DNA of 64,000 nucleotides, from assembly GCF_003002095.1 (NCBI RefSeq), contig NZ_PVZC01000003.1:620001-684000 (forward strand), read 5' to 3'. This document shows, in pieces, positions 1-64,000 of this stretch (position 1 is the stretch's first letter; every line of letters begins with the position of its first letter). Below the pieces are notes generated by a model. The model did no database searches and was not told the DNA's origin. It saw nothing but the letters and a program-made list of their open reading frames with translations. This DNA is from Allonocardiopsis opalescens. Its GTDB lineage: Bacteria; Actinomycetota; Actinomycetes; Streptosporangiales; Streptosporangiaceae. The translations under genes and the position numbers were made by a program.

Positions 1-1
1 C

Positions 2-757
2 AGCGAGCCGGAGAAGTCCCTGGTCCGTCCGCTGCACTCCAAGGGCGGCCGCAACGGCCACGGCCGGATCACCGCCCGCCACCAGGGCGGCGGCCACAAG
101 CGGGCCTACCGGCTGATCGACTTCCGCCGCCGCGACAAGGACGGCGTGCCGGCCAAGGTCGCGCACATCGAGTACGACCCCAACCGCACCGCCCGCATCG
201 CGCTGCTGCACTACGCCGACGGCGAGAAGCGCTACATCCTGGCCCCCGCCGGGCTGGAGCAGGGCGCCCGGGTCGAGAACGGCCCGCAGGCCGACATCAA
301 GCCGGGCAACTGCCTGCCGCTGCGCAACATCCCGACGGGCACCTTCGTGCACGCCGTGGAGCTGAAGCCGGGCGCGGGCGCCAAGCTCGGCCGCTCGGCC
401 GGCGCGCAGATCCAGCTGCTGGCCAAGGAGGGCATCTACGCCACCCTGCGGATGCCGTCCGGTGAGATGCGCCAGGTCGAGCTGGCCTGCCGCGCCACGG
501 TCGGCCAGGTCGGCAACGCCGAGCAGTCAAACATCAACTGGGGCAAGGCGGGCCGGATGCGCTGGAAGGGCAAGCGCCCGACCGTCCGCGGTGTCGCGAT
601 GAACCCGATCGACCACCCGCACGGCGGTGGTGAGGGCAAGACCTCCGGTGGTCGGCACCCCTCCAGCCCGTGGGGCAAGCCCGAGGGCCGCACCCGCAAG
701 CCGAACAAGCCCAGTGACCGGCTCATCGTGCGTCGGCGTAGCAAGAAGAAGCGGTAA
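2..757 (+). CDS. rplB: 50S ribosomal protein L2 (5' truncated by window edge)
   Basis: Large-subunit protein that binds 23S rRNA close to the peptidyl-transferase centre. The frame is open from the second base of the window, so the first 25 or so residues lie outside; 251 remain of a family length near 277. The HPHGGGEGK loop, whose histidine lies near the catalytic centre in the family, is intact, and the C-terminus is strongly basic (RRRSKKKR). It belongs to the S10 operon and is followed after 12 bp by rpsS. Confidence 0.98.
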
Positions 758-769
758 GGAGCACGTCTG

Positions 770-1048
770 ATGCCACGTAGCCTGAAGAAGGGCCCGTTCA
801 TCGACCACCACCTTCTCAAGAAGGTGGAGGACGCCAATGAAAAGGGCAGCAAGAGCGTCATCAAGACGTGGTCGCGCCGCTCGATGATCATCCCCGAGAT
901 GATCGGTCACACCATCGCGGTGCACGACGGCCGGAAGCACGTTCCGGTGTTCGTCTCGGAGTCGATGGTCGGTCACAAGCTCGGTGAGTTCGCTCCCACG
1001 CGTACTTTCCGCAGCCACGTGAAGGAAGACCGGCGTAGCCGCCGGTAA
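770..1048 (+). CDS. rpsS: 30S ribosomal protein S19
   Basis: Small-subunit head protein that contacts S13 and 16S rRNA. At 92 residues it has the normal family length. The start [10 protein letters not shown] and the motif VYDGRKH-like [11 protein letters not shown] are typical. The ATG follows AAGGAGCACGTCTG, whose AAGGAG is a good ribosome binding site. It lies between rplB and rplV in the S10 operon, with a 69-base gap to the chosen rplV start. Confidence 0.98.
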
Positions 1049-1117
1049 CGAGCCAGATTGATGGACGATCGTCCCCGTCCCCGCGGGGAAGGATCCACAG
1101 TGAGCGAGGGAAGAGCG

Positions 1118-1497
1118 ATGGAAGCGAGGGCTCAGGCGCGGTTCATCCGCGTCACGCCCCGGAAGGCCCGCCGTGTGGTGGACCTTATTCGCGGGTTGCC
1201 CGCTGACGAGGCTCAGGCGGTTCTCCGGTTCGCACCCCAGGCGGCGAGTGAGCCAGTGGGCAAGGTGCTCGCGAGCGCCATCGCCAACGCCGAGCACAAC
1301 AACAAGCTCGACCGCGAGACCCTGGTCGTCAGCACCGCGTTCGTGGACGAGGGCCCCACCCTGAAGCGGTTCCGTCCGCGTGCGATGGGCCGGGCCGCCC
1401 GCATCAACAAGCGCACGAGCCACATCACCGTGATCGTCAGCCCGCGTGAGGACGCCGGCGGCGGCAAGCAGGGCAAGCCGAAGAGGAGGACCCGATA

Positions 1498-1498
<1 letters not shown>
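1118..1498 (+). CDS. rplV: 50S ribosomal protein L22
   Basis: Lines the peptide exit tunnel and contacts several 23S rRNA domains. I chose the ATG that gives [14 protein letters not shown], the usual actinobacterial N-terminus, preceded by GAGGGAAGAG; this gives 126 residues. An in-frame GTG 18 bases upstream and ATGs at 1058/1061 would add residues not seen in relatives. The tunnel-loop motif [15 protein letters not shown] and the THIT near the C-terminus are present. The stop overlaps the rpsC GTG by one base (TAGTG), so the two are translationally coupled. Confidence 0.95.
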
Positions 1499-2349
<851 letters not shown>

Positions 2350-2351
2350 CC

Positions 2352-2771
2352 GTGCTGATTCCGCGCAGGGTCAAGCACCGCAAGCAGCACCGGCCGGACC
2401 GCTCCGGCCGTGCCAAGGGCGGGACGAAGGTCAACTTCGGCGAGTACGGGATCCAGGCCCTGGAGCACGCGTACGTGACGAACCGGCAGATCGAGTCGGC
2501 GCGTATCGCGATGACCCGGCACATCCGCCGAGGCGGCAAGGTGTGGATCAACATCTTCCCCGACGTCCCGCTGACGAAGAAGCCCGCCGAGACCCGGATG
2601 GGTTCCGGCAAGGGCTCGCCGGAGTGGTGGGTCGCCAATGTCAAGCCGGGCCGGGTCATGTTCGAGCTGGCCGGTGTGAACGAGGGCGTGGCGCGCGAGG
2701 CGCTGCGGCGGGCGATCCACAAGTTGCCGATGAAGTGCCGCGTCGTGAAGCGTGAAGTGGGTGAAGCCTGA
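2352..2771 (+). CDS. rplP: 50S ribosomal protein L16
   Basis: Organises the A-site side of the large subunit. 139 residues, normal length. The GTG gives [15 protein letters not shown], and the signature [17 protein letters not shown] is intact. The start lies 2 bases after the rpsC stop and the stop shares one base with the rpmC ATG, so translation is coupled on both sides. Confidence 0.98.
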
Positions 2772-3058
2772 TGGCGAAGAGTGCGACCGCCGCGGAGCTG
2801 CATCTGCTGCTGAACGAGGAGGGGCAGCAGGCGCTGCACGCCAAGCTCCGCGAGGCGAAGCAGGAGCTGTTCAACCTCCGCTTCCAGGCGGCCACCGGCC
2901 AGCTGGAGAGCCACGGGCGGCTCCGTGAGGTCCGGCGGGAGATCGCCCGGATCTACACGGTGCTCCGCGAGCACGAGCTGGGCCGGGTCAGGGTCGTGGC
3001 CGCTCCCTCGGGCGACGACGCCGGGTCGGCTGAGAAGACGAAGGAAGCAGCCGAATGA
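2771..3058 (+). CDS. rpmC: 50S ribosomal protein L29
   Basis: Sits at the exit tunnel near L23, where trigger factor and SRP dock. The helical-hairpin core (residues 1-74) has the family signature [13 protein letters not shown] and [11 protein letters not shown] roughly 20-residue acidic Ala/Glu/Lys tail makes it 95 residues, longer than the common 65-75. The start overlaps rplP by one base and the stop overlaps rpsQ by four (ATGA). Confidence 0.96.
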
Positions 3059-3336
3059 GCGAGACGAACGCGCCTGCCACCGAGCAGCGCAACTACCGCA
3101 AGACCCGTGAGGGCCTCGTCGTCAGCGACAAGATGGACAAGACCGTCGTCGTCGAGGTCGAGGACCGGGTCAAGCACGCGCTGTACGGCAAGGTCATCCG
3201 CCGCACCAAGAAGTACAAGGCCCACGACGAGGCGAACTCCGCCGGCATCGGCGACCGCGTCCTCCTGATGGAGACCCGGCCGCTGTCCGCCACCAAGCGG
3301 TGGCGTGTCGTGGAGATCCTCGAGAAGGCCAAGTAG
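3055..3336 (+). CDS. rpsQ: 30S ribosomal protein S17
   Basis: Early-assembly protein binding the 5' domain of 16S rRNA, with an OB fold. 93 residues with the family motif [19 protein letters not shown] and a C-terminal [14 protein letters not shown]. The first 20 residues are a flexible extension frequent in actinobacteria. ATGA overlap with rpmC. It is the last gene of the S10-type operon; the next spacer contains two hairpins. Confidence 0.98.
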
Positions 3337-3371
3337 GCCCCACGCAGGGCAGACAACGACTCGTAAGTACC

Positions 3372-3420
3372 GCCGGCGGGCACATCGCGCGCCCGCCGGC
3401 GTGAGCGCGAGAACTCGCGC
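3372..3420 (+). terminator. Tandem hairpins between S10 and spc operons
   Basis: The first stem is GCCGGCGGGC (3372-3381) pairing perfectly with GCCCGCCGGC (3391-3400) over a 9-base loop. The second, GCGCGAG (3405-3411) with CTCGCGC (3414-3420), closes on only two bases. No T-run follows. They lie in the 102-bp rpsQ-rplN spacer and could be a partial terminator, an RNA processing site or a regulatory structure for the spc operon. Confidence 0.55.
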
Positions 3421-3438
3421 GACATTCCAGGAGTAGAC

Positions 3439-3807
3439 GTGATCCAGCAGGAGTCGCGACTCAAGGTCGCCGACAACACGGGCGCCAAGGAGATCTTGTG
3501 CATTCGGGTGCTCGGCGGCTCGGGTCGGCGCTACGCGGGTATCGGTGACACCATCGTCGCCACGGTGAAGGACTCCCTTCCCGGGGCGGGCGTGAAGAAG
3601 GGCGATGTCGTCAAGGCAGTCGTCGTGCGCACCCGCAAGGAGCGCAGGCGGCCCGACGGCTCCTACATCCGCTTCGACGAGAACGCCGCCGTGCTCATCA
3701 AGGACGGCGGCGACCCGCGTGGTACGCGCATCTTCGGCCCGGTCGGCCGGGAGCTGCGCGAGAAGAGGTTCATGCGCATCATCTCGCTGGCCCCGGAGGT
3801 GCTGTAA
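3439..3807 (+). CDS. rplN: 50S ribosomal protein L14
   Basis: Binds 23S rRNA and forms intersubunit bridge B8. 122 residues, exactly the family length. The GTG start ([18 protein letters not shown]) has AGGAG eight bases upstream. The L14 signature around [18 protein letters not shown] is intact. First gene of the spc-type operon; rplX starts 3 bases after the stop. Confidence 0.98.
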
Positions 3808-3810
3808 GCG

Positions 3811-4113
3811 ATGAAGATCAAAAAGGGCGACGACGTGATCGTCATCGCCGGCAAGGACAAGGGCGCCACGGGCAAGGTCCTCCGGGCCATCCCGAAGGAG
3901 GAGCGCGTCGTCGTCGAGGGCGTCAACATCATCAAGAAGCACCGCAAGCCCACCCAGAGCGGTGAGCAGGGCTCGGTGATCACGATGGAGGCGCCGATCC
4001 ACGTCAGCAACGTGGCGATCGTCGAGGACGGCAAGCCGACCCGTGTCGGGTACCGCTTCGGCGATGACGGCAAGAAGATCCGCGTCTCGCGCCGTACCGG
4101 TAAGGACATCTGA
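3811..4113 (+). CDS. rplX: 50S ribosomal protein L24
   Basis: Assembly initiator protein of the large subunit. A KOW motif occupies residues 1-35 ([20 protein letters not shown]). 100 residues, normal length. The stop overlaps the rplE ATG by one base (TGATG). Confidence 0.97.
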
Positions 4114-4694
4114 TGACCGCCACCACCGAGGAGACGAGGACCGAGGTCCCGACGCCTCGCCTCAAGACCAAGTACCGCGAGGAGATCGCCCCGGCGCTCC
4201 GCGAGGAGTTCGGCTACCCCAACGTCATGCAGATCCCCCGGCTGACCAAGATCACGGTCAACATGGGGGTCGGCGAGGCCGCCAGGGACGCCAAGCTCAT
4301 CCAGGGCGCCGTCAGCGACCTCTCGCTGATCACCGGCCAGAAGCCGAAGATCAACCGGGCCAAGAACTCCATCGCCCAGTTCAAGCTGCGCGAGGGCCAG
4401 CCGATCGGCGCCAGCGCCACGCTGCGCGGCGACCGGATGTGGGAGTTCCTGGACCGGCTGCTCTCGCTGGCGCTGCCCCGCATCCGCGACTTCCGCGGCC
4501 TGTCCGACCGGCAGTTCGACGGCCGGGGCAACTACACCTTCGGCCTGACCGAGCAGGTGATGTTCCACGAGATCGACCCCGACAAGGTCGACCGGCAGCG
4601 CGGTATGGACATCACCCTGGTGACCACCGCCCAGACCGACGACGAGGGACGCAGCCTGCTCCGCCGGCTTGGCTTCCCGTTCAAGGAAGCGTAG
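4113..4694 (+). CDS. rplE: 50S ribosomal protein L5
   Basis: Binds 5S rRNA and contacts the P-site tRNA elbow. 193 residues; an N-terminal extension of about 17 residues precedes the core [13 protein letters not shown]. Family signatures [15 protein letters not shown] and [17 protein letters not shown] are visible. Coupled to rplX by a one-base overlap; rpsZ follows after 13 bp. Confidence 0.97.
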
Positions 4695-4707
4695 AGGGAG
4701 ACCGGAA

Positions 4708-4893
4708 ATGGCGAAGAAGGCCTTGATCATCAAGGCGGCGCGCAAGCCGAAGTTCGCTGTGCGCGCCTACACTCGATGCAGCCGCTGCGGCCGCCCCCGC
4801 GCCGTGTTCAAGAAGTTCGGCCTGTGCCGGATCTGCTTCCGCGAGATGGCGCACCGGGGCGAACTGCCGGGCATCACGAAGTCGAGCTGGTAG
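4708..4893 (+). CDS. rpsZ: 30S ribosomal protein S14, zinc-binding type
   Basis: Short 61-residue S14 with the zinc ribbon C24-x2-C27 and C40-x2-C43, marking the C+ (type Z) paralogue. Actinobacteria often also carry a zinc-free S14 elsewhere that is used under zinc starvation; it is not in this window. The ATG follows AGAGGGAGACCGGAA. The gene is separated from rpsH by about 350 bases of palindrome-rich spacer, unusual inside an spc operon. Confidence 0.97.
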
Positions 4894-4954
4894 CGAAGTC
4901 GAGCGGGGGTGCCCCTGCTCGCTCGCTGGCGCTCGCTTCGCAGGGCTCGACTTC
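4879..4954. repeat. GAAGTCGAGC repeated directly and inverted at the rpsZ 3' end
   Basis: GAAGTCGAGC occurs at 4879-4888, inside the last codons of rpsZ, again at 4895-4904 just after its stop, and as its inverse GCTCGACTTC at 4945-4954. The second and third copies can pair around a loop that itself contains GCTCGCT repeats. This would form a stem immediately downstream of rpsZ. Confidence 0.6.
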
Positions 4955-5242
4955 CTGCTAGTCCGGGGGGCGACCCCCGGACCCCCGATGTGGGGGGCTG
5001 CGCCCCCCACGCCCCCCTCGGGATGTGAGTGGCCTCGGCCGCTGCGGTCCGTGGAGGGCGAGGCCCGGGAGACCGGGCTTCGCGCGGGGTGTGGGTGCAT
5101 GGCGATAATTGCATAGCTGAAATTCATATATTGATCGCGCTGCTCATGCGGCGCATGACCACGCCGTAGGTCTGGTAACCAAAGGTCCGGGATTCGTCCC
5201 GGGGTGCGGGCGGAAACCGCGGCGAGGAAGGGCCGACTGGCC
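4894..5242. other. Palindrome-rich spacer between rpsZ and rpsH
   Basis: About 350 bases without a credible gene. The first part contains copies of GAAGTCGAGC and two GC hairpins, described separately. The second part is AT-rich for this genome (about 5100-5140, with ATAATTGCATAGCTGAAATT), and could hold a promoter that restarts transcription for rpsH-rplO; I cannot name a convincing -35/-10 pair. The rpsH ribosome binding site GAGGAAGG is at about 5223-5230. Confidence 0.6.
4961..5010. repeat. Pair of GC-rich extragenic palindromes
   Basis: Two perfect hairpins follow one another: GTCCGGGGG-GCGA-CCCCCGGAC (9-bp stem with a GNRA-type tetraloop, 4961-4982) and GTGGGGGG-CTGCG-CCCCCCAC (8-bp stem, 4990-5010). 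This G-run/C-run layout resembles small extragenic palindromes common in streptomycete-like genomes. Role unknown; terminator, mRNA stabiliser or mobile palindromic element are all possible. Confidence 0.6.
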
Positions 5243-5641
5243 ATGACGATGACCGACCCGATCGCAGACATGCTGACGCGTCTGCGCAACGCGAATTCGG
5301 CGTACCACGACAGTGTGAGCATGCCGTATTCGAAGATCAAGGCGCACATCGCCGAGATCCTGCAGCAGGAGGGCTACATCCAGGGCTGGCGCTCCGAGGA
5401 CGCCGCCGTCGGCAAGAACCTCGTGGTCGACCTGAAGTACGGGCCGACCCGTGAGCGTTCCATCGCCGGCCTGCGCCGCGTGTCAAAGCCCGGCCTGCGC
5501 GTGTACGCCAAGAAGGAGAACCTGCCCCGGGTGCTCGGCGGTCTCGGCGTCGCGATCATCTCGACGTCCGGCGGGCTGCTCACCGACAAGCAGGCCAAGA
5601 AGCGCGGCGTGGGCGGCGAAGTCCTCGCCTACGTCTGGTAA
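5243..5641 (+). CDS. rpsH: 30S ribosomal protein S8
   Basis: Central-domain assembly protein and, in many bacteria, translational repressor of the spc operon. I chose the ATG giving [16 protein letters not shown], the usual actinobacterial N-terminus (132 residues). An upstream in-frame start at 5204 would add residues not seen in the family. The signature [20 protein letters not shown] near the C-terminus is complete. rplF follows after 13 bp. Confidence 0.97.
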
Positions 5642-5654
5642 GGGAGGGATTCGA

Positions 5655-6191
5655 ATGTCGCGTATCGGACGGCTTCCGATCCCGGTCCCCAGCGGTGTCG
5701 AGGTCACGCTCAACGGGCGGGACGTCAAGGTCAAGGGCCCCAAGGGCGAGCTGAGCCACACCGTGGCCGCGCCCATCCAGGTGTCCCAGGAGGACGGCGT
5801 CATCACGGTGAGCCGCCCCAGCGACGACGGGCCGATCCGTGCTCTGCACGGGCTCACCCGCTCGCTGCTGGCCAACCTCATCACCGGGGTGACCCAGGGA
5901 TACAAGAAGACGCTGGAGATCCACGGGGTCGGCTACCGCGTCCAGGCGCGGGGGCAGAACCTCGAGTTCTCGCTGGGCTACAGCCACCCCGTCGTGGTGG
6001 AGGCGCCGGCGGGCATCACCTTCACCGTCGAGCGCCCGACCGTGCTGAGCGTCGAGGGCATCGACAAGCAGCTGGTCGGACAGGTCGCCGCGAACATCCG
6101 CGGTCTCCGCCGCCCCGACCCCTACAAGGGCAAGGGCGTGCGGTACCAGGGCGAGCAGATCCGCCGCAAGGTCGGAAAGGCTGGTAAGTAG
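5655..6191 (+). CDS. rplF: 50S ribosomal protein L6
   Basis: Two-domain protein near the factor-binding site of the large subunit. 178 residues, family length. The N-terminus [16 protein letters not shown] and the L6 signature [16 protein letters not shown] are intact. ATG preceded by AAGGGAGGGATTCGA, with a strong GGGAGG site. rplR follows 2 bases after its stop. Confidence 0.98.
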
Positions 6192-6193
6192 TC

Positions 6194-6577
6194 ATGGCTA
6201 CCAAGGCGCCGATTCGCAGGCGCAGCGACTCGCGCGCGGCCGCGCGGTCCCGTCGGCACGCCCGGGTCCGCAAGCGGGTCTCCGGCACGCCGGAGCGTCC
6301 CCGCCTGGTCGTGACGCGCTCGACCAAGCACATCGTCGCGCAGGTCATCGACGACACCAAGGGCCACACCCTGGCCTCGGCCTCCACCATGGACGCGTCC
6401 ATCCGGAGCGCCGAGGGCGCCAAGACCGACAAGTCCCGGCAGGTGGGCGCCCTGGTCGCCCAGCGGGCGAAGGACGCCGGCGTCTCCGCCGTCGTCTTCG
6501 ACCGGGGCGGCAACCGCTACACCGGGCGGATCGCCGCACTGGCCGACGCCGCCCGCGAAGCCGGTCTGGAGTTCTAG
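6194..6577 (+). CDS. rplR: 50S ribosomal protein L18
   Basis: Binds 5S rRNA together with L5 in the central protuberance. 127 residues with the motif [20 protein letters not shown] and the C-terminal [24 protein letters not shown]. Its TAG overlaps a GTG that opens a 14-codon frame leading into rpsE. Confidence 0.98.
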
Positions 6578-6621
6578 TGGCCGGGCGCAACAGCAAGCAG
6601 CGAGAGAAGAGGAACCCCTGA
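6577..6621 (+). CDS. Possible 14-codon coupling ORF between rplR and rpsE
   Basis: A GTG overlapping the rplR stop reads 14 codons ([14 protein letters not shown]) and ends at a TGA that overlaps the rpsE ATG by one base. Both junctions have the one-base overlap used for coupling elsewhere in this operon. The frame could be chance: the second half (GAGAGAAGAGGAA) is also the rpsE ribosome binding region, which alone would explain its sequence. Confidence 0.25.
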
Positions 6622-7220
6622 TGGCAGCAGCTCCCCGGCGCGGCGCCGGCGGTGGCGAACGGCGTGACCGCCGTGACGATCGCCGCGGCGGTGGCGCCGA
6701 CAAGGGTGTCTCCCACATCGAGCGCGTGGTGAAGATTAACCGCGTGGCCAAGGTCGTCAAGGGCGGTCGGCGCTTCAGCTTCACCGCGCTGGTCGTCGTC
6801 GGCGACGGCAACGGCATGGTCGGCGTGGGCTACGGCAAGGCCAAGGAGGTGCCCGCGGCGATCGCCAAGGGCGTCGAGGAGGCCAAGAAGCACTTCTTCC
6901 GAGTGCCCCGCATCCAGGGCACCATCACCCACACCGTGCAGGGTGAGGACGCCGCGGGTGTGGTGTTCCTCCGTCCGGCGGCCCCCGGTACCGGCGTGAT
7001 CGCCGGTGGTCCGGTGCGCGCCGTGCTGGAGTGCGCGGGCGTCCACGACGTGCTGAGCAAGTCGCTCGGCTCGTCCAACCCGGTCAACATCGTGCACGCG
7101 ACCGTCGCGGCGCTCAAGGGCCTGAACCGTCCCGAGGAGATCGCGGCCCGCCGCGGCCTGCCGATCGAGGACGTCGCCCCGGCCGCCATGCTTCGGGCGC
7201 GCGCCGGAGCGGGGGCCTGA
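6621..7220 (+). CDS. rpsE: 30S ribosomal protein S5
   Basis: Proofreading-related protein at the mRNA entry site. An N-terminal Gly/Arg-rich extension (about 40 residues) is followed by the S5 double-stranded RNA-binding domain ([14 protein letters not shown] with [10 protein letters not shown]) and the C-terminal domain with [14 protein letters not shown]. 199 residues, as in related actinobacteria. SD GAGAAGAGG. rpmD follows after 5 bp. Confidence 0.98.
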
Positions 7221-7225
7221 CAGCC

Positions 7226-7408
7226 ATGGCGAAACTGAAGATCACCCAGGTCCGCTCCAAGATCGGCGGCAAGCAGAACCAGCGCGACAGCCTGCGTTCG
7301 CTCGGTCTGAAGCGGATCGGCCACTCGGTCGTCAAGGACGACCGTCCCGAGTACCGCGGCATGATCAACGTCGTGTCGCACCTGGTCACCGTGGAGGAGG
7401 TGGACTAG
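7226..7408 (+). CDS. rpmD: 50S ribosomal protein L30
   Basis: Small 60-residue protein of the large subunit. [20 protein letters not shown] and [12 protein letters not shown] are diagnostic. rplO starts on the base after its stop, so the two are translationally coupled. Confidence 0.98.
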
Positions 7409-7888
7409 ATGGCGGACAACACCGAGACGGGCGGCGAGCGCGGCGACGCGCTCAAGCTGCACCACCTCCGGCCGGCGCCCGGTGCGAACAAGGCCAAGAC
7501 CCGCAAGGGCCGCGGCGAGGCGTCCAAGGGCAAGACGGCCGGCCGGGGCACCAAGGGCACCAAGGCCCGCTCCACCGTGCCGTTCGGCTTCGAGGGCGGC
7601 CAGATGCCGCTGATCCGGCGGCTGCCGAAGCTCAAGGGCTTCTCCAACCACCGGTTCAAGACCACCTACCAGGTGGTGAACCTGGACAAGCTCTCCGAGC
7701 TGTACCCGGACGGCGGCGAGGTCACCGTCGCCGACCTGGTCGCCAAGGGTGCCGTGCGCAAGAACCAGCTGGTGAAGGTGCTCGGTACCGGTGAGATCAA
7801 CGTCGCTCTGCAGGTGTCGGCGCACGCCTTCTCCGCCTCGGCGAAGGAGAAGCTGACCGCTGCGGGCGGCGGAGTGACCGAACTGTAA
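7409..7888 (+). CDS. rplO: 50S ribosomal protein L15
   Basis: Late-assembly protein of the large subunit. 159 residues. The basic glycine-rich N-terminal arm ([19 protein letters not shown]) threads into rRNA in the family, and the C-terminal globular part ends in the L15 signature region [14 protein letters not shown]. It is the last r-protein of the spc block; a long structured spacer separates it from secY. Confidence 0.98.
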
Positions 7889-8271
7889 GGAGTTGGGGCC
7901 GGTACCGATCCCGCCCGACCACCGCTCGACCCGCATCCGTGCGGCTCGGCGGCGGAAGCGCGGCGGTACCGATTTCGTGGCGAATTGGGGCGCTCCAACC
8001 GGGTGGTTCCGCATGGAACCGCCGGGGGGAGCGCCCTTCGCTGTCGAACTGTTAGAGTGCGAAACGCCCCAGGGGTAGGCTCGGCGGCGGGACGAACGTC
8101 CGCGCCGTTACCGACGACGTCGCTCTCCCGGCGAGGTCGGATGGATCACGGGCCGGCCCGAGAACTCACAGCCCCAGGCTGTCGCCGGCTCCGCTAGTGA
8201 CACCGCAACGATCCAGGATCGACCGTGACGTATCGATACGGTCCCGTAGCCGCGGCCGTGCAGGAGGACCC
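7889..8271 (+). promoter_or_regulatory. secY leader with long stem-loop and candidate -10
   Basis: A two-part stem-loop lies at 7988-8036: outer arms GGGCGCTCC and GGAGCGCCC, inner arms GGTTCC and GGAACC around a GCAT loop. It may end transcripts from rplO. Downstream, TAGAGT (8053-8058) fits an actinobacterial -10, though no good -35 is visible at 17-18 bases. This suggests that secY-adk-map is also transcribed on its own. The secY ribosome binding site AGGAGGA is at 8262-8268. No gene is seen in the 383 bases. Confidence 0.5.
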
Positions 8272-9585
8272 GTGCTAACCGCGTTCGTTCGTGCGTTCCG
8301 CACGCCTGACCTGCGCAACAAACTGCTCTTCACCCTGTTCATTCTGGTGATCTTCCGGCTCGGCTCCGCCGTGCCGCTGCCCGGCATCGACTCCGCCGAG
8401 ATCCGCCAGTGCATGGAGAACGCGACCGCCAGCGGGGGCGGCGTCTACCAGCTGGTGAACCTCTTCAGCGGCGGCTCGCTGCTCCAGTTGGCGATCTTCG
8501 CTCTGGGCATCATGCCCTATATCACCGCGAGCATCATCCTGAACCTGCTCACGGTGGTCATCCCGAGGCTGGAGACCCTCCGCAAGGAGGGGCAGTCGGG
8601 CCAGGCCAGGATCACCCAGTACACCCGCTACCTGACCATCGGCCTGGCGGTGCTGCAGTCCACCACCATCCTGGCCATGGCGCAGAGCGGGCAGATGTTC
8701 CAGAACTTCTGCTCCCCGTCCCTGTTCATGCCGAACCAGGACATCCTCACGCTGATCACCATGGTCTTCACCCTGGTGGGCGGCACCGCCGTCATCATGT
8801 GGTTCGGCGAGCTGATCACCGACCGCGGTATCGGCAACGGCATGTCCCTGCTGATCTTCACCCAGATCGTCGCGGTCTTCCCGAGCGAGATGATCCGGAT
8901 CTGGCAGGAGCAGGACCGCTGGGTCTTCGCGGTCATCGTCGCAGCCGGCATCGTGATGGTCGCCGCGGTGGTCTTCGTGGAGCAGGCGCAGCGCCGCATC
9001 CCGGTGCAGTACGCCAAGCGCATGGTCGGCCGCCGGATGTTCGGCGGCACCTCCACCTACATCCCGCTGAAGGTGAACCAGGCCGGCGTCATCCCGGTGA
9101 TCTTCGCCTCCTCGCTGCTGTACCTGCCGACCCTCGCGGTCGGCCTGCTCGGCGAGGACAGCACCAACCCGGTGGTGCGCTTCCTGATGACCTACTTCGA
9201 CCCCACGCAGATCCACCCGGTCTACATGGCCACGTACTTCGTGCTGATCGTGGGCTTCGCGTTCTTCTACGTCGCCATCACCTTCAACCCCGCCGACGTC
9301 GCCGACAACATGAAGAAGTACGGTGGGTTCATCCCGGGCATCCGCCCTGGCCGTCCGACCGCCGAGTACCTCGACTTCGTACTCTCGCGGATCACGACGG
9401 CCGGTGCGCTCTACCTCGGGGTGATTGCCCTGCTGCCGATGGTGGCGCTCGGGACGGCTGGTGCGTCCGCGAACTTCCCCTTCGGCGGTACGAGCATTCT
9501 GATCATGGTCGGTGTCGGGCTGGACATGGTGAAGCGGATCGAAAGCCAGCTCCAGCAGAGGAACTACGAAGGCTTCCTGCGATAG
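8272..9585 (+). CDS. secY: Preprotein translocase subunit SecY
   Basis: Channel-forming membrane subunit of the Sec translocon. 437 residues with ten predicted transmembrane helices. The start [16 protein letters not shown] matches actinobacterial SecY; the GTG has AGGAGGA five bases upstream. An upstream frame to 8197 adds 25 residues not typical of the family. The motif PLPGID, the plug-region residues, and [11 protein letters not shown] in TM4 are visible. Overlaps adk by one base. Confidence 0.97.
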
Positions 9586-10241
9586 TGCGCGTTGTTTTGG
9601 TGGGCCCCCCTGGTGCGGGCAAGGGAACTCAGGCCCAGTTCATCGCCGAGGAGCTGCTGATCCCGAAGGTGTCGACAGGCGACATCTTCCGGGCCAACGT
9701 CAGCGGCGGCACCGAGCTGGGCAAGACGGCAAAGGCCTACATGGACCGTGGTGACCTCGTCCCCGACGAGGTCACCATCGCCATGGTGCGGGACCGGCTC
9801 GCGCAGGACGACGCCCGGGAGGGATTCCTCCTGGACGGCTTCCCGCGCAACGTTCCCCAGGCCGAGACCCTCAAGAAGCTGCTGGCCGAACTCGACCAGC
9901 GGCTGGACGTCGTGCTCGAACTGCGGATCAGGGAAGAGGAGGTCGTCCGGCGGCTGGCGGGCCGCCGTACCTGCAGAAAGTGCGGGCACACCTGGCACCT
10001 GGACTTCGACCCGCCCAAGCGCGACGGCGTCTGCGACCTCTGCGGCGGCGAGCTGTTCCAGCGCGACGACGACCGCGAGGAGACCATCCGGCACCGCCTG
10101 GAGGTGTACCGGGAACAAACCGCGCCGCTGATCGAGTTCTACGGTGCGGACGGCATCCTGGTGCCGATCGACGCCACCGGCGCGGTCGACGTGGTCACCG
10201 AGCGGGCGCTGGACGCGCTGCGGCCGTTCCTCAAGACCTAA
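9585..10241 (+). CDS. adk: Adenylate kinase (zinc-lid type)
   Basis: Interconverts ATP+AMP and 2 ADP. 218 residues: P-loop [10 protein letters not shown] at residues 7-16, NMP-binding region with [15 protein letters not shown] motif, and a long LID carrying a four-cysteine zinc site (C130, C133, C150, C153). This is the zinc-lid class typical of Gram-positive and some actinobacterial enzymes. GTG start overlaps the secY TAG by one base, coupling the two. Confidence 0.97.
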
Positions 10242-10315
10242 GGCAGAGCGGTGCGGGCCAGGGCGCGTGCGTCCGGCCCGCACCCGGCGGTATCCGCATG
10301 ATCGGGGATTGACAC

Positions 10316-11173
10316 GTGGGTCTGCGCAAGCGCACATCGCGGTTCCAGCTCAAGAACGAGGCGCAGATCCGCAAGATGCGCGCGGCCGGGCTGGTGGTGG
10401 CCGACACCCTGGCCAAGATCGCCGCCGCGGTCGCCCCCGGGATCACCACCGCCGAACTCGACGCGATCGCCGAGCGCAACATCCGCTCCTCGGGGGCGGT
10501 GCCCTCGTTCAAGGGCTACCACGGCTTCCCGGGCAGCATCTGCGCCTCGGTGAACGAGGAGATCGTGCACGGCATCCCGAGCCCGGACAAGGTGCTGCGC
10601 GAGGGCGACATCATCTCGCTGGACTGCGGCGCCATCGTCGGCGGCTGGCACGGCGACGCCGCCGTCACGGTCGGCGTCGGGGAGATCAGCGACGAGGACC
10701 GCAGGCTGCTGGCGGTCTGCGAGGCGTCGCTGTGGCACGGCATCGCCGCCTTCCGGCAGGGCAACCGCCTGGGCGACATCGGCCACGCCGTCGACGGCTA
10801 CATCCGCTCCCAGGGCCGCTACGGCAATGTGGAGGGCTACGGCGGCCACGGCATCGGCACCGAGATGCACATGGACCCGTTCGTGGCCAATCGCGGCAAG
10901 CGCGGCGACGGACCCCCGCTGGTGTCTGGTATGTGCCTGGCGATTGAGCCTATGGTGAACCTGGGCACCCGGCACACCGAGGTGCTCGCCGACCACTGGA
11001 CCGTGGTCACCCAGGACGGGAGGCGTTCGGCGCACTTCGAGCACTCCGTGGCCCTCACCCCTGACGGCCCGCTGGTGCTCACCGCGGCCGACGGCGGCCA
11101 GGCCGGCCTGGCCGCGCTGACCGGGCAGGTGAACGCGGTCGCGAGCCCCGCGAGGAAGGGTGATGGATCCTAG
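10316..11173 (+). CDS. map: Methionine aminopeptidase, type I
   Basis: Removes the initiator methionine from nascent proteins, acting near the tunnel exit. 285 residues. The two-metal site residues are visible in order: Asp in LDCGAIV, Asp in WHGDAAV, His in GGHGIGT, Glu in AIEPMV and Glu in FEHSVA. The GTG start (VGLRKRTSRFQLK) agrees with actinobacterial enzymes; 74 bases separate it from adk. Its 3' end overlaps the next gene by 11 bases. Confidence 0.96.
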   Translation: MGLRKRTSRFQLKNEAQIRKMRAAGLVVADTLAKIAAAVAPGITTAELDAIAERNIRSSGAVPSFKGYHGFPGSICASVNEEIVHGIPSPDKVLREGDIISLDCGAIVGGWHGDAAVTVGVGEISDEDRRLLAVCEASLWHGIAAFRQGNRLGDIGHAVDGYIRSQGRYGNVEGYGGHGIGTEMHMDPFVANRGKRGDGPPLVSGMCLAIEPMVNLGTRHTEVLADHWTVVTQDGRRSAHFEHSVALTPDGPLVLTAADGGQAGLAALTGQVNAVASPARKGDGS

Positions 11174-11624
11174 CGCCGGCACGCGTGCCTCCGACCGCGA
11201 CCGCGACCGGGTCGCCCAGGCGCTGCGCGGCCACTACGAGCAGGGCCGCCTCGACTACCAGGAGTTCGACGAGCGCGTCCAGCAGGCGTTCACCGCCAAG
11301 ACCCTGGGCGAGCTGCGCGAGCTGACCCTGGACCTGCCGGAGGAGGACCTCCGCCAGTACCGGCTGCCCGTCCCCGCCGAGCAGCGCGGCCGCGCCGTCA
11401 CCGGGCTGTGGGGCGACTCCTGGCAGTCCACCGCGCTGCGCACCGCCTGGTTCATGTGGGGCGGCGTCAGCGCCCTCAACCTGGTGATCTGGGGCATCAT
11501 CTCCGCCAGCACCGGCGGCTTCCTCTACCCGTGGTGGCTGTGGGTGGCCGGCCCCTGGGGCGTGGTCATGCTGGTCGTCACGGTCGCCGTCATCGGTACG
11601 CGCAAGGACGAACACAATCTGTGA
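11163..11624 (+). CDS. DUF1707-type membrane protein
   Basis: 153 residues. The N-terminal 55 residues match the DUF1707 pattern: ASDRDRDRVAQALRGHYEQGRLDYQEFDERV, split here as ASDRDRDRV, then L..HYEQGRLDYQEFDERVQQA. Two predicted membrane segments follow at about 97-117 and 125-145. The function of DUF1707 proteins is unknown. It overlaps map by 11 bases, so it is co-translated. I used the ATG; a GTG three bases upstream is possible. Its place between map and infA is not part of the canonical operon. Confidence 0.8.
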   Translation: MDPSAGTRASDRDRDRVAQALRGHYEQGRLDYQEFDERVQQAFTAKTLGELRELTLDLPEEDLRQYRLPVPAEQRGRAVTGLWGDSWQSTALRTAWFMWGGVSALNLVIWGIISASTGGFLYPWWLWVAGPWGVVMLVVTVAVIGTRKDEHNL

Positions 11625-11681
11625 CAGGATGTGTACCGCGGTTTCGCGTACCATTGGCAGTGGCCCTCGGGAGGAGGAGAC

Positions 11682-12272
11682 GTGGCGATGACCCTGTCCG
11701 CAGCGGATCCGCGATCGTGCTCTCTCCGTGAGGCCGCCAACCAGCTGAACGTCCCCGAAGGCTGGCGGGTAGAGATCGTCGGGAGCGGTCTGGTCGTGTC
11801 GCCGACACCACTGGGAAGGCACGCCGGAATCATTGACGACATCGCGGAGCAGTTGGCCCGGCAGTTGCGGGACGACCGGGCCGCGCTGCAGAACATCGCG
11901 GTCGAGGGCGTGGACGACGGCGAGGACTACACCATCCCGGACCTCACCGTGCTACCCGCCGCGGTCAAGTTCGAGGATGACTGGCTCTTTCCCGCGGACA
12001 TCGTGGATCTGGCCGTCGAAGTCGTGTCGCTGAGCAATCCGAACAACGACACGGTCAACAAGGTCCAGGAGTACGCGGAGTGGGGTATCCCGGTGTACCT
12101 GCTCGTCGACCCTCGCGACGGCGGCATCGTCACCTACTCCGATCCGGTGGACGGCGAGTACAGGGCTCAGCACAAGTCCCGGTTCGGGGAGGCGGTGCAG
12201 CTGCCCAAGCCGCTCGCGGATGTGAGCATCGACACCGCAGCGTTCACCCGGTACGGCAGCGGACGCCCCTGA
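11682..12272 (+). CDS. Uma2-family (PD-(D/E)XK-like) protein
   Basis: About 196 residues from the GTG, which is preceded by GGGAGGAGGAGAC. The family pattern is present: IPDLTV, then VDLAVEVVSLSN with the Glu-Val core, then KVQEYAEWGIPVYLLVDPRDG. Uma2 (DUF820) proteins have a restriction-endonuclease-like fold but no agreed cellular role and are often scattered in actinobacterial and cyanobacterial genomes. An ATG two codons later is an alternative start. The gene lies inside the spc/alpha cluster, between a DUF1707 gene and infA, which looks like a lineage-specific insertion. Confidence 0.8.
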   Translation: MAMTLSAADPRSCSLREAANQLNVPEGWRVEIVGSGLVVSPTPLGRHAGIIDDIAEQLARQLRDDRAALQNIAVEGVDDGEDYTIPDLTVLPAAVKFEDDWLFPADIVDLAVEVVSLSNPNNDTVNKVQEYAEWGIPVYLLVDPRDGGIVTYSDPVDGEYRAQHKSRFGEAVQLPKPLADVSIDTAAFTRYGSGRP

Positions 12273-12491
12273 GTTCCGCCGTGGCCCGAAGTACTTTTCG
12301 GGAGAGGTACGATAAGAAGACCTGACGCGCGGGTTCTGGTCTGTCTGTCGTAGTGTGTCGCGCCACCTGGCGCGGCCCGAGGTCTCCAGGCCGCCTACTC
12401 CGCCGTCCGATCCCGTATCCGCGCCTCGCGGGCGCGTCATCTGGCGGTGGCGTCGGGTCCATCCAGCTAGTCGATCGAATGAAGCGAGGAT
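12273..12491 (+). promoter_or_regulatory. infA leader region
   Basis: 219 bases upstream of infA. A short stem CCCGAA-GTACTT-TTCGGG (12285-12302) is followed by TACGAT (12308-12313), a plausible -10 hexamer without a recognisable -35. The infA ribosome binding site GAGGA lies just before the ATG. This is likely the start of the alpha operon transcript. Confidence 0.4.
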
Positions 12492-12713
12492 ATGCCCAAG
12501 AAGGACGGCGCCATCGAGATTGAGGGCACCGTTATCGAGTCACTCCCGAACGCTTTCTTCCGGGTCGAGCTCGACAACGGGCACAAGGTCCTCGCTCATA
12601 TCAGCGGCAAGATGCGGATGCACTACATCCGGATCCTCCCCGACGACCGGGTCGTCGTGGAACTCAGCCCGTACGACCTCACCCGCGGGCGGATCGTCTA
12701 CCGCTACAAGTAG
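12492..12713 (+). CDS. infA: Translation initiation factor IF-1
   Basis: Occupies the A site of the 30S subunit during initiation. 73 residues, an S1/OB fold from end to end: [20 protein letters not shown]-like start ([18 protein letters not shown]), [13 protein letters not shown], and the ending [12 protein letters not shown]. First gene of the alpha operon, directly before rpmJ as in most actinobacteria. Confidence 0.98.
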
Positions 12714-12770
12714 CTAGCCTGCACCTCCGCGCCGCCGTGGCGGCCGCGGCGGACGACCCCGGAGCCATCA

Positions 12771-12884
12771 GTGAAAGTCAAGCCGAGCGTCAAGAAGATC
12801 TGCGCGAAGTGCCGAGTGATCCGCCGCAACGGCCGGGTCATGGTCATCTGCTCCGACCCGCGGCACAAGCAGCGCCAGGGCTGA
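12771..12884 (+). CDS. rpmJ: 50S ribosomal protein L36
   Basis: Reading the sequence gives a 37-residue protein beginning [19 protein letters not shown]. The zinc ligands C11, C14, C27 and H32 are all present, so this is the zinc-binding form. The GTG is preceded by GGAG. It lies between infA and rpsM as in other actinobacteria. Confidence 0.97.
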
Positions 12885-13019
12885 CGCCCCGTACAACCCA
12901 CACGCGCCCCGCCTTCGCGTGAACACCGCGAAGCACCTCCGGTCGGAGGCCGGGGCCCCGCCAGGGCAGGCGGGGAGGGGCGCGTAGGACCTCCGCGAAG
13001 CAAGAGGAGAACCGCCCAG
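12885..13019 (+). promoter_or_regulatory. Structured rpmJ-rpsM spacer
   Basis: The 135-base spacer contains ACGCGCCCC and, about 75 bases on, its exact inverse GGGGCGCGT, enclosing a smaller stem CCTCCG-GT-CGGAGG. The whole could fold into a long leader structure ahead of rpsM. In other bacteria the alpha-operon leader is a target for r-protein feedback; that role here is an inference. The rpsM site AGAGGAGA precedes the ATG. Confidence 0.4.
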
Positions 13020-13400
13020 ATGGCACGCCTCATCGGCGTCGACCTGCCGCGCGACAAGCGGCTCGAGGTCGCTCTCACCTACATCTACGGCATCGGCCGT
13101 ACCCGTTCCCTGGAGACCCTCAAGGCCACCGACATCAGCGGCGACCTGCGGGTGCACCAGCTCGGCGACGACGAACTGGTCAAGCTGCGCGACTGGATCG
13201 AGGCGAACTACAAGATCGAGGGCGACCTCCGCCGCGAGGTGGCCGCCGACATCCGCCGCAAGATCGAGATCGGCTGCTACCAGGGCATCCGGCACCGCCG
13301 CGGCCTGCCGGTGCACGGTCAGCGCACCCAGACCAACGCGCGCACCCGCAAGGGCAAGAAGAAGACCGTGGCCGGCAAGAAGAAGGCCGGCAAGAAGTAG
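13020..13400 (+). CDS. rpsM: 30S ribosomal protein S13
   Basis: Head protein that touches the P-site tRNA and forms bridges B1a/B1b. 126 residues: [13 protein letters not shown] start, helix-two-turn-helix core ([11 protein letters not shown]), and the S13 signature [20 protein letters not shown] followed by a Lys-rich tail that reaches the P site. Normal length. Confidence 0.98.
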
Positions 13401-13450
13401 TCCGCATCGGGTCCATGCGGACCGATGATCTCCAGGAGTGAAGAGGGCAG

Positions 13451-13855
13451 ATGCCTCCGAAGAGCCGCCAGGGCGCCGCACGCAAGGTGCGCCGCAAGGA
13501 GAAGAAGAACGTCGCGCACGGCCAGGCGCACATCAAGAGCACGTTCAACAACACGATCGTCACGATCACCGACCCCACCGGCGCGGTGATCTCGTGGGCC
13601 AGCGCGGGCCAGGTGGGTTTCAAGGGCTCGCGCAAGTCCACCCCGTTCGCCGCGCAGATGGCGGCCGAGGCCGCCGCCCGCCGTGCCCAGGAGCACGGCA
13701 TGCGTAAGGTGGACGTGTTCGTCAAGGGCCCCGGCTCCGGCCGGGAGACCGCCATCCGGTCGCTCACCGCGACGGGCCTGGAGGTCGGCTCGATCCAGGA
13801 CGTCACCCCCGTCCCGCACAACGGGTGCCGTCCGCCGAAGCGGCGCCGGGTCTGA
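13451..13855 (+). CDS. rpsK: 30S ribosomal protein S11
   Basis: Platform protein near the E site. 134 residues with the signature [19 protein letters not shown] and the C-terminal [18 protein letters not shown]. It sits 50 bases after rpsM. In many bacteria rpsD comes next; here the next gene is rpoA, as in streptomycetes. Confidence 0.98.
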
Positions 13856-13879
13856 CCCGCACCGCTCGGCCGTGGTGAA

Positions 13880-13903
13880 CCCGCGGCGGAAGGCCGCCGC
13901 GGG
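13880..13903 (+). terminator. Strong hairpin between rpsK and rpoA
   Basis: A perfect 10-bp stem, CCCGCGGCGG and CCGCCGCGGG, closes on an AAGG loop in the 109-base rpsK-rpoA spacer. It is followed by ATCTGTCTGAT rather than a clean T-run. It could lower read-through into rpoA or mark an RNA processing point. Confidence 0.55.
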
Positions 13904-13964
13904 ACCATCTGTCTGATCCGCGTTCGTCAAATAGCGGGCATCGCGGAGAAACGGAGTACGAACA

Positions 13965-14981
13965 ATGCTCATCGCACAGCGTCCGACCCTGCAGGAAGAG
14001 CAGGTCGACGAGTACCGGTCCCGGTTCGTGATCGAGCCGCTGGAGCCGGGCTTCGGCTACACCATCGGCAACTCGCTCCGGCGCACGCTGCTGTCCTCGA
14101 TCCCGGGTGCCGCCATCACGAGCATCCGCATCGAGGGCGTGGAGCACGAGTTCACCACCGTCCCCGGGGTCAAGGAAGACGTCACCGAGGTCATCCTGAA
14201 CCTCAAGGGCCTGGTGGTCAGCTCCGAGCACGACGAGCCGGTGGTCATGTACCTGCGCAAGCAGGGGCCCGGCGAGGTCACCGCGGCCGACATCGCGCCG
14301 CCGGCTGGTGTCGAGGTGCACAACCCCGACCTGCACATCGCGACCCTCAACAGCAAGGGCAAGCTGGAGATGGAGCTGACGGTCGAGCGCGGCCGCGGCT
14401 ACGTCTCGGCGGCGCAGAACAAGCAGCCGGGGCAGGAGATCGGCCGGATCCCGATCGACTCCATCTACTCGCCGGTGCTGCGGGTCACCTACAAGGTCGA
14501 GGCCACCCGTGTCGAGCAGCGCACCGACTTCGACCGCCTGATCCTGGACGTCGAGACCAAGCCGTCGATCCGGCCCCGCGACGCGGTGGCCAGCTCGGGC
14601 AAGACGCTGGTCGAGCTGTTCGGCCTGGCGCGTGAGCTGAACGTCGACGCCGAGGGCATCGACATGGGCCCGTCCCCGACGGACGCCGCCCTGATGGCCG
14701 ACCTCGCGCTGCCCATCGAGGAGCTGAACCTCACCGTCCGGTCCTACAACTGCCTCAAGCGCGAGGGCATCCACTCCGTGGGCGAACTCGTGGCCCGCAG
14801 CGAGCAGGACCTGCTGGACATCCGCAACTTCGGCGCGAAGTCCATCGAGGAGGTCAAGCAGAAGCTGGTCGACATGGGGCTGTCCCTGAAGGACTCCCCG
14901 CCCGGGTTCGACCCCACCAGCGCGGCCGACTCCTACGGTTCCGACGACGAGGACAGCTACGTCGAGACCGAGCAGTACTAA
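13965..14981 (+). CDS. rpoA: DNA-directed RNA polymerase subunit alpha
   Basis: Scaffold for RNA polymerase assembly and contact point for activators. 338 residues. The N-terminal dimerisation/assembly domain spans about 1-230 ([21 protein letters not shown]), then a linker, then the C-terminal domain about 245-310 with two HhH motifs ([32 protein letters not shown]). The last 25 residues are acidic ([17 protein letters not shown]). ATG with GGAG upstream; rplQ follows. Confidence 0.98.
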
Positions 14982-15032
14982 GGCGATCGATCCCGGCCGA
15001 CCGGCGCCGGACCGCAATCTGAGGAGAACGAC

Positions 15033-15578
15033 ATGCCCACGCCCACCAAGGGCCCGCGGCTCGGGGGCAGCGCCGCTCACCAGCGACTGATGCTGGCGAA
15101 CCTCGCCACGTCGCTGTTCGAGCACGGCAGGATCAAGACCACCGAGGCCAAGGCGAAGCGGCTCCGCCCGCTGGCGGAGAAGCTGATCACCTTCGCCAAG
15201 CGCGGCGATCTGCACGCCCGCCGCCAGGTGATGACCGTGGTCCGGGACAAGAGCGTGGTCCACACGCTCTTCACCGAGATCGGCCCGAGCTTCGAGAACC
15301 GCCCGGGCGGCTACACCCGGATCACCAAGGTCGGTCCGCGCAAGGGCGACAACGCGCCCATGGCCGTGATCGAGCTGGTCCGGGAGCAGCTGGCGGCCCG
15401 CACCGAGACGGCCGCCGCGGCCGCCGAGGAGCCGGCCGGCAGCGCCGCCGCCGAGACCGCCACCGAGGCGGGCGACACTCCCGCGGAGGACACCACCTCG
15501 GCGCAGACCTCCGGGTCCGCCGAGACCTCCCAGGCCGAGGGCGACGCCGACGAGGCGCAGGCCGACAAGAAGGACTGA
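15033..15578 (+). CDS. rplQ: 50S ribosomal protein L17 with long acidic tail
   Basis: Large-subunit protein near the tunnel exit. Residues 1-117 form the L17 domain ([40 protein letters not shown], ending MAVIELV). Residues 118-181 are an Ala/Glu/Thr-rich tail ([17 protein letters not shown] and similar), negatively charged and predicted to be disordered. The tail is longer than in most L17 proteins. Last gene of the alpha operon; a terminator-like hairpin follows. Confidence 0.96.
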
Positions 15579-15607
15579 GTCGCGGACGGACACCGTCCCG
15601 CCGCAGG

Positions 15608-15638
15608 CGCCCGCCGTCCCGTGCAGGGGCGGCGGGCG
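15608..15638 (+). terminator. Terminator-like hairpin after rplQ
   Basis: CGCCCGCCG (15608-15616) pairs exactly with CGGCGGGCG (15630-15638) around a 13-base loop, followed by TTCG. It lies between rplQ and truA and probably attenuates read-through from the alpha operon. Confidence 0.5.
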
Positions 15639-15669
15639 TTCGCGTGCGGGGACGCGGCCGGGAGGGCCG

Positions 15670-16572
15670 ATGAGCGAGCAGGCCGAGGCGGCGCCGGAAG
15701 TCCGGCTGCGGCTGGACATCGCCTACGACGGCACCGACTTCGCGGGCTGGGCCCGCCAGCCGGGGCGGCGCACCGTGCAGGGCGAGCTGGAGGCGGCGCT
15801 GGAGCGGGTGCTGCGGCTGCCTGAGGCCGCGCTCACCGTCGCCGGGCGGACGGACGCGGGCGTGCACGCCAGCGGCCAGGTGGCGCATCTGGACCTGCCC
15901 GAGGCGGTCTGGGCGCCGGAGGCGGACGGCCGGCTGCTGCGGCGGCTGGCCGGGGTGCTCCCGCCCGACGTGCGGGTGCGGGCGGTCGGCCCGGCGCCCG
16001 AGGGCTTCGACGCCCGCTTCTCGGCGCTGTCGCGGCGCTACGTCTACCGGGTGAGCGACGAGCCGGGCGGGGTCGACCCGCTGCGGCGCAGGGACGTGCT
16101 CTGGCACCGCCGCCCGCTGGACCCCGAGCGCATGAACGAGGCGGCGGAGCGGCTGCTCGGCGAGCACGACTTCGCCGCCTTCTGCCGCCGCCGCGAGGGC
16201 GCCACCACCGTGCGCGAGCTGCAGCGGCTGCTGTGGACGCGGACCGGGGAGCACCGCTACGAGGCCGAGGTGCGCGCCGACGCCTTCTGCCACAACATGG
16301 TGCGCGCGCTCGTGGGCGCGCTGCTGGCGGTGGGCGACGGCCGCCGGGGGCCGGAGTGGCCCGCGCGGGTGCTGGCCGCCGGGGTGCGCGACTCCAGCGT
16401 GGCCGTGGTGCCGCCGCACGGGCTCACCCTGGTGGAGGTGCGGTACCCGTCGGGTGAACCGGGCGCGATGGCCGAACGCGCCCGGCTCACCCGACGGGTC
16501 CGCACCGGGCCGGAGCCGGACGGCGACGGCTCCGGCCTGCCGCCCCGGACCGGGGAGGCCGCCCGCGGCTGA
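15670..16572 (+). CDS. truA: tRNA pseudouridine(38-40) synthase
   Basis: Isomerises uridines 38-40 of the tRNA anticodon arm. 300 residues. The start region [19 protein letters not shown] and the catalytic motif GRTDAGVHA with nucleophilic Asp62 are intact, as is [19 protein letters not shown] near the C-terminus. The last 30 residues are a Pro/Gly/Asp-rich extension. The gene follows rplQ, its usual position, after a hairpin; ATG preceded by GAGGG. It converges on the next gene. Confidence 0.96.
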
Positions 16573-16612
16573 GCCGGGACCGCGGCCGGGCGGGGCGGTG
16601 CCTTCTGTGCGG

Positions 16613-17770
16613 TCAGCCGACGGTGTAGGCGTGGGCGCCCGCGCCCGCCAGCGCGCCGCCGTCGACGATCAGGTACTCCTCGCGGATCGGGCGGCCGGCG
16701 AACCAGCTCTCCAGGATCTCCCGGGTGCCCGCCGCGTAGCGGGCCTGGGCGGACAGGGTGGAGCCCGACACGTGCGGGGTCATGCCGTGGTTGGGGGCGG
16801 TGCGCCAGGGGTGGTCGGCGGGCGCGGGCTGCGGGTACCAGACGTCGCCCGCGTAGCCGGCCAGCCGGCCGCTGCGCAGCGCCCGGACGACGGCGTCGCG
16901 GTCCACGATCCGGCCCCGCGCGGTGTTGACCAGGTAGCCGCCCCGCTTGATCCTGCCGATCAGGGCGTCGTCGAAGACGCCCTCGGTGCCCGGGTGCAGC
17001 GGCGCGTTGATGGTGAGGACGTCGACCGCGCCGGCCAGCGACTCCACCGACTCGTGGTAGGTGAGGCCCAGTTCGGCCTCCAGTTCGGCGGGCAGCCGGT
17101 GCCGCTCCGTGTAGTGCAGCTCCACGTCGAAGGGCTTGAGCCGGCGCAGCACCGCCGTGCCGATCCGCCCGGCGCCGACGGTACCGACCGCCATGCCCTC
17201 CAGGTCGTAGGCGCGCGAGACGGCGTCGGCGATGTTCCAGCCGCCGTCGAGCACGATGCGGTGCGCCGGCAGGTAGTTGCGGACCAGCGCCAGGATCTGC
17301 ATCACCACGTGCTCGGCGACGCTGATGCTGTTGCTGTAGGTGACCTCGGCGACGGTGATGCCGCGACGGGTGGCGGCCTTGAGGTCGACGTGGTCGGAGC
17401 CGATCCCGGCGGTGACCGCCAGTTTCAGCCGGGGCGCCGCCGCGATTCGCTCGGCGGTGAGATATGCCGGCCAGAACGGCTGGGAAATGACGATGTCGGC
17501 ATCGCGGAGTTCGCGGTCGAATTCGGAGTCGGGCCCTTCTTTGTCGGAGGTGACCACGAAGGTGTGGCCGGCGTCCTCCAGGTACCGGCGCAGCCCGAGC
17601 CCGCCGGAGACCGAGCCGAGCAGCTCGCCGGGGGTGAAGTCGACCGCCTCGGGGCTGGGCGCGGTCTGGCCGCCGGGGTAGCCGGTGATCCGCGGGACGC
17701 CGTCGCGGGCGTAGCGCGGCGGGTAGCCGCTCACCGGGTCGTCGTAGAGTACCGCCACGATCTTGGCCAT
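16613..17770 (-). CDS. fdh: NAD-dependent formate dehydrogenase
   Basis: Oxidises formate to CO2 with NAD+ (EC 1.17.1.9), a soluble metal-free D-2-hydroxyacid-dehydrogenase relative. From the ATG (MAKIVAVLYDDPVSGYPPRY) it is 385 residues. The Rossmann motif GTVGAGRIG and the acidic residue in HYTERHRLP favour NAD+ over NADP+. Arg285 (in NTARGR) and His333 (in MTPHVSG) fall one position from the catalytic Arg284 and His332 known for the Pseudomonas enzyme. The C-terminus LAGAGAHAY is also shared. SD GGAAAGGA. A LysR gene is divergent upstream, suggesting control by that protein. An upstream frame extension to 17878 is unlikely. Confidence 0.93.
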   Translation of the reverse strand: MAKIVAVLYDDPVSGYPPRYARDGVPRITGYPGGQTAPSPEAVDFTPGELLGSVSGGLGLRRYLEDAGHTFVVTSDKEGPDSEFDRELRDADIVISQPFWPAYLTAERIAAAPRLKLAVTAGIGSDHVDLKAATRRGITVAEVTYSNSISVAEHVVMQILALVRNYLPAHRIVLDGGWNIADAVSRAYDLEGMAVGTVGAGRIGTAVLRRLKPFDVELHYTERHRLPAELEAELGLTYHESVESLAGAVDVLTINAPLHPGTEGVFDDALIGRIKRGGYLVNTARGRIVDRDAVVRALRSGRLAGYAGDVWYPQPAPADHPWRTAPNHGMTPHVSGSTLSAQARYAAGTREILESWFAGRPIREEYLIVDGGALAGAGAHAYTVG

Positions 17771-18066
17771 CGCTGGTTCCTTTCCGGCGTCCGGCGCCGG
17801 CGCCGCTGCGCGGCGCCGGACGGGCGGCGTTGGGCGAATACGCGGGAAGGTGAGGAGAAAGGGAAGTAGAGGGGACATGCGGCGTCAATCGGAAACATGG
17901 CTGAATGGCTTCCGTTGATCCGTTCGCATACTCATTCGCTGGTGTTCTGCCATTGAGCCTGCCATTGGCGTGAAATGGCGTCAAATCATTCTTTCTTCCC
18001 GGCCGATAGACGCCGTTTATCGCCTAGGCTGGAGCTGGCGCCGGGGCGGACCGGGGAGGCGAGGCC
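17771..18066. promoter_or_regulatory. Divergent fdh/LysR promoter region
   Basis: 296 bases, clearly richer in AT than its surroundings between about 17840 and 18030. CGATA (18004-18008) and TATCG (18018-18022) form an interrupted palindrome with an ATA-N9-TAT core that fits the T-N11-A pattern of LysR operators, just ahead of the LysR gene. CCATTG occurs twice nearby (17950-17975). TTGACG on the minus strand, within ATTGACGCCGC near 17890, may be the fdh -35. The assignments are pattern-based. Confidence 0.45.
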
Positions 18067-19020
18067 GTGCTGCTGCGGCAGTTGGAGTACCTGACCGCGC
18101 TGGCGCGCGAGCGCCACTTCGCCCGCGCCGCGGAGTCCTGCCACGTCTCGCAGCCCGCCCTGTCGGCGGCCATCCGCAAGCTGGAGGCGGAGCTCGACGT
18201 GCCGATCGTGCGGCGCGGCGCCCGCTTCGAGGGCTTCACCCCCGAGGGCGAGCGGGTGCTGCGCTGGGCGTACCGCATCCTGGCCGAGCGCGACGGCCTC
18301 ACCGAGGAGCTGGGGGTGCTGCGCGCGGGGCTGACCGGCCGGCTGCGGATCGGCGCGATCCCCACCGCGCTCACCACCGTGCCGCTGCTCACCGTCCCCT
18401 TCGCCGCGGAACATCCGCTGGTGACCGTCTCGGTGCTGTCGCTGCCGTCGGCCGACATCCACCGGCAGCTGGCAGAGTTCGAGCTGGACCTCGGCCTCAC
18501 CTACCTGGGCGGCGAACCGCCGCCCGGCCTGCGCGCCAGCCCGCTCTACCGGGAGCGGTACGTGCTGCTCACCCACGCCGAGGGGCGCTTCGCCACCGCG
18601 GAGGCGGCGAGCTGGGCGGAGGCGGCCCGGCTGCCGCTGTGCCTGCTCACCCCGGACATGCACAACCGCAGGGTGCTGGACGAGATCTTCCGCAGTGTGG
18701 ACGCCGAGCCGGCCGCCACCGTGGAGACCAACTCGGTGGCGGCGCTGTACGCCCATGTGCACGACGGCCGGTGGGCCGGCGTCGTGCCGCACGCCTGGCT
18801 GCGCGTCTTCGGGGTGCCCGCGGGCATGCGCGCGCTGCCGCTGGTGGATCCGGTCGCCAGCCGACCGGTCGGCCTGGTGCGGCCCGACCGCGACCCTGAG
18901 CCGATCCTGGCCCGCGCCCTGCTTGAGGTGGCGCGCCGCGGCGGGGTCCAGCGCGAGCTGGACCGGCTGCTCCCCGGCTCGGCGGCCCGGGGCGGGGAGC
19001 CGCGCCCGGGCCGGCCCTGA
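18067..19020 (+). CDS. LysR-family transcriptional regulator
   Basis: 317 residues. Winged helix-turn-helix at residues 1-60 (LRQLEYLTALARERHFARAA, SQPALSAAIRKLEAELDVPI), then a long helix and a LysR substrate-binding domain from about 90 to 295. The C-terminal tail is Arg/Gly-rich. It is divergent from the formate dehydrogenase, the typical arrangement for a LysR regulator and its target, so it probably senses a C1-related or related metabolite. The inducer is not predictable from sequence. GTG start with GGGGAGG upstream. Confidence 0.9.
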   Translation: MLLRQLEYLTALARERHFARAAESCHVSQPALSAAIRKLEAELDVPIVRRGARFEGFTPEGERVLRWAYRILAERDGLTEELGVLRAGLTGRLRIGAIPTALTTVPLLTVPFAAEHPLVTVSVLSLPSADIHRQLAEFELDLGLTYLGGEPPPGLRASPLYRERYVLLTHAEGRFATAEAASWAEAARLPLCLLTPDMHNRRVLDEIFRSVDAEPAATVETNSVAALYAHVHDGRWAGVVPHAWLRVFGVPAGMRALPLVDPVASRPVGLVRPDRDPEPILARALLEVARRGGVQRELDRLLPGSAARGGEPRPGRP

Positions 19021-19036
19021 CGGCCGCGGGCCGGGA

Positions 19037-20491
19037 TCAGCCCCCGGCGCGGCGGACGACCTCCGCTGAGGCGGGCGCGACGAACTCCTGGCTGAGCCGG
19101 ACCAGGTCCTCGTCCTCCTGCGGGGGGAAGCGGCCGTTGCTGTAGCTGGCCACGGTGAAGGTGACGTAGCGGCCCCACACCTCGCCGGCGACCTGCGCGC
19201 CGGAGTAGTGCAGCCGGTCGGCGCCGCTGCCCTCGTCGCCCTGGAGCCCGGTGAACCACTCGCCGGCCGCGAAGTCCGCGCTCTCGTAGGCGGCGCGCGC
19301 CGACTCGGCGTCGGCGAAGGCGGCGATGCCGGTGGTCACGGCGAACTGCTGCTCGGCGTCGACGTAGCTGGCCCGCGCCACCTGGCGGCAGTCGTTGGCG
19401 CTCAGCACCTCGGCGAAGCCGTTCCTGGCCGCCGTGGCGCAGTCGTCGCTGGCCGCGGCGGTGACCTGGGTGAAGGTCTCGCCCTGCGCCGTCTCCAGGG
19501 TGGGGGCGGCGAAGGCGGTGGCGGGGTCGAGCGGGGCGGTGTCGGTGCTCTCGCTGGTGATGTCGACCGGCCCGGCCTGCTCCCCGCCGGGCGCGGCCGG
19601 GTCGCCGCCGGGGCGCATGCCCAGGAAGTAGCCGCCGATCCCGACCACCAGGACGAGGGCGACCACCACGATCGCGCCGATCAGCACGGCGTTGGTGCGG
19701 CGCCTGGGGTCGCGGCGCGGCTCCCGGTCGTCGTAGTCGTCGACGGGCGGCAGCCCGCCGACGCGGGTGGCGTCGGCCCCGCCGGGCCGGGCGGGGCCCA
19801 GGCCGTCCAGGCGGGTGGCGCGGGGGTCGCGGTCGGCCGGGACGGCGGCGAGGTTGGCGGTCTCGTCGTCAGGGCGGGAGACCGACCACGGCACCGGGCC
19901 GGAGCCGCGGCCGTCGTCGGGGCGGCGCCGGGGCGGCTGGCCGAAGGCGCTCCACTGCTCGCCGGAGCCTGACTCGCGGGTGTCGGGTGCGAACACGGCC
20001 GGCTGGGTGTGCACCGGCGGGGGCCCGGCGCGGTCGGCCGGGTTGGGCGGCTCGGCCTTGGGCTCGCGCTTGGGCAGCCCGGCCGGGGTGCGCGGGGGCG
20101 GGCCGCCGTGCCCGCCGCCCTGGCCCGGGGGCGGGCCCTGCCGCGCGCCCGGCGGCGGCGCGGCGTAGGGCTGCTGGAAGCCCTGGCCGGGCGGCGGGCC
20201 GCCCGCGGGCGGGCGCTGCGGCCCGGAGTCGGGCCGGGCGCCCTGGGGGTGCGGCGGCCGGGCGCCGCCGGGCGGGGTGCCCTGCCAGGGGTCGTGCTGG
20301 GGGTGCTGCCGAGGGTCGCCCATGGCGTTGGGCGGCGGCGGGACCACGAACGGCTGCCGTCCGGGCGGCGGCCCGGGCCGGGCCGGGGGGCCGTCGGGCG
20401 GGGGCTGGTGCGCTTGCTGGGGGGACCGCTCGCCGCCGCCCTGCTCGGGCCGGCGGTGCGGGTCCTGGGGTCCACTGGGGTGTGATCGCAC
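19037..20491 (-). CDS. Proline-rich single-pass membrane protein, function unknown
   Basis: 484 residues. Residues 1-200 are a Pro/Gly/Gln-rich, low-complexity cytoplasmic stretch (runs of PPP and GGPPPGQG), then an acidic/basic linker, one transmembrane helix at about 268-292 (LIGAIVVVALVLVVGIGGYF) and a roughly 190-residue extracytoplasmic domain with two cysteines (C351, C368) that could form a disulfide. The layout resembles many actinobacterial envelope proteins of unknown role. GTG start; TAGGCA sits six bases upstream, so it could be leaderless. It converges with the LysR gene 16 bases away. Confidence 0.75.
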   Translation of the reverse strand: MRSHPSGPQDPHRRPEQGGGERSPQQAHQPPPDGPPARPGPPPGRQPFVVPPPPNAMGDPRQHPQHDPWQGTPPGGARPPHPQGARPDSGPQRPPAGGPPPGQGFQQPYAAPPPGARQGPPPGQGGGHGGPPPRTPAGLPKREPKAEPPNPADRAGPPPVHTQPAVFAPDTRESGSGEQWSAFGQPPRRRPDDGRGSGPVPWSVSRPDDETANLAAVPADRDPRATRLDGLGPARPGGADATRVGGLPPVDDYDDREPRRDPRRRTNAVLIGAIVVVALVLVVGIGGYFLGMRPGGDPAAPGGEQAGPVDITSESTDTAPLDPATAFAAPTLETAQGETFTQVTAAASDDCATAARNGFAEVLSANDCRQVARASYVDAEQQFAVTTGIAAFADAESARAAYESADFAAGEWFTGLQGDEGSGADRLHYSGAQVAGEVWGRYVTFTVASYSNGRFPPQEDEDLVRLSQEFVAPASAEVVRRAGG

Positions 20492-21124
20492 GATTGGTGC
20501 CTATCGGATCCTCGGTGCGGGGCTGACGCTCAGCGACGGCGTCGCAGAGCAGGGTAGCGCCCCCTCGCCGGACGGAGCCCGGCGAAGTGCGACCGAGCGG
20601 GGCGCCGCGGGGCGAACGGGGGCGGAGCGGACGTGCCGGGCACGGCGCGAGCATGTCACGAGTGCTGCGCGGAGGAGGCATACTTGTAAGGGAAGGGGTC
20701 TGATCGGACCTGTATGGGACGGCACCGCACCGGAGCGACACCGTACAGGGACGGCCCGGCCGGTCGCCGCGGCGTTCGAGGAGCCTCACCGCTCCGCGAT
20801 CCGCCCGCGACGTCCGCCGGCGGATCGAAGCAGCGGCGAGCACGGTGCGTGAGCGTGTCTTTTGACCCCCGGTGAAGTGACCGGTAGTCTGGGACGTCGT
20901 TGTGTGCGCTATGCTAGCGCGACTGATCCCAAGGCACATCATGACCGCGCTCTTCGCGTTCCGGTCAGGGTGTCCTTCGGGCCCCGGGTGGCCGGCGGCC
21001 GGTTCGGTGTCCTGACAGACCCTCCCGCGCCCGAGCAAGCGGCCAGACCGGTGGAACCTCGCCGGACTGGCGGGCCGCACCGCAACATCCGACAGACCAA
21101 GGACCGAAACGAAGGCTTACGACC
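20492..21124. other. Non-coding region upstream of rplM
   Basis: 633 bases with no credible gene. The left part is the 5' side of the divergent membrane-protein gene. The right part contains the rplM promoter and an approximately 230-base leader. CCTGTA and TACAGG form a loose inverted repeat around 20708-20750. Confidence 0.6.
20862..20890 (+). promoter_or_regulatory. rplM-rpsI promoter
   Basis: TTGACC (20862-20867) and TAGTCT (20885-20890) are separated by exactly 17 bases, close to the vegetative sigma consensus of actinobacteria. About 15 bases downstream, GCGCTA-TGC-TAGCGC (20906-20920) is a perfect palindrome that would lie at the 5' end of the transcript and also contains TATGCT, a possible second -10. 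The leader to the rplM GTG would be about 230 bases. Confidence 0.7.
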
Positions 21125-21577
21125 GTGCGCACTTACAGCCCTAAGCCCGGCGACGTCCAGCGTCAGTGGCACATCATCGACGCGGAGGACGTCGTGCTGG
21201 GGCGGCTGGCCAGCCACGTCGCCACACTCCTTCGCGGCAAGCACAAGCCGATCTACGCGCCGCACTTCGACACCGGCGATTTCGTGATCGTCGTGAATGC
21301 CGACAAGGTGGCGCTGACCGGCAAGAAGCTCGAGCAGAAGCGGGCGTACCGGCACTCCGGCTACCCCGGCGGGCTCCGCTCCATCTCCTATGGCGACCTG
21401 ATGGCCAAGCGCCCCGAGCGGGTGATCGAGAAGGCCGTCAAGGGCATGCTGCCGAAGAACTCCCTCGGCCGCCAGATGGCCAAGAAGCTCAAGGTCTACG
21501 CGGGCCCTGAGCACCCCCACGCGGCCCAGCAGCCGGTGCCGTTCCAGATCACCCAGATCAGCCAGGTCGCGCACTAG
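21125..21577 (+). CDS. rplM: 50S ribosomal protein L13
   Basis: Early-assembly protein of the large subunit. 150 residues: [40 protein letters not shown], and the L13 signature region [24 protein letters not shown] start. rpsI lies 46 bases downstream, the conserved rplM-rpsI pair. Confidence 0.98.
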
Positions 21578-21623
21578 CGTTCCGCCAGTCGCCCGCGAGC
21601 CGAAGGAAATACGAGGAAGAACC

Positions 21624-22151
21624 GTGTCCGAACCCACCGGCATCGAGGACACCGCGATCGAGGGTGTCTCTCCTGAGGACAACCCCGAAGAGTTCCCCGC
21701 CGAGTACACCAGCGAGACCCCGCTGCCCGCGGACTACAACGCCGGCACCGTGTCGGCCGCGTCCGGTCCCTCCGCGGGAACCGGCCGGCGCAAGGAAGCC
21801 GTGGCCCGGGTGCGCCTCATGCCGGGCGCGGGCGAGTGGAAGATCAACGGCCGTTCGCTGGACGCCTACTTCCCGAACAAGGTCCACCAGCAGATCGTCA
21901 AGGAGCCGTTCGTCACGCTCGGCCTCGACGGCGCCTACGACGTCACCGCCCGTATCAACGGCGGCGGCGTCACCGGCCAGGCCGGCGCGCTGCGGCACGG
22001 CATCGCCCGCGCGCTCAGCCAGCTCGACCCGGTGGAGAACCGGCCGCCGCTGAAGAAGGCCGGCTTCCTCACCCGCGACGCGCGGGAGATCGAGCGCAAG
22101 AAGGCCGGTCTCAAGAAGGCCCGCAAGGCTCCGCAGTACTCCAAGCGCTGA
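21624..22151 (+). CDS. rpsI: 30S ribosomal protein S9 with acidic N-terminal extension
   Basis: Its C-terminal tail reaches the P-site tRNA. 175 residues: the first 52 are acidic and low in complexity, and the S9 domain begins at [14 protein letters not shown] and ends in RKAPQYSKR, the conserved basic tail. N-terminal extensions are usual in actinobacterial S9. GTG start with GAGGAAG upstream. glmM follows after 141 bases. Confidence 0.97.
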
Positions 22152-22292
22152 CCTCCGGCGCTGTCGCTTGTTCCCGCCCCCGCAGCTTGTGCCGCGGGGC
22201 GCGGGGAGTCCTCCGGCCCGCACGATCGCCCCGCATCCCCGCGGCGGCGGTCGGCGGGCCGAGTCGTTGCACGAAGGAAAGCGAGAGAGTTC

Positions 22293-23630
22293 GTGGGCCG
22301 CTTGTTCGGGACGGACGGGGTACGGGGCGTGGCGGGGCGGGACCTCACCGCGCCGCTGGCCATGGAGCTGGCGATCGCGGCCGCGCGGGTGCGGGCCGAG
22401 GACGCCGGCGGGCGGCGGCCGGTGGCGGTCGTCGGGCGCGACCCCCGGGCGTCGGGGGAGTTCCTGGAGGCGGCGGTGGTCGCCGGGCTGGCCAGCGCCG
22501 GCATGGACGTGCTCCGGCTCGGCGTGCTGCCGACGCCCGGAGTCGCGCACCTCACCGGTGAGCTGGGCGCCGATCTGGGCGTGATGCTCTCGGCCAGCCA
22601 CAACCCCGCGCCCGACAACGGCGTCAAGTTCTTCACCCGCGGCGGGCACAAGCTGCCCGACGCCGTCGAGGACCGCATCGAGGCGCAGCTGGGCCGGCCC
22701 GCGAGCTTCGCCGTCGGCGCCGACGTGGGCCGGGTCACCGACGCCGAGGCCGAGGTGCGCCGCTACCGCGAGCACCTGCTCGCCTCCATCGAGCAGCGGC
22801 TGGACGGCCTGACCGTGGTGGTCGACTCCGCCAACGGCGCGGCCAGCCAGATCGGCCCCGAGGTGCTGGCCGCCGCGGGCGCCGAGGTGATCCGGATCGG
22901 CGACCGCCCCGACGGCCTGAACATCAACGACGGCTGCGGCTCCACCGACCTCACCGCGCTGCGCGACGCCGTGCGCGCCTCAGGCGCCGGCCTCGGCATC
23001 GCCTTCGACGGCGACGCCGACCGCTGCCTGGCGGTCAGCGCCGACGGCTCCTTCGTGGACGGCGACCAGATCATGGCCGTCCTGGCGCTGGACATGCGCG
23101 AGAGCGGCCGGCTGCGCGAGGACACCGTGGTCGCCACCGTCATGTCCAACCTGGGCTTCAAACTGGCCATGCGCGCGGCCGCGATCACCGTGGTCGAGAC
23201 GGCGGTGGGCGACCGCTACGTGCTGGAGGCCATGCGCGAGGGCGACTTCTCGCTGGGCGGCGAGCAGTCCGGCCACGTCGTCATGCTGGAGCACGCCACC
23301 ACCGGCGACGGCCTGCTGACCGCGCTGCACCTGCTGGAGGTGGTGGCGCGGCGCAAGCAGCCGCTGGCCGAGCTGGCCGCGGTGATGACCCGGCTGCCGC
23401 AGGTGCTGATCAACGTGCGCGGGGTGGACAAGTCCCGGGTCGGCTCCTCAGCCGAGCTGGCCGGCGCGGTCGAGCGGGCCGAGGCCGAGCTGGGCGAGAC
23501 CGGCCGGGTGCTGCTGCGGCCCAGCGGCACCGAGCCGGTGGTGCGGGTGATGGTCGAGGCGGCCTCGCAGGAGCAGGCGCGCGAGGTGGCCGAGCGGCTG
23601 GCCGCCGAGGTCGAGTCGGCACTGGGCTGA
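22293..23630 (+). CDS. glmM: Phosphoglucosamine mutase
   Basis: Converts glucosamine-6-phosphate to glucosamine-1-phosphate for UDP-GlcNAc and peptidoglycan. 445 residues. The phosphoserine loop is SASHNP with active Ser102, the metal loop is DGDADR, and the sugar-binding loop GGEQSGH and phosphate-binding RPSGTEP follow in order. GTG start with AAGGAAAGCGAGAG upstream. Same pathway as glmS about 2.8 kb further on. Confidence 0.97.
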
Positions 23631-23756
23631 CCGGGCCGCGGACGCGCGCCGGATCCGTCCGATGTCGCCCTGTTACCGGCCAGGGTGGCCGGAACACCCG
23701 GCGAGGCCCTAGGTTCGTTCCTGGCATGACGGCAGCCGACCCCGGGGTGGAGTGAC

Positions 23757-24821
23757 ATGCGCAGGCGGATGATCACCGCTGTGGCCCTCGTGCCGGTACT
23801 CGCGACCGCCTGCACACCCGTGAGCGAGTTGTTCAGCGGTTCGCGGGGCGCGGTGCGCACGGCGATCGAGCAGCTGGGCCAGGCGGAGAGCTACTACGCC
23901 GAGGAGACCGTCTCGGGCGGCCGGAGCTCCGGGGTCTCGGAGATCAGGTTCACCACCTCGCCGCTGGACACCCACGAGATCCTCCAGGCCGACGCCAACG
24001 GCCGGGAGTTCGTCTTCCTGATGCGCGGCACCACCCTGATCACCGAGAGCCGCGAGTACACCGGCCTGTGGTACATCGTGGACGAGATGCCGGGCAAGCC
24101 GGTGTACCCGGTGGCCGAGCTGGAGCTGATGCTCGGCGCCGAGGAGATCGTGGAGGTCGGCCCCGAAAGCCTCGGCGGCGCCACCACCACCCGCTACACC
24201 GGCAGCTACCTGCCGCAGGCCGGGCTGGCCGAGATCAGCGAGGAGCACCAGGCCGAGGCGTACGAGTCCTTCCTCGACGGCGTCGACCAGGTGAGCTTCG
24301 ACCTGTGGGTGGACGAGAGCGGGTACCCGCGCCGGATCGAGCAGGACTTCGGCGAGGTCAGCGCGGAGCTGGAGTTCTCGGAGTTCGACGAGTCCGAGGA
24401 GCTGTTCTTCCCCCGCTCGGTCGAGATCGTCGAGTACCTGATGCTGGACCCCTACGGCGACATGATGCTGGCCGAGCAGCGCTGCCGCTACGGCGGCGAG
24501 GACCCCGAGGACGGATCGGGCGGCGGGGCCGACGCCTCGGGCGAGCCCTCGCCGGAGGCGTCGGAGTCCGCGGAGCCGTCCGAGGGCGAGGGGAGCGGCG
24601 AGCCGTCGGGCAGCCCGAGCCCGTCGGCCTCCGGGGAGCCGTGGACCGACGAGTCCGGCGACCCCGTCCCGCTGCACGAGCCGGTCTGCCTGCGCGAGAC
24701 CGGCGAGATCGACCAGTACGTCGAGCCCGAGGACGGCGAGGAGGAGGCCGCCGAGGGCGAGGGCGAAGGCGAAGAGGGCCAGGGCGAGGGCGACGGGGAG
24801 GGCGAGGCGTCGGGCGGCTGA
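23757..24821 (+). CDS. Lipoprotein with acidic low-complexity tail
   Basis: 354 residues. A lipoprotein signal peptide ends at Cys19 (VLATAC, an acceptable but not classical lipobox). Residues 40-240 form a beta-rich domain with features of the LppX/LprG-like fold (repeated FDLWVDESGYPRRIEQDF-type strands); that assignment is tentative. Residues 250-354 are almost only Glu, Gly, Ser, Asp and Pro, ending in EGEG repeats. Probably anchored on the outer face of the membrane; LprG relatives carry lipids. SD GGAG. It converges with coaA. Confidence 0.75.
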   Translation: MRRRMITAVALVPVLATACTPVSELFSGSRGAVRTAIEQLGQAESYYAEETVSGGRSSGVSEIRFTTSPLDTHEILQADANGREFVFLMRGTTLITESREYTGLWYIVDEMPGKPVYPVAELELMLGAEEIVEVGPESLGGATTTRYTGSYLPQAGLAEISEEHQAEAYESFLDGVDQVSFDLWVDESGYPRRIEQDFGEVSAELEFSEFDESEELFFPRSVEIVEYLMLDPYGDMMLAEQRCRYGGEDPEDGSGGGADASGEPSPEASESAEPSEGEGSGEPSGSPSPSASGEPWTDESGDPVPLHEPVCLRETGEIDQYVEPEDGEEEAAEGEGEGEEGQGEGDGEGEASGG

Positions 24822-24833
24822 GCCGGGGCCGGC

Positions 24834-25796
24834 TCAGGTCTTGCGCAGCCGCACCCGCCGCACGCCGTGATCGGCATCCTTGTACAGCACCAGGGTGGCC
24901 CGGCCCCGGGTGGGCACGATGTTCTCCACCAGGTTGACCTCGTTGATCGTCCGCCACACCTCGGCCGCGAAGGCCAGCGACTCCTGCTCGTCCACGGTGG
25001 TCGCCATCTCGTGGAAGTAGGACCGGGGGTCGTTGAACGCGGTCCGGCGCAGCGCGCGGAAGCGGTCCAGGAACCACGAGCGGATGTGCTCGACCTTGGC
25101 GTCGACGTAGATCGAGAAGTCGAAGAAGTCGGCCACCCCGAGCCGGCCGGCCGGCGGGGGCTGCAGCACGTTGAGCCCCTCGATGACCAGGATGTCGGGC
25201 CTGCGTACCGTCTGGACCTCGCCGGGCAGCACGTCGTACTGGAGGTGGGAGTAGATCGGGGTGGTCACCTCGGCGGCGCCGGACTTCATCGCGGAGATGA
25301 ACCGCACCAGCGCGCGGCGGTCGTAGCTCTCCGGGAAGCCCTTGCGGTGCATGATGCCGCGGTCCTCCAGCACCGCGTTGGGGTACAGGAAGTTGTCGGT
25401 GCTGACCAGCTCGACATCGGGGTGCTCGGGCCACTGCGCCAGCAGGTTCTGCAGCAGCCGGGCGGTGGTGGACTTGCCCACGGCGACGCTGCCGGCCACG
25501 CCGATGACGAAGGGGACCGGCTGGTCGGCCCCGCCCGGTGCGTCGTCGCCGAGGAAGGCCCGGACCGCGGCGTGCCGCTCGCGGGTGGCCAGCACGTAGA
25601 GGTTGAGCAGCCGCGACAGCGGCAGGTAGATGTCGCGGACCTCGTCCAGCGAGGTGGGGTCGCCGGTGCCGCGCAGCCGGTCGAGTTCGGCCTCAGTCAG
25701 CGAGAGCGGGGTGGCGGCGCGCCGGTCCGCCCAGGCGGCGCGGCCGAACTCGACGTACGGGCTGGCCGGGCCGGGCTGCTTCATCGGGTGGGACAC
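24834..25796 (-). CDS. coaA: Pantothenate kinase, type I
   Basis: Phosphorylates pantothenate, first step of coenzyme A synthesis. 320 residues, family length. P-loop [13 protein letters not shown] near residue 100, then STDNFLYPN and RKGFPESYD, all diagnostic of the prokaryotic type I enzyme. GTG start ([19 protein letters not shown]). There is no Shine-Dalgarno; TAGGGT sits eight bases before the GTG, so the mRNA is probably leaderless. Confidence 0.96.
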
Positions 25797-25804
25797 GACA
25801 GCAC

Positions 25805-25810
25805 ACCCTA
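25805..25810 (-). promoter_or_regulatory. coaA -10 element (leaderless)
   Basis: TAGGGT on the minus strand ends eight bases before the coaA GTG at 25796, which places the likely transcription start at the start codon. No -35 or ribosome binding site is evident. Confidence 0.55.
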
Positions 25811-26313
25811 GTTCACCGCCCCGGCGCCGCCTCCGGCGGCCCGCGGGCGGTCGCGGTGCGCGGCGTCCGCGCCGCCGGCCGGAATTCGATTTCGGCGCGG
25901 GTACGGTTCCGGCGCCATTTTCCGCATATGGGGGCCGCCATTCCGCCAGGGCGTCCGCCGGGCCGTACCGGGCGGCCGGACGGGGCGGTGCCGCGCATTA
26001 AATCATCGGCAAAAAGCGGGTGCGGCGCCATTGCCCGTGGCAGCGTGATCCCTGCCGCGGCCGGGTCTTCCCGCAGGTCCGGACGGGTCCGTCCGGTGGC
26101 GGCCGGGCGGGCGACGCCGCCGCGGACGGGCCGGACCGGCCGCCGATTCCACCGCGGAAGGCGACATTCCGGCCGCCGCCGCCGCGGACCGCCGCGCCAA
26201 CGCGGGCCGCGCCGCTCCCGGCGGCCCGGCCGCCCCCGTGCCATCCCGGAGAACGGGCAGCCGCCACACCCCCGATTCGGCGGCTGTCCGTTCGGATGTC
26301 GCAGGCCACGACC

Positions 26314-26374
26314 GGTCTAGAGCGGTCTATACCTATTCTTGCAGGTGAAATCACGTTTCTCCTTGCGTGGTCTA
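26314..26374. promoter_or_regulatory. Three GGTCTA motifs upstream of glmS (DasR-like)
   Basis: GGTCTA occurs at 26314-26319, 26324-26329 and 26369-26374. The first two, one helical turn apart, read CGGTCTAGAGCG and CGGTCTATACCT, each close to the DasR (GntR family) operator core TGGTCTAGACCA. DasR senses glucosamine-6-phosphate, the product of GlmS, so repression here would be logical. The third copy overlaps the -35 region. The assignment is an inference from the motif. Confidence 0.5.
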
Positions 26375-26388
26375 CCTGGCGGAGCCGA

Positions 26389-26394
26389 TACGCT
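26389..26394 (+). promoter_or_regulatory. glmS -10 element (leaderless)
   Basis: TACGCT ends seven bases before the glmS ATG, with only CC-rich sequence and no Shine-Dalgarno between them. TTGCGT (26363-26368) is too far (20 bases) to be an ideal -35. Confidence 0.55.
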
Positions 26395-26401
26395 GGCCCC
26401 C

Positions 26402-28249
26402 ATGTGTGGAATTGTGGGTTACGTCGGTTCCCGGGCCGCCCTGGACGTCGCGGTCGACGGCTTGGCGCGCCTGGAGTACCGGGGGTACGACTCCGCCGGG
26501 ATCGCGGTCCTCAGCGGCGGCAAGCTCGAACTGGAGAAGCGCGCCGGGAAGCTCGCCAACCTCAGGTCGGCCCTTGACGAGCGCCCGCGCCCCTCCGACG
26601 GCATCGGCATCGGGCACACCCGGTGGGCCACCCACGGCCCGCCCACCGACGGCAACGCCCACCCGCACACCGACTGCGCCCGCTCGCTGGCGGTCATCCA
26701 CAACGGCATCATCGAGAACTTCGCGACCCTCCGCCGCGACCTGGAGGACCGGGGCCACGCCTTCGCCTCCGACACCGACACCGAGGTCACCGCGCACCTG
26801 CTGGAGGAGCACTACGCGCGCACCGGCGACCTCGCCGCCGCCATGCGCGCGGTGTGCCGGCTGCTCGAAGGCGCGTTCACCCTCGTCGCCATCCACACCG
26901 GCGAGCCCGAGCTGGTGGTGGCGGCCCGCCGCAACTCCCCGCTGGTGGTCGGCCGCGGCATCGGCGAGAACTTCCTGGCCAGCGACGTCGCCGCCTTCAT
27001 CGCCTACACCCGCGACGCCATCGAGCTGGGCCAGGACCAGGTGGTCGAGCTGCGGGCCGACTCCGTGCGGGTCACCGACTACGACGGCGCGCCCGCGCCG
27101 GTGCGCGAGTACCACGTCGACTGGGACGCCTCCGCCGCCGAGAAGGGCGGCTACGACTACTTCATGCTGAAGGAGATCGTCGAGCAGCCGCGCGCCGTGG
27201 CCGACACCCTGCTCGGCCGCGCAGGGCTCGACGGCACCCTCACTCTGGACGAGATGCGCCTGTCGCCCGAGGACCTGCGCGACGTCACGAAGATCGTCAT
27301 CATCGCCTGCGGCACCTCCTACCACGCCGGGCTGATCGCCAAGTACGCCATCGAGCACTGGTGCCGCATCCCGTGCGAGGTCGAGGTGGCCAGCGAGTTC
27401 CGCTATCGCGACCCCATCCTCGACCCCACCACCCTGGTGATCGCCATCTCCCAGTCGGGGGAGTCCATGGACACCCTGATGGCGGTGCGCTACGCCCGCG
27501 AGCAGCGCTCCCGGGTGCTGGCGATCTGCAATGTCAACGGCTCCACCATCCCGCGCGAGGCCGACGGCGTCCTGTACACCCACGCAGGCCCCGAGGTCGG
27601 AGTGGCCGCGACCAAGACCTTCCTCACCCAGCTGGTCGCCTGCTACCTGATCGGCCTGTACCTGGCGCAGGTGCGCGGCTACAAGTACGGCGACGAGATC
27701 AACGCCGTCATCGCGCAGCTGGCCGCCATGCCCGACAAGGTCGAGCGGGTGCTGGACACGGTGGAGCCCGTGCGCGAGCTGGCCAGATCGCTCGCCGACG
27801 CCCACTGCGTGCTCTTCCTGGGCCGGCACGTCGGCTACCCGGTGGCGCTGGAGGGCGCGCTCAAGCTCAAGGAGCTGGCCTACATGCACGCCGAGGCCTT
27901 CGCGGCCGGCGAGCTCAAGCACGGCCCGATCGCGCTGATCGAGCAGGACCTCCCCGTCGTGGTGGTGGTGCCCTCCCGCGAGGGCCGCAGCGTGCTGCAC
28001 GACAAGATCGTGTCCAACATCCAGGAGATCCGGGCGCGGGGCGCCCGCACCATCGTGATCGCCGAGGAGGGCGACGACACCGTCGCGCCCTTCGCCGACA
28101 CCCTGATCAGCATCCCGCGGGTGCCCACCCTGCTGCAGCCGGTGGTCGCCTCGGTGCCGCTCCAGGTCTTCGCCTGCGAGCTGGCGCTGGCCAAGGGCAA
28201 CGACGTCGACCAGCCGAGGAACCTCGCCAAGAGCGTCACGGTGGAGTGA
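26402..28249 (+). CDS. glmS: Glutamine-fructose-6-phosphate aminotransferase
   Basis: Makes glucosamine-6-phosphate from fructose-6-phosphate and glutamine. 615 residues. The start MCGIVGYVG exposes the nucleophilic Cys after Met removal; the glutaminase domain runs to about 240 (HTRWATHGPPTDGNAHPH), followed by two SIS domains (ACGTSYHAG and ISQSGESMDTL; then GRHVGYPVALEGALKLKE) and the C-terminal LAKSVTVE. The start is fixed by the family, and the frame upstream is non-coding. No ribosome binding site; probably leaderless. Confidence 0.98.
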   Translation: MCGIVGYVGSRAALDVAVDGLARLEYRGYDSAGIAVLSGGKLELEKRAGKLANLRSALDERPRPSDGIGIGHTRWATHGPPTDGNAHPHTDCARSLAVIHNGIIENFATLRRDLEDRGHAFASDTDTEVTAHLLEEHYARTGDLAAAMRAVCRLLEGAFTLVAIHTGEPELVVAARRNSPLVVGRGIGENFLASDVAAFIAYTRDAIELGQDQVVELRADSVRVTDYDGAPAPVREYHVDWDASAAEKGGYDYFMLKEIVEQPRAVADTLLGRAGLDGTLTLDEMRLSPEDLRDVTKIVIIACGTSYHAGLIAKYAIEHWCRIPCEVEVASEFRYRDPILDPTTLVIAISQSGESMDTLMAVRYAREQRSRVLAICNVNGSTIPREADGVLYTHAGPEVGVAATKTFLTQLVACYLIGLYLAQVRGYKYGDEINAVIAQLAAMPDKVERVLDTVEPVRELARSLADAHCVLFLGRHVGYPVALEGALKLKELAYMHAEAFAAGELKHGPIALIEQDLPVVVVVPSREGRSVLHDKIVSNIQEIRARGARTIVIAEEGDDTVAPFADTLISIPRVPTLLQPVVASVPLQVFACELALAKGNDVDQPRNLAKSVTVE

Positions 28250-28321
28250 GGCGGCGCGGCGGGTTCCGCCGGTGTCGGTGGCATCGGGCAGGATGGTGCG
28301 CCGAGCGAAAGGGGCCCGACC

Positions 28322-29083
28322 ATGACACCTCCGGCGACGACCGGCTACGCCGACGTCAACGGCCTGCGCATGTACTACGAGGTGCGGGGTGAGGGCCGTC
28401 CGCTTGTGCTGCTGCACGGCGGCGTGCACACCATCGAGCTGAGCTTCGGCGCCCTGCTGGAGCCGCTGAGCACCGGGCGGCGCACCATCGCGGTGGAGCT
28501 GCAGGGCCACGGCCGCACCGCCGACACCGGCCGCGAGCTGAGCTACGAGAGGCTGGCCGCCGACGTCGTCGCCCTGCTCGACGTGCTCGGTATCGAGCGC
28601 GCCGACGTGTTCGGCTACAGCTTCGGCGGGCTCACCGCGCTGCAGACCGCCATCGGCCACCCCGAGCGGGTCGACCGCCTGGTGCTGGCCGCCGTCCACT
28701 ACCGGGCCGACGGCTACCACCCGGAGATCACCGATCCGGCGCAGGACTCCCCGCGGCTGCCCACGGAGGCCGACTTCGCCGACATGGTCGCCGCCTACCG
28801 CCGGGTCGCCCCGGACCCCGACCACTTCGACGCCTTCATGGCCCGGATGAACGAGTCGGTCCACGGCGACGAGGGCTGGCCGGAGGAGGCGCTGCGCGGA
28901 ATCGCCGCGCCCACCCTGCTGATCCTCGGCGACACCGACTTCATCCGCCTCGACCACGCCGTGCGGATGCACGAGCTGATCCCGGACGCCCGGCTGGCCG
29001 TGCTGCCCGGCACCACCCACATGGAGGTGGTGCGCCGCGCCGAGCTGGTGGTGCCCATGGTGGACGCCTTCCTGGCCCGCTGA
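28322..29083 (+). CDS. Alpha/beta hydrolase
   Basis: 253 residues. The fold is complete: oxyanion region LLHGGVHT, nucleophile elbow GYSFGG with Ser100, acid in LGDTDF, and His in GTTHME. Substrate unknown. SD AAAGG before the ATG. It occupies the space between glmS and the nnr gene, where acpS lies in many actinobacteria. Confidence 0.88.
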   Translation: MTPPATTGYADVNGLRMYYEVRGEGRPLVLLHGGVHTIELSFGALLEPLSTGRRTIAVELQGHGRTADTGRELSYERLAADVVALLDVLGIERADVFGYSFGGLTALQTAIGHPERVDRLVLAAVHYRADGYHPEITDPAQDSPRLPTEADFADMVAAYRRVAPDPDHFDAFMARMNESVHGDEGWPEEALRGIAAPTLLILGDTDFIRLDHAVRMHELIPDARLAVLPGTTHMEVVRRAELVVPMVDAFLAR

Positions 29084-29189
29084 GGCCGCCGCCTCCGGGC
29101 GGCGGTGACACGGCGGGGCGGCGGGCGGCCCCGGGCGCGGCGGCGTGGTTCGATGAACCCTGGCGTTCTGCGAGTCCGGAGGTAGCCCC

Positions 29190-30662
29190 GTGCGCGAAGC
29201 CCACTCCGTCCCCGCCGTGCGGGCCGCCGAGGCGGCGCTGATGGCGCGGCTGCCCGACGGCGCGCTGATGGCGCGCGCCGCCGCCGGGCTGGCCGTGGTC
29301 TGCGCCCGCGCCCTGCCCCGGGTCTACGGCGCCCGGGTGGTGCTGCTGGTGGGCGGCGGCGACAACGGCGGCGACGCGCTCTACGCGGGCGCCCGGCTGG
29401 CCGGGCGCGGCGCCCGGGTGGTGGCGCTGGCGGCCGGGTCCAGGATCCACCAGGGCGGGCTGGCCGCGCTGCGCCGGGCCGGGGGCGTCCTGGGCACCGA
29501 CCCGGCCGAGATCGACCGCGCCGACCTGGTGGTCGACGGCCTGCTCGGCATCGGCGGCCGGGGCGGCCTGCGCGAGCCGCACCGCGAACTGGCCGAGCGG
29601 GCGAACGCCGCCGCGGCCGCGGTGGTCGCGGTCGACCTGCCCAGCGGGGTGGACGCCGGCACCGGCGCGGTCGAGGGCGCGGCGGTGCGGGCCGACATCA
29701 CGGTCACCTTCGGCACCCACAAGCCCGGCCTGCTCATCGACCCGGGCGCCGCCTTCGCGGGCGTGGTCGAGTTCGTCGACATCGGGCTCGGCCCCGAGTT
29801 GGGGCCGCCCGAGGTGGTGGCGGCGCAGGCGTCCGACATCGCGGCGCTGCTGCCGCGCCCGTCGGCGGAGTCCGACAAGTACCGGCGCGGGGTGCTCGGC
29901 CTGGTGGCGGGCAGCACCCGCTATCCCGGCGCGGCGGTGCTGGCGGTCGGCGGCGCGCTGCGCGGCGGCGCCGGCATGGTGCGCTTCGTCTCGGCGGCGG
30001 GCGCGGTGGACCATGTGCTCAGCCGCTGGCCCGAGGCGGTGACCACCGTGCTCGACCCCGAGGCGCCCGACCCGCGCGCCGCCGGGCGGGTGCAGGCCTG
30101 GGCGGTCGGCCCCGGCGCGGGCACCGGCGAGCAGGCGGTGCGGACGCTGGCGGCGGTGCTGTCGGGCTCCGAGCCGGTCCTGGTGGACGCCGACGGCCTC
30201 AGCTGCCTGGCCGCCCGCCCCGAGCTGGTCCGCGACCGGGAAGCCCCGACCCTGCTCACTCCGCACGCCGGCGAGCTGACCCGGCTGCTGGCCGCCGCCG
30301 GGACGGAGACCGAGCCCGCGCGGGTGGCGGCGCACCGGCTCGACCACGCCAGGCGGGCGGCGGACGCCTACGGCTGCACGGTGCTGCTGAAGGGCTCCAC
30401 CACGGTCATCGCCGGCCCCGGCGAGTCGGGCCCGGCCGCGGTGAACACCACCGGCACCCCCTGGCTGGCCACGGCCGGCAGCGGCGATGTGCTCTCCGGC
30501 CTGATCGGCGCCCAGCTGGCCGGCGGCCTGGGGCCGCACGACGCGGCGGTGGCCGGCGCCTACCTGCACGGCCTGGCCGCGCGGATCGCCGCCGAGGGCG
30601 CCCCGATCTCGGCCGCCGACCTGATCACCGCGCTGCCGGGCGCCTTCCGGGCGGTGGGCTGA
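29190..30662 (+). CDS. nnrDE: Bifunctional NAD(P)HX epimerase/dehydratase
   Basis: Repairs hydrated NADH/NADPH. 490 residues: the N-terminal YjeF-type epimerase (about 1-210; GGGDNGGDALYAGARL, VDLPSGVDAGTG) and the C-terminal ADP- or ATP-dependent dehydratase of the ribokinase fold (about 220-490; LTPHAGELTRLL, TAGSGDVLSGLIGA). GTG start with GGAGG. In the usual actinobacterial order it lies upstream of alr, as here, although four genes now separate them. Confidence 0.95.
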   Translation: MREAHSVPAVRAAEAALMARLPDGALMARAAAGLAVVCARALPRVYGARVVLLVGGGDNGGDALYAGARLAGRGARVVALAAGSRIHQGGLAALRRAGGVLGTDPAEIDRADLVVDGLLGIGGRGGLREPHRELAERANAAAAAVVAVDLPSGVDAGTGAVEGAAVRADITVTFGTHKPGLLIDPGAAFAGVVEFVDIGLGPELGPPEVVAAQASDIAALLPRPSAESDKYRRGVLGLVAGSTRYPGAAVLAVGGALRGGAGMVRFVSAAGAVDHVLSRWPEAVTTVLDPEAPDPRAAGRVQAWAVGPGAGTGEQAVRTLAAVLSGSEPVLVDADGLSCLAARPELVRDREAPTLLTPHAGELTRLLAAAGTETEPARVAAHRLDHARRAADAYGCTVLLKGSTTVIAGPGESGPAAVNTTGTPWLATAGSGDVLSGLIGAQLAGGLGPHDAAVAGAYLHGLAARIAAEGAPISAADLITALPGAFRAVG

Positions 30663-30671
30663 GCTCCCGGC

Positions 30672-31268
30672 TCAGTCGTCGGCGCCCACCAGCAGGGCGA
30701 GGGTGCCCGCGCGCCGGTCGACCAGCACCAGCTCGTGGAACTCGATGTGCACCCCGCCCCACACGTGGAAGGCGTCGCGGCCGAGCTCGCGCAGCCGGTA
30801 CCGGCCGGTGGCCGCCCGGATCGGCTGGTAGGCGGCCTGCTCCAGGGCGGCGGCCAGCGCCGCGGGCACCGGGCCGCCGCCCTCGGCCCAGGTCCGCACG
30901 GTGTGCTCGGCCTCCTGCGCGCTGACCGGCTCGTAGGCGTCGGCGGTGACCGCGTCGAGCCGGTAGGAGCCGTGCCAGCCGCCGGCCTCGTTGGCGCCGT
31001 CGCCGGCGTAGCCGTCGCGGAACTGGACGTGCCCGATGAGCGCCTCCAGCAGCCCGCGGTCGTCGGGCGGTCGCGGGCCGAGGTCGAAGTGCTTGACGTC
31101 CAGCCACCGGTAGGCGTGGCCGCCCGGCTCGGCGAAGTCGAAGCGGCGGAAGTTCACGAACACCTGCTCGCGGAAGTCCAGGACCGGCGCGCCGGGCGCC
31201 TCCGCCGCCCCGCCCGTCCGGGCCTGCGCTCCGGCCGGCTCGGCCGATCCGTCGGTATCTGCTGCCAC
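30672..31268 (-). CDS. Hypothetical protein, function unknown
   Basis: 198 residues from a GTG preceded by GGGGGG. Apart from an Ala/Gly-rich N-terminus, it looks like a compact globular protein: DFREQVFVNFRRFDF, YRWLDVKHFDLG, HVWGGVHIEFHELVLVD. No signal peptide or membrane segment. I do not recognise the family. The reading frame extends upstream to 31589, but that part is probably not translated. It converges with nnr and is divergent from the VOC gene. Confidence 0.65.
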   Translation of the reverse strand: MAADTDGSAEPAGAQARTGGAAEAPGAPVLDFREQVFVNFRRFDFAEPGGHAYRWLDVKHFDLGPRPPDDRGLLEALIGHVQFRDGYAGDGANEAGGWHGSYRLDAVTADAYEPVSAQEAEHTVRTWAEGGGPVPAALAAALEQAAYQPIRAATGRYRLRELGRDAFHVWGGVHIEFHELVLVDRRAGTLALLVGADD

Positions 31269-31533
31269 CGCGGTCCCCCCGTGTCCGGCGCCGCTCGGCC
31301 GAGCGGCGCGGCGTCCGGCCCGGTGCCGCCCGGTGTCGCCGGTCCGGCGCGGGCCGCGACGCCACGGTAACCGGCGGGCGGGCGGCACGTCACCGTCCGC
31401 GCGCCGTCCGTGTGTCCGGGGCGGCGGCCGGACACGCCGGGCCGCCGGCAGCGCGGATGTCGGATCGGCGTGCGATAACGGCGGAGGGGCGCCCGCGGAG
31501 GTGCGGGCGCCGGACCAGGAAGGACGGTGCCCG

Positions 31534-31920
31534 GTGGACTGGACGCTCGAAGTGGTGGTGGTGCCGGTCGCGGACGTCGACCGCGCCAAGCGGTTCTACG
31601 CCGAGCAGGTCGGCTTCGCCGTCGACCACGACACCGACGCGGGCGGGGGTACGCGCATAGTGCAGCTCACCCCGCCCGGTTCGGGCTGCTCCATCGTGAT
31701 CGGCACCGGGCTGCCCGGCAGCGACGCGGCCCCGCTCAAGGGCCTCCAGCTGGTGGTCTCCGACATCGAGGCGGCCCGCGCCCAGCTGCTCGCCCGCGAT
31801 GTCGCGGTCAGCGCCGTGCACGAGATCGACCCGCGCGACGGCGGCCGCTTCGTGTACTTCGACGACCCCGACGGCAACAGCTGGGCGGTGCAGGAGATCC
31901 GCGCCCGCGCCCGGGCCTGA
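31534..31920 (+). CDS. VOC (glyoxalase/bleomycin-resistance) family protein
   Basis: 128 residues with paired beta-alpha-beta-beta-beta units: LEVVVVPVADVDRAKRFYAEQVGF, then LQLVVSDIEAARAQLLARDV and FVYFDDPDGNSWAVQEI. The metal-binding positions typical of dioxygenases are incomplete, so it may be a binding or isomerase-type member. GTG start with AGGAAGGA upstream. It lies 46 bases before the eis-like gene. Confidence 0.88.
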   Translation: MDWTLEVVVVPVADVDRAKRFYAEQVGFAVDHDTDAGGGTRIVQLTPPGSGCSIVIGTGLPGSDAAPLKGLQLVVSDIEAARAQLLARDVAVSAVHEIDPRDGGRFVYFDDPDGNSWAVQEIRARARA

Positions 31921-31954
31921 GCCCCCGCCGCGCCGTCCCTACCGGTGGCGCCGC

Positions 31955-31960
31955 TAGCCT
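31955..31960 (+). promoter_or_regulatory. eis-like gene -10 element (leaderless)
   Basis: TAGCCT ends six bases before the ATG (CCCGGC spacer). No Shine-Dalgarno is present. Confidence 0.5.
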
Positions 31961-31966
31961 CCCGGC

Positions 31967-33208
31967 ATGGCTCTCGACGTACGCACCATCACCGAAAGTG
32001 AGGTCGACGCCTGGTGCGCGGCCTGGGACACCGGCTCGCTGAACCCGGCCGGCGGGGCCGACGCGCCGGCGCGCCGCCGCGGGCTGCTGCTCGACCGCAC
32101 CTGGGCCGCCTTCGACGGCGACCGCGCCGTCGCGACCCTGCGCAGCTTCCCGGCCGAGCTGACCCTGCCCGGCGGCGGCACCGTCACGGCCGGCGCCGTC
32201 ACCCAGGTCGGCACCGCGGCCACCCACCGCAGGCGGGGGCTGGCCACCCGCCTGGTCGAGGCCGAGCTGGCCGCGGCGGCGCGGCGGGGCGAGCCGGTCA
32301 GCGTGCTGATCGCGTCGGAGTGGGGCATCTACGGGCGCTTCGGCTACGGCGCCGCCACCGAGCACCAGCACTACACCGTCGACACCCGCGCCGCGCGGCT
32401 GATCGACCGCCCGCGCGGCTCGGTGGAGTTCGTCGACCGCGACACCGCGCGGGCCGCCGCGCCCGGGCTGCACGCCCGGCACCGCGCCGGCCGGCCGGGC
32501 GACCTGGCCCGCGACGGCCTGTTCTGGGACCGGCTGTTCGGTATCGCCCGCGTGCCCGGCCGGCCGCAGCCGGCGCCCGCCTTCCACGTGCTGGCCCGCG
32601 ACGCCGGCGGGCACCCCGCCGGCCTGGCCCGCTACCGCGCCGAGCTGCGCACGGAGCACCGGGTGCCCGCCGGCGAGGCGACGGCCGAGCTGTTCCTGGC
32701 CGTCTCCCGGGACGGCGCGCTGCTGCTCTGGGACCACCTGCTCAATCTGGACCTGGTCACGACGGTGCGCGTCGGCGACCGCCCGGCCGACGAGGCGCTG
32801 CCCTGGCTGCTCACCGACGCGCGGGCGGCCCGGGCCGCGGAGCGGGCCGACTTCCTGTGGGTGCGCCCGCTCGACGTGCCCGCGCTGCTGGCCGGCCGTC
32901 GCTACGCCGCCCCGGGGCGGATCGTGCTGGAGGTGGACGACCCCCTCGGCTTCGCGGCCGGCCGCTTCGCCCTGCACGCCGGGGGCGGCGACGGCTCCGT
33001 GGGCCACCCCGCGTCGTGCGAGCGCACCGACGCCCCCGCCGAGCTGGCGCTGAGCGCGTCGGCGCTCGGCTCGGTCTGCCTCGGCGGCTTCGGGGTGGGC
33101 GCGCTGGCCGCGGCTGGGCGGATCGCCGAGCGCATCCCCGGGGCGGCGGCGCGGGCCGACGCGATGTTCCACTGGCCGACGGCGCCGTGGTGCAGCACCT
33201 GGTTCTGA
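31967..33208 (+). CDS. Eis-like GNAT N-acetyltransferase
   Basis: 413 residues, near the 402 of mycobacterial Eis, and with the same plan: an N-terminal GNAT domain with the acetyl-CoA loop THRRRGLATRL, a second GNAT-like half, and a C-terminal SCP2-like region. Tyr122 in IYGRFGYG corresponds to the catalytic Tyr of Eis (126), and the protein ends in Phe (CSTWF), as required in Eis, where the terminal carboxylate acts as base. Eis proteins acetylate aminoglycosides or peptides; the substrate here is unknown. No SD; TAGCCT lies six bases upstream. Confidence 0.85.
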   Translation: MALDVRTITESEVDAWCAAWDTGSLNPAGGADAPARRRGLLLDRTWAAFDGDRAVATLRSFPAELTLPGGGTVTAGAVTQVGTAATHRRRGLATRLVEAELAAAARRGEPVSVLIASEWGIYGRFGYGAATEHQHYTVDTRAARLIDRPRGSVEFVDRDTARAAAPGLHARHRAGRPGDLARDGLFWDRLFGIARVPGRPQPAPAFHVLARDAGGHPAGLARYRAELRTEHRVPAGEATAELFLAVSRDGALLLWDHLLNLDLVTTVRVGDRPADEALPWLLTDARAARAAERADFLWVRPLDVPALLAGRRYAAPGRIVLEVDDPLGFAAGRFALHAGGGDGSVGHPASCERTDAPAELALSASALGSVCLGGFGVGALAAAGRIAERIPGAAARADAMFHWPTAPWCSTWF

Positions 33209-33400
33209 TCCGGAAGGGCCGCACTCGAAATGATCAATTGGCGACCGGCGCGGATCCGAGCGGCGCGGACCGCGCCGCCATTCACCCGAGACCGGTTGTG
33301 CCATTGCGGTCCGCGACGGTAAACCGATAAAACCGCCGAACGGCTCCCCCTGGAATTCCGCCGTCCGGCTCCGCCCCTGGACTCCCCCGATCGGTTGATC
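33209..33400 (+). promoter_or_regulatory. Upstream region of PrsW-type gene
   Basis: 192 bases. TTGCGG (33304-33309) and TAAAAC (33328-33333), 18 bases apart, make a weak promoter about 65 bases upstream of the ATG at 33401. The patch from 33300 to 33340 is AT-rich for this genome. Confidence 0.35.
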
Positions 33401-35773
33401 ATGAACAGAACGAAGACGACGGACTCGCAGGCGATGCTGACGCGGGATCTGGTGCTGCGCCTGTGCGCCACCCCGTCGGAGTTCGACGGCGCCTGGCTGG
33501 CAGAGGGGCACAAGGTCGCCGCCCCCTACCTGGCCCGCAGGGACGCCGAGCTGGCGCGCACCATCGTCGAGGCCGCCTACACCATGGGCGCCGACCGGCT
33601 GCTGGTCTGCCGCACCCGGTCCGAGCACGCCTACGACCCGGTCTCGGTCATCCCGGCGCAGGCCGGGGCGCTGATCGACCTGGTGCAGAGCTGGGGCGGG
33701 GAGCCCACCGACTTCCTCGTCGCGCTGGAGGACCTGTCCGGGGCGGTGCTGGTCACGGCCGGGCCGCTCACGGTGGCGGTGGGCCCGGCGCCCTTCCTGC
33801 GCACCCTGGTCGGCCCCGACATCGGGCGGGCGCGGGCCGCCTTCGCCCAGCGGGCGCTGGACGGCCACGACAGCGTGCTGATGCAGGCCGCCACCCGCTA
33901 CGGCTGCATCGAGCCCGGCGCCCGGCACGCGCGGACGCGCAGGGAGCCGCGGCCCGACCTCGCCGAGCGGCTGAACAACCGCGCCGCCGCGCTGCGCGAG
34001 CGCCGCCCGGGCACCGCGGCGGTGCTGCGGGCCAGCCGCGCCCTGCTCGCCTGGGCGCTGGTGGTCTTCCTGGCCGCCGTGGTCCTCGCACTGCCCGAGG
34101 CGCAGCGCGCCGCCGCCGTGTTCTTCACCCTGCTGTGGCTGCTGGTCCAGCTCTGCCTGTTCGCCCGGTCCCGCACGGTGACGCTGTCGGTGCTGATGCG
34201 GCTGGTGGCGGCGGGCGGCCTGATGGCCATCCCGGTCGCCCTGGCCGAGCCGGCGCTGGCCGGCGTCCTCGGCATGGCGCCGGCCGACCCCTTCGCCTAC
34301 GCCTACGTCGCCGTCCCGGTGGAGGAGGCGGCCAAGCTGGTGCCGCCGCTGCTGCTGTGGCTGCTGGCCCGGCAGCGGGTGCGCCGCTTCGCGGCCGTGG
34401 ACTACCTGCTGGTCGGCGCGGCCAGCGGCGCGGGCTTCCAGCTGGTCGAGCAGGGCATCACCGCCCTGGTCACCACCCCGGTGCCGGTGCTGGTGCCCCC
34501 GGGCGTGTGGACGCTGCTGCCCGGCTGGACCGACCTGGCGCAGCTCCGCTTCGCCGGCCACGCCGTGACCACCGCGCTCATCTGCGCGGGCGTCGGCCTG
34601 GCCGCCGTGGGCCGGCGCCGGTACGGCCTGCGGCTGTGGCTGCTGCCGCCGCTGCTGGCCGCCGTCGCCGTCCTGGACCACATGGCGCTGAACGCCGCCG
34701 CGGCCGGCCTGGACCTCACCGAGCCCACCCAGGCGGCGCACGCCCTGCTCGGCGGCGGCCACGCCACCCGCTGGCTGCTGCTGGCGCTGCTCGTGCTGGG
34801 CGTGCTGCTGGACCACCGGGCGGCTAGGGAGGTCGACGACGTCGTCCCGCCGCTGCCCGGCACCCCGCCGCTGTCGGCGCTGGCGCGGATGACGCGCGGG
34901 CTGGCGATCAGGATCCGGGCCCGGGTGCCCGGCGACATCGCGCCCGTCTTCGCCCGCTCGGCACGCTGGTGGGCGCAGTTCCCCGCCGCGCTGACCGAGA
35001 CGGTGGTGACCGTGCTGCACGAGTTCACCGTCGCCCTGGTGGCCGCCAGCCGGGGCCCGGCCACCCTCTTCGCGACGCTGCGGTTCATCAGGGAGCGCAG
35101 GGAGCTGGCGATGGCCGCCTACCGGGCGGGGCAGCGCCCGCGCCGCGACGTGCCGGCCCGGGTGCCGCTGTGGGACACCACCACCTGGCTGACCGGCGCG
35201 CTCACCGGCACCGCGGCCGTGGCCGCGGCGGTCGCGGCGGCCGGGATCCTCGCGCCGTCCGCGATCCGGCCCGGCGGCGCGGACGGCTCCGCGGCCGCAG
35301 TGCTCTCCGACGGTGGCTCCGCCGCCGCAGTGCCCATTGACGGCGGCTCCGCCGCCTACCTCGCCCTCCTCGTCGAAGACCTGCGGACCTGGCTGCTGCC
35401 GTACGCGCCGACGGGCTACACGATCGCGATCGGGGCGTCGATCGCGCTGGTCACGGTGCTGCTCACCGGCTGGTCGCCGCCGCGCGACCAGCTGACCATG
35501 AGCGGCTTCCTGCGCGACCCGCGCGGCGTGCTCGGCAACGCCCTGGGCACCGTCGCCCCCGGCCAGCTCGGCTACGCCCTGCTGGCCCTGCTCGGCCTGG
35601 CCGTTCCGCGCGGCATCGACACCCTGCTGGTCCGCCGCAGGGACGCCGCCCGCCGCCGCACCCTGGCCGCCGCCCACCGCCCCGGCGAGCTGGCCCCGCA
35701 CCCCGTCACCCCGCCCGACGGCGGCTCGCCCCCGTCGGGCACCTACCTCAACACCGACACCCCGCCCTGGTAG
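33401..35773 (+). CDS. PrsW-type intramembrane protease with N-terminal domain
   Basis: 790 residues. Residues 1-200 form a soluble domain I do not recognise, then come about ten hydrophobic segments. The PrsW catalytic motifs appear in order: VPVEEAAKLV (EExxK), GAASGAGFQLVEQ, FAGHAVTTALICAG, and LDHMALNAA. PrsW-type glutamic proteases cleave membrane proteins such as anti-sigma factors. After the core are a basic cytoplasmic stretch, two more hydrophobic segments and the small repeat SDGGSAAAV/IDGGSAAYL. A TTG at 33395 or the ATG at 33434 are other possible starts; none has a good SD. Confidence 0.8.
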   Translation: MNRTKTTDSQAMLTRDLVLRLCATPSEFDGAWLAEGHKVAAPYLARRDAELARTIVEAAYTMGADRLLVCRTRSEHAYDPVSVIPAQAGALIDLVQSWGGEPTDFLVALEDLSGAVLVTAGPLTVAVGPAPFLRTLVGPDIGRARAAFAQRALDGHDSVLMQAATRYGCIEPGARHARTRREPRPDLAERLNNRAAALRERRPGTAAVLRASRALLAWALVVFLAAVVLALPEAQRAAAVFFTLLWLLVQLCLFARSRTVTLSVLMRLVAAGGLMAIPVALAEPALAGVLGMAPADPFAYAYVAVPVEEAAKLVPPLLLWLLARQRVRRFAAVDYLLVGAASGAGFQLVEQGITALVTTPVPVLVPPGVWTLLPGWTDLAQLRFAGHAVTTALICAGVGLAAVGRRRYGLRLWLLPPLLAAVAVLDHMALNAAAAGLDLTEPTQAAHALLGGGHATRWLLLALLVLGVLLDHRAAREVDDVVPPLPGTPPLSALARMTRGLAIRIRARVPGDIAPVFARSARWWAQFPAALTETVVTVLHEFTVALVAASRGPATLFATLRFIRERRELAMAAYRAGQRPRRDVPARVPLWDTTTWLTGALTGTAAVAAAVAAAGILAPSAIRPGGADGSAAAVLSDGGSAAAVPIDGGSAAYLALLVEDLRTWLLPYAPTGYTIAIGASIALVTVLLTGWSPPRDQLTMSGFLRDPRGVLGNALGTVAPGQLGYALLALLGLAVPRGIDTLLVRRRDAARRRTLAAAHRPGELAPHPVTPPDGGSPPSGTYLNTDTPPW

Positions 35774-35827
35774 GGGCGCGCGGGTCCGTGCCTGGTCAGC
35801 CGCTGGGATGCGGCAAGATGAGCGACT

Positions 35828-36943
35828 ATGGCGAACCAGGCAACGGCTCGGGTGGAGCTCTCCGCCATCAGCGGCAATGTCGCGTACCTGGCCGGCCTGA
35901 CCACCGCCCGGGTGATGGTGGCGGTCAAGGCCGACGGCTACGGCCACGGCATCGTGCCCTCGGCGCGGGCCGCGCTGGCCGGCGGGGCCGCCGCGCTGGG
36001 CACCGCCACGGTCGCCGAGGCGCTGCGCCTGCGCGCGGCCGGCATCACCGCCCCGGTGCTGGCCTGGCTGATCCCGCCGGACGAGCCGCTGGGCGCGGCG
36101 CTGGCGGCCGGGATCGAGCTGGGCGTCGGCTCGACGGAGGTGCTGGACGCGGTCGTGCACGCCGCCGCCACCGCCGGGGTGCGGGCCCGGGTGCACCTCA
36201 AGGCCGACACCGGCATGCACCGGGGCGGGTCCACCCCGGCCGACTGGCCGCGGCTCACCGAGGCGGCCGCCGCGGCGCAGGCCGCCGGGCGGATCGAGGT
36301 GGCCGGCGTCTTCTCGCACTTCGCCTGCGCCGACGAGCCCGGCCACCCGTCGATCCAGCTCCAGCTGACCGCGTTCAAGGGCGCTCTGGACGCCGCCGAG
36401 TCGGCGGGGCTCCGCCCCGAGCTGCGGCACTTCGCCAACTCCGCCGCCACCCTCACCCTGCCGGAGAGCCACTACGACCTGGTGCGCGTGGGCATCGCCG
36501 CCTACGGCCTGAGCCCGATCCCCGACCGCTTCGCCGACCGCCTGCGCCCGGCCATGACCTTCACGGCCCCGGTGGTGCAGGTCAAGCGGGTGCCGCCCGG
36601 CAGCGGGGTGTCCTACGGCCACCGCTACACCACCGGCGCCGCCACCACGCTGGCGCTGGTCCCGGCCGGCTACGCCGACGGCGTGCCGCGGGGGCTCACC
36701 AACCGGGGCGAGGTGCTGGCGGCCGGGCGGCGCCGCAGGATCGCCGGTACGGTCTGCATGGACCAGTTCGTGGTGGACGTGGGCGACGCCGAGGTGCGCC
36801 CCGGCGACGAGGTGGTGCTGTTCGGCCCCGGCGACCGGGGCGAGCCCACCGCGCACGACTGGGCTGGCGTGCTCGGCACGATCTCCTACGAGATAGTCAC
36901 CCGGATCGGAATCCGGGTACCAAGAGAGTATGAGGACGGTTGA
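35828..36943 (+). CDS. alr: Alanine racemase
   Basis: Makes D-alanine for peptidoglycan, using PLP. 371 residues. Lys34 in AVKADGYGHG is the PLP lysine and Tyr263 in SYGHRY is the second catalytic base; the C-terminal beta domain carries CMDQFVVDVGD. No Shine-Dalgarno: CAAGAT eight bases before the ATG may be a weak -10, so it could be leaderless. The next gene starts 3 bases after its stop. Confidence 0.96.
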   Translation: MANQATARVELSAISGNVAYLAGLTTARVMVAVKADGYGHGIVPSARAALAGGAAALGTATVAEALRLRAAGITAPVLAWLIPPDEPLGAALAAGIELGVGSTEVLDAVVHAAATAGVRARVHLKADTGMHRGGSTPADWPRLTEAAAAAQAAGRIEVAGVFSHFACADEPGHPSIQLQLTAFKGALDAAESAGLRPELRHFANSAATLTLPESHYDLVRVGIAAYGLSPIPDRFADRLRPAMTFTAPVVQVKRVPPGSGVSYGHRYTTGAATTLALVPAGYADGVPRGLTNRGEVLAAGRRRRIAGTVCMDQFVVDVGDAEVRPGDEVVLFGPGDRGEPTAHDWAGVLGTISYEIVTRIGIRVPREYEDG

Positions 36944-36946
36944 TCG

Positions 36947-38056
36947 GTGGCACGTAACCGGATGGGGAAGCTCGTCGGAGCGGTGGTCGGCGCCGGTGTG
37001 GCCGCGGCGGGGATCACGGCGGCCGTCGTCACCGAGCGCCGGCTGGTGAGCCGGATGCGCAGCCGCCGGGCCCCCGAGCAGGAGCCGCCGCTGCCGCCGT
37101 TCGGCTCGCTTCGCGGCCGCACGGTGCCGGTGGTGGCCGACGACGGCACCCCGCTGCACGCCGAGGTCGACGACCTCCCCGACGACGCGCAGCGGCTCGG
37201 CGCCGCACCGCCCACCGTGGTCTTCTGCCACGGCTACGCCCTGAGCAGCGACTGCTGGCACTACCAGCGGCTGGCGCTGCGCGGCCGGGTGCGGATGGTC
37301 TTCTGGGACCAGCGCGCCCACGGCCGGTCCCGGCGCGGCGCGCCCGCCAACACCAGCATCGAGCAGCTGGGCCGCGACCTCCACCAGGTGCTGCGCGCCA
37401 CCGTGCCCGACGACGGCCCGGTGCTGCTGGTCGGCCACTCCATGGGCGGGATGACGGTGCTGTCGCTGGCCGCCGACCACCCGGAGCTGTTCGGCACCCA
37501 GATCGTGGGCGCGGCGCTGGTCAGCACCTCGGGCAAGCTGGCCGAGGTCACCCTCGGGCTGCCCGCCTTCCTGGGCCGCACCGTCGGCCTGAGCGTCACC
37601 CCGCTGATGCGGGCGGCGGGCTGGCAGTCGGCCATCGTCGACCGGGGCCGCAAGGCCAGCGGCGACCTCTCCTACCTGGCCACCCGCTTCCTCGGCTTCG
37701 GCGACGCCGAGGTCAGCACCGACGTGATCGAGCAGCTTGAGGAGATGATCCAGCGCACCCCCACCGATGTGGTGGCGGAGTTCCTGCCCGCGCTGACCTC
37801 CCACGACAAGCTGGCGGCCGTCGGCGTCTTCAGCGGCGTGCCCACCCTGGTCATCTGCGGCGACAGCGACCGGATGACCCCCATCCGGCACAGCGAGCGG
37901 ATCGCCGAGGCGCTGCCCGAGGCGGAGTTCGTCCGGATCGCCTCGGCCGGGCACCTCGCCATCATGGAGCGGCCCACCGTGGTGAACGCGGCGATCACCC
38001 GGCTGCTGCACCGCGTCACCGGCGGGCGGCTGTCGGAGCTGCCGGCCACCGCCTGA
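36947..38056 (+). CDS. Alpha/beta hydrolase with N-terminal membrane segment
   Basis: 369 residues. A hydrophobic helix (VGAVVGAGVAAAGITAAVV, residues 10-28) suggests a membrane anchor or signal. Then an alpha/beta hydrolase fold: CHGYALSSDCWHYQRL, nucleophile elbow GHSMGG, acid in CGDSDRMTP, His in ASAGHLAIM. GTG start 3 bases after alr, so it shares its transcript. Such a gene between alr and tsaE is common in actinobacteria. Substrate unknown. Confidence 0.9.
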   Translation: MARNRMGKLVGAVVGAGVAAAGITAAVVTERRLVSRMRSRRAPEQEPPLPPFGSLRGRTVPVVADDGTPLHAEVDDLPDDAQRLGAAPPTVVFCHGYALSSDCWHYQRLALRGRVRMVFWDQRAHGRSRRGAPANTSIEQLGRDLHQVLRATVPDDGPVLLVGHSMGGMTVLSLAADHPELFGTQIVGAALVSTSGKLAEVTLGLPAFLGRTVGLSVTPLMRAAGWQSAIVDRGRKASGDLSYLATRFLGFGDAEVSTDVIEQLEEMIQRTPTDVVAEFLPALTSHDKLAAVGVFSGVPTLVICGDSDRMTPIRHSERIAEALPEAEFVRIASAGHLAIMERPTVVNAAITRLLHRVTGGRLSELPATA

Positions 38057-38095
38057 AGCCCCCGCGTCCCCCGTCGAAAGAGAGCAAGGCAGAGC

Positions 38096-38557
38096 ATGAC
38101 CAGGGAGTTCACCGCGGCCACCGCCGAGGAGATGACGCAGCTGGGCCGGCGGCTCGCCGCCGATCTGCGCGCCGGCGACCTGCTGCTGCTGACCGGTCCG
38201 CTGGGCGCCGGCAAGACCACCCTCACCCAGGGCATCGGCGCCGGACTCGGCGTGCGCGGGCCGATCACCTCGCCGACCTTCGTCATCGCCCGCAGCCATC
38301 CCTCGCTGCACGGCGGTCCGCCGCTGGTGCACGCGGACGCCTACCGGCTGGGCGGGGTGGCCGAGCTGGACGACCTCGACCTCGACGCCGCCGTGGACTC
38401 TGCGGTCACCGTGGTGGAGTGGGGCGAGGGGCTGGCCGAGGAGCTGACCGAGGACCGGCTGCACATCCGGATCAGCCGCGAGGACGACGTGCGGCGCGTC
38501 TCCGTCACCGGCCACGGCGCCCGCTGGACCGGGATGCCGCTCGCGGCCGAGGGCTGA
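38096..38557 (+). CDS. tsaE: tRNA t6A biosynthesis ATPase TsaE
   Basis: ATPase partner of TsaB/TsaD for N6-threonylcarbamoyladenosine at tRNA position 37. 153 residues. Walker A GPLGAGKTTLTQGIG near residue 40, followed by SPTFVIAR and VHADAYRLGG; WGEGLAEEL is the Walker-B-side motif. Same cluster as tsaB, rimI and tsaD. ATG with GCAAGGCAGAGC upstream. Confidence 0.96.
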   Translation: MTREFTAATAEEMTQLGRRLAADLRAGDLLLLTGPLGAGKTTLTQGIGAGLGVRGPITSPTFVIARSHPSLHGGPPLVHADAYRLGGVAELDDLDLDAAVDSAVTVVEWGEGLAEELTEDRLHIRISREDDVRRVSVTGHGARWTGMPLAAEG

Positions 38558-38666
38558 ACCGGACCGCAGGCGCTTCCGGACCGTGATCAACACCGTGATC
38601 GGGCAAATCGCCGGAAATCGTGTCGTTGAAGGGTGAAGCGGGCGCCGAAAGCCCGGCCTGGACCGG

Positions 38667-38672
38667 TACTCT
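38667..38672 (+). promoter_or_regulatory. GNAT gene -10 element (leaderless)
   Basis: TACTCT ends seven bases before the GTG at 38680. No Shine-Dalgarno. Confidence 0.45.
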
Positions 38673-38679
38673 TCGGCAG

Positions 38680-39225
38680 GTGTATCCGATCGCCGTCGAC
38701 CAAGAGCGCCTGAGCCTCCGCGAACTCGTCCCCGACGACGCCGCGGCCCTGATGGCGGTCTACGGCGACCCGCGGACCACCGCCCACCTCGCCATGGAGC
38801 CGCACGACCACGGGCAGTGCGTCCGGCTGATCGAAAGCGCCGCCGAGCGCGCGGTCGAGCAGCCGCGCACCGACTACCTGCTCGGCATCGTCAGCCGCGA
38901 CACCGGCGACCTGGTCGGCTCGGCGCGGCTGCGGGTCGACGAGCATCCGCACTCCGCCCAGATCGGCTTCGCGCTCCGCCCCGACCAGTGGGGGCGCGGC
39001 ATGGGCGCCGAGACCGTGCGGCTGCTGCTGCACTTCGGCTTCGGCGTGCTGAAGCTGCACCGCGTCTGGGGCGTCAGGGCGCCGGAGGACACCGCCTCCC
39101 AGTTGGTCATGCTGGCCGGCGGCATGGTGGCCGAGGGCAGGATCCGGCACCACCTGCCCACGGTCGGCGGCTGGCGCGACTCCATCGTGCACTCCATCCT
39201 GGTCACGGAGTGGGCCGAGCCCTAG
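38680..39225 (+). CDS. GNAT acetyltransferase (RimJ/RimL type)
   Basis: 181 residues from the GTG giving VYPIAVDQERLSLREL, the usual beginning of this family. Acetyl-CoA loop QWGRGMGAETVRLLL, then HRVWGVRAPEDTAS. Likely acetylates a small molecule or protein N-terminus. An upstream in-frame GTG at 38620 would add 20 residues, but the TACTCT seven bases before 38680 supports the shorter, leaderless form. It separates tsaE from tsaB. Confidence 0.8.
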   Translation: MYPIAVDQERLSLRELVPDDAAALMAVYGDPRTTAHLAMEPHDHGQCVRLIESAAERAVEQPRTDYLLGIVSRDTGDLVGSARLRVDEHPHSAQIGFALRPDQWGRGMGAETVRLLLHFGFGVLKLHRVWGVRAPEDTASQLVMLAGGMVAEGRIRHHLPTVGGWRDSIVHSILVTEWAEP

Positions 39226-39266
39226 CCGGACCCGCGGCGGCCGGTCCGACCGGCCCCGGTCCGCAC

Positions 39267-39272
39267 TACCCT
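39267..39272 (+). promoter_or_regulatory. tsaB -10 element (leaderless)
   Basis: TACCCT ends eight bases before the tsaB GTG. No Shine-Dalgarno. Confidence 0.5.
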
Positions 39273-39280
39273 TGACAGCT

Positions 39281-39952
39281 GTGCTGCTGCTGGCTTTCGA
39301 CACCGCCACCCCCGCCGTCACCATCGCGCTGTGCGAGGCGCCCGACGCCGGGCCGCCCGGCGCGGGCCGGGTGCTGGCCGAGCTGACCACGGTCGACGCG
39401 CGCCGCCACGGCGAACTGCTCACCCCCGGAATCCGCGAGGTGCTGGCCAAGGCCGGCGCCGGGGCCCGCGAGCTGTCCGCCATCGCGGTCGGCGTCGGCC
39501 CCGGCCCCTACACCGGCCTGCGGGTGGGCCTGGCCACCGCCCAGGCGCTCGGCGCCGCGCTGGGCGTGCCCGCCCACGGGGTCCACACCCTGGACGCCCT
39601 CGCCTTCGCCTCGGGCCGCTCCGAGCCCTTCCTGGCCGCCACCGACGCGCGGCGCAAGGAAATCTTCTGGGCCCGCTACGCCGACGCCCGGCACCGCGAG
39701 ACCGAGGTGGCGGTCGACCGCCCGGCCGAGGTGCCCGTCGGAGGGCTGCCGGTCATCGGCCACGGCGGGCTGCTCTACCCCGACGTGCTCGGCGGCGGGC
39801 TCGACCCGGTCTACCCGTCGGCCGGCGCGCTGGGGCTGCTGGCCGCCGAGCGGCTGGCGGCCGGGGAGCCGCTGCCGCCGGCCCGGCCGGTGTACCTGCG
39901 CCGCCCCGACGCCAGGCAGCCGGGTGCGCCGAAACCGGTGAGCCGGCCGTGA
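39281..39952 (+). CDS. tsaB: tRNA t6A biosynthesis protein TsaB
   Basis: Inactive-kinase-like partner of TsaD. 223 residues. ASKHA-fold N-terminus [18 protein letters not shown], then [20 protein letters not shown], which is diagnostic. I chose the GTG that begins VLLLAFDT; an upstream TTG (39272) is possible. No ribosome binding site; a -10-like TACCCT ends eight bases upstream. The stop overlaps the rimI start (GTGA). Confidence 0.95.
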
Positions 39953-40470
39953 CCGCCGAGCCGGCTCCGCCGCGGCTGCGGCCGATGGAGCCGGCCGACC
40001 TCCCCGCCGTGCTGGACCTGGAGCGGCGGCTGTTCCCCGGCGACCCTTGGAGCCGGCGGATGTTCCTGGACGAGCTGGCGCAGCCGTCCCGGTACTACCT
40101 CGTCGCCGAGCAGGCCGGGCGGCCGGCCGGGTACGCCGGGCTGCTCGCCGCGGGCGAGCAGGGCGATGTGCAGACCCTCGCGGTCGAACCGGGGCTGTGG
40201 GGGCGCGGCATCGGCCGCGCCCTGCTCGACGCGCTCTTCGCCGAGGCCGGGCGGCGCGGCGTGCGCGACCTCTTCCTGGAGGTGCGCGCGGACAACGACC
40301 GGGCCAGGGCCCTGTACACCCGGCTCGGCTTCACCCAGGTCGGCCTGCGGCGCCGCTACTACCGCGACCGCGCCGACGCCATCACCATGCACCGCCCGCA
40401 CCCCGCGCCCGCGGCCGGGCGGGCCGGCTCCGGCGGCGCGCCGGAGCCGGGAACGGAAGGGAAGCCATGA
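39949..40470 (+). CDS. rimI: Ribosomal-protein-alanine N-acetyltransferase-like protein
   Basis: GNAT protein of 173 residues. The start [18 protein letters not shown] leads into the RimI pattern [21 protein letters not shown], the acetyl-CoA loop [15 protein letters not shown] and [18 protein letters not shown]. In other bacteria RimI acetylates S18; in the t6A cluster it is often encoded between tsaB and tsaD, as here. It overlaps tsaB and tsaD by four bases each (GTGA, ATGA), so the three form one translational unit. Confidence 0.93.
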
Positions 40471-41498
40471 CCGACGCGCCTTTGGTGCTGGGCATCGAGA
40501 CCTCGTGCGACGAGACCGGGATCGGCCTGGTGCGCGGGCACACCCTGCTCGCCGACGAGATCGCCTCCAGCGTCGAGGAGCATGCCCGCTTCGGCGGGGT
40601 GGTGCCCGAGGTGGCCAGCCGCGCGCACCTGGAGGCGATGACGCCGACCATCGCGCGGGCGCTGGACCGGGCCGGCGCCTCGCTGGCCGATGTGGACGCG
40701 ATCGCCGTCACGGCCGGGCCCGGCCTGGCCGGGGCGCTGCTGGTGGGTGTGGCCGCCGCCAAGGCGTACGCGCTGGCGCTGGACAAGCCGCTGTACGGGG
40801 TGAACCACCTGTCCGCGCACGTCGCCGTCGACCAGCTGGAGCACGGCGCGCTGCCCAAGCCCTGCGTGGCGCTGCTGGTCTCCGGCGGCCACTCCTCGCT
40901 GCTGCTGGTCCGCGACCTGGCGCAGGCGGTCGTCCCGCTCGGCGCCACCGTGGACGACGCGGCGGGCGAGGCCTACGACAAGGTCGCCCGGCTGCTCGGC
41001 ATGCCCTTCCCCGGCGGGCCGCCGATCGACCGGGCGGCGCGCGAGGGCGACCCCGCCGCGATCCGCTTCCCGCGCGGCAAGTACGACGACGGCACCCTGG
41101 ACTTCTCCTTCGCCGGTTTGAAGACGGCGGTGGCCCGCTGGGTGGAGGACCGGCGCCGGGCGGGCGAGCCGGTGCCGGTCGCCGACGTGGCGGCCTCCTT
41201 CCAGGAGGCGGTGGTCGACGTGCTCACCAAGAAGGCCATCGCGGCCTGCCGCGAGCACGGCGCCGACCACCTGCTGATCGGCGGCGGGGTGGCCGCGAAC
41301 TCGCGGCTGCGCGCCCTCGCCGAGGAGCGCTGCCGTGCGGCCGGCATCCACCTGCGGGTGCCGCGCCCTAAGCTGTGCACCGACAACGGCGCCATGGTCG
41401 CGGCCCTGGGCGCCGAACTGGTGTCGGCCAACGCCCTCCCGTCCCGGCTCGACCTGCCCGCCGACTCCTCGCTGCCGGTGGAGTACGTGCGGGTGTGA
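40467..41498 (+). CDS. tsaD: tRNA t6A transferase TsaD
   Basis: Transfers the threonylcarbamoyl group to A37 of tRNA. 343 residues. [14 protein letters not shown] at the N-terminus, metal ligands His114 and His118 in GVNHLSAH, phosphate loop [13 protein letters not shown] and [11 protein letters not shown] are all intact. ATG overlaps rimI by four bases. Confidence 0.97.
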
Positions 41499-41567
41499 GC
41501 GACCGGCCCCGGACGCACCGCCGCCCCCGGCCGTGCGGCGCGGGGGCGGCGGGAGGCGTCGGGACGG

Positions 41568-43058
41568 CTACTCCTCGGTGTCGGCCGCGGCCTCGGCGGC
41601 CTCGCCCTCGGCCGCCTCGGCCGGGCGCTGGCCCTTCTTGCCCTTGCCCTTGCCGGCCGAGGGCTGCGAGGGCACCGGCGGCGCCTGGGCCGGGACGCGC
41701 TCCTCGCGGCGCGGGCGCAGCAGCGCCTCGGCGAGGGCGAGCATGGTCTCCTCCAGCGCGGCCAGCCGCTTGGTGACGTCGTCGTGGGCGGTCTCGACCA
41801 CGTCGCTCAGGGTCTCCTCGACCTCGGTGCGGTCGGGGCGGTCGCGCACCTCCGACAGCAGCGGCTCCAGCTGCTCGCTGAGCCGCTTGTCGATGGCGTC
41901 GAAGCGGTCCTTGGGGTCGATGACCGGGCGTTCGAGCAGCTCGGTGAGCCTGCGGTGCAGCTCGGTGACCTCCAGGGTGGCCGGGAGCTGGCTGAGGCGC
42001 TGGTTCACCGCCTCCAGGCGGTCGTCAACGGCCTCCAGCCGGTTGTCGACGCCCTCGAAGCGGCCGTCGACCCCCTCGAACTGGCCCTCGACCCCGTCGA
42101 GGCGGCCGATCAGGCCGTCCAGGCGGCCCTGCACGCCGTCGAGCCGGCCGTCGAGCCCGCCGAGCTTGCCCTCGACCCCGCCGAGCTTGCCCTCGACACC
42201 GGCCAGCTCGCCCTCCAGGCCGTCGAACTGGCCGTCGATGCCGTCGAAGCGGCCGCCGAGGTTGACGAAGCCCTCCTGGATGCGGGCGATCACGGTGTCC
42301 TGCTGCTTCTCCAGCCGGTAGCCCAGCGCCTCCTGCTGGTTGTCGAGCTTGGAGACCAGGGCCTCCTGCTGCTGACCGAGCCGGTTCGCCAGGCTTTCCT
42401 GGTGGGCCTCTGCCAGCTGCACCAGCGCCTCGTGGCCGCGCTGCTGCTGGGCCCGCAGCTCCCCGAGGCCGCCCTCGATGCCCTCGGCCCGCCGGGCCAG
42501 CTCGGCGACGGCCTGGTCGACGCGGTCGAAGCGCTCGACCGCCGCCTCCACCCCCGCCTGCACGCGGTCCAGGCGCTCGCGGGTCTCGGTGCGCAGCGCC
42601 TCCAGGTCGGCGGCCAGCCGCTCGACCCGCCCGGCGGTCTCGCGCCCGGTGTCGCCGACCGACTGGAGCCGGCCGAGCAGGGTGTCGACGTTCTCGGAGA
42701 TGACGCCGACGTCGGCCCAGAGCGCCGGCATCTCGGCCAGCGGCTTGACCTGCTCGCCGACCCGCTCGATGTGCTCGGCCAGGGTCTCGGCCCACTCCGG
42801 CGGCTTGGCGTTCAGCTCGTCGAAGCGCCCCTTGAGCACGCCGAGGTCTTCGGCCAGACCCTTGAACTCACGCTCCCTGAACTCGCGCAGCAGCCACTCC
42901 ATGCCCTCCAGCCGCTGGCGCATCTCCTCCACGACGGTGCTCTGCACCCGCTGCTCGGACATGTGGTCCTGGGCGGCGCGCGAGAGGAGGTCGCGCATCC
43001 GGTCGGAGATGCCCGCCTGGCCTCCTGCGTTCAGGAAATCGTGGTTGTTGTGGTCCAC
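41568..43058 (-). CDS. Long coiled-coil protein with tandem heptads
   Basis: 496 residues from a GTG with AAGGAG seven bases upstream; the frame opens further to 43103. Nearly all of it is predicted coiled coil. Around residues 215-265 three 11-residue (hendecad) units share a QQEAL core (LGQQQEALVSK, LDNQQEALGYR, LEKQQDTVIAR). Residues 272-355 are twelve consecutive heptads of the form DGVEGRL. The C-terminal 50 residues are Lys- then Glu/Ala-rich. No signal peptide or membrane segment. Function unknown; it could be a cytoskeletal or scaffold protein. TAAAGT (43139-43144, minus strand) is a possible -10. Confidence 0.8.
   Translation of the reverse strand: MDHNNHDFLNAGGQAGISDRMRDLLSRAAQDHMSEQRVQSTVVEEMRQRLEGMEWLLREFREREFKGLAEDLGVLKGRFDELNAKPPEWAETLAEHIERVGEQVKPLAEMPALWADVGVISENVDTLLGRLQSVGDTGRETAGRVERLAADLEALRTETRERLDRVQAGVEAAVERFDRVDQAVAELARRAEGIEGGLGELRAQQQRGHEALVQLAEAHQESLANRLGQQQEALVSKLDNQQEALGYRLEKQQDTVIARIQEGFVNLGGRFDGIDGQFDGLEGELAGVEGKLGGVEGKLGGLDGRLDGVQGRLDGLIGRLDGVEGQFEGVDGRFEGVDNRLEAVDDRLEAVNQRLSQLPATLEVTELHRRLTELLERPVIDPKDRFDAIDKRLSEQLEPLLSEVRDRPDRTEVEETLSDVVETAHDDVTKRLAALEETMLALAEALLRPRREERVPAQAPPVPSQPSAGKGKGKKGQRPAEAAEGEAAEAAADTEE
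41994..42245 (-). repeat. Twelve tandem 21-bp units encoding heptads
   Basis: Inside the coiled-coil gene, twelve 21-base units run head to tail without interruption. Units read DGIDGQF, DGLEGEL, AGVEGKL, GGVEGKL, GGLDGRL, DGVQGRL, DGLIGRL, DGVEGQF, EGVDGRF, EGVDNRL, EAVDDRL, EAVNQRL. Glycine in the second and usually fifth position and Leu/Phe in the last are kept. Confidence 0.85.
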
Positions 43059-43264
43059 CGGAGGCTCCTTGTGATCGGCGCTGCGCGCCCGTGGGACAGT
43101 CAAGGGGGATTCGGGCGGCTCGGCGTACGCGCCGCCCTACTTTAGCCGCTGGGGCGAGATCGACTCCGAGGTTACGGCGAAACGGTGCGGCTTCGCCGTG
43201 AACGGCGGCGATCACGGCGAATCGCGCGCCCGCACGGGGGTCGCGCAGGTCGCCCGGCGGGCCG

Positions 43265-44527
43265 CTATGCAGACGGTAGCGGAGCGTGAACGGTCCGACA
43301 CAGGAGTGCGAAGGGGCGCTCGCCGATCCTGGTGAGCGCCACCACGGCCGTCTTCCCGCCGCTGAGCTTGAGGTATTTGTGCAACTGGTCCACATCGACG
43401 GCCGATCCGCGCTTGGTGATCGTTACCTTTCCGACATCGTGCCGGCGCAGCGCGTCGCGCAGCCGCTTGAGCGAGAAGGGCACCGCCTCGATCACCTGGT
43501 AGGCCCGCGCGAAGGGGGTGGGCACCGGCTCGTCGCCGGTGATGTAGGCGATCCTGGGGTCCAGCAGCGCCCCGCCGAGGCGCCGCGCCAGTTCGGCGAC
43601 CAGGTGCGAGCGGACCACGGCGCCGTCGGGGTCGTAGAGGTAGCCGCCGACCTCCCCGGCGACGGGGGCCTCGCCGAGGCCCGGCTCCTCGGTGATCGTG
43701 GCGCCCCGGGGCGGTGCCGCGGTGGTGAGCGCGGCCGGGTCGCCGCCGTCCTCCTCGGCGGCCGGCGCTCCGCGCTCGGACGGGAAGACGGTGGCCCGCC
43801 GCCGCACTCCGTCGGCCAGGGCGCCGAACCAGAGCGCGACCTCCTTGACCTCGCCGCCGACCGAGATCCACTCCGCGCTGACGTCGCCGGGGATCATCTC
43901 GTGCGGCAGCCCGGGGGCCAGTTTGAGCGCGCCCGCCGGGGCCGAGCGGGCCAGCCGCACCGCCTCTTTGAGGGTCGGGCTGAAGTTCCTGGGGTCGAAG
44001 ACCCGGCCGGAGTCGTCGCGGCGGGCGGGGTCGCAGAAGACGGCCGCCCGGCCGCGTGCGGCGCCCGAGCCGGTGGCGTCGCCGGTGCGGACCCGGGCGC
44101 GGTCGGCCAGGCCGAGCGCGTCCGCGTTGGCGGCGGCGACCTCGGCGGTCAGCGGGTCGAGTTCGACGCCCTCCACGGTGCGGCCGGCGGCGGCCAGCGC
44201 CAGCATGTCGGCGCCGATGCCGCAGCACAGGTCGGCGACGGGGCCGTCGACGGCGGCGAAGCGGGCGGCGCGGTGCCGGGCCACCAGCCCGCGGGTGGAC
44301 TGCTCCAGCCCGGCCGGGGTGAAGTACATCCGGTCGGCGTCGGTGCCGAACTTGGCGCGGGCGCGGGCGCGCAGCCGCCCCTGCACCAGGACCGCGGCGA
44401 CGAGTTCCGCGGAGTGCTCCCGGCGCAGCCGGACGGTGGCCCGCAGCGCGTCCTCGGCCGGGTCGACCCGGCCGAGCACCCGCTGCCCTTCGGACGTGAG
44501 CAAGGTGCGAAACGCGTCGATGTCCAC
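43265..44527 (-). CDS. Class I SAM methyltransferase with THUMP-like domain
   Basis: 420 residues. N-terminal helical region (about 1-85, LRREHSAELVAAVLVQGRLRARARAKFG), then a Rossmann-like methyltransferase with motif I ADLCCGIGADMLALA and VFCDPARRD, and a C-terminal THUMP-like region (KVTITKRGSAVDVDQLHKYLKLSGGK). Actinobacterial relatives are uncharacterised; the architecture suggests rRNA or tRNA as substrate. It ends about 200 bases from the coiled-coil gene in the same orientation and is divergent from groES. Confidence 0.85.
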   Translation of the reverse strand: MDIDAFRTLLTSEGQRVLGRVDPAEDALRATVRLRREHSAELVAAVLVQGRLRARARAKFGTDADRMYFTPAGLEQSTRGLVARHRAARFAAVDGPVADLCCGIGADMLALAAAGRTVEGVELDPLTAEVAAANADALGLADRARVRTGDATGSGAARGRAAVFCDPARRDDSGRVFDPRNFSPTLKEAVRLARSAPAGALKLAPGLPHEMIPGDVSAEWISVGGEVKEVALWFGALADGVRRRATVFPSERGAPAAEEDGGDPAALTTAAPPRGATITEEPGLGEAPVAGEVGGYLYDPDGAVVRSHLVAELARRLGGALLDPRIAYITGDEPVPTPFARAYQVIEAVPFSLKRLRDALRRHDVGKVTITKRGSAVDVDQLHKYLKLSGGKTAVVALTRIGERPFALLCRTVHAPLPSA

Positions 44528-44674
44528 CTTTTACCCCCACTTGCCCGGCTGTTTGTCCAGGTCCTCGCCGTGTACCTGCCCATTCGGACGGTGCTTCGCC
44601 CCTGGTCGGGCGGTCCGGTTCCGCGGCCGCGCCGGGCCCCCGCCGCGGCGCCGCGGTGCCCGGCCGCGCCCGTG

Positions 44675-44703
44675 TTGACGAGCCGCAGTGCTGCGGATAC
44701 TGT
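44675..44703 (+). promoter_or_regulatory. groES-groEL vegetative promoter
   Basis: TTGACG (44675-44680) and TACTGT (44698-44703) are exactly 17 bases apart. The transcription start should be about 44710, at the first base of the CIRCE element. Confidence 0.75.
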
Positions 44704-44709
44704 TCCACA

Positions 44710-44736
44710 TTGGCACTCGCAATCGTAGAGTGCTAA
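44710..44736. promoter_or_regulatory. CIRCE operator (HrcA site)
   Basis: TTGGCACTC-N9-GAGTGCTAA differs from the consensus TTAGCACTC-N9-GAGTGCTAA at one position only. It follows the -10 by six bases, so bound HrcA would block transcription and release it after heat shock. The groES leader is then about 160 bases long. Confidence 0.93.
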
Positions 44737-44871
44737 CGGTCGGCGGCGGCGGAACGGCCGCGCCGGCCGATCAGAGCGAGCGACGAGGTAGGTCTGGCAC
44801 CCGCGACGGCAGGCCGCCGTGGTCGCATGCAGCCGAAGCCGAAAATCGCATGTGAAGGGGGAGGTCACACC

Positions 44872-45183
44872 GTGTCGACCGCCACCAAGATTGTGCTCAA
44901 GCCGCTCGAGGACCGCGTCGTCGTCAAGCCGCTTGAGGCCGAGCAGACCACCGCCTCCGGCCTGGTGATCCCGGACACCGCCAAGGAGAAGCCCCAGGAG
45001 GGCGAAGTCCTGGCCGTGGGCCCGGGCCGCTGGGACGACGAGGGCGAGAACCGCATTCCGCTGGACGTCAAGGAGGGCGACGTCGTCCTCTACAGCAAGT
45101 ACGGCGGCACCGAGGTGAAGTACAACGGCGAGGAGTACCTCGTCCTGTCCGCCCGGGACCTGCTCGCGATCGTCCAGAAGTAG
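44872..45183 (+). CDS. groES: Co-chaperonin GroES
   Basis: Heptameric lid of the GroEL cage. 103 residues from the GTG with GGGGGAGG upstream. [36 protein letters not shown] includes the mobile loop; it ends [15 protein letters not shown] rejected the 15-residue upstream extension from 44827 because it is not conserved. Controlled by CIRCE. Confidence 0.97.
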
Positions 45184-45190
45184 TCCGGTC

Positions 45191-46943
<1,753 letters not shown>

Positions 46944-46999
46944 GGCCGGGCGGCACGGCACCACCGGCGCGCCCAGGCGCGCCGCCTCCGGGCTCCGGC

Positions 47000-47037
47000 C
47001 CGCGCCCGACCGGGCGCGGCCGGGGCCCGGCCATTTT
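47000..47037 (+). terminator. groEL terminator
   Basis: CCGCGCCCG (47000-47008) and CGGGCGCGG (47011-47019) form a 9-bp stem, followed by GC-rich sequence and TTTT at 47034-47037. A second palindrome, GGCGCGCC-CA-GGCGCGCC, lies just upstream near 46965-46985. Confidence 0.6.
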
Positions 47038-47530
47038 CCGGAACGATCAATAATTGCGCAGCGTGCTAATGTAATTACAGATAGTGATTGCCGGGCGCGC
47101 TGTTTCCGTCATATAAGGACAACGGCGATCAGTCAGACTTTCAGCCGGTAACGTAACCACTCACCTAACGCAGTCCGAAACCGTGCGCCGTAACCGTTCC
47201 GTTGTGCCGGATGCAGGCGACAGCGGCGCGCGAAAAAGGCATGATGCATTACGTGATCGGATGTCGACAGTCGCGGGGACCGCGCACTTCCGGGCTCTGG
47301 CTGGGATTCGGCCGCGAGCGCTGGCGCCCCCTGCGGCCCAAGAACACCCACCCGGCGACGAAATGGCACCCCGTCCGCGTTACCAGGCGCCGCGACGGCC
47401 GTACCGTCCTGCCGGGCCACTCCGCCGGCCGCCCCGGCCGCTCCCGCCACCCCCAGGAGACCTGCACCCCCAGGCGGCACTGCCTGATCTGACGGCGCGG
47501 CGGCCGCGCCGGTCCCGTCCCCCGCGGGCA
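47038..47530. other. AT-rich gene-free island downstream of groEL
   Basis: 493 bases between the convergent ends of groEL and the LuxR gene. The first 220 or so are among the most AT-rich of the window (ATCAATAATTGCGCAG, GCTAATGTAATTACAG, GTCATATAAGGACAAC). TGTAATTACA (47070-47079) is a perfect 10-base palindrome. A 96-codon frame (47202-47492) has a poor start and Arg/Trp/His-heavy composition, so I do not call it. Something regulatory or a small RNA is possible. Confidence 0.5.
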
Positions 47531-50556
<3,026 letters not shown>

Positions 50557-50666
50557 GCCGCGCCGCCGCCGGGAGCACCCGTCGGCGGGCGGCCGCGGAG
50601 CTGGCACAGTAGGGGGAGTCGGCGGGGCCGGTACGGCGCCCGCGGGGCCGAGAGGGGAATCACGCG

Positions 50667-51776
50667 GTGGACCAGGTTGAGATCGGGATGGGCAAGAGCG
50701 GCCGGCGGGCCTACGGGCTCGACGACATCGGCATCGTGCCGGCGCGGCGCACCCGCGACCCCGAGGAGGTCTCGATCTCCTGGCAGATCGACGCCTACCG
50801 CTTCGAGATCCCGCTCGCCGTCAGCCCGATGGACAGCGTGGTCTCGCCGCGCACCGCGGTCGAGATCGGCCGGCTCGGCGGCCTGGGCGTGCTCGACCTC
50901 GAAGGGCTCTGGACCCGCTACGACGACCCCGATCCGCTGCTGGCCGAGATCGCCGAACTCGACACCGAGGCGGCCACCCGGCGGCTCCAGGAGATCTACA
51001 CCGCGCCGATCCGCGAGGACCTCATCGGCCGCCGGATCGAGGAGATCCGCGCCGGCGGCGTCACCACCGCCGTCCGGCTCTCCCCGCAGCGCACCGCGCA
51101 GTTCCACAAGGCGGTCATCGACGCCGGGGTCGACATCTTCGTGATCAGGGGCACCACCGTCTCCGCCGAGCACGTCTCGGGCCGGGCCGAGCCGCTGAAC
51201 CTCAAGCAGTTCATCTACGAGCTCGACGTCCCCGTGATCGTCGGCGGCTGCGCCACCTACACCGCCGCGCTGCACCTGATGCGCACCGGCGCGGCCGGGG
51301 TGCTGGTCGGCTTCGGCGGCGGCTCCGGCCACACCACCCGCACCGTGCTGGGCGTGGCGGTGCCGATGGCCACCGCCATCTCCGACGTCGCCGCGGCCCG
51401 CCGCGACTACCTGGACGAGTCCGGCGGCCGCTACGTCCACGTCATCGCCGACGGCGGCATGACCCGCAGCGGCGACATCGCCAAGTCGCTGGCCTGCGGC
51501 GCCGACGCCGTCATGGTCGGCTCGCCGCTGGCGCGCGCCACCGAGGCGCCGGGCCGCGGCCACCACTGGGGCAGTGAGGCCCACCACAACGAGCTGCCGC
51601 GCGGCCGCCGCCTCGAACTCGGCACCATCGGCACCATCGCCGAGATCATCAACGGCCCCTCGTCCACCAGCGACGGCTCGATGAACCTCATGGGCGCCCT
51701 GCGCCGCACCATGGCCACGGCCGGCTACTCCGACGTCAAGGAGTTCCAGCGGGTCGAGGTCGTGGTCGAGGGGTAG
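50667..51776 (+). CDS. guaB3: GuaB3-family IMP dehydrogenase-related protein
   Basis: 369 residues with the IMPDH/GMPR barrel but no CBS domains. The loop equivalent to GPGSICTTR of GuaB reads GGGSGHTTR here, so the catalytic Cys is replaced by His222. The rest (PMDSVVSPRTAVEIGRLGG, MTRSGDIAKSLACGADAVM, EFQRVEVVVEG) is typical of actinobacterial GuaB3. To my knowledge its reaction in actinobacteria is not established. GTG start with AGAGGGGAA upstream. Confidence 0.93.
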   Translation: MDQVEIGMGKSGRRAYGLDDIGIVPARRTRDPEEVSISWQIDAYRFEIPLAVSPMDSVVSPRTAVEIGRLGGLGVLDLEGLWTRYDDPDPLLAEIAELDTEAATRRLQEIYTAPIREDLIGRRIEEIRAGGVTTAVRLSPQRTAQFHKAVIDAGVDIFVIRGTTVSAEHVSGRAEPLNLKQFIYELDVPVIVGGCATYTAALHLMRTGAAGVLVGFGGGSGHTTRTVLGVAVPMATAISDVAAARRDYLDESGGRYVHVIADGGMTRSGDIAKSLACGADAVMVGSPLARATEAPGRGHHWGSEAHHNELPRGRRLELGTIGTIAEIINGPSSTSDGSMNLMGALRRTMATAGYSDVKEFQRVEVVVEG

Positions 51777-51914
51777 TCCCCACGCCGCGGTGCGCGCTGT
51801 CCCCCTTCCATACCGGCCGGTAGCGTAAGGGGCGCGTTGCCCGGATCATGGGCGGATAGCGCGTGATCCGGCTGGGTAACGCCTTGGTGAGAGCACCCGT
51901 GGGGAGAGGCGACC

Positions 51915-53627
51915 ATGACGACAGCGCGACTGGGGCCCGCCGAGCGCGAGGAGAGTCTGGCGTATCTGGCGGACAACGAGGTCGACGTGCTGGTCGTGGG
52001 CGGCGGCATCGTCGGCGCCGGAGTGGCGCTGGACGCCGTCACGCGCGGGCTGAGCGTCGGCCTGGTCGAGGCGCGCGACTTCGCGTCGGGCACCTCCAGC
52101 CGGTCCAGCAAGCTGATCCACGGCGGGCTGCGATACCTGGAGCAGAAGGACTTCGACCTCGTCCGCGAGGCGCTGAGCGAGCGGGCGCTGCTGCTGCAGC
52201 GGCTGGCCCCGCACCTGGTGCGTCCGGTCCCGTTCCTGTACCCGCTGAGCCACCGCGTCTGGGAGCGGCTCTACCTGGGCGCCGGGGTGACCCTCTACGA
52301 CGTGCTGGGCCTGTCGATGGGCTCCACCCGCGGGCTGCCCCGGCACCGCCACCTCACCCGCGGCGGTGCGCTGCGGCTGGCGCCCGCGCTCAAGCGCAGC
52401 GCGCTGGTCGGCGCGGTGCAGTACTGGGACGCCCAGGTCGACGACGCCCGCTACGTGCTGTCGGTGCTGCGCACCGCCGCGAGCTACGGCGCGCGCATCG
52501 CCTCGCGGGTGCGGGTCTCGGGCTTCCTGCGCGAGGGCGAGCACGTTACGGGTGCGCGCGCCTGCGACCTGGAGACCGGGCACGAGTTCGACATCGCGGC
52601 CAAGCAGGTGGTGAACGCCGCCGGGGTGTGGACCGACGACATCCAGGAGATGGTGGGCGGCCGCGGCCAGATCCACGTCCGCGCCTCCAAGGGCATCCAC
52701 CTGGTGGTGCCGCGCGACCGCATCCAGTCGCGCAGCGGGCTGATCCTGCGCACCGAGAAGAGCGTGCTCTTCGTCATCCCGTGGGGGCGGCACTGGATCA
52801 TCGGCACCACCGACACCGCCTGGGACCTGGACAAGGTGCACCCGGCGGCCAGCCGCGCCGACATCGACTACCTGCTCGAACGCGTCAACGCCGTACTGCG
52901 GGTGCCGCTGACCCGCGACGACGTCGAGGGGGTGTACGCGGGGCTGCGCCCGCTGCTGTCGGGTGAGTCCGACGAGACCTCGAAGCTCTCGCGCGAGCAC
53001 ATGGTGGCGCACCCGGTGCCGGGGCTGGTGCTGATCGCGGGCGGCAAGTACACCACCTACCGGGTGATGGCCAAGGACGCCGTCGACGCCGTCGCGCACG
53101 GCCTGGGCGGCGGGGTCGCCGACTCCTGCACCGACGTGATCCCGCTGGTGGGCGCGAACGGCTTCCGCGCGCTGTGGAACGCCCGCCGCTCCACCGCGCG
53201 CCGCTCCGGGCTGCACGTCGCCCGGGTCGAGCACCTGCTGCGGCGCTACGGCTCGCTGATCGAGGAGGTGCTGGCGCTGATCGAGGAGCGCCCCGACCTC
53301 AGCAGGCCGCTGAAGGGCGCCGACGACTACCTGCGCGCCGAGATCGTCTACGCCGCCCGCCACGAGGGCGCCCGCCACCTCGACGACGTGCTCACCCGCC
53401 GCACCCACGTCTTCATGGAGACCTGGGACCGGGGGCTGGCCGTGGCCGAGGAGGCGGCGGCGCTGCTCGGCGGGGAGCTGGGCTGGGACGACGACCGCCT
53501 CAAGCGCGAGGTGGCCTACTACCGCAAGCGCATCGAGGTGGAGCGGGCGGCGCAGGAGACCGACAACGACCGCGAGGCCGACGCCGTGCAGCACGGCGCG
53601 CCCGAGGTGGTGCCGCTCGGTTCGTGA
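51915..53627 (+). CDS. glpD: Glycerol-3-phosphate dehydrogenase (FAD)
   Basis: Oxidises glycerol-3-phosphate to DHAP, passing electrons to the quinone pool at the membrane. 570 residues. FAD motif VVGGGIVGAGVALDAVTRG, then SGTSSRSSKLIHGGLRYLE, both diagnostic, and a C-terminal helical domain. ATG preceded by GGGGAGAGGCGACC. TAGCGT at 51823-51828 might be a -10, but no -35 is clear. Confidence 0.96.
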   Translation: MTTARLGPAEREESLAYLADNEVDVLVVGGGIVGAGVALDAVTRGLSVGLVEARDFASGTSSRSSKLIHGGLRYLEQKDFDLVREALSERALLLQRLAPHLVRPVPFLYPLSHRVWERLYLGAGVTLYDVLGLSMGSTRGLPRHRHLTRGGALRLAPALKRSALVGAVQYWDAQVDDARYVLSVLRTAASYGARIASRVRVSGFLREGEHVTGARACDLETGHEFDIAAKQVVNAAGVWTDDIQEMVGGRGQIHVRASKGIHLVVPRDRIQSRSGLILRTEKSVLFVIPWGRHWIIGTTDTAWDLDKVHPAASRADIDYLLERVNAVLRVPLTRDDVEGVYAGLRPLLSGESDETSKLSREHMVAHPVPGLVLIAGGKYTTYRVMAKDAVDAVAHGLGGGVADSCTDVIPLVGANGFRALWNARRSTARRSGLHVARVEHLLRRYGSLIEEVLALIEERPDLSRPLKGADDYLRAEIVYAARHEGARHLDDVLTRRTHVFMETWDRGLAVAEEAAALLGGELGWDDDRLKREVAYYRKRIEVERAAQETDNDREADAVQHGAPEVVPLGS

Positions 53628-53674
53628 GGCGGTGTGCGCGGCCCCGGGCCTTTCGCCCGGGGCCGCCGCCGTGT

Positions 53675-54841
53675 TCAGGCCCGTGCGGCGAGCGCGCCGA
53701 AGAACTCCCTGATGTCCTCGACCAGCCCCTCGGGAGCGGCCATCGCCACCATGTGGCTGCCGCTGGACCGGTTCGACCAGTGCGCGATGTCGTTGCGGCG
53801 CTCGGCGATCCTCCGGATCGCGTCCGAGCCGCCGTGCGAGACGCCGGTGGGCACCTTGTCCTGGTCGATCGGCATCCCGGCCGCTCCGTCGTAGTAGGTC
53901 CACGACGACGACGCCCCCGTGCCGGTGAACCAGTACAGGCTCGCGTTGGTGAGCAGCGCGTCGCGGCCGATCGGCTCGGCGGGCGCCGTGCCGTCCTGCG
54001 GCCAGCCGTCGAACTCCGTGAAGCGCTCCACCAGGTAGGCCAGCTGGGCGACGGGCGAGTCCAGGAAGCCGTAGCCGAGGGTGAGCGGCCGGGCGGCCAG
54101 GTAGGGCGCGTAACCGCTGCCGCCGGCCCCGGCGAGCATGTCCACCAGCCCCTGGACCTGCTCGCGCTCCTCGCCGGTCAGCCCGGCGAGTTCGGCCGGG
54201 TCGCCGGTGGGGATGCCGACGCCGCCGGTGATGTGCACGCCGACCAGGTGGTCGCCGTCGGCGACGGCCAGCTCGGGGGAGATGACGGCGCCCGCGTCAT
54301 TGCCGTGCGCGCCGTAGCGCCGGTAGCCGAGCCGGGCCATCAGCTGCGCCCAGGTGCGGGCGACGCGGGCCGCGGTCCACGGGGCGGGGTCGGGCGGCTG
54401 CGGGAAGCGGGAGAAGCCGAAGCCGGGCAGCGAGGGCGCCACCACGTGGAAGGCGCGGGAGGGCTCGCCGCCGTGGGCGCGCGGATCGGTGAGCGGGCCG
54501 ATGACCTCCAGGAACTCGGCGATGGAGTTCGGCCAGCTGTGCGTCATGATCAGCGGCAGCGCGTCCGGCTCGGGGGAGCGCACGTGCGCGAAGTGGATCG
54601 GCTGCCCGTCGATCTCGGTGATGAACTGCGGGAACGCGTTCAGCCTGCGCTCGGCGAGCCGCCAGTCGAAGCCGTCCGCCCAGTACTCGGCCAGTCCGCG
54701 CAGGTGGTCCACTGGTACGCCCCTGCTCCACTCGGCGCCCGGCAGCGGCTCCGGCCAGCGGGTTGCGGCCAGCCGGGCGCGCAGGGCGTCCAGTTCGGCC
54801 TGCGGGATGTCGATGCGGAACGGGTGGATCTCGGTGCTCAT
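53675..54841 (-). CDS. Epoxide hydrolase-like protein
   Basis: 388 residues. The N-terminal EHN domain (PFRIDIPQAELDALRARLAATRWPEP, with YWADGFDWRLAERRLNAFPQF) followed by an alpha/beta hydrolase fold: oxyanion region THSWPNSIAEF, probable nucleophile Asp in GNDAGAVIS, catalytic His in GSHMVAMAAPEGL. This is the juvenile-hormone-type epoxide hydrolase architecture; bacterial substrates are unknown. The usual GGDWG is GNDAG here, keeping the Asp. It converges with glpD. Confidence 0.88.
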   Translation of the reverse strand: MSTEIHPFRIDIPQAELDALRARLAATRWPEPLPGAEWSRGVPVDHLRGLAEYWADGFDWRLAERRLNAFPQFITEIDGQPIHFAHVRSPEPDALPLIMTHSWPNSIAEFLEVIGPLTDPRAHGGEPSRAFHVVAPSLPGFGFSRFPQPPDPAPWTAARVARTWAQLMARLGYRRYGAHGNDAGAVISPELAVADGDHLVGVHITGGVGIPTGDPAELAGLTGEEREQVQGLVDMLAGAGGSGYAPYLAARPLTLGYGFLDSPVAQLAYLVERFTEFDGWPQDGTAPAEPIGRDALLTNASLYWFTGTGASSSWTYYDGAAGMPIDQDKVPTGVSHGGSDAIRRIAERRNDIAHWSNRSSGSHMVAMAAPEGLVEDIREFFGALAARA

Positions 54842-55156
54842 GGGCGTCCTTCCGGCGGTGGGCCCGGCGGTCCCTCCGCCGCGCCGCTGCCCGGCCGACG
54901 CTAGGCGGCCAGTAGGACGGAATCTGTCCGCTATGGCCGCTCACCTGGTGCGGGTCGCGCGGGAGTGCGCTCCGGAACGGCTGCGCACGGGCGGCTTGCG
55001 GCGGTTCCGTCAAGATTCGACCCCTGCGAGCCAAAGAGTATGCACTCTCCGTAATGAAAAAATCGCTCAGGGTAGCAACGCTCTCGAACGCGCCCTGGGC
55101 ACGGCGGTCCGCCCGCCGGGGACCGGGCGCACCGGCGGTCGGGAGGGAGTGCGGGC
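54842..55156. other. Divergent region upstream of secreted-protein gene
   Basis: 315 bases, no gene. AGAGT-ATGC-ACTCT (55035-55048) is a short perfect palindrome in an AT-richer patch (GTAATGAAAAAATCGCTC). The patch probably includes a promoter; TAGCAA (55072-55077) is a possible -10. Confidence 0.4.
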
Positions 55157-55969
55157 ATGCGCGACAACGGAGGCGTCAGGAGGCGGCGCGCGGCCGCCGC
55201 CGCGGCCGGACTCGGCCTGGCCGCGGCGCTGGCGCTGCTCGGCGCGGCGCTCGGCCGGCCCCCGGCGGTGCTCCGCCCGGCCAGCGCCGCCGGCGAGGTG
55301 AGCGCGGCCTACCGCTGCGAGACCCCGGTCGGGCCGCAGGAGGGCACGGTGCGGCTGACCGTCGACGCCCCCGCCGAGGGCGCCCCGGGCCGGCCGGTCG
55401 AACTGCGGCTCACGGTGCGGGAGCTGCCGGTGACCCTGCCGGTGCTGGTGCCGGCCGGCGGGCTGCGCCCGAGCGCCGTGCTGCGCGCCTCCGGCGCGCA
55501 CACCGAGCCCGTACGCCTCGACGGCGCGGCCAACACCGAGGACCTGCCCGCCGACCGCCCGCTGGCCGCCCCGGCCATGACCGGCCGCTTCACCCCCGCC
55601 GCCCCCGGCGAGATCACGCTGACCCCGGACCGGATCACCCTCGCCGCCGACCTGCCCCTGGCCGGAGCCACCGAGACCGTCTGCACCCCGGTCGGCACCG
55701 CCCCGGCGGCGGCCACCGTCCGGGTGTCCGGGGAGGGGCGGCCCTCGGACGGGTACGGGGACGGCGGTCCCGCCGACGAGCCGAGCCCGGACGCTCCGGC
55801 CTCCGGCGGTGCGCCCCGTCCCTCGGCCGAGCCCTCGGCCGCACCCGCGTCCGGGCCGGCGCCCACGCCGGGCCCCGGCGTGCCGAGTCCCGCGGCCCCG
55901 AGCCCCGCCCCGTCCGTGCCGGCGTCCGGCGCGTCCGGTCCGCCGGGCACCCCCGGCCCCGCGGCCTGA
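55157..55969 (+). CDS. Secreted protein with Pro/Ala/Ser-rich tail
   Basis: 270 residues. Basic start and long hydrophobic segment (RRRRAAAAAAGLG, LAAALALLGAALG), likely cleaved near ASAAGEVSA. The mature part has one beta-rich domain with Cys54 (YRCETPVG) and Cys176 (ETVCTPVG), probably a disulfide, resembling DUF6801-type domains. Residues 195-270 are Pro/Ala/Ser/Gly repeats. No LPXTG or membrane anchor. Function unknown. GGAGGGA before the ATG. It lies 87 bases before hen1, same strand. Confidence 0.75.
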   Translation: MRDNGGVRRRRAAAAAAGLGLAAALALLGAALGRPPAVLRPASAAGEVSAAYRCETPVGPQEGTVRLTVDAPAEGAPGRPVELRLTVRELPVTLPVLVPAGGLRPSAVLRASGAHTEPVRLDGAANTEDLPADRPLAAPAMTGRFTPAAPGEITLTPDRITLAADLPLAGATETVCTPVGTAPAAATVRVSGEGRPSDGYGDGGPADEPSPDAPASGGAPRPSAEPSAAPASGPAPTPGPGVPSPAAPSPAPSVPASGASGPPGTPGPAA

Positions 55970-56056
55970 CAGCCGGGGATCGGGCCGGCCCCGCCCCGCG
56001 GCCGCCACCAGGAAAAGGACTTGGTGGCATAAGCCCGGGATCGCCACACTTGACGG

Positions 56057-57574
56057 ATGCTGCTCACGATCACGACGACGCACCGGCCCGCGACCGATCT
56101 CGGGTTCCTGCTGCACAAGCATCCCGACCGGATGCAGTCGTTCGAGCAGTCCCACGGCACCGCGCACGTGTTCTACCCCGAGGCGGCCGAGGACCGCTGC
56201 ACCGCCGCGCTGCTGCTGGAGGTCGACCCCGAGCGGCTGCTGCGGCGCGCCCGCGCCGCCGCGACCCCCGACTTCGCGCTCGGCCAGTACGTCAACGACC
56301 GGCCCTACGCCGCGTCCTCGCTGCTGTCGGTGGCGCTCGGCGACGTGTTCCGCACCGCGCTGCGCGGCCGCTGCGACAGCCGCCCCGAACTGGCCGAGCA
56401 CCCCATCCCGCTCCGGCTCGAACTGCCCGCGGTGCCGTGCCGGGGCGGCGCCGAGTACGCGCACCGGCTGTTCGAACCCCTGGGCTGGGAGGTGGCGGCC
56501 GAGCCGGTGCCGCTGGACCCGACCGTGCCCGACTGGGGCGACTCCGCCTACCTGCGGCTCGCCCTCACCGGCACCCTGCGGCTGGCCGAGGCGCTCAGCC
56601 ACCTCTACGTGCTGCTCCCGGTGCTCGACGGCACCAAGCACTACTGGGTGGCCGCCGACGAGGTCGACAAGCTGGTGCGCTCCGGCGAGGGCTGGCTGGC
56701 GGCGCACCCCGAGCGGGCCGCGATCACCCGCCGCTACCTGGCCCGGCGCGGCCACCTCTTCCGCGCCGCGATGGCCCGGCTGGCCGAGGTGGACGACGCC
56801 CCGGCCGAGCGCTTCGACGCCGAAACCGACGCGGACGCGGACGGGGGCGCCGACGCGGCGATCACCGAGGAGCCGCCCGAGCCCGCGCTCTCGCTCGCCG
56901 AGCAGCGCGCCGGCGCGGTGCTGGCCGTGCTGCGCGCCGAGGGCGCCGCCTCGGTGGTGGACCTGGGCTGCGGCCAGGGCCGGCTGCTGGCGCGGCTGCT
57001 GGCCGAGCCCGCGTTCACCCGGATCACCGGCGTGGACGTGTCCGCCTACGCCGTCGAGCAGGCCAGGCGGCGGCTGCTGCCCGACCGGATGCCCGAGCGG
57101 CGCGCCGCCCAGGTGGCGGAGCGGCTGGCGCTGCACGTCGGCTCGCTGGTCTACCGCGACGACCGCTTCGCCGGCCACGACGCCGCCGTGCTGATGGAGG
57201 TGATCGAGCACATCGACCCGCCCCGGCTCCCGGCCGCCGAGTACGTCGTGTTCGGTGCCGCCCGCCCCCGCGTCGCCGTGGTGACCACCCCCAACGCCGA
57301 GTACAACGTGCGCTACGAGGGCCTCGCGCCCGGGGCGGCGCGCCACCCCGACCACCGCTTCGAGTGGACCCGCGCCGAGTTCACCGACTGGGCCGGCGGC
57401 GTCGCCGAGCGCTACGGCTACCGGGTGCGGCTGCTGCCCGTGGGCGCCGTCGACCCCGAACTCGGCGCGCCCACCCAGCTCGCCGTCTTCACCCTCGGCG
57501 CCGCTCCCGCAGCAGCACCCGCGCACACCGATCCGGCCGCCGCCCCGGCGCCGGGGAAGGAGACCGGCGCCTGA
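56057..57574 (+). CDS. hen1: RNA 3'-terminal 2'-O-methyltransferase Hen1
   Basis: 505 residues. The N-terminal half (1-245) is the bacterial Hen1 domain needed to activate Pnkp ligation (FLLHKHPDRMQSFEQSHGTAHVFYP is split in the sequence as FLLHKHPDRMQ, FEQSHG). The C-terminal methyltransferase has motif I VVDLGCGQG (302-306) and the metal ligands Glu381, Glu384, His385 (MEVIEH) and His433 (DHRF). It methylates the 2'-OH at broken RNA ends so that the rejoined site resists re-cleavage. Its stop overlaps the pnkp ATG by one base. There is no obvious SD. Confidence 0.95.
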   Translation: MLLTITTTHRPATDLGFLLHKHPDRMQSFEQSHGTAHVFYPEAAEDRCTAALLLEVDPERLLRRARAAATPDFALGQYVNDRPYAASSLLSVALGDVFRTALRGRCDSRPELAEHPIPLRLELPAVPCRGGAEYAHRLFEPLGWEVAAEPVPLDPTVPDWGDSAYLRLALTGTLRLAEALSHLYVLLPVLDGTKHYWVAADEVDKLVRSGEGWLAAHPERAAITRRYLARRGHLFRAAMARLAEVDDAPAERFDAETDADADGGADAAITEEPPEPALSLAEQRAGAVLAVLRAEGAASVVDLGCGQGRLLARLLAEPAFTRITGVDVSAYAVEQARRRLLPDRMPERRAAQVAERLALHVGSLVYRDDRFAGHDAAVLMEVIEHIDPPRLPAAEYVVFGAARPRVAVVTTPNAEYNVRYEGLAPGAARHPDHRFEWTRAEFTDWAGGVAERYGYRVRLLPVGAVDPELGAPTQLAVFTLGAAPAAAPAHTDPAAAPAPGKETGA

Positions 57575-60186
57575 TGGCCGAGACCCCGCGCGAACTGCGC
57601 ATACCCGAGCTTGCGCTGGTGGTGCTGGTCGGCGTGTCCGGCTCGGGCAAGTCCACCTTCGCCGCCCGCAACTTCCGTCCCACCCAGGTGGTGAGCTCCG
57701 ACTTCTGCCGGGCCGCCGTCAGCGACGACGAGAACGACCAGAGCGCCACCGCCGACGCCTTCGACCTGCTGAACTTCATCGTCGGCAAGCGGCTGGCCCG
57801 GGGCCTGCCCACCGTGGTGGACGCCACCAATGTGCAGCGCGCCGCCCGCGCCCCGCTGGTGCGGTTGGCCAGGGAGCACCACGTGCTGCCGGTCGCCATC
57901 GTGCTCGACGTGCCCGAGGGCGTCGCCCAGCGGCGCAACCGCGCCAGGACCGACCGCGCCCTCGGCGAGCACGTCGTGCCCCGGCAGCGCCGCGAGCTGC
58001 GCCGCGACCTCCGCAGGCTGGAGAAGGAGGGCTTCCGCCGCATCCACGTGCTCACCGACCCGGCCGAGATCGACACCGCGACGGTGGTGCCGGAGCGGCT
58101 GTGGAACGACCGCCGCGAGCTGACCGGGCCCTTCGACCTGGTCGGCGACGTGCACGGCTGCCGCGCCGAACTGGAGGCGCTGCTGGACGAACTCGGCTAC
58201 CAGCCGCGCCGCGACGAGCTCGGCCGCGCCGTCGGCGCCCGCCACCCGGAGGGCCGCACCGCCGTGTTCGTCGGCGACCTCGTGGACCGGGGCCCCGACA
58301 CGCCGGGGGTGCTGCGGCTGGTCATGGGCATGGTGGCCGACGGCGACGCGCTGTGCGTGTCGGGCAACCACGAGGCCAAGCTGGTGCGCGCCCTGCGCGG
58401 GCGGAAGGTCTCCACCGGGCACGGCCTGGCCGAGACCCTGGAGCAGCTGGCCGCCGAGCCCGACGAGTTCCGCGCCCGGGTGCTCGACTTCTGCGACGGC
58501 CTGATCAGCCACTACGTGCTCGACGGAGGGCGGCTCGTGGTCGCGCACGCCGGGCTGAAGGAGGCGTACCACGGCCGGTCCTCCGGGAAGGTGCGCTCGT
58601 TCGCGCTGTACGGCGACACCACCGGCGAGACCGACGAGTACGGCCTGCCGGTGCGCTACCCGTGGGCCGAGGAGTACCGGGGCCGCGCCGCCGTGGTCTA
58701 CGGCCACACCCCGGTGCCCTCGGCGGAGTGGGTCAACAACACGATCTGCCTGGACACCGGCGCCGTGTTCGGCGGGCGGCTCACCGCGCTGCGCTACCCA
58801 GAGCGGCGGCTGGTGGACGTGGTGGCCGAGCGGGTCTGGTACGAGCCGTCCCGCCCCTTCCCGGCGGCGGGGGAGCGGCCGGCCGCCCGCGAACCGGGCG
58901 TGCTCGACGCCGCCGACGTGCTCGGCCGCGACGCCGTGCACACCGCCTACGGCAGGATCGCCGTCGACCCCGGCGCCCGGGGCGGCGCACTGGCCGCCCT
59001 TGAGGTGATGAGCCGCTTCGCCGCCGACCCCCGGTGGCTGGTGTACCTGCCGCCCACCATGGCGCCGTGCCCGACCACCGACCGGCCCGGCCTCCTGGAG
59101 CACCCGGCCGGGGCCTTCGCCTACTACCTGGACCAGGGCGTGGGCGAGGTGGTGTGCGAGGAGAAGCACATGGGCTCGCGTGCGGTGGCCGTCGTCTGCC
59201 GCGACGCCGCCGCGGCCGCGCGCCGCTTCGCCCCCGGCGCCCGGGGCGCCGTCTACACCCGCACCGGGCGGCCGTTCTTCACCGACGCCGCGCTCGCCGC
59301 CTCGGTACTGGACGAGCTGGCCGAGACCGTCGCGAGGGCCGGGATCTTCAACGAGCTGGACACTGACTGGGTGCTGCTCGACGGCGAGCTGCTGCCGTGG
59401 TCGGCCAAGGCCGACGGGCTGATCCGCGAGCAGTACGCCTCGGTGGCGGCCGCGGCCGGCTCGGCGCTGCCCGCCGCCGCCGACGCGATCGACCGCGCGG
59501 CCGCGCGGGGGCTGCCCGAGCCGGAGGGGGCCAGGCTCGCCGAGCTGGCCGGCCGCGCCGCCCGGCGGAGCACGTCGGTGGTGGCCTTCGCCGAGGTGTA
59601 CCGCCGCTACCGCTGGCGCACCGATGGCCGCGACGGGCTGGCCTTCGCGCCCTTCCAGCTGCTCGCGGGCGAGGGCGCCGCCTACACCGGCCGCGACCAC
59701 GGCTGGCAGCTGGCGCTGGCCGAGCGGCTGGCCGCCGCCTCGGTGCACGTCGCGGCCGCCGAAGGGCGCGAAGCGCTGGTCCGCGCCACCCGGCACCGGA
59801 CCGTCGACCTCACCGACCCCTCGGCGGTCGCCGCCGCGACCGCCTGGTGGGAGGAGCTGACGGCGGCCGGCGGCGAGGGCATGGTGGTCAAGCCGCTCGG
59901 CGGCGGCACCGTGCGCGGCGGCCGCGACCTGGTGCAGCCCGGACTGAAGGTGCGCGGGCCCGAGTACCTGCGGATCATCTACGGGCCCGACTATCTGGAA
60001 GCCGGGCGGCTGGACCGGCTGCGCGACCGCAGGCTCGGCCGCAAGCGCGGCCTGGCGCTGCGCGAGCACAAGCTGGGCCTGGAGGCGGTCGCCCGCCTGG
60101 CCGGCGGCGAGCCGCTGTGGCGGGTGCACGAAGCCGTCTTCGCCGTCCTCGCGGCCGAAACGGAGCCGGTGGACCCCCGGCTGTAG
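57574..60186 (+). CDS. pnkp: Polynucleotide kinase-phosphatase-ligase Pnkp
   Basis: 870 residues, three catalytic modules in order. Kinase: P-loop GVSGSGKST (20-28). Phosphatase: Asp192/His194 (GDVHG), Asp235 (GDLVDRG), Asn265-His266 (GNHE), His325 (HAGL), His378 (GHTP), placed almost exactly as in the Clostridium thermocellum enzyme. Adenylyltransferase: Lys531 in EEKHMGSR, then a ligase core up to KVRGPEYLRIIYGPDY. It heals and seals cleaved RNA, needing Hen1 for ligation. ATG overlaps hen1 by one base. No frameshift or missing key residue. Confidence 0.96.
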   Translation: MAETPRELRIPELALVVLVGVSGSGKSTFAARNFRPTQVVSSDFCRAAVSDDENDQSATADAFDLLNFIVGKRLARGLPTVVDATNVQRAARAPLVRLAREHHVLPVAIVLDVPEGVAQRRNRARTDRALGEHVVPRQRRELRRDLRRLEKEGFRRIHVLTDPAEIDTATVVPERLWNDRRELTGPFDLVGDVHGCRAELEALLDELGYQPRRDELGRAVGARHPEGRTAVFVGDLVDRGPDTPGVLRLVMGMVADGDALCVSGNHEAKLVRALRGRKVSTGHGLAETLEQLAAEPDEFRARVLDFCDGLISHYVLDGGRLVVAHAGLKEAYHGRSSGKVRSFALYGDTTGETDEYGLPVRYPWAEEYRGRAAVVYGHTPVPSAEWVNNTICLDTGAVFGGRLTALRYPERRLVDVVAERVWYEPSRPFPAAGERPAAREPGVLDAADVLGRDAVHTAYGRIAVDPGARGGALAALEVMSRFAADPRWLVYLPPTMAPCPTTDRPGLLEHPAGAFAYYLDQGVGEVVCEEKHMGSRAVAVVCRDAAAAARRFAPGARGAVYTRTGRPFFTDAALAASVLDELAETVARAGIFNELDTDWVLLDGELLPWSAKADGLIREQYASVAAAAGSALPAAADAIDRAAARGLPEPEGARLAELAGRAARRSTSVVAFAEVYRRYRWRTDGRDGLAFAPFQLLAGEGAAYTGRDHGWQLALAERLAAASVHVAAAEGREALVRATRHRTVDLTDPSAVAAATAWWEELTAAGGEGMVVKPLGGGTVRGGRDLVQPGLKVRGPEYLRIIYGPDYLEAGRLDRLRDRRLGRKRGLALREHKLGLEAVARLAGGEPLWRVHEAVFAVLAAETEPVDPRL

Positions 60187-60212
60187 CGGGGGCGGCCTGT
60201 GCCGCCACCGGG

Positions 60213-61043
60213 TCAGCCGTGCGAGCTCATCTCCTGGATGCCGATGGCGGACAGGAGATCGAGCTTGCTCCTGGCGTCCGCGTCGCGCGGGGTGTACACC
60301 ACGAGCCGCAGGTCGGTGCTCTGGGTGGTGAGCACATTGGAGTCCAGCGCGATGTCTCCCACGGCCGGATGCGGGACGATCTTGTGCGCGCCCTGGTGGT
60401 CGCCGACCGAGGGACGCGCCCAGAGCTCACGGAACCGCTGACCGCGGTTCAGCCTGGAGACCAGGGCCCTGATGCCGGGGTCGTTCGGGTACCGGCTGGT
60501 CGTGGCGCGCAGGTCGGCGACCAGGGACTCCTCGAAGGCGGTCCGCTCCGCCGGGGTCTGCCGCACCCCGATCGACTGGTGCTCGAACTGGAGGATGAGC
60601 GCGTTGCGCTCGTCGTCGCTCCGTCTGGTGGGATCGCCGAAGGCCGCCGCGAACAGCGGGTTCCAGTGCAGCAGCTGCCAGCCGGCGTCGAACACCGCCA
60701 CCGGGCCGCCGCCCAGCTGCTCCACGATCCGGTGCACGCTGACGGGGATCAGGCGCGGAATGCGGTCGGGGTCCGCGGCGTGGCCGGCCAGGCGCAGCAG
60801 ATGGGCCTGCTCGTCGTCGGACAGCTGCAGCGCGCGGGCGAGCGCCGAGCAGACCTGCGCGGACGGTGTGGATCCCCGGCCCTGTTCGAGCCGGACCACG
60901 TACTCGACGGAGATCCCGGCCAGCTGCGCCAGTTCGCTGCGCCGCAGGCCGGCGACCCGGCGGGGCGAATGGTGCGGCAGTCCGACGGCGCCGGGGTCGA
61001 GCCGGTCCCGCCAGGCCCGCAGCGCGGCACCGAGTTCGTTCAT
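60213..61043 (-). CDS. XRE-family regulator with MmyB-like domain
   Basis: 276 residues. HTH at about 30-75 (GLRRSELAQLAGISVEYVVRLEQGRG), then the MmyB-type ligand-binding region (HWNPLFAAAFGDP and onwards), a combination very common in actinobacteria, often beside short-chain dehydrogenase or oxidoreductase genes. The frame opens to 61250, but the ATG at MNELGAALRAWRDRLDPG is the family start; no SD is present. It is divergent from the SDR gene and may regulate it. Confidence 0.88.
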   Translation of the reverse strand: MNELGAALRAWRDRLDPGAVGLPHHSPRRVAGLRRSELAQLAGISVEYVVRLEQGRGSTPSAQVCSALARALQLSDDEQAHLLRLAGHAADPDRIPRLIPVSVHRIVEQLGGGPVAVFDAGWQLLHWNPLFAAAFGDPTRRSDDERNALILQFEHQSIGVRQTPAERTAFEESLVADLRATTSRYPNDPGIRALVSRLNRGQRFRELWARPSVGDHQGAHKIVPHPAVGDIALDSNVLTTQSTDLRLVVYTPRDADARSKLDLLSAIGIQEMSSHG

Positions 61044-61270
61044 ATCGCCAATCGTGCCGCACGCCCGGCAGTTGTGCGTGGTACGGGCTGTACCAGGAAG
61101 AGCTGTGGCTTCTTCCGGACCCGCCCGCGAGTTCACCATCGGATCCATGACGGACCGACCGGCGGCGATGTCCCCCTCCCGTGGCCGTTCCGTCCGGCGA
61201 AGTGAAACGCCCCGCCCACCGGGCGGAAATCGCCCGCCATTCATTGCCATTGACGGCGATTGGAGCTGAC

Positions 61271-62287
61271 ATGGACATATTTCTCACCGGCGGCAGCGGT
61301 TTCGCCGGACAGCACATGATCACTCGGCTGGTCGCCGACGGCCACACCGTGCGGGCGCTGGCCCGCAGCCCTGAGGCCGCGCGGAAAGTGGAGCAGGCCG
61401 GAGCGGCGCCCGTCCTCGGCGACCTCACCGACCTGCGCGGGCCGGAAGGCGGCGGCACGCCCACCGGAGCACCGGCGCCGGCCTGGCCGGCCGTCCTGGA
61501 CCGGTGCGAAGCCGTGGTCCACTCGGCCGCCCGGATGGAGTTCTGGGGGCCGGACGCCGGCTTCGAGCGCGACAACCACCGGCCGACCGTCGCCCTGTTC
61601 GCCGCCGCGGCCGCCGCCGGCGTCAAGCGGTTCGTGCTCATCAGCGCCGCCGCCGTCTCGACCGACCGGCGCAGCGAGCCCGCGGTGGTCGACGAGGCGA
61701 CGCCGACCGGCCGGCCGCTCATCGCCTACGGCCGGGTCAAGCTGGCGACAGAGCGGGCGCTGGCGGACACCGCCACCCCCGGGATGGCGCTGATCACCCT
61801 GCGGCCCCCGTTCATCTGGGGCAAGGGGATGACGACGCTGCGCGAGACGGCGGAAGCGGCGGCCGGCGGCGGCTTCGCCTGGATCGACGACGGACGCCAT
61901 GTCATGGACTTCGTCCACGTCGGCAACCTCGCCGCCGCGGTGGCGGCCGCGCTGAGCCGCGGCCGGGACCGCGGGGTCTACTACGTCACCGACGGCGCGC
62001 CGATGCGGATCCGGGACTTCTTCACCCCGGTCCTGGCCACCATGGGCGCCGACGTCAGCGGGGCGCGGAGCTTCCCGCTCGCGGTCGCCGCGCCGCTCGC
62101 CTGGGTCCTCGACCGGGTGTGGCGGCTGCTGCGCCGCCCCACCCCGCCGCCGCTGTACGACTGGCTGGTTGCGATCATGGGGCGCGACCGCAGCTACGAC
62201 ATCAGCAGGGCCCGCGCCGAACTGGCCTACCGGCCGAGCGTGAGCTTCTCGGAGGGGCTGGAGGGTCTGCAGGCGTCGGTGCGGTAG
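61271..62287 (+). CDS. NAD(P)-dependent epimerase/dehydratase (SDR)
   Basis: 338 residues. Extended SDR: N-terminal TGGSGFAG dinucleotide motif (Gly7, Gly10, Gly13), catalytic YGRVK, then LRPPFIWGKGM and a C-terminal part that resembles 3-beta-HSD-like reductases. Substrate unknown. ATG with GGAG upstream; the frame to 61181 is not needed. Divergent from the XRE regulator. Confidence 0.9.
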   Translation: MDIFLTGGSGFAGQHMITRLVADGHTVRALARSPEAARKVEQAGAAPVLGDLTDLRGPEGGGTPTGAPAPAWPAVLDRCEAVVHSAARMEFWGPDAGFERDNHRPTVALFAAAAAAGVKRFVLISAAAVSTDRRSEPAVVDEATPTGRPLIAYGRVKLATERALADTATPGMALITLRPPFIWGKGMTTLRETAEAAAGGGFAWIDDGRHVMDFVHVGNLAAAVAAALSRGRDRGVYYVTDGAPMRIRDFFTPVLATMGADVSGARSFPLAVAAPLAWVLDRVWRLLRRPTPPPLYDWLVAIMGRDRSYDISRARAELAYRPSVSFSEGLEGLQASVR

Positions 62288-62348
62288 CCGCGCTCCCCGC
62301 GCCGCCACTCGGCATTACCGGCAGGTAGCCAAGGCGGCGGGACGCACC

Positions 62349-62354
62349 TACCAT
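62349..62354 (+). promoter_or_regulatory. gabD2 -10 element (leaderless)
   Basis: TACCAT ends six bases before the ATG at 62361 (TCCGGC spacer). No Shine-Dalgarno. Confidence 0.5.
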
Positions 62355-62360
62355 TCCGGC

Positions 62361-63965
62361 ATGGCTCTGGACCCCACGCCGCACGCCGCGTCCGCCCCGT
62401 CCGACCCCGGTACCTCCGCACGCGAGCCGCTGGACCGGGCACTGCTCGACCGGCTGCGCGCGAAGGCGGCCGGCGGCGGGGCGGGCACCGTCACCACCAC
62501 GGTGCCCTTCACCGGCGAGCCGCTGGTGGAGCTGCCGCTGGCCGACGCCGGCGACGTGGCGGCCGCCTTCGAACGGGCGCGGCGCGCTCAGCGCGCCTGG
62601 GCGCGGCTCGCCCCGCGCGACCGCGTCGCCCCGTTCGTGCGCTTCCACGACCTGGTGCTGCGGCGGCAGCACGAGATCCTGGACATCGTCCAGTGGGAGA
62701 CCGGCAAGGCGCGCAAGCACGCCTTCGAGGAGGTCTACGACGCCGCGGCGGGCACCCTGTTCAGCGCGCGGCGCGCGCCCGGCCTGCTGGCCAGGCGGCG
62801 CCACCCCGGCGCGCTGCCGCTGGCCACCCGCACCTACGAGTTCCGCCGGCCCAAGGGCGTGGTGAGCGTCATCACGCCGTGGAACTACCCGCTCAGCCTG
62901 CCCGTCGGCGATGCCGTGCCCGCGCTGCTGGCCGGGAACGCGGTCGTCGCCAAGCCCGACACCCAGACGGCGCTCGCCACCCTGTGGTCCATCGAGCTGC
63001 TGGAGGAGGCGGGCCTGCCCGAAGGGCTCTGGCAGGTCGTGCTGGGCGAGCCCGCCGAGATCGGCGGCCCGCTGGTCGAGCACGCCGACCACATCGCCTT
63101 CACCGGCTCCACCCGGTCCGGCGCGCAGGTGGCGCGGGAGGCGGCCGGGCGGCTCAAGGGCGTGTCGCTCGAACTCGGCGGCAAGAACCCCGCCGTCGTC
63201 CGCTCCGACGCCGACCTGGACTGGACGGTCGAGGGCGTGCTGCGCGGCTGCTTCACCAACGCCGGGCAGCTGTGCATCTCGATGGAGCGCGTCTACGTCC
63301 ACGAGGGGGTCTACGACGCCTTCGTCTCGCGCTTCGTGCGCGCCGTGGAGTCGATGCGGCTCGGCGCGGACCTCGACTTCACCGCCGACATGGGCTCGCT
63401 CACCTACCAGCGGCAGCTGGAGGCCGTCGAGCGGCACGTCGAGGACGCCCGCGCCAAGGGGGTGCGGGTGCTCGCGGGCGGCCGGGCCCGCCCCGACCTC
63501 GGCCCGCTGTTCTACGAGCCGACCGTGCTCGAAGGCGTCACCGAGGAGATGGCGGTCTGCGCCGAGGAGACCTTCGGCCCGGTCGTCGCCCTCTACCGGG
63601 TGCGCGACGACGACGAGGCCGTCGAGCACGCCAACGCCACCGGCTACGGGCTGAACGCCAGCGTGTGGACCCGCGACGTCCCCGGCGGCCGCCGCCTGGC
63701 CGAGCGGCTGGAGGCGGGCACCGTCAACATCAACGACGGCTACGGCGCCGCCTTCGCCAGCTACGGCGCCCCCATGGGCGGTATGAAGCGCTCGGGCCTC
63801 GGCCGTCGCCACGGTGCCGAGGGGCTGCTCCGCTACACCGAGGCGCAGACCATCGCCAGCCAGCACTACGTGCCGCTGTCGGGGCCGCCCGGGATGCGCG
63901 GCGACACCTACGCGGCGGTCCTCACCGCCGTGCAGCGGCTGGCGAAGCGGCTGCGGATCAGGTAG
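62361..63965 (+). CDS. gabD2: Succinate-semialdehyde dehydrogenase-type aldehyde dehydrogenase
   Basis: 534 residues. Aldehyde dehydrogenase fold: NAD(P)-binding TPWNYPL and FTGSTRSG, catalytic Glu in LELGGKNPAVV and Cys305 in GQLCIS, C-terminal SYGAPMGGMKRSGLGRRHG. Length and termini match actinobacterial GabD2 (succinate-semialdehyde or related substrate). TACCAT precedes the ATG by six bases without a ribosome binding site, so probably leaderless. The 35 bases after the stop show nothing. Confidence 0.9.
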   Translation: MALDPTPHAASAPSDPGTSAREPLDRALLDRLRAKAAGGGAGTVTTTVPFTGEPLVELPLADAGDVAAAFERARRAQRAWARLAPRDRVAPFVRFHDLVLRRQHEILDIVQWETGKARKHAFEEVYDAAAGTLFSARRAPGLLARRRHPGALPLATRTYEFRRPKGVVSVITPWNYPLSLPVGDAVPALLAGNAVVAKPDTQTALATLWSIELLEEAGLPEGLWQVVLGEPAEIGGPLVEHADHIAFTGSTRSGAQVAREAAGRLKGVSLELGGKNPAVVRSDADLDWTVEGVLRGCFTNAGQLCISMERVYVHEGVYDAFVSRFVRAVESMRLGADLDFTADMGSLTYQRQLEAVERHVEDARAKGVRVLAGGRARPDLGPLFYEPTVLEGVTEEMAVCAEETFGPVVALYRVRDDDEAVEHANATGYGLNASVWTRDVPGGRRLAERLEAGTVNINDGYGAAFASYGAPMGGMKRSGLGRRHGAEGLLRYTEAQTIASQHYVPLSGPPGMRGDTYAAVLTAVQRLAKRLRIR

Positions 63966-64000
63966 CCGGAATTTTCTTCGCTCCGGATGTCGAGAACGCG

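What the first reader, a model, noticed from the sequence alone, without database searches (positions are those of the whole stretch)
33401..35773. PrsW-type membrane protease with unassigned N-terminal domain
The four PrsW motifs are complete, but the protein is about 790 residues, far longer than the roughly 220 of Bacillus PrsW. It carries a 200-residue soluble N-terminal domain and two extra hydrophobic segments after a basic loop. No anti-sigma factor is nearby. The target and the N-terminal domain look undescribed from sequence alone.
Basis: partly seen in the sequence, partly recalled or inferred. Interest (0 to 1): 0.5.

Follow-up and report, generated by a model that had tools for sequence, protein, structure and literature searches.

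The report
Toxin-less PrsW protease with immunity domain
An actinobacterium carries a conserved membrane-embedded protease that looks like the releasing half of a bacterial warfare toxin which lost its toxin and is joined to a domain otherwise found in the matching antidote proteins, suggesting that a weapon part was recycled for a job that is still unknown.

Summary
In detail: 33401-35773 (+) encodes 790 residues with a PrsW core (Pfam 42.2 bits, cut-off 23.5), an ordered N-domain of about 170 residues and two further hydrophobic segments. Full-length relatives (719-790 aa in 30 loci) occur in Nocardiopsis, Thermobifida, Streptomonospora and kin, often between nnr and alr, with the putative catalytic residues kept in 30 of 30. 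The new part is where the pieces come from. The core plus C-terminal region is the scaffold of PrsW-type polymorphic toxins. The unassigned N-domain is shared with five putative Colicin D immunity proteins, three of them next to a Colicin D-tipped gene. In one genome of another family the two pieces stand as separate neighbouring genes, PrsW-Colicin D toxin and N-domain immunity protein, in the same nnr-alr slot. The window protein has no recognised toxin tip or Colicin_immun domain, and its genome has no detected Colicin D. In a tree rooted on toxin-bearing relatives the N-domain proteins form one derived clade. I read it as a domesticated toxin-release protease with an immunity-derived cytosolic domain. 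Substrate and N-domain partner are unknown; polarity rests on few toxin-bearing rows. New variant of a known kind.

The parts
33401..35773 (+). whole coding sequence, 790 aa, N-domain-PrsW fusion without a recognised toxin tip
   Evidence: ORF, Pfam, 30 full-length rows
33401..33916 (+). N-domain (residues 1-172), alpha/beta, predicted cytosolic, shared with putative Colicin D immunity proteins
   Evidence: profile and tblastn matches, pLDDT 90 alone, 39 invariant columns in 30 rows
33917..34039 (+). basic linker (residues 173-213), 12 K/R against 4 D/E, predicted cytosolic
34040..34831 (+). PrsW core (residues 214-477), eight membrane helices by my count of model helices
34322..34336 (+). motif EExxK (E308, E309, K312)
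   Evidence: identical in 30 of 30
34436..34450 (+). motif FxxxE (F346, E350)
   Evidence: E350 in 30 of 30, F346 in 29 of 30
34559..34561 (+). motif histidine H387
   Evidence: identical in 30 of 30
34679..34693 (+). motif HxxxN (H427, N431)
   Evidence: identical in 30 of 30
34832..35182 (+). basic, mostly helical stretch (residues 478-594), predicted cytosolic
   Evidence: aligned to toxin-bearing relatives
35183..35464 (+). two further hydrophobic segments (about 605-621 and 675-687) with a low-confidence stretch between them
   Evidence: the first segment by hydropathy only
35507..35605 (+). FLRDP...APGQ stretch (residues 703-735), shared with toxin-bearing relatives before their tip
35606..35770 (+). 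variable tail (residues 736-790), low confidence; the place where relatives carry a toxin; no toxin domain found
29190..30662 (+). nnr (YjeF), upstream landmark of the slot
31967..33208 (+). Eis-like GNAT acetyltransferase, upstream neighbour
35828..36943 (+). alr, alanine racemase, downstream landmark of the slot
38096..38557 (+). tsaE, downstream landmark

Best explanation
The gene encodes a PrsW-family intramembrane metalloprotease that descends from a PrsW-type polymorphic toxin locus. The toxin tip is gone, and an N-domain of the kind that heads certain putative Colicin D immunity proteins is joined to the N-terminus. Shown by sequence: homology of both parts, no recognised toxin or Colicin_immun domain, single-copy conservation, kept motif residues. 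Inferred: (1) toxin loss and N-domain gain happened once, before the window lineage split from the Nocardiopsis/Thermobifida group; (2) the core is an active protease with N-domain and tail in the cytosol; (3) the N-domain is a receptor that binds a cytosolic partner or ligand and so chooses the substrate or switches the protease, which now cuts another membrane protein instead of releasing its own tip; (4) the C-terminal hydrophobic region is a leftover of the toxin scaffold. Substrate and partner are not identified.
For: PrsW core with kept motifs. Scaffold shared with PrsW proteins that go on into a further domain: G150 (hhalign E 1.2e-72, 42% identity; Colicin_D tip, 28.4 bits against 25), G021 (WHH nuclease tip, SUKH-family gene next to it), G008 (hhalign E 2e-41, tip without Pfam match). 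In G150 the two pieces are separate genes: tblastn of the window protein matches residues 180-737 to the toxin gene (41%, E 1.7e-78) and residues 13-177 to the gene 16 bases downstream (35%, E 4e-20), both between nnr and alr, with the hydrolase and tsaE following. N-domain without PrsW in five proteins with a Colicin_immun-like second half, three next to Colicin_D-tipped genes on different carriers: PrsW, RHS, PT-HINT. Tree rooted on the G008/G021 pair: G150 first, then the 30 N-domain proteins as one clade, 100/100. 39 of 40 genomes of the largest genus group carry one N-domain match; none of the 40, nor the window genome, has a detected Colicin D. The N-domain is better kept (mean 55% to the window) than core (50%) or C-terminal region (32%).
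Against: No activity, substrate or partner is known. Only three tip-bearing relatives of this scaffold were found in 200 order genomes, and a search of 296 class genomes added only G388, which has no recognised toxin; so lack of a toxin is not unique to this clade. The root was my choice, the tool warns that long branches meet at G150, and the window's first place inside the clade has 94/84 only. A first tree with two distant PrsW rows placed them, and so its midpoint root, inside the N-domain proteins. All five immunity proteins are weak as Colicin_immun: below the cut-off of 22 in three (21.1, 19.0, 16.6 bits), no match in two. In G150 the immunity gene lies after PrsW, whereas in the fusion the N-domain comes first, so a rearrangement is needed. 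At least two genomes with the N-domain PrsW, G042 and G018, do have Colicin_D genes elsewhere.
Confidence: 0.5

Rival explanations
1. Signalling protease: a PrsW that senses a cytosolic cue through the N-domain and starts regulated proteolysis of a membrane regulator such as an anti-sigma factor; the likeness to toxin systems is only shared ancestry of parts.
For: PrsW of Bacillus makes the site-1 cut of RsiW, and PrsW fused to PilZ, cyclic-nucleotide, FHA and Zn-ribbon domains is described (PMC3482391, passages). Single-copy conservation suits a regulator.
Against: No sigma/anti-sigma domain in 17 neighbouring frames scanned. The closest scaffold relatives mostly carry tips, and the other homes of the N-domain are putative immunity proteins and one weak stand-alone hit.
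Confidence: 0.25
2. Reverse order: the N-domain-PrsW protein is the old form, and toxin loci such as G150 were built from it by splitting off the N-domain to an immunity protein and adding a toxin tip.
For: The N-domain form is much commoner (63 of the 64 scaffold-bearing genomes among 200, read), and the polarity depends on the chosen outgroup.
Against: N-domain immunity proteins also go with RHS and PT-HINT toxins, and tip-bearing PrsW without N-domain lies on both deeper branches, so the separate parts look older than the fusion.
Confidence: 0.13
3. Immunity device: the N-domain captures incoming Colicin D-like toxins of competitors at the membrane and PrsW cuts them, a proteolytic orphan immunity.
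For: N-domain shared with putative immunity proteins next to Colicin_D genes in 3 of 5 cases; no Colicin D found in the window genome or in 40 genomes of one genus group, as an orphan immunity would have it.
Against: Colicin_immun alone, 88-90 aa, follows Colicin_D genes in G042 and G018, so the N-domain is not needed for immunity and is probably not the inhibiting part. The window protein has no Colicin_immun match.
Confidence: 0.12

Closest known systems
PrsW family (Pfam PF13367), Bacillus PrsW
   Same: Pfam match above cut-off, EExxK / FxxxE / H / HxxxN residues, eight core helices by prediction
   Different: 790 instead of about 220 residues (recalled); N-domain, basic stretch and further hydrophobic segments; no anti-sigma gene seen nearby
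PrsW-type polymorphic toxins (Zhang et al. 2012, PMC3482391, passages seen)
   Same: same scaffold, from the core to the FLRDP...APGQ stretch
   Different: no recognised C-terminal toxin domain, no adjacent immunity gene, an N-domain at the front, found across a whole genus group
Two-domain putative Colicin D immunity proteins (G150, G048, G057, G658, G647; name mine)
   Same: first half homologous to the window N-domain (30-36% identity for G150, G048, G057)
   Different: they have a Colicin_immun-like second half and no membrane part
PrsW fused to intracellular signalling domains (PilZ, FHA, cyclic-nucleotide binding; PMC3482391, passages)
   Same: soluble domain fused to a PrsW core
   Different: the N-domain matches none of these in Pfam, and the paper sets those versions apart from toxin-linked ones

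Membership tests
PrsW family (PF13367) | profile match above the curated cut-off | tested here: met
   42.2 bits against 23.5
PrsW family (PF13367) | conserved motif residues | tested here: met
   seven residues identical in 30 of 30 rows, F346 in 29 of 30
PrsW family (PF13367) | eight transmembrane helices | tested here: met
   by prediction only: my count of model helices and loop charges
PrsW family (PF13367) | proteolytic activity | not testable with these tools
   needs an assay
Site-1 protease of a sigma pathway | sigma/anti-sigma pair encoded nearby | tested here: not met
   none in 17 neighbouring frames scanned; pairs elsewhere in the genome not tested
PrsW-type polymorphic toxin | PrsW scaffold | tested here: met
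   hhalign E 1.2e-72 with G150, 2e-41 with G008
PrsW-type polymorphic toxin | C-terminal toxin domain | tested here: not met
   no Pfam match up to E 1 in residues 563-790; the 30 rows end within about 60 residues after the scaffold
PrsW-type polymorphic toxin | adjacent immunity gene | tested here: not met
   direct neighbours are an Eis-like GNAT gene and alr
Colicin D immunity protein | Colicin_immun domain (PF09204) | tested here: not met
   no match in the window protein
Colicin D immunity protein | adjacent Colicin D toxin | tested here: not met
   no Colicin_D match in the held genome
CdiI-like immunity fold (5t86_I) | same fold as the N-domain | tested here: inconclusive
   Z 5.5, rmsd 4.0, 103 aligned, within the range the tool calls common

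The most novel reading that the evidence does not exclude
The fusion is a membrane-anchored proteolytic immunity: the antidote-type N-domain catches incoming Colicin D-type toxins, or their carriers, at the cytosolic face of the membrane and the former toxin-release protease cuts them, so that one lineage turned both halves of a toxin-immunity pair into a single-copy defence enzyme.
Probability: 0.1. Interest if true: 0.8.

Novelty: new variant of a known kind. Interest (0 to 1): 0.5.

Why it matters
It is a traceable case of a bacterial warfare module that seems to have become a conserved chromosomal membrane protease, with the two separate genes still visible in one relative at the same place. 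It gives the unassigned N-domain a context (putative Colicin D immunity proteins) that makes its binding partner testable, and it points to PrsW proteins whose substrates may lie outside sigma pathways.

Tried and rejected
A plain sigma-pathway PrsW: no pair seen nearby; kept as a rival. A known N-domain family: no match in Pfam, NCBIfam, PADLOC, PHROGs; PDB sequences at best E 0.29. A known fold: Foldseek best E 0.11, none at 0.001; VIA best Z 6.6 (9o5a_D, KICSTOR complex, rmsd 4.1, 123 aligned), then a second KICSTOR chain 6.1, CRISPR III-D chains 5.8 and 5t86_I 5.5; the tool says such Z are common, so I draw nothing from them. The membrane part of the full model matched 7tm3_6 (Z 10.4, rmsd 5.1, 209 aligned) and an APH-1 chain (8oqy_C, Z 9.8, rmsd 5.1, 211 aligned); PMC3482391 states a distant PrsW-APH-1 relation. 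Solved Colicin D immunity proteins: with eight second halves the profile met 1v74_B and 1tfk_B only at E 0.26 and 0.32, below a carboxypeptidase at 0.034; with three, not at all; single proteins found nothing. Neighbours as partners: PEMT genes (above cut-off) and a polyketide-cyclase-like gene (below cut-off) lie upstream of some orthologues but were not among the window frames scanned between nnr and alr, so I dropped them. An N-domain to N-domain docking idea was dropped: G150, G048, G057, G658 and G647 each gave a single N-domain match, but the numbers are too small for a test. The G150 immunity protein has no plasmid match. The first tree was set aside because two distant PrsW rows and G388 sit on very long branches; the second leaves those three rows out.

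Full report
Observation. The ORF 33401-35773 (+) is 790 aa from its ATG. Pfam sees one domain, PrsW-protease at residues 263-435, E 8.3e-11 and 42.2 bits against a cut-off of 23.5; residues 1-210 and 563-790 scanned alone match nothing up to E 1. NCBIfam has no match, PADLOC none, PHROGs one weak one in the core (residues 297-351, E 0.0022).

Conservation. A search of 150 genomes of the same family hit 37; two of these (G048, G057) are N-domain proteins without PrsW, and G049 is in pieces. I took 30 loci including the window: all give proteins of 719-790 aa; for the 29 others I chose the Met just before a conserved MxxQxM...RDL segment, which lies six residues inside the window start. In A1 the N-domain is on average 55% identical to the window (29 rows), the core 50%, the basic stretch 53% and the C-terminal region 32%; 39 of 172 N-domain columns are invariant in 30 rows. 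E308, E309, K312, E350, H387, H427 and N431 are identical in 30 of 30, F346 in 29. The 22 named loci belong to Nocardiopsis, Thermobifida, Streptomonospora, Marinitenerispora and Allosalinactinospora and to two MAGs. In the largest genus group 39 of 40 genomes carry the N-domain, one match each; among genomes at least 90% complete with at most 5% contamination, 36 of 36.

Place in the genome. Window neighbours are PGM/PMM and GlmS-like genes, nnr, a VOC protein, an Eis-like acetyltransferase, then alr, a hydrolase, tsaE, a GNAT gene and two TsaD-family genes. Of 28 flanked loci (L041 and L046 are the same contig), nnr is in reach in 23 and alr in 12; some stretches are cut by contig ends. The nnr-alr slot is thus common but not universal.

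Shape. AlphaFold with 30 rows gives pLDDT 83.9, pTM 0.84; the N-domain alone with 34 rows gives 90.0 and 0.86. Loop charges put the N-domain, the 474-594 stretch and the tail in the cytosol, with eight core helices by my count and two more hydrophobic segments; the first of these lies in a stretch with pLDDT under 50. The topology is a prediction.

The scaffold belongs to toxins. Two genomes that also have the N-domain protein, G008 and G021, carry a second PrsW protein with the same C-terminal region and a further C-terminal domain. In G021 this is a WHH nuclease (PF14414, E 1.9e-15), with a SUKH-family gene next to it. In G008 the tip has no Pfam match; that it is a nuclease is my reading only, and the label ToxREase in the trees is mine. 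In G150, from another family of the order, a 731-aa PrsW protein aligns to the A1 profile from residue 184 to the end of the scaffold (E 1.2e-72, 42% identity) and ends in Colicin_D (PF11429, 28.4 bits against 25). That PrsW peptidases are fused to toxins and may export and release them was proposed by Zhang et al. 2012 (PMC3482391; I saw passages).

The N-domain belongs with immunity proteins. An N-domain profile (A2, which already held the G048 and G057 proteins) matched 70 of 249 order genomes and 24 of 394 class genomes, overlapping sets. Outside PrsW fusions it lies in G150, G048 and G057 and, weakly (E 1e-6, 179-aa frame), in G472. A profile of the first three proteins, run on all 341 held genomes of the family, gave two more, G658 and G647. 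The second halves of these five are weakly Colicin_immun-like: 21.1 bits in G057, 19.0 in G658 and 16.6 in G647, all under the cut-off of 22, and no match in G150 and G048, which align with each other at 37% over nearly their whole length. Short proteins with Colicin_immun alone (G042, 58.2 bits; G018, 44.4 bits) directly follow Colicin_D genes (77.0 and 80.7 bits). Three of the five two-domain proteins are next to a Colicin_D-tipped gene: G150 (PrsW carrier), G048 (RHS carrier, 42.7 bits), G658 (PT-HINT carrier, 53.5 bits). For G057 and G647 tblastn with two tips found none in 19.0 and 14.0 kb. Of four loci with only the second half, G042 and G018 are next to a tip; G078 and G070 (a 45-residue match) are not.

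The same slot. In G150 tblastn with window proteins finds, in order and on one strand, nnr (61%), the PrsW-Colicin D gene (window residues 180-737, 41%, E 1.7e-78), the immunity gene (window residues 13-177, 35%, E 4e-20) starting 16 bases after the toxin's stop codon, alr (64%), the hydrolase (47%) and tsaE (71%); a Melibiase-like gene lies between immunity gene and alr. So the window protein corresponds to two neighbouring genes of a toxin-immunity pair in the same slot.

Order of events. In 200 order genomes 64 have the scaffold: 63 with an N-domain protein at the same place, two of these broken over contigs or frames (G049, G167), and G150 (one search read); tip-bearing copies are in G150, G008 and G021. 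Among 296 class genomes only G388 was added, a 571-aa relative without recognised toxin. A tree of 33 rows rooted on the G008/G021 pair puts G150 next and the 30 N-domain proteins in one clade, 100/100, the window first in it with 94/84. The root was chosen by me, two distant PrsW rows and G388 were left out after a first tree with very long branches, and the program warns that long branches meet at G150. Tip-bearing forms on both deeper branches favour toxin loss and N-domain gain; they do not prove it.

No own toxin in the window genome. It has no Colicin_D match, nor has any of 40 genomes of the genus group, 39 of which carry the N-domain protein; the control rang in 1 of 14 known genomes. 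A divergent tip could be missed, and G042 and G018, of other genera, have both the N-domain PrsW and separate Colicin_D genes with their own Colicin_immun neighbours.

How it may work. With motif residues kept and no tip to release, self-release cannot be the job. The simplest reading is a protease that cuts another membrane protein, with the N-domain as cytosolic receptor. Since 88-90-aa Colicin_immun proteins stand alone beside Colicin_D genes, the N-domain is probably an accessory of the two-domain immunity proteins and not their inhibiting part, which argues against simple immunity by the window protein. What it binds is open.

Known or new. Searches of the held papers for PrsW with intramembrane protease and anti-sigma (8 papers), polymorphic toxin (1), toxin and actinobacteria (1), Streptomyces (12), CPBP (4), two of PrsW / Nocardiopsis / Thermobifida (67, 8 listed), and for colicin D with immunity and actinobacteria (9) showed no description of this architecture in what I saw, which was listings and, for PMC3482391, passages. 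The library lacks most subscription journals.

Noticed in passing
window genome G000 C10, about 317.5-319.5 kb (L001, L002, L039): Two further PrsW genes in tandem (414- and 566-residue frames) with far stronger Pfam matches than the window protein.
   Followed up: partly
window 31967-33208: Eis-type GNAT acetyltransferase directly upstream, above the NCBIfam cut-off of NF002367 (305 against 259 bits).
   Followed up: no
window 30672-31589 (-): Minus-strand frame without a Pfam match between nnr and the VOC gene; may or may not be a gene.
   Followed up: no
L116:5485-7197 (-), G388: 571-aa scaffold relative from elsewhere in the class, without recognised toxin and without a Pfam PrsW match.
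   Followed up: partly
L157:6414-8308 and L158:7606-9377: PT-HINT-Colicin_D genes directly followed by 88-90-aa Colicin_immun genes, in genomes that also have the N-domain PrsW.
   Followed up: partly
L112:8456-13453: RHS-Colicin_D protein between a WXG100-like gene and the N-domain immunity gene.
   Followed up: partly
L119:11054-14443, L122:11997-14191: PEMT-like genes, with a polyketide-cyclase-like or unmatched gene beside them, upstream of the N-domain PrsW in some orthologous loci.
   Followed up: partly
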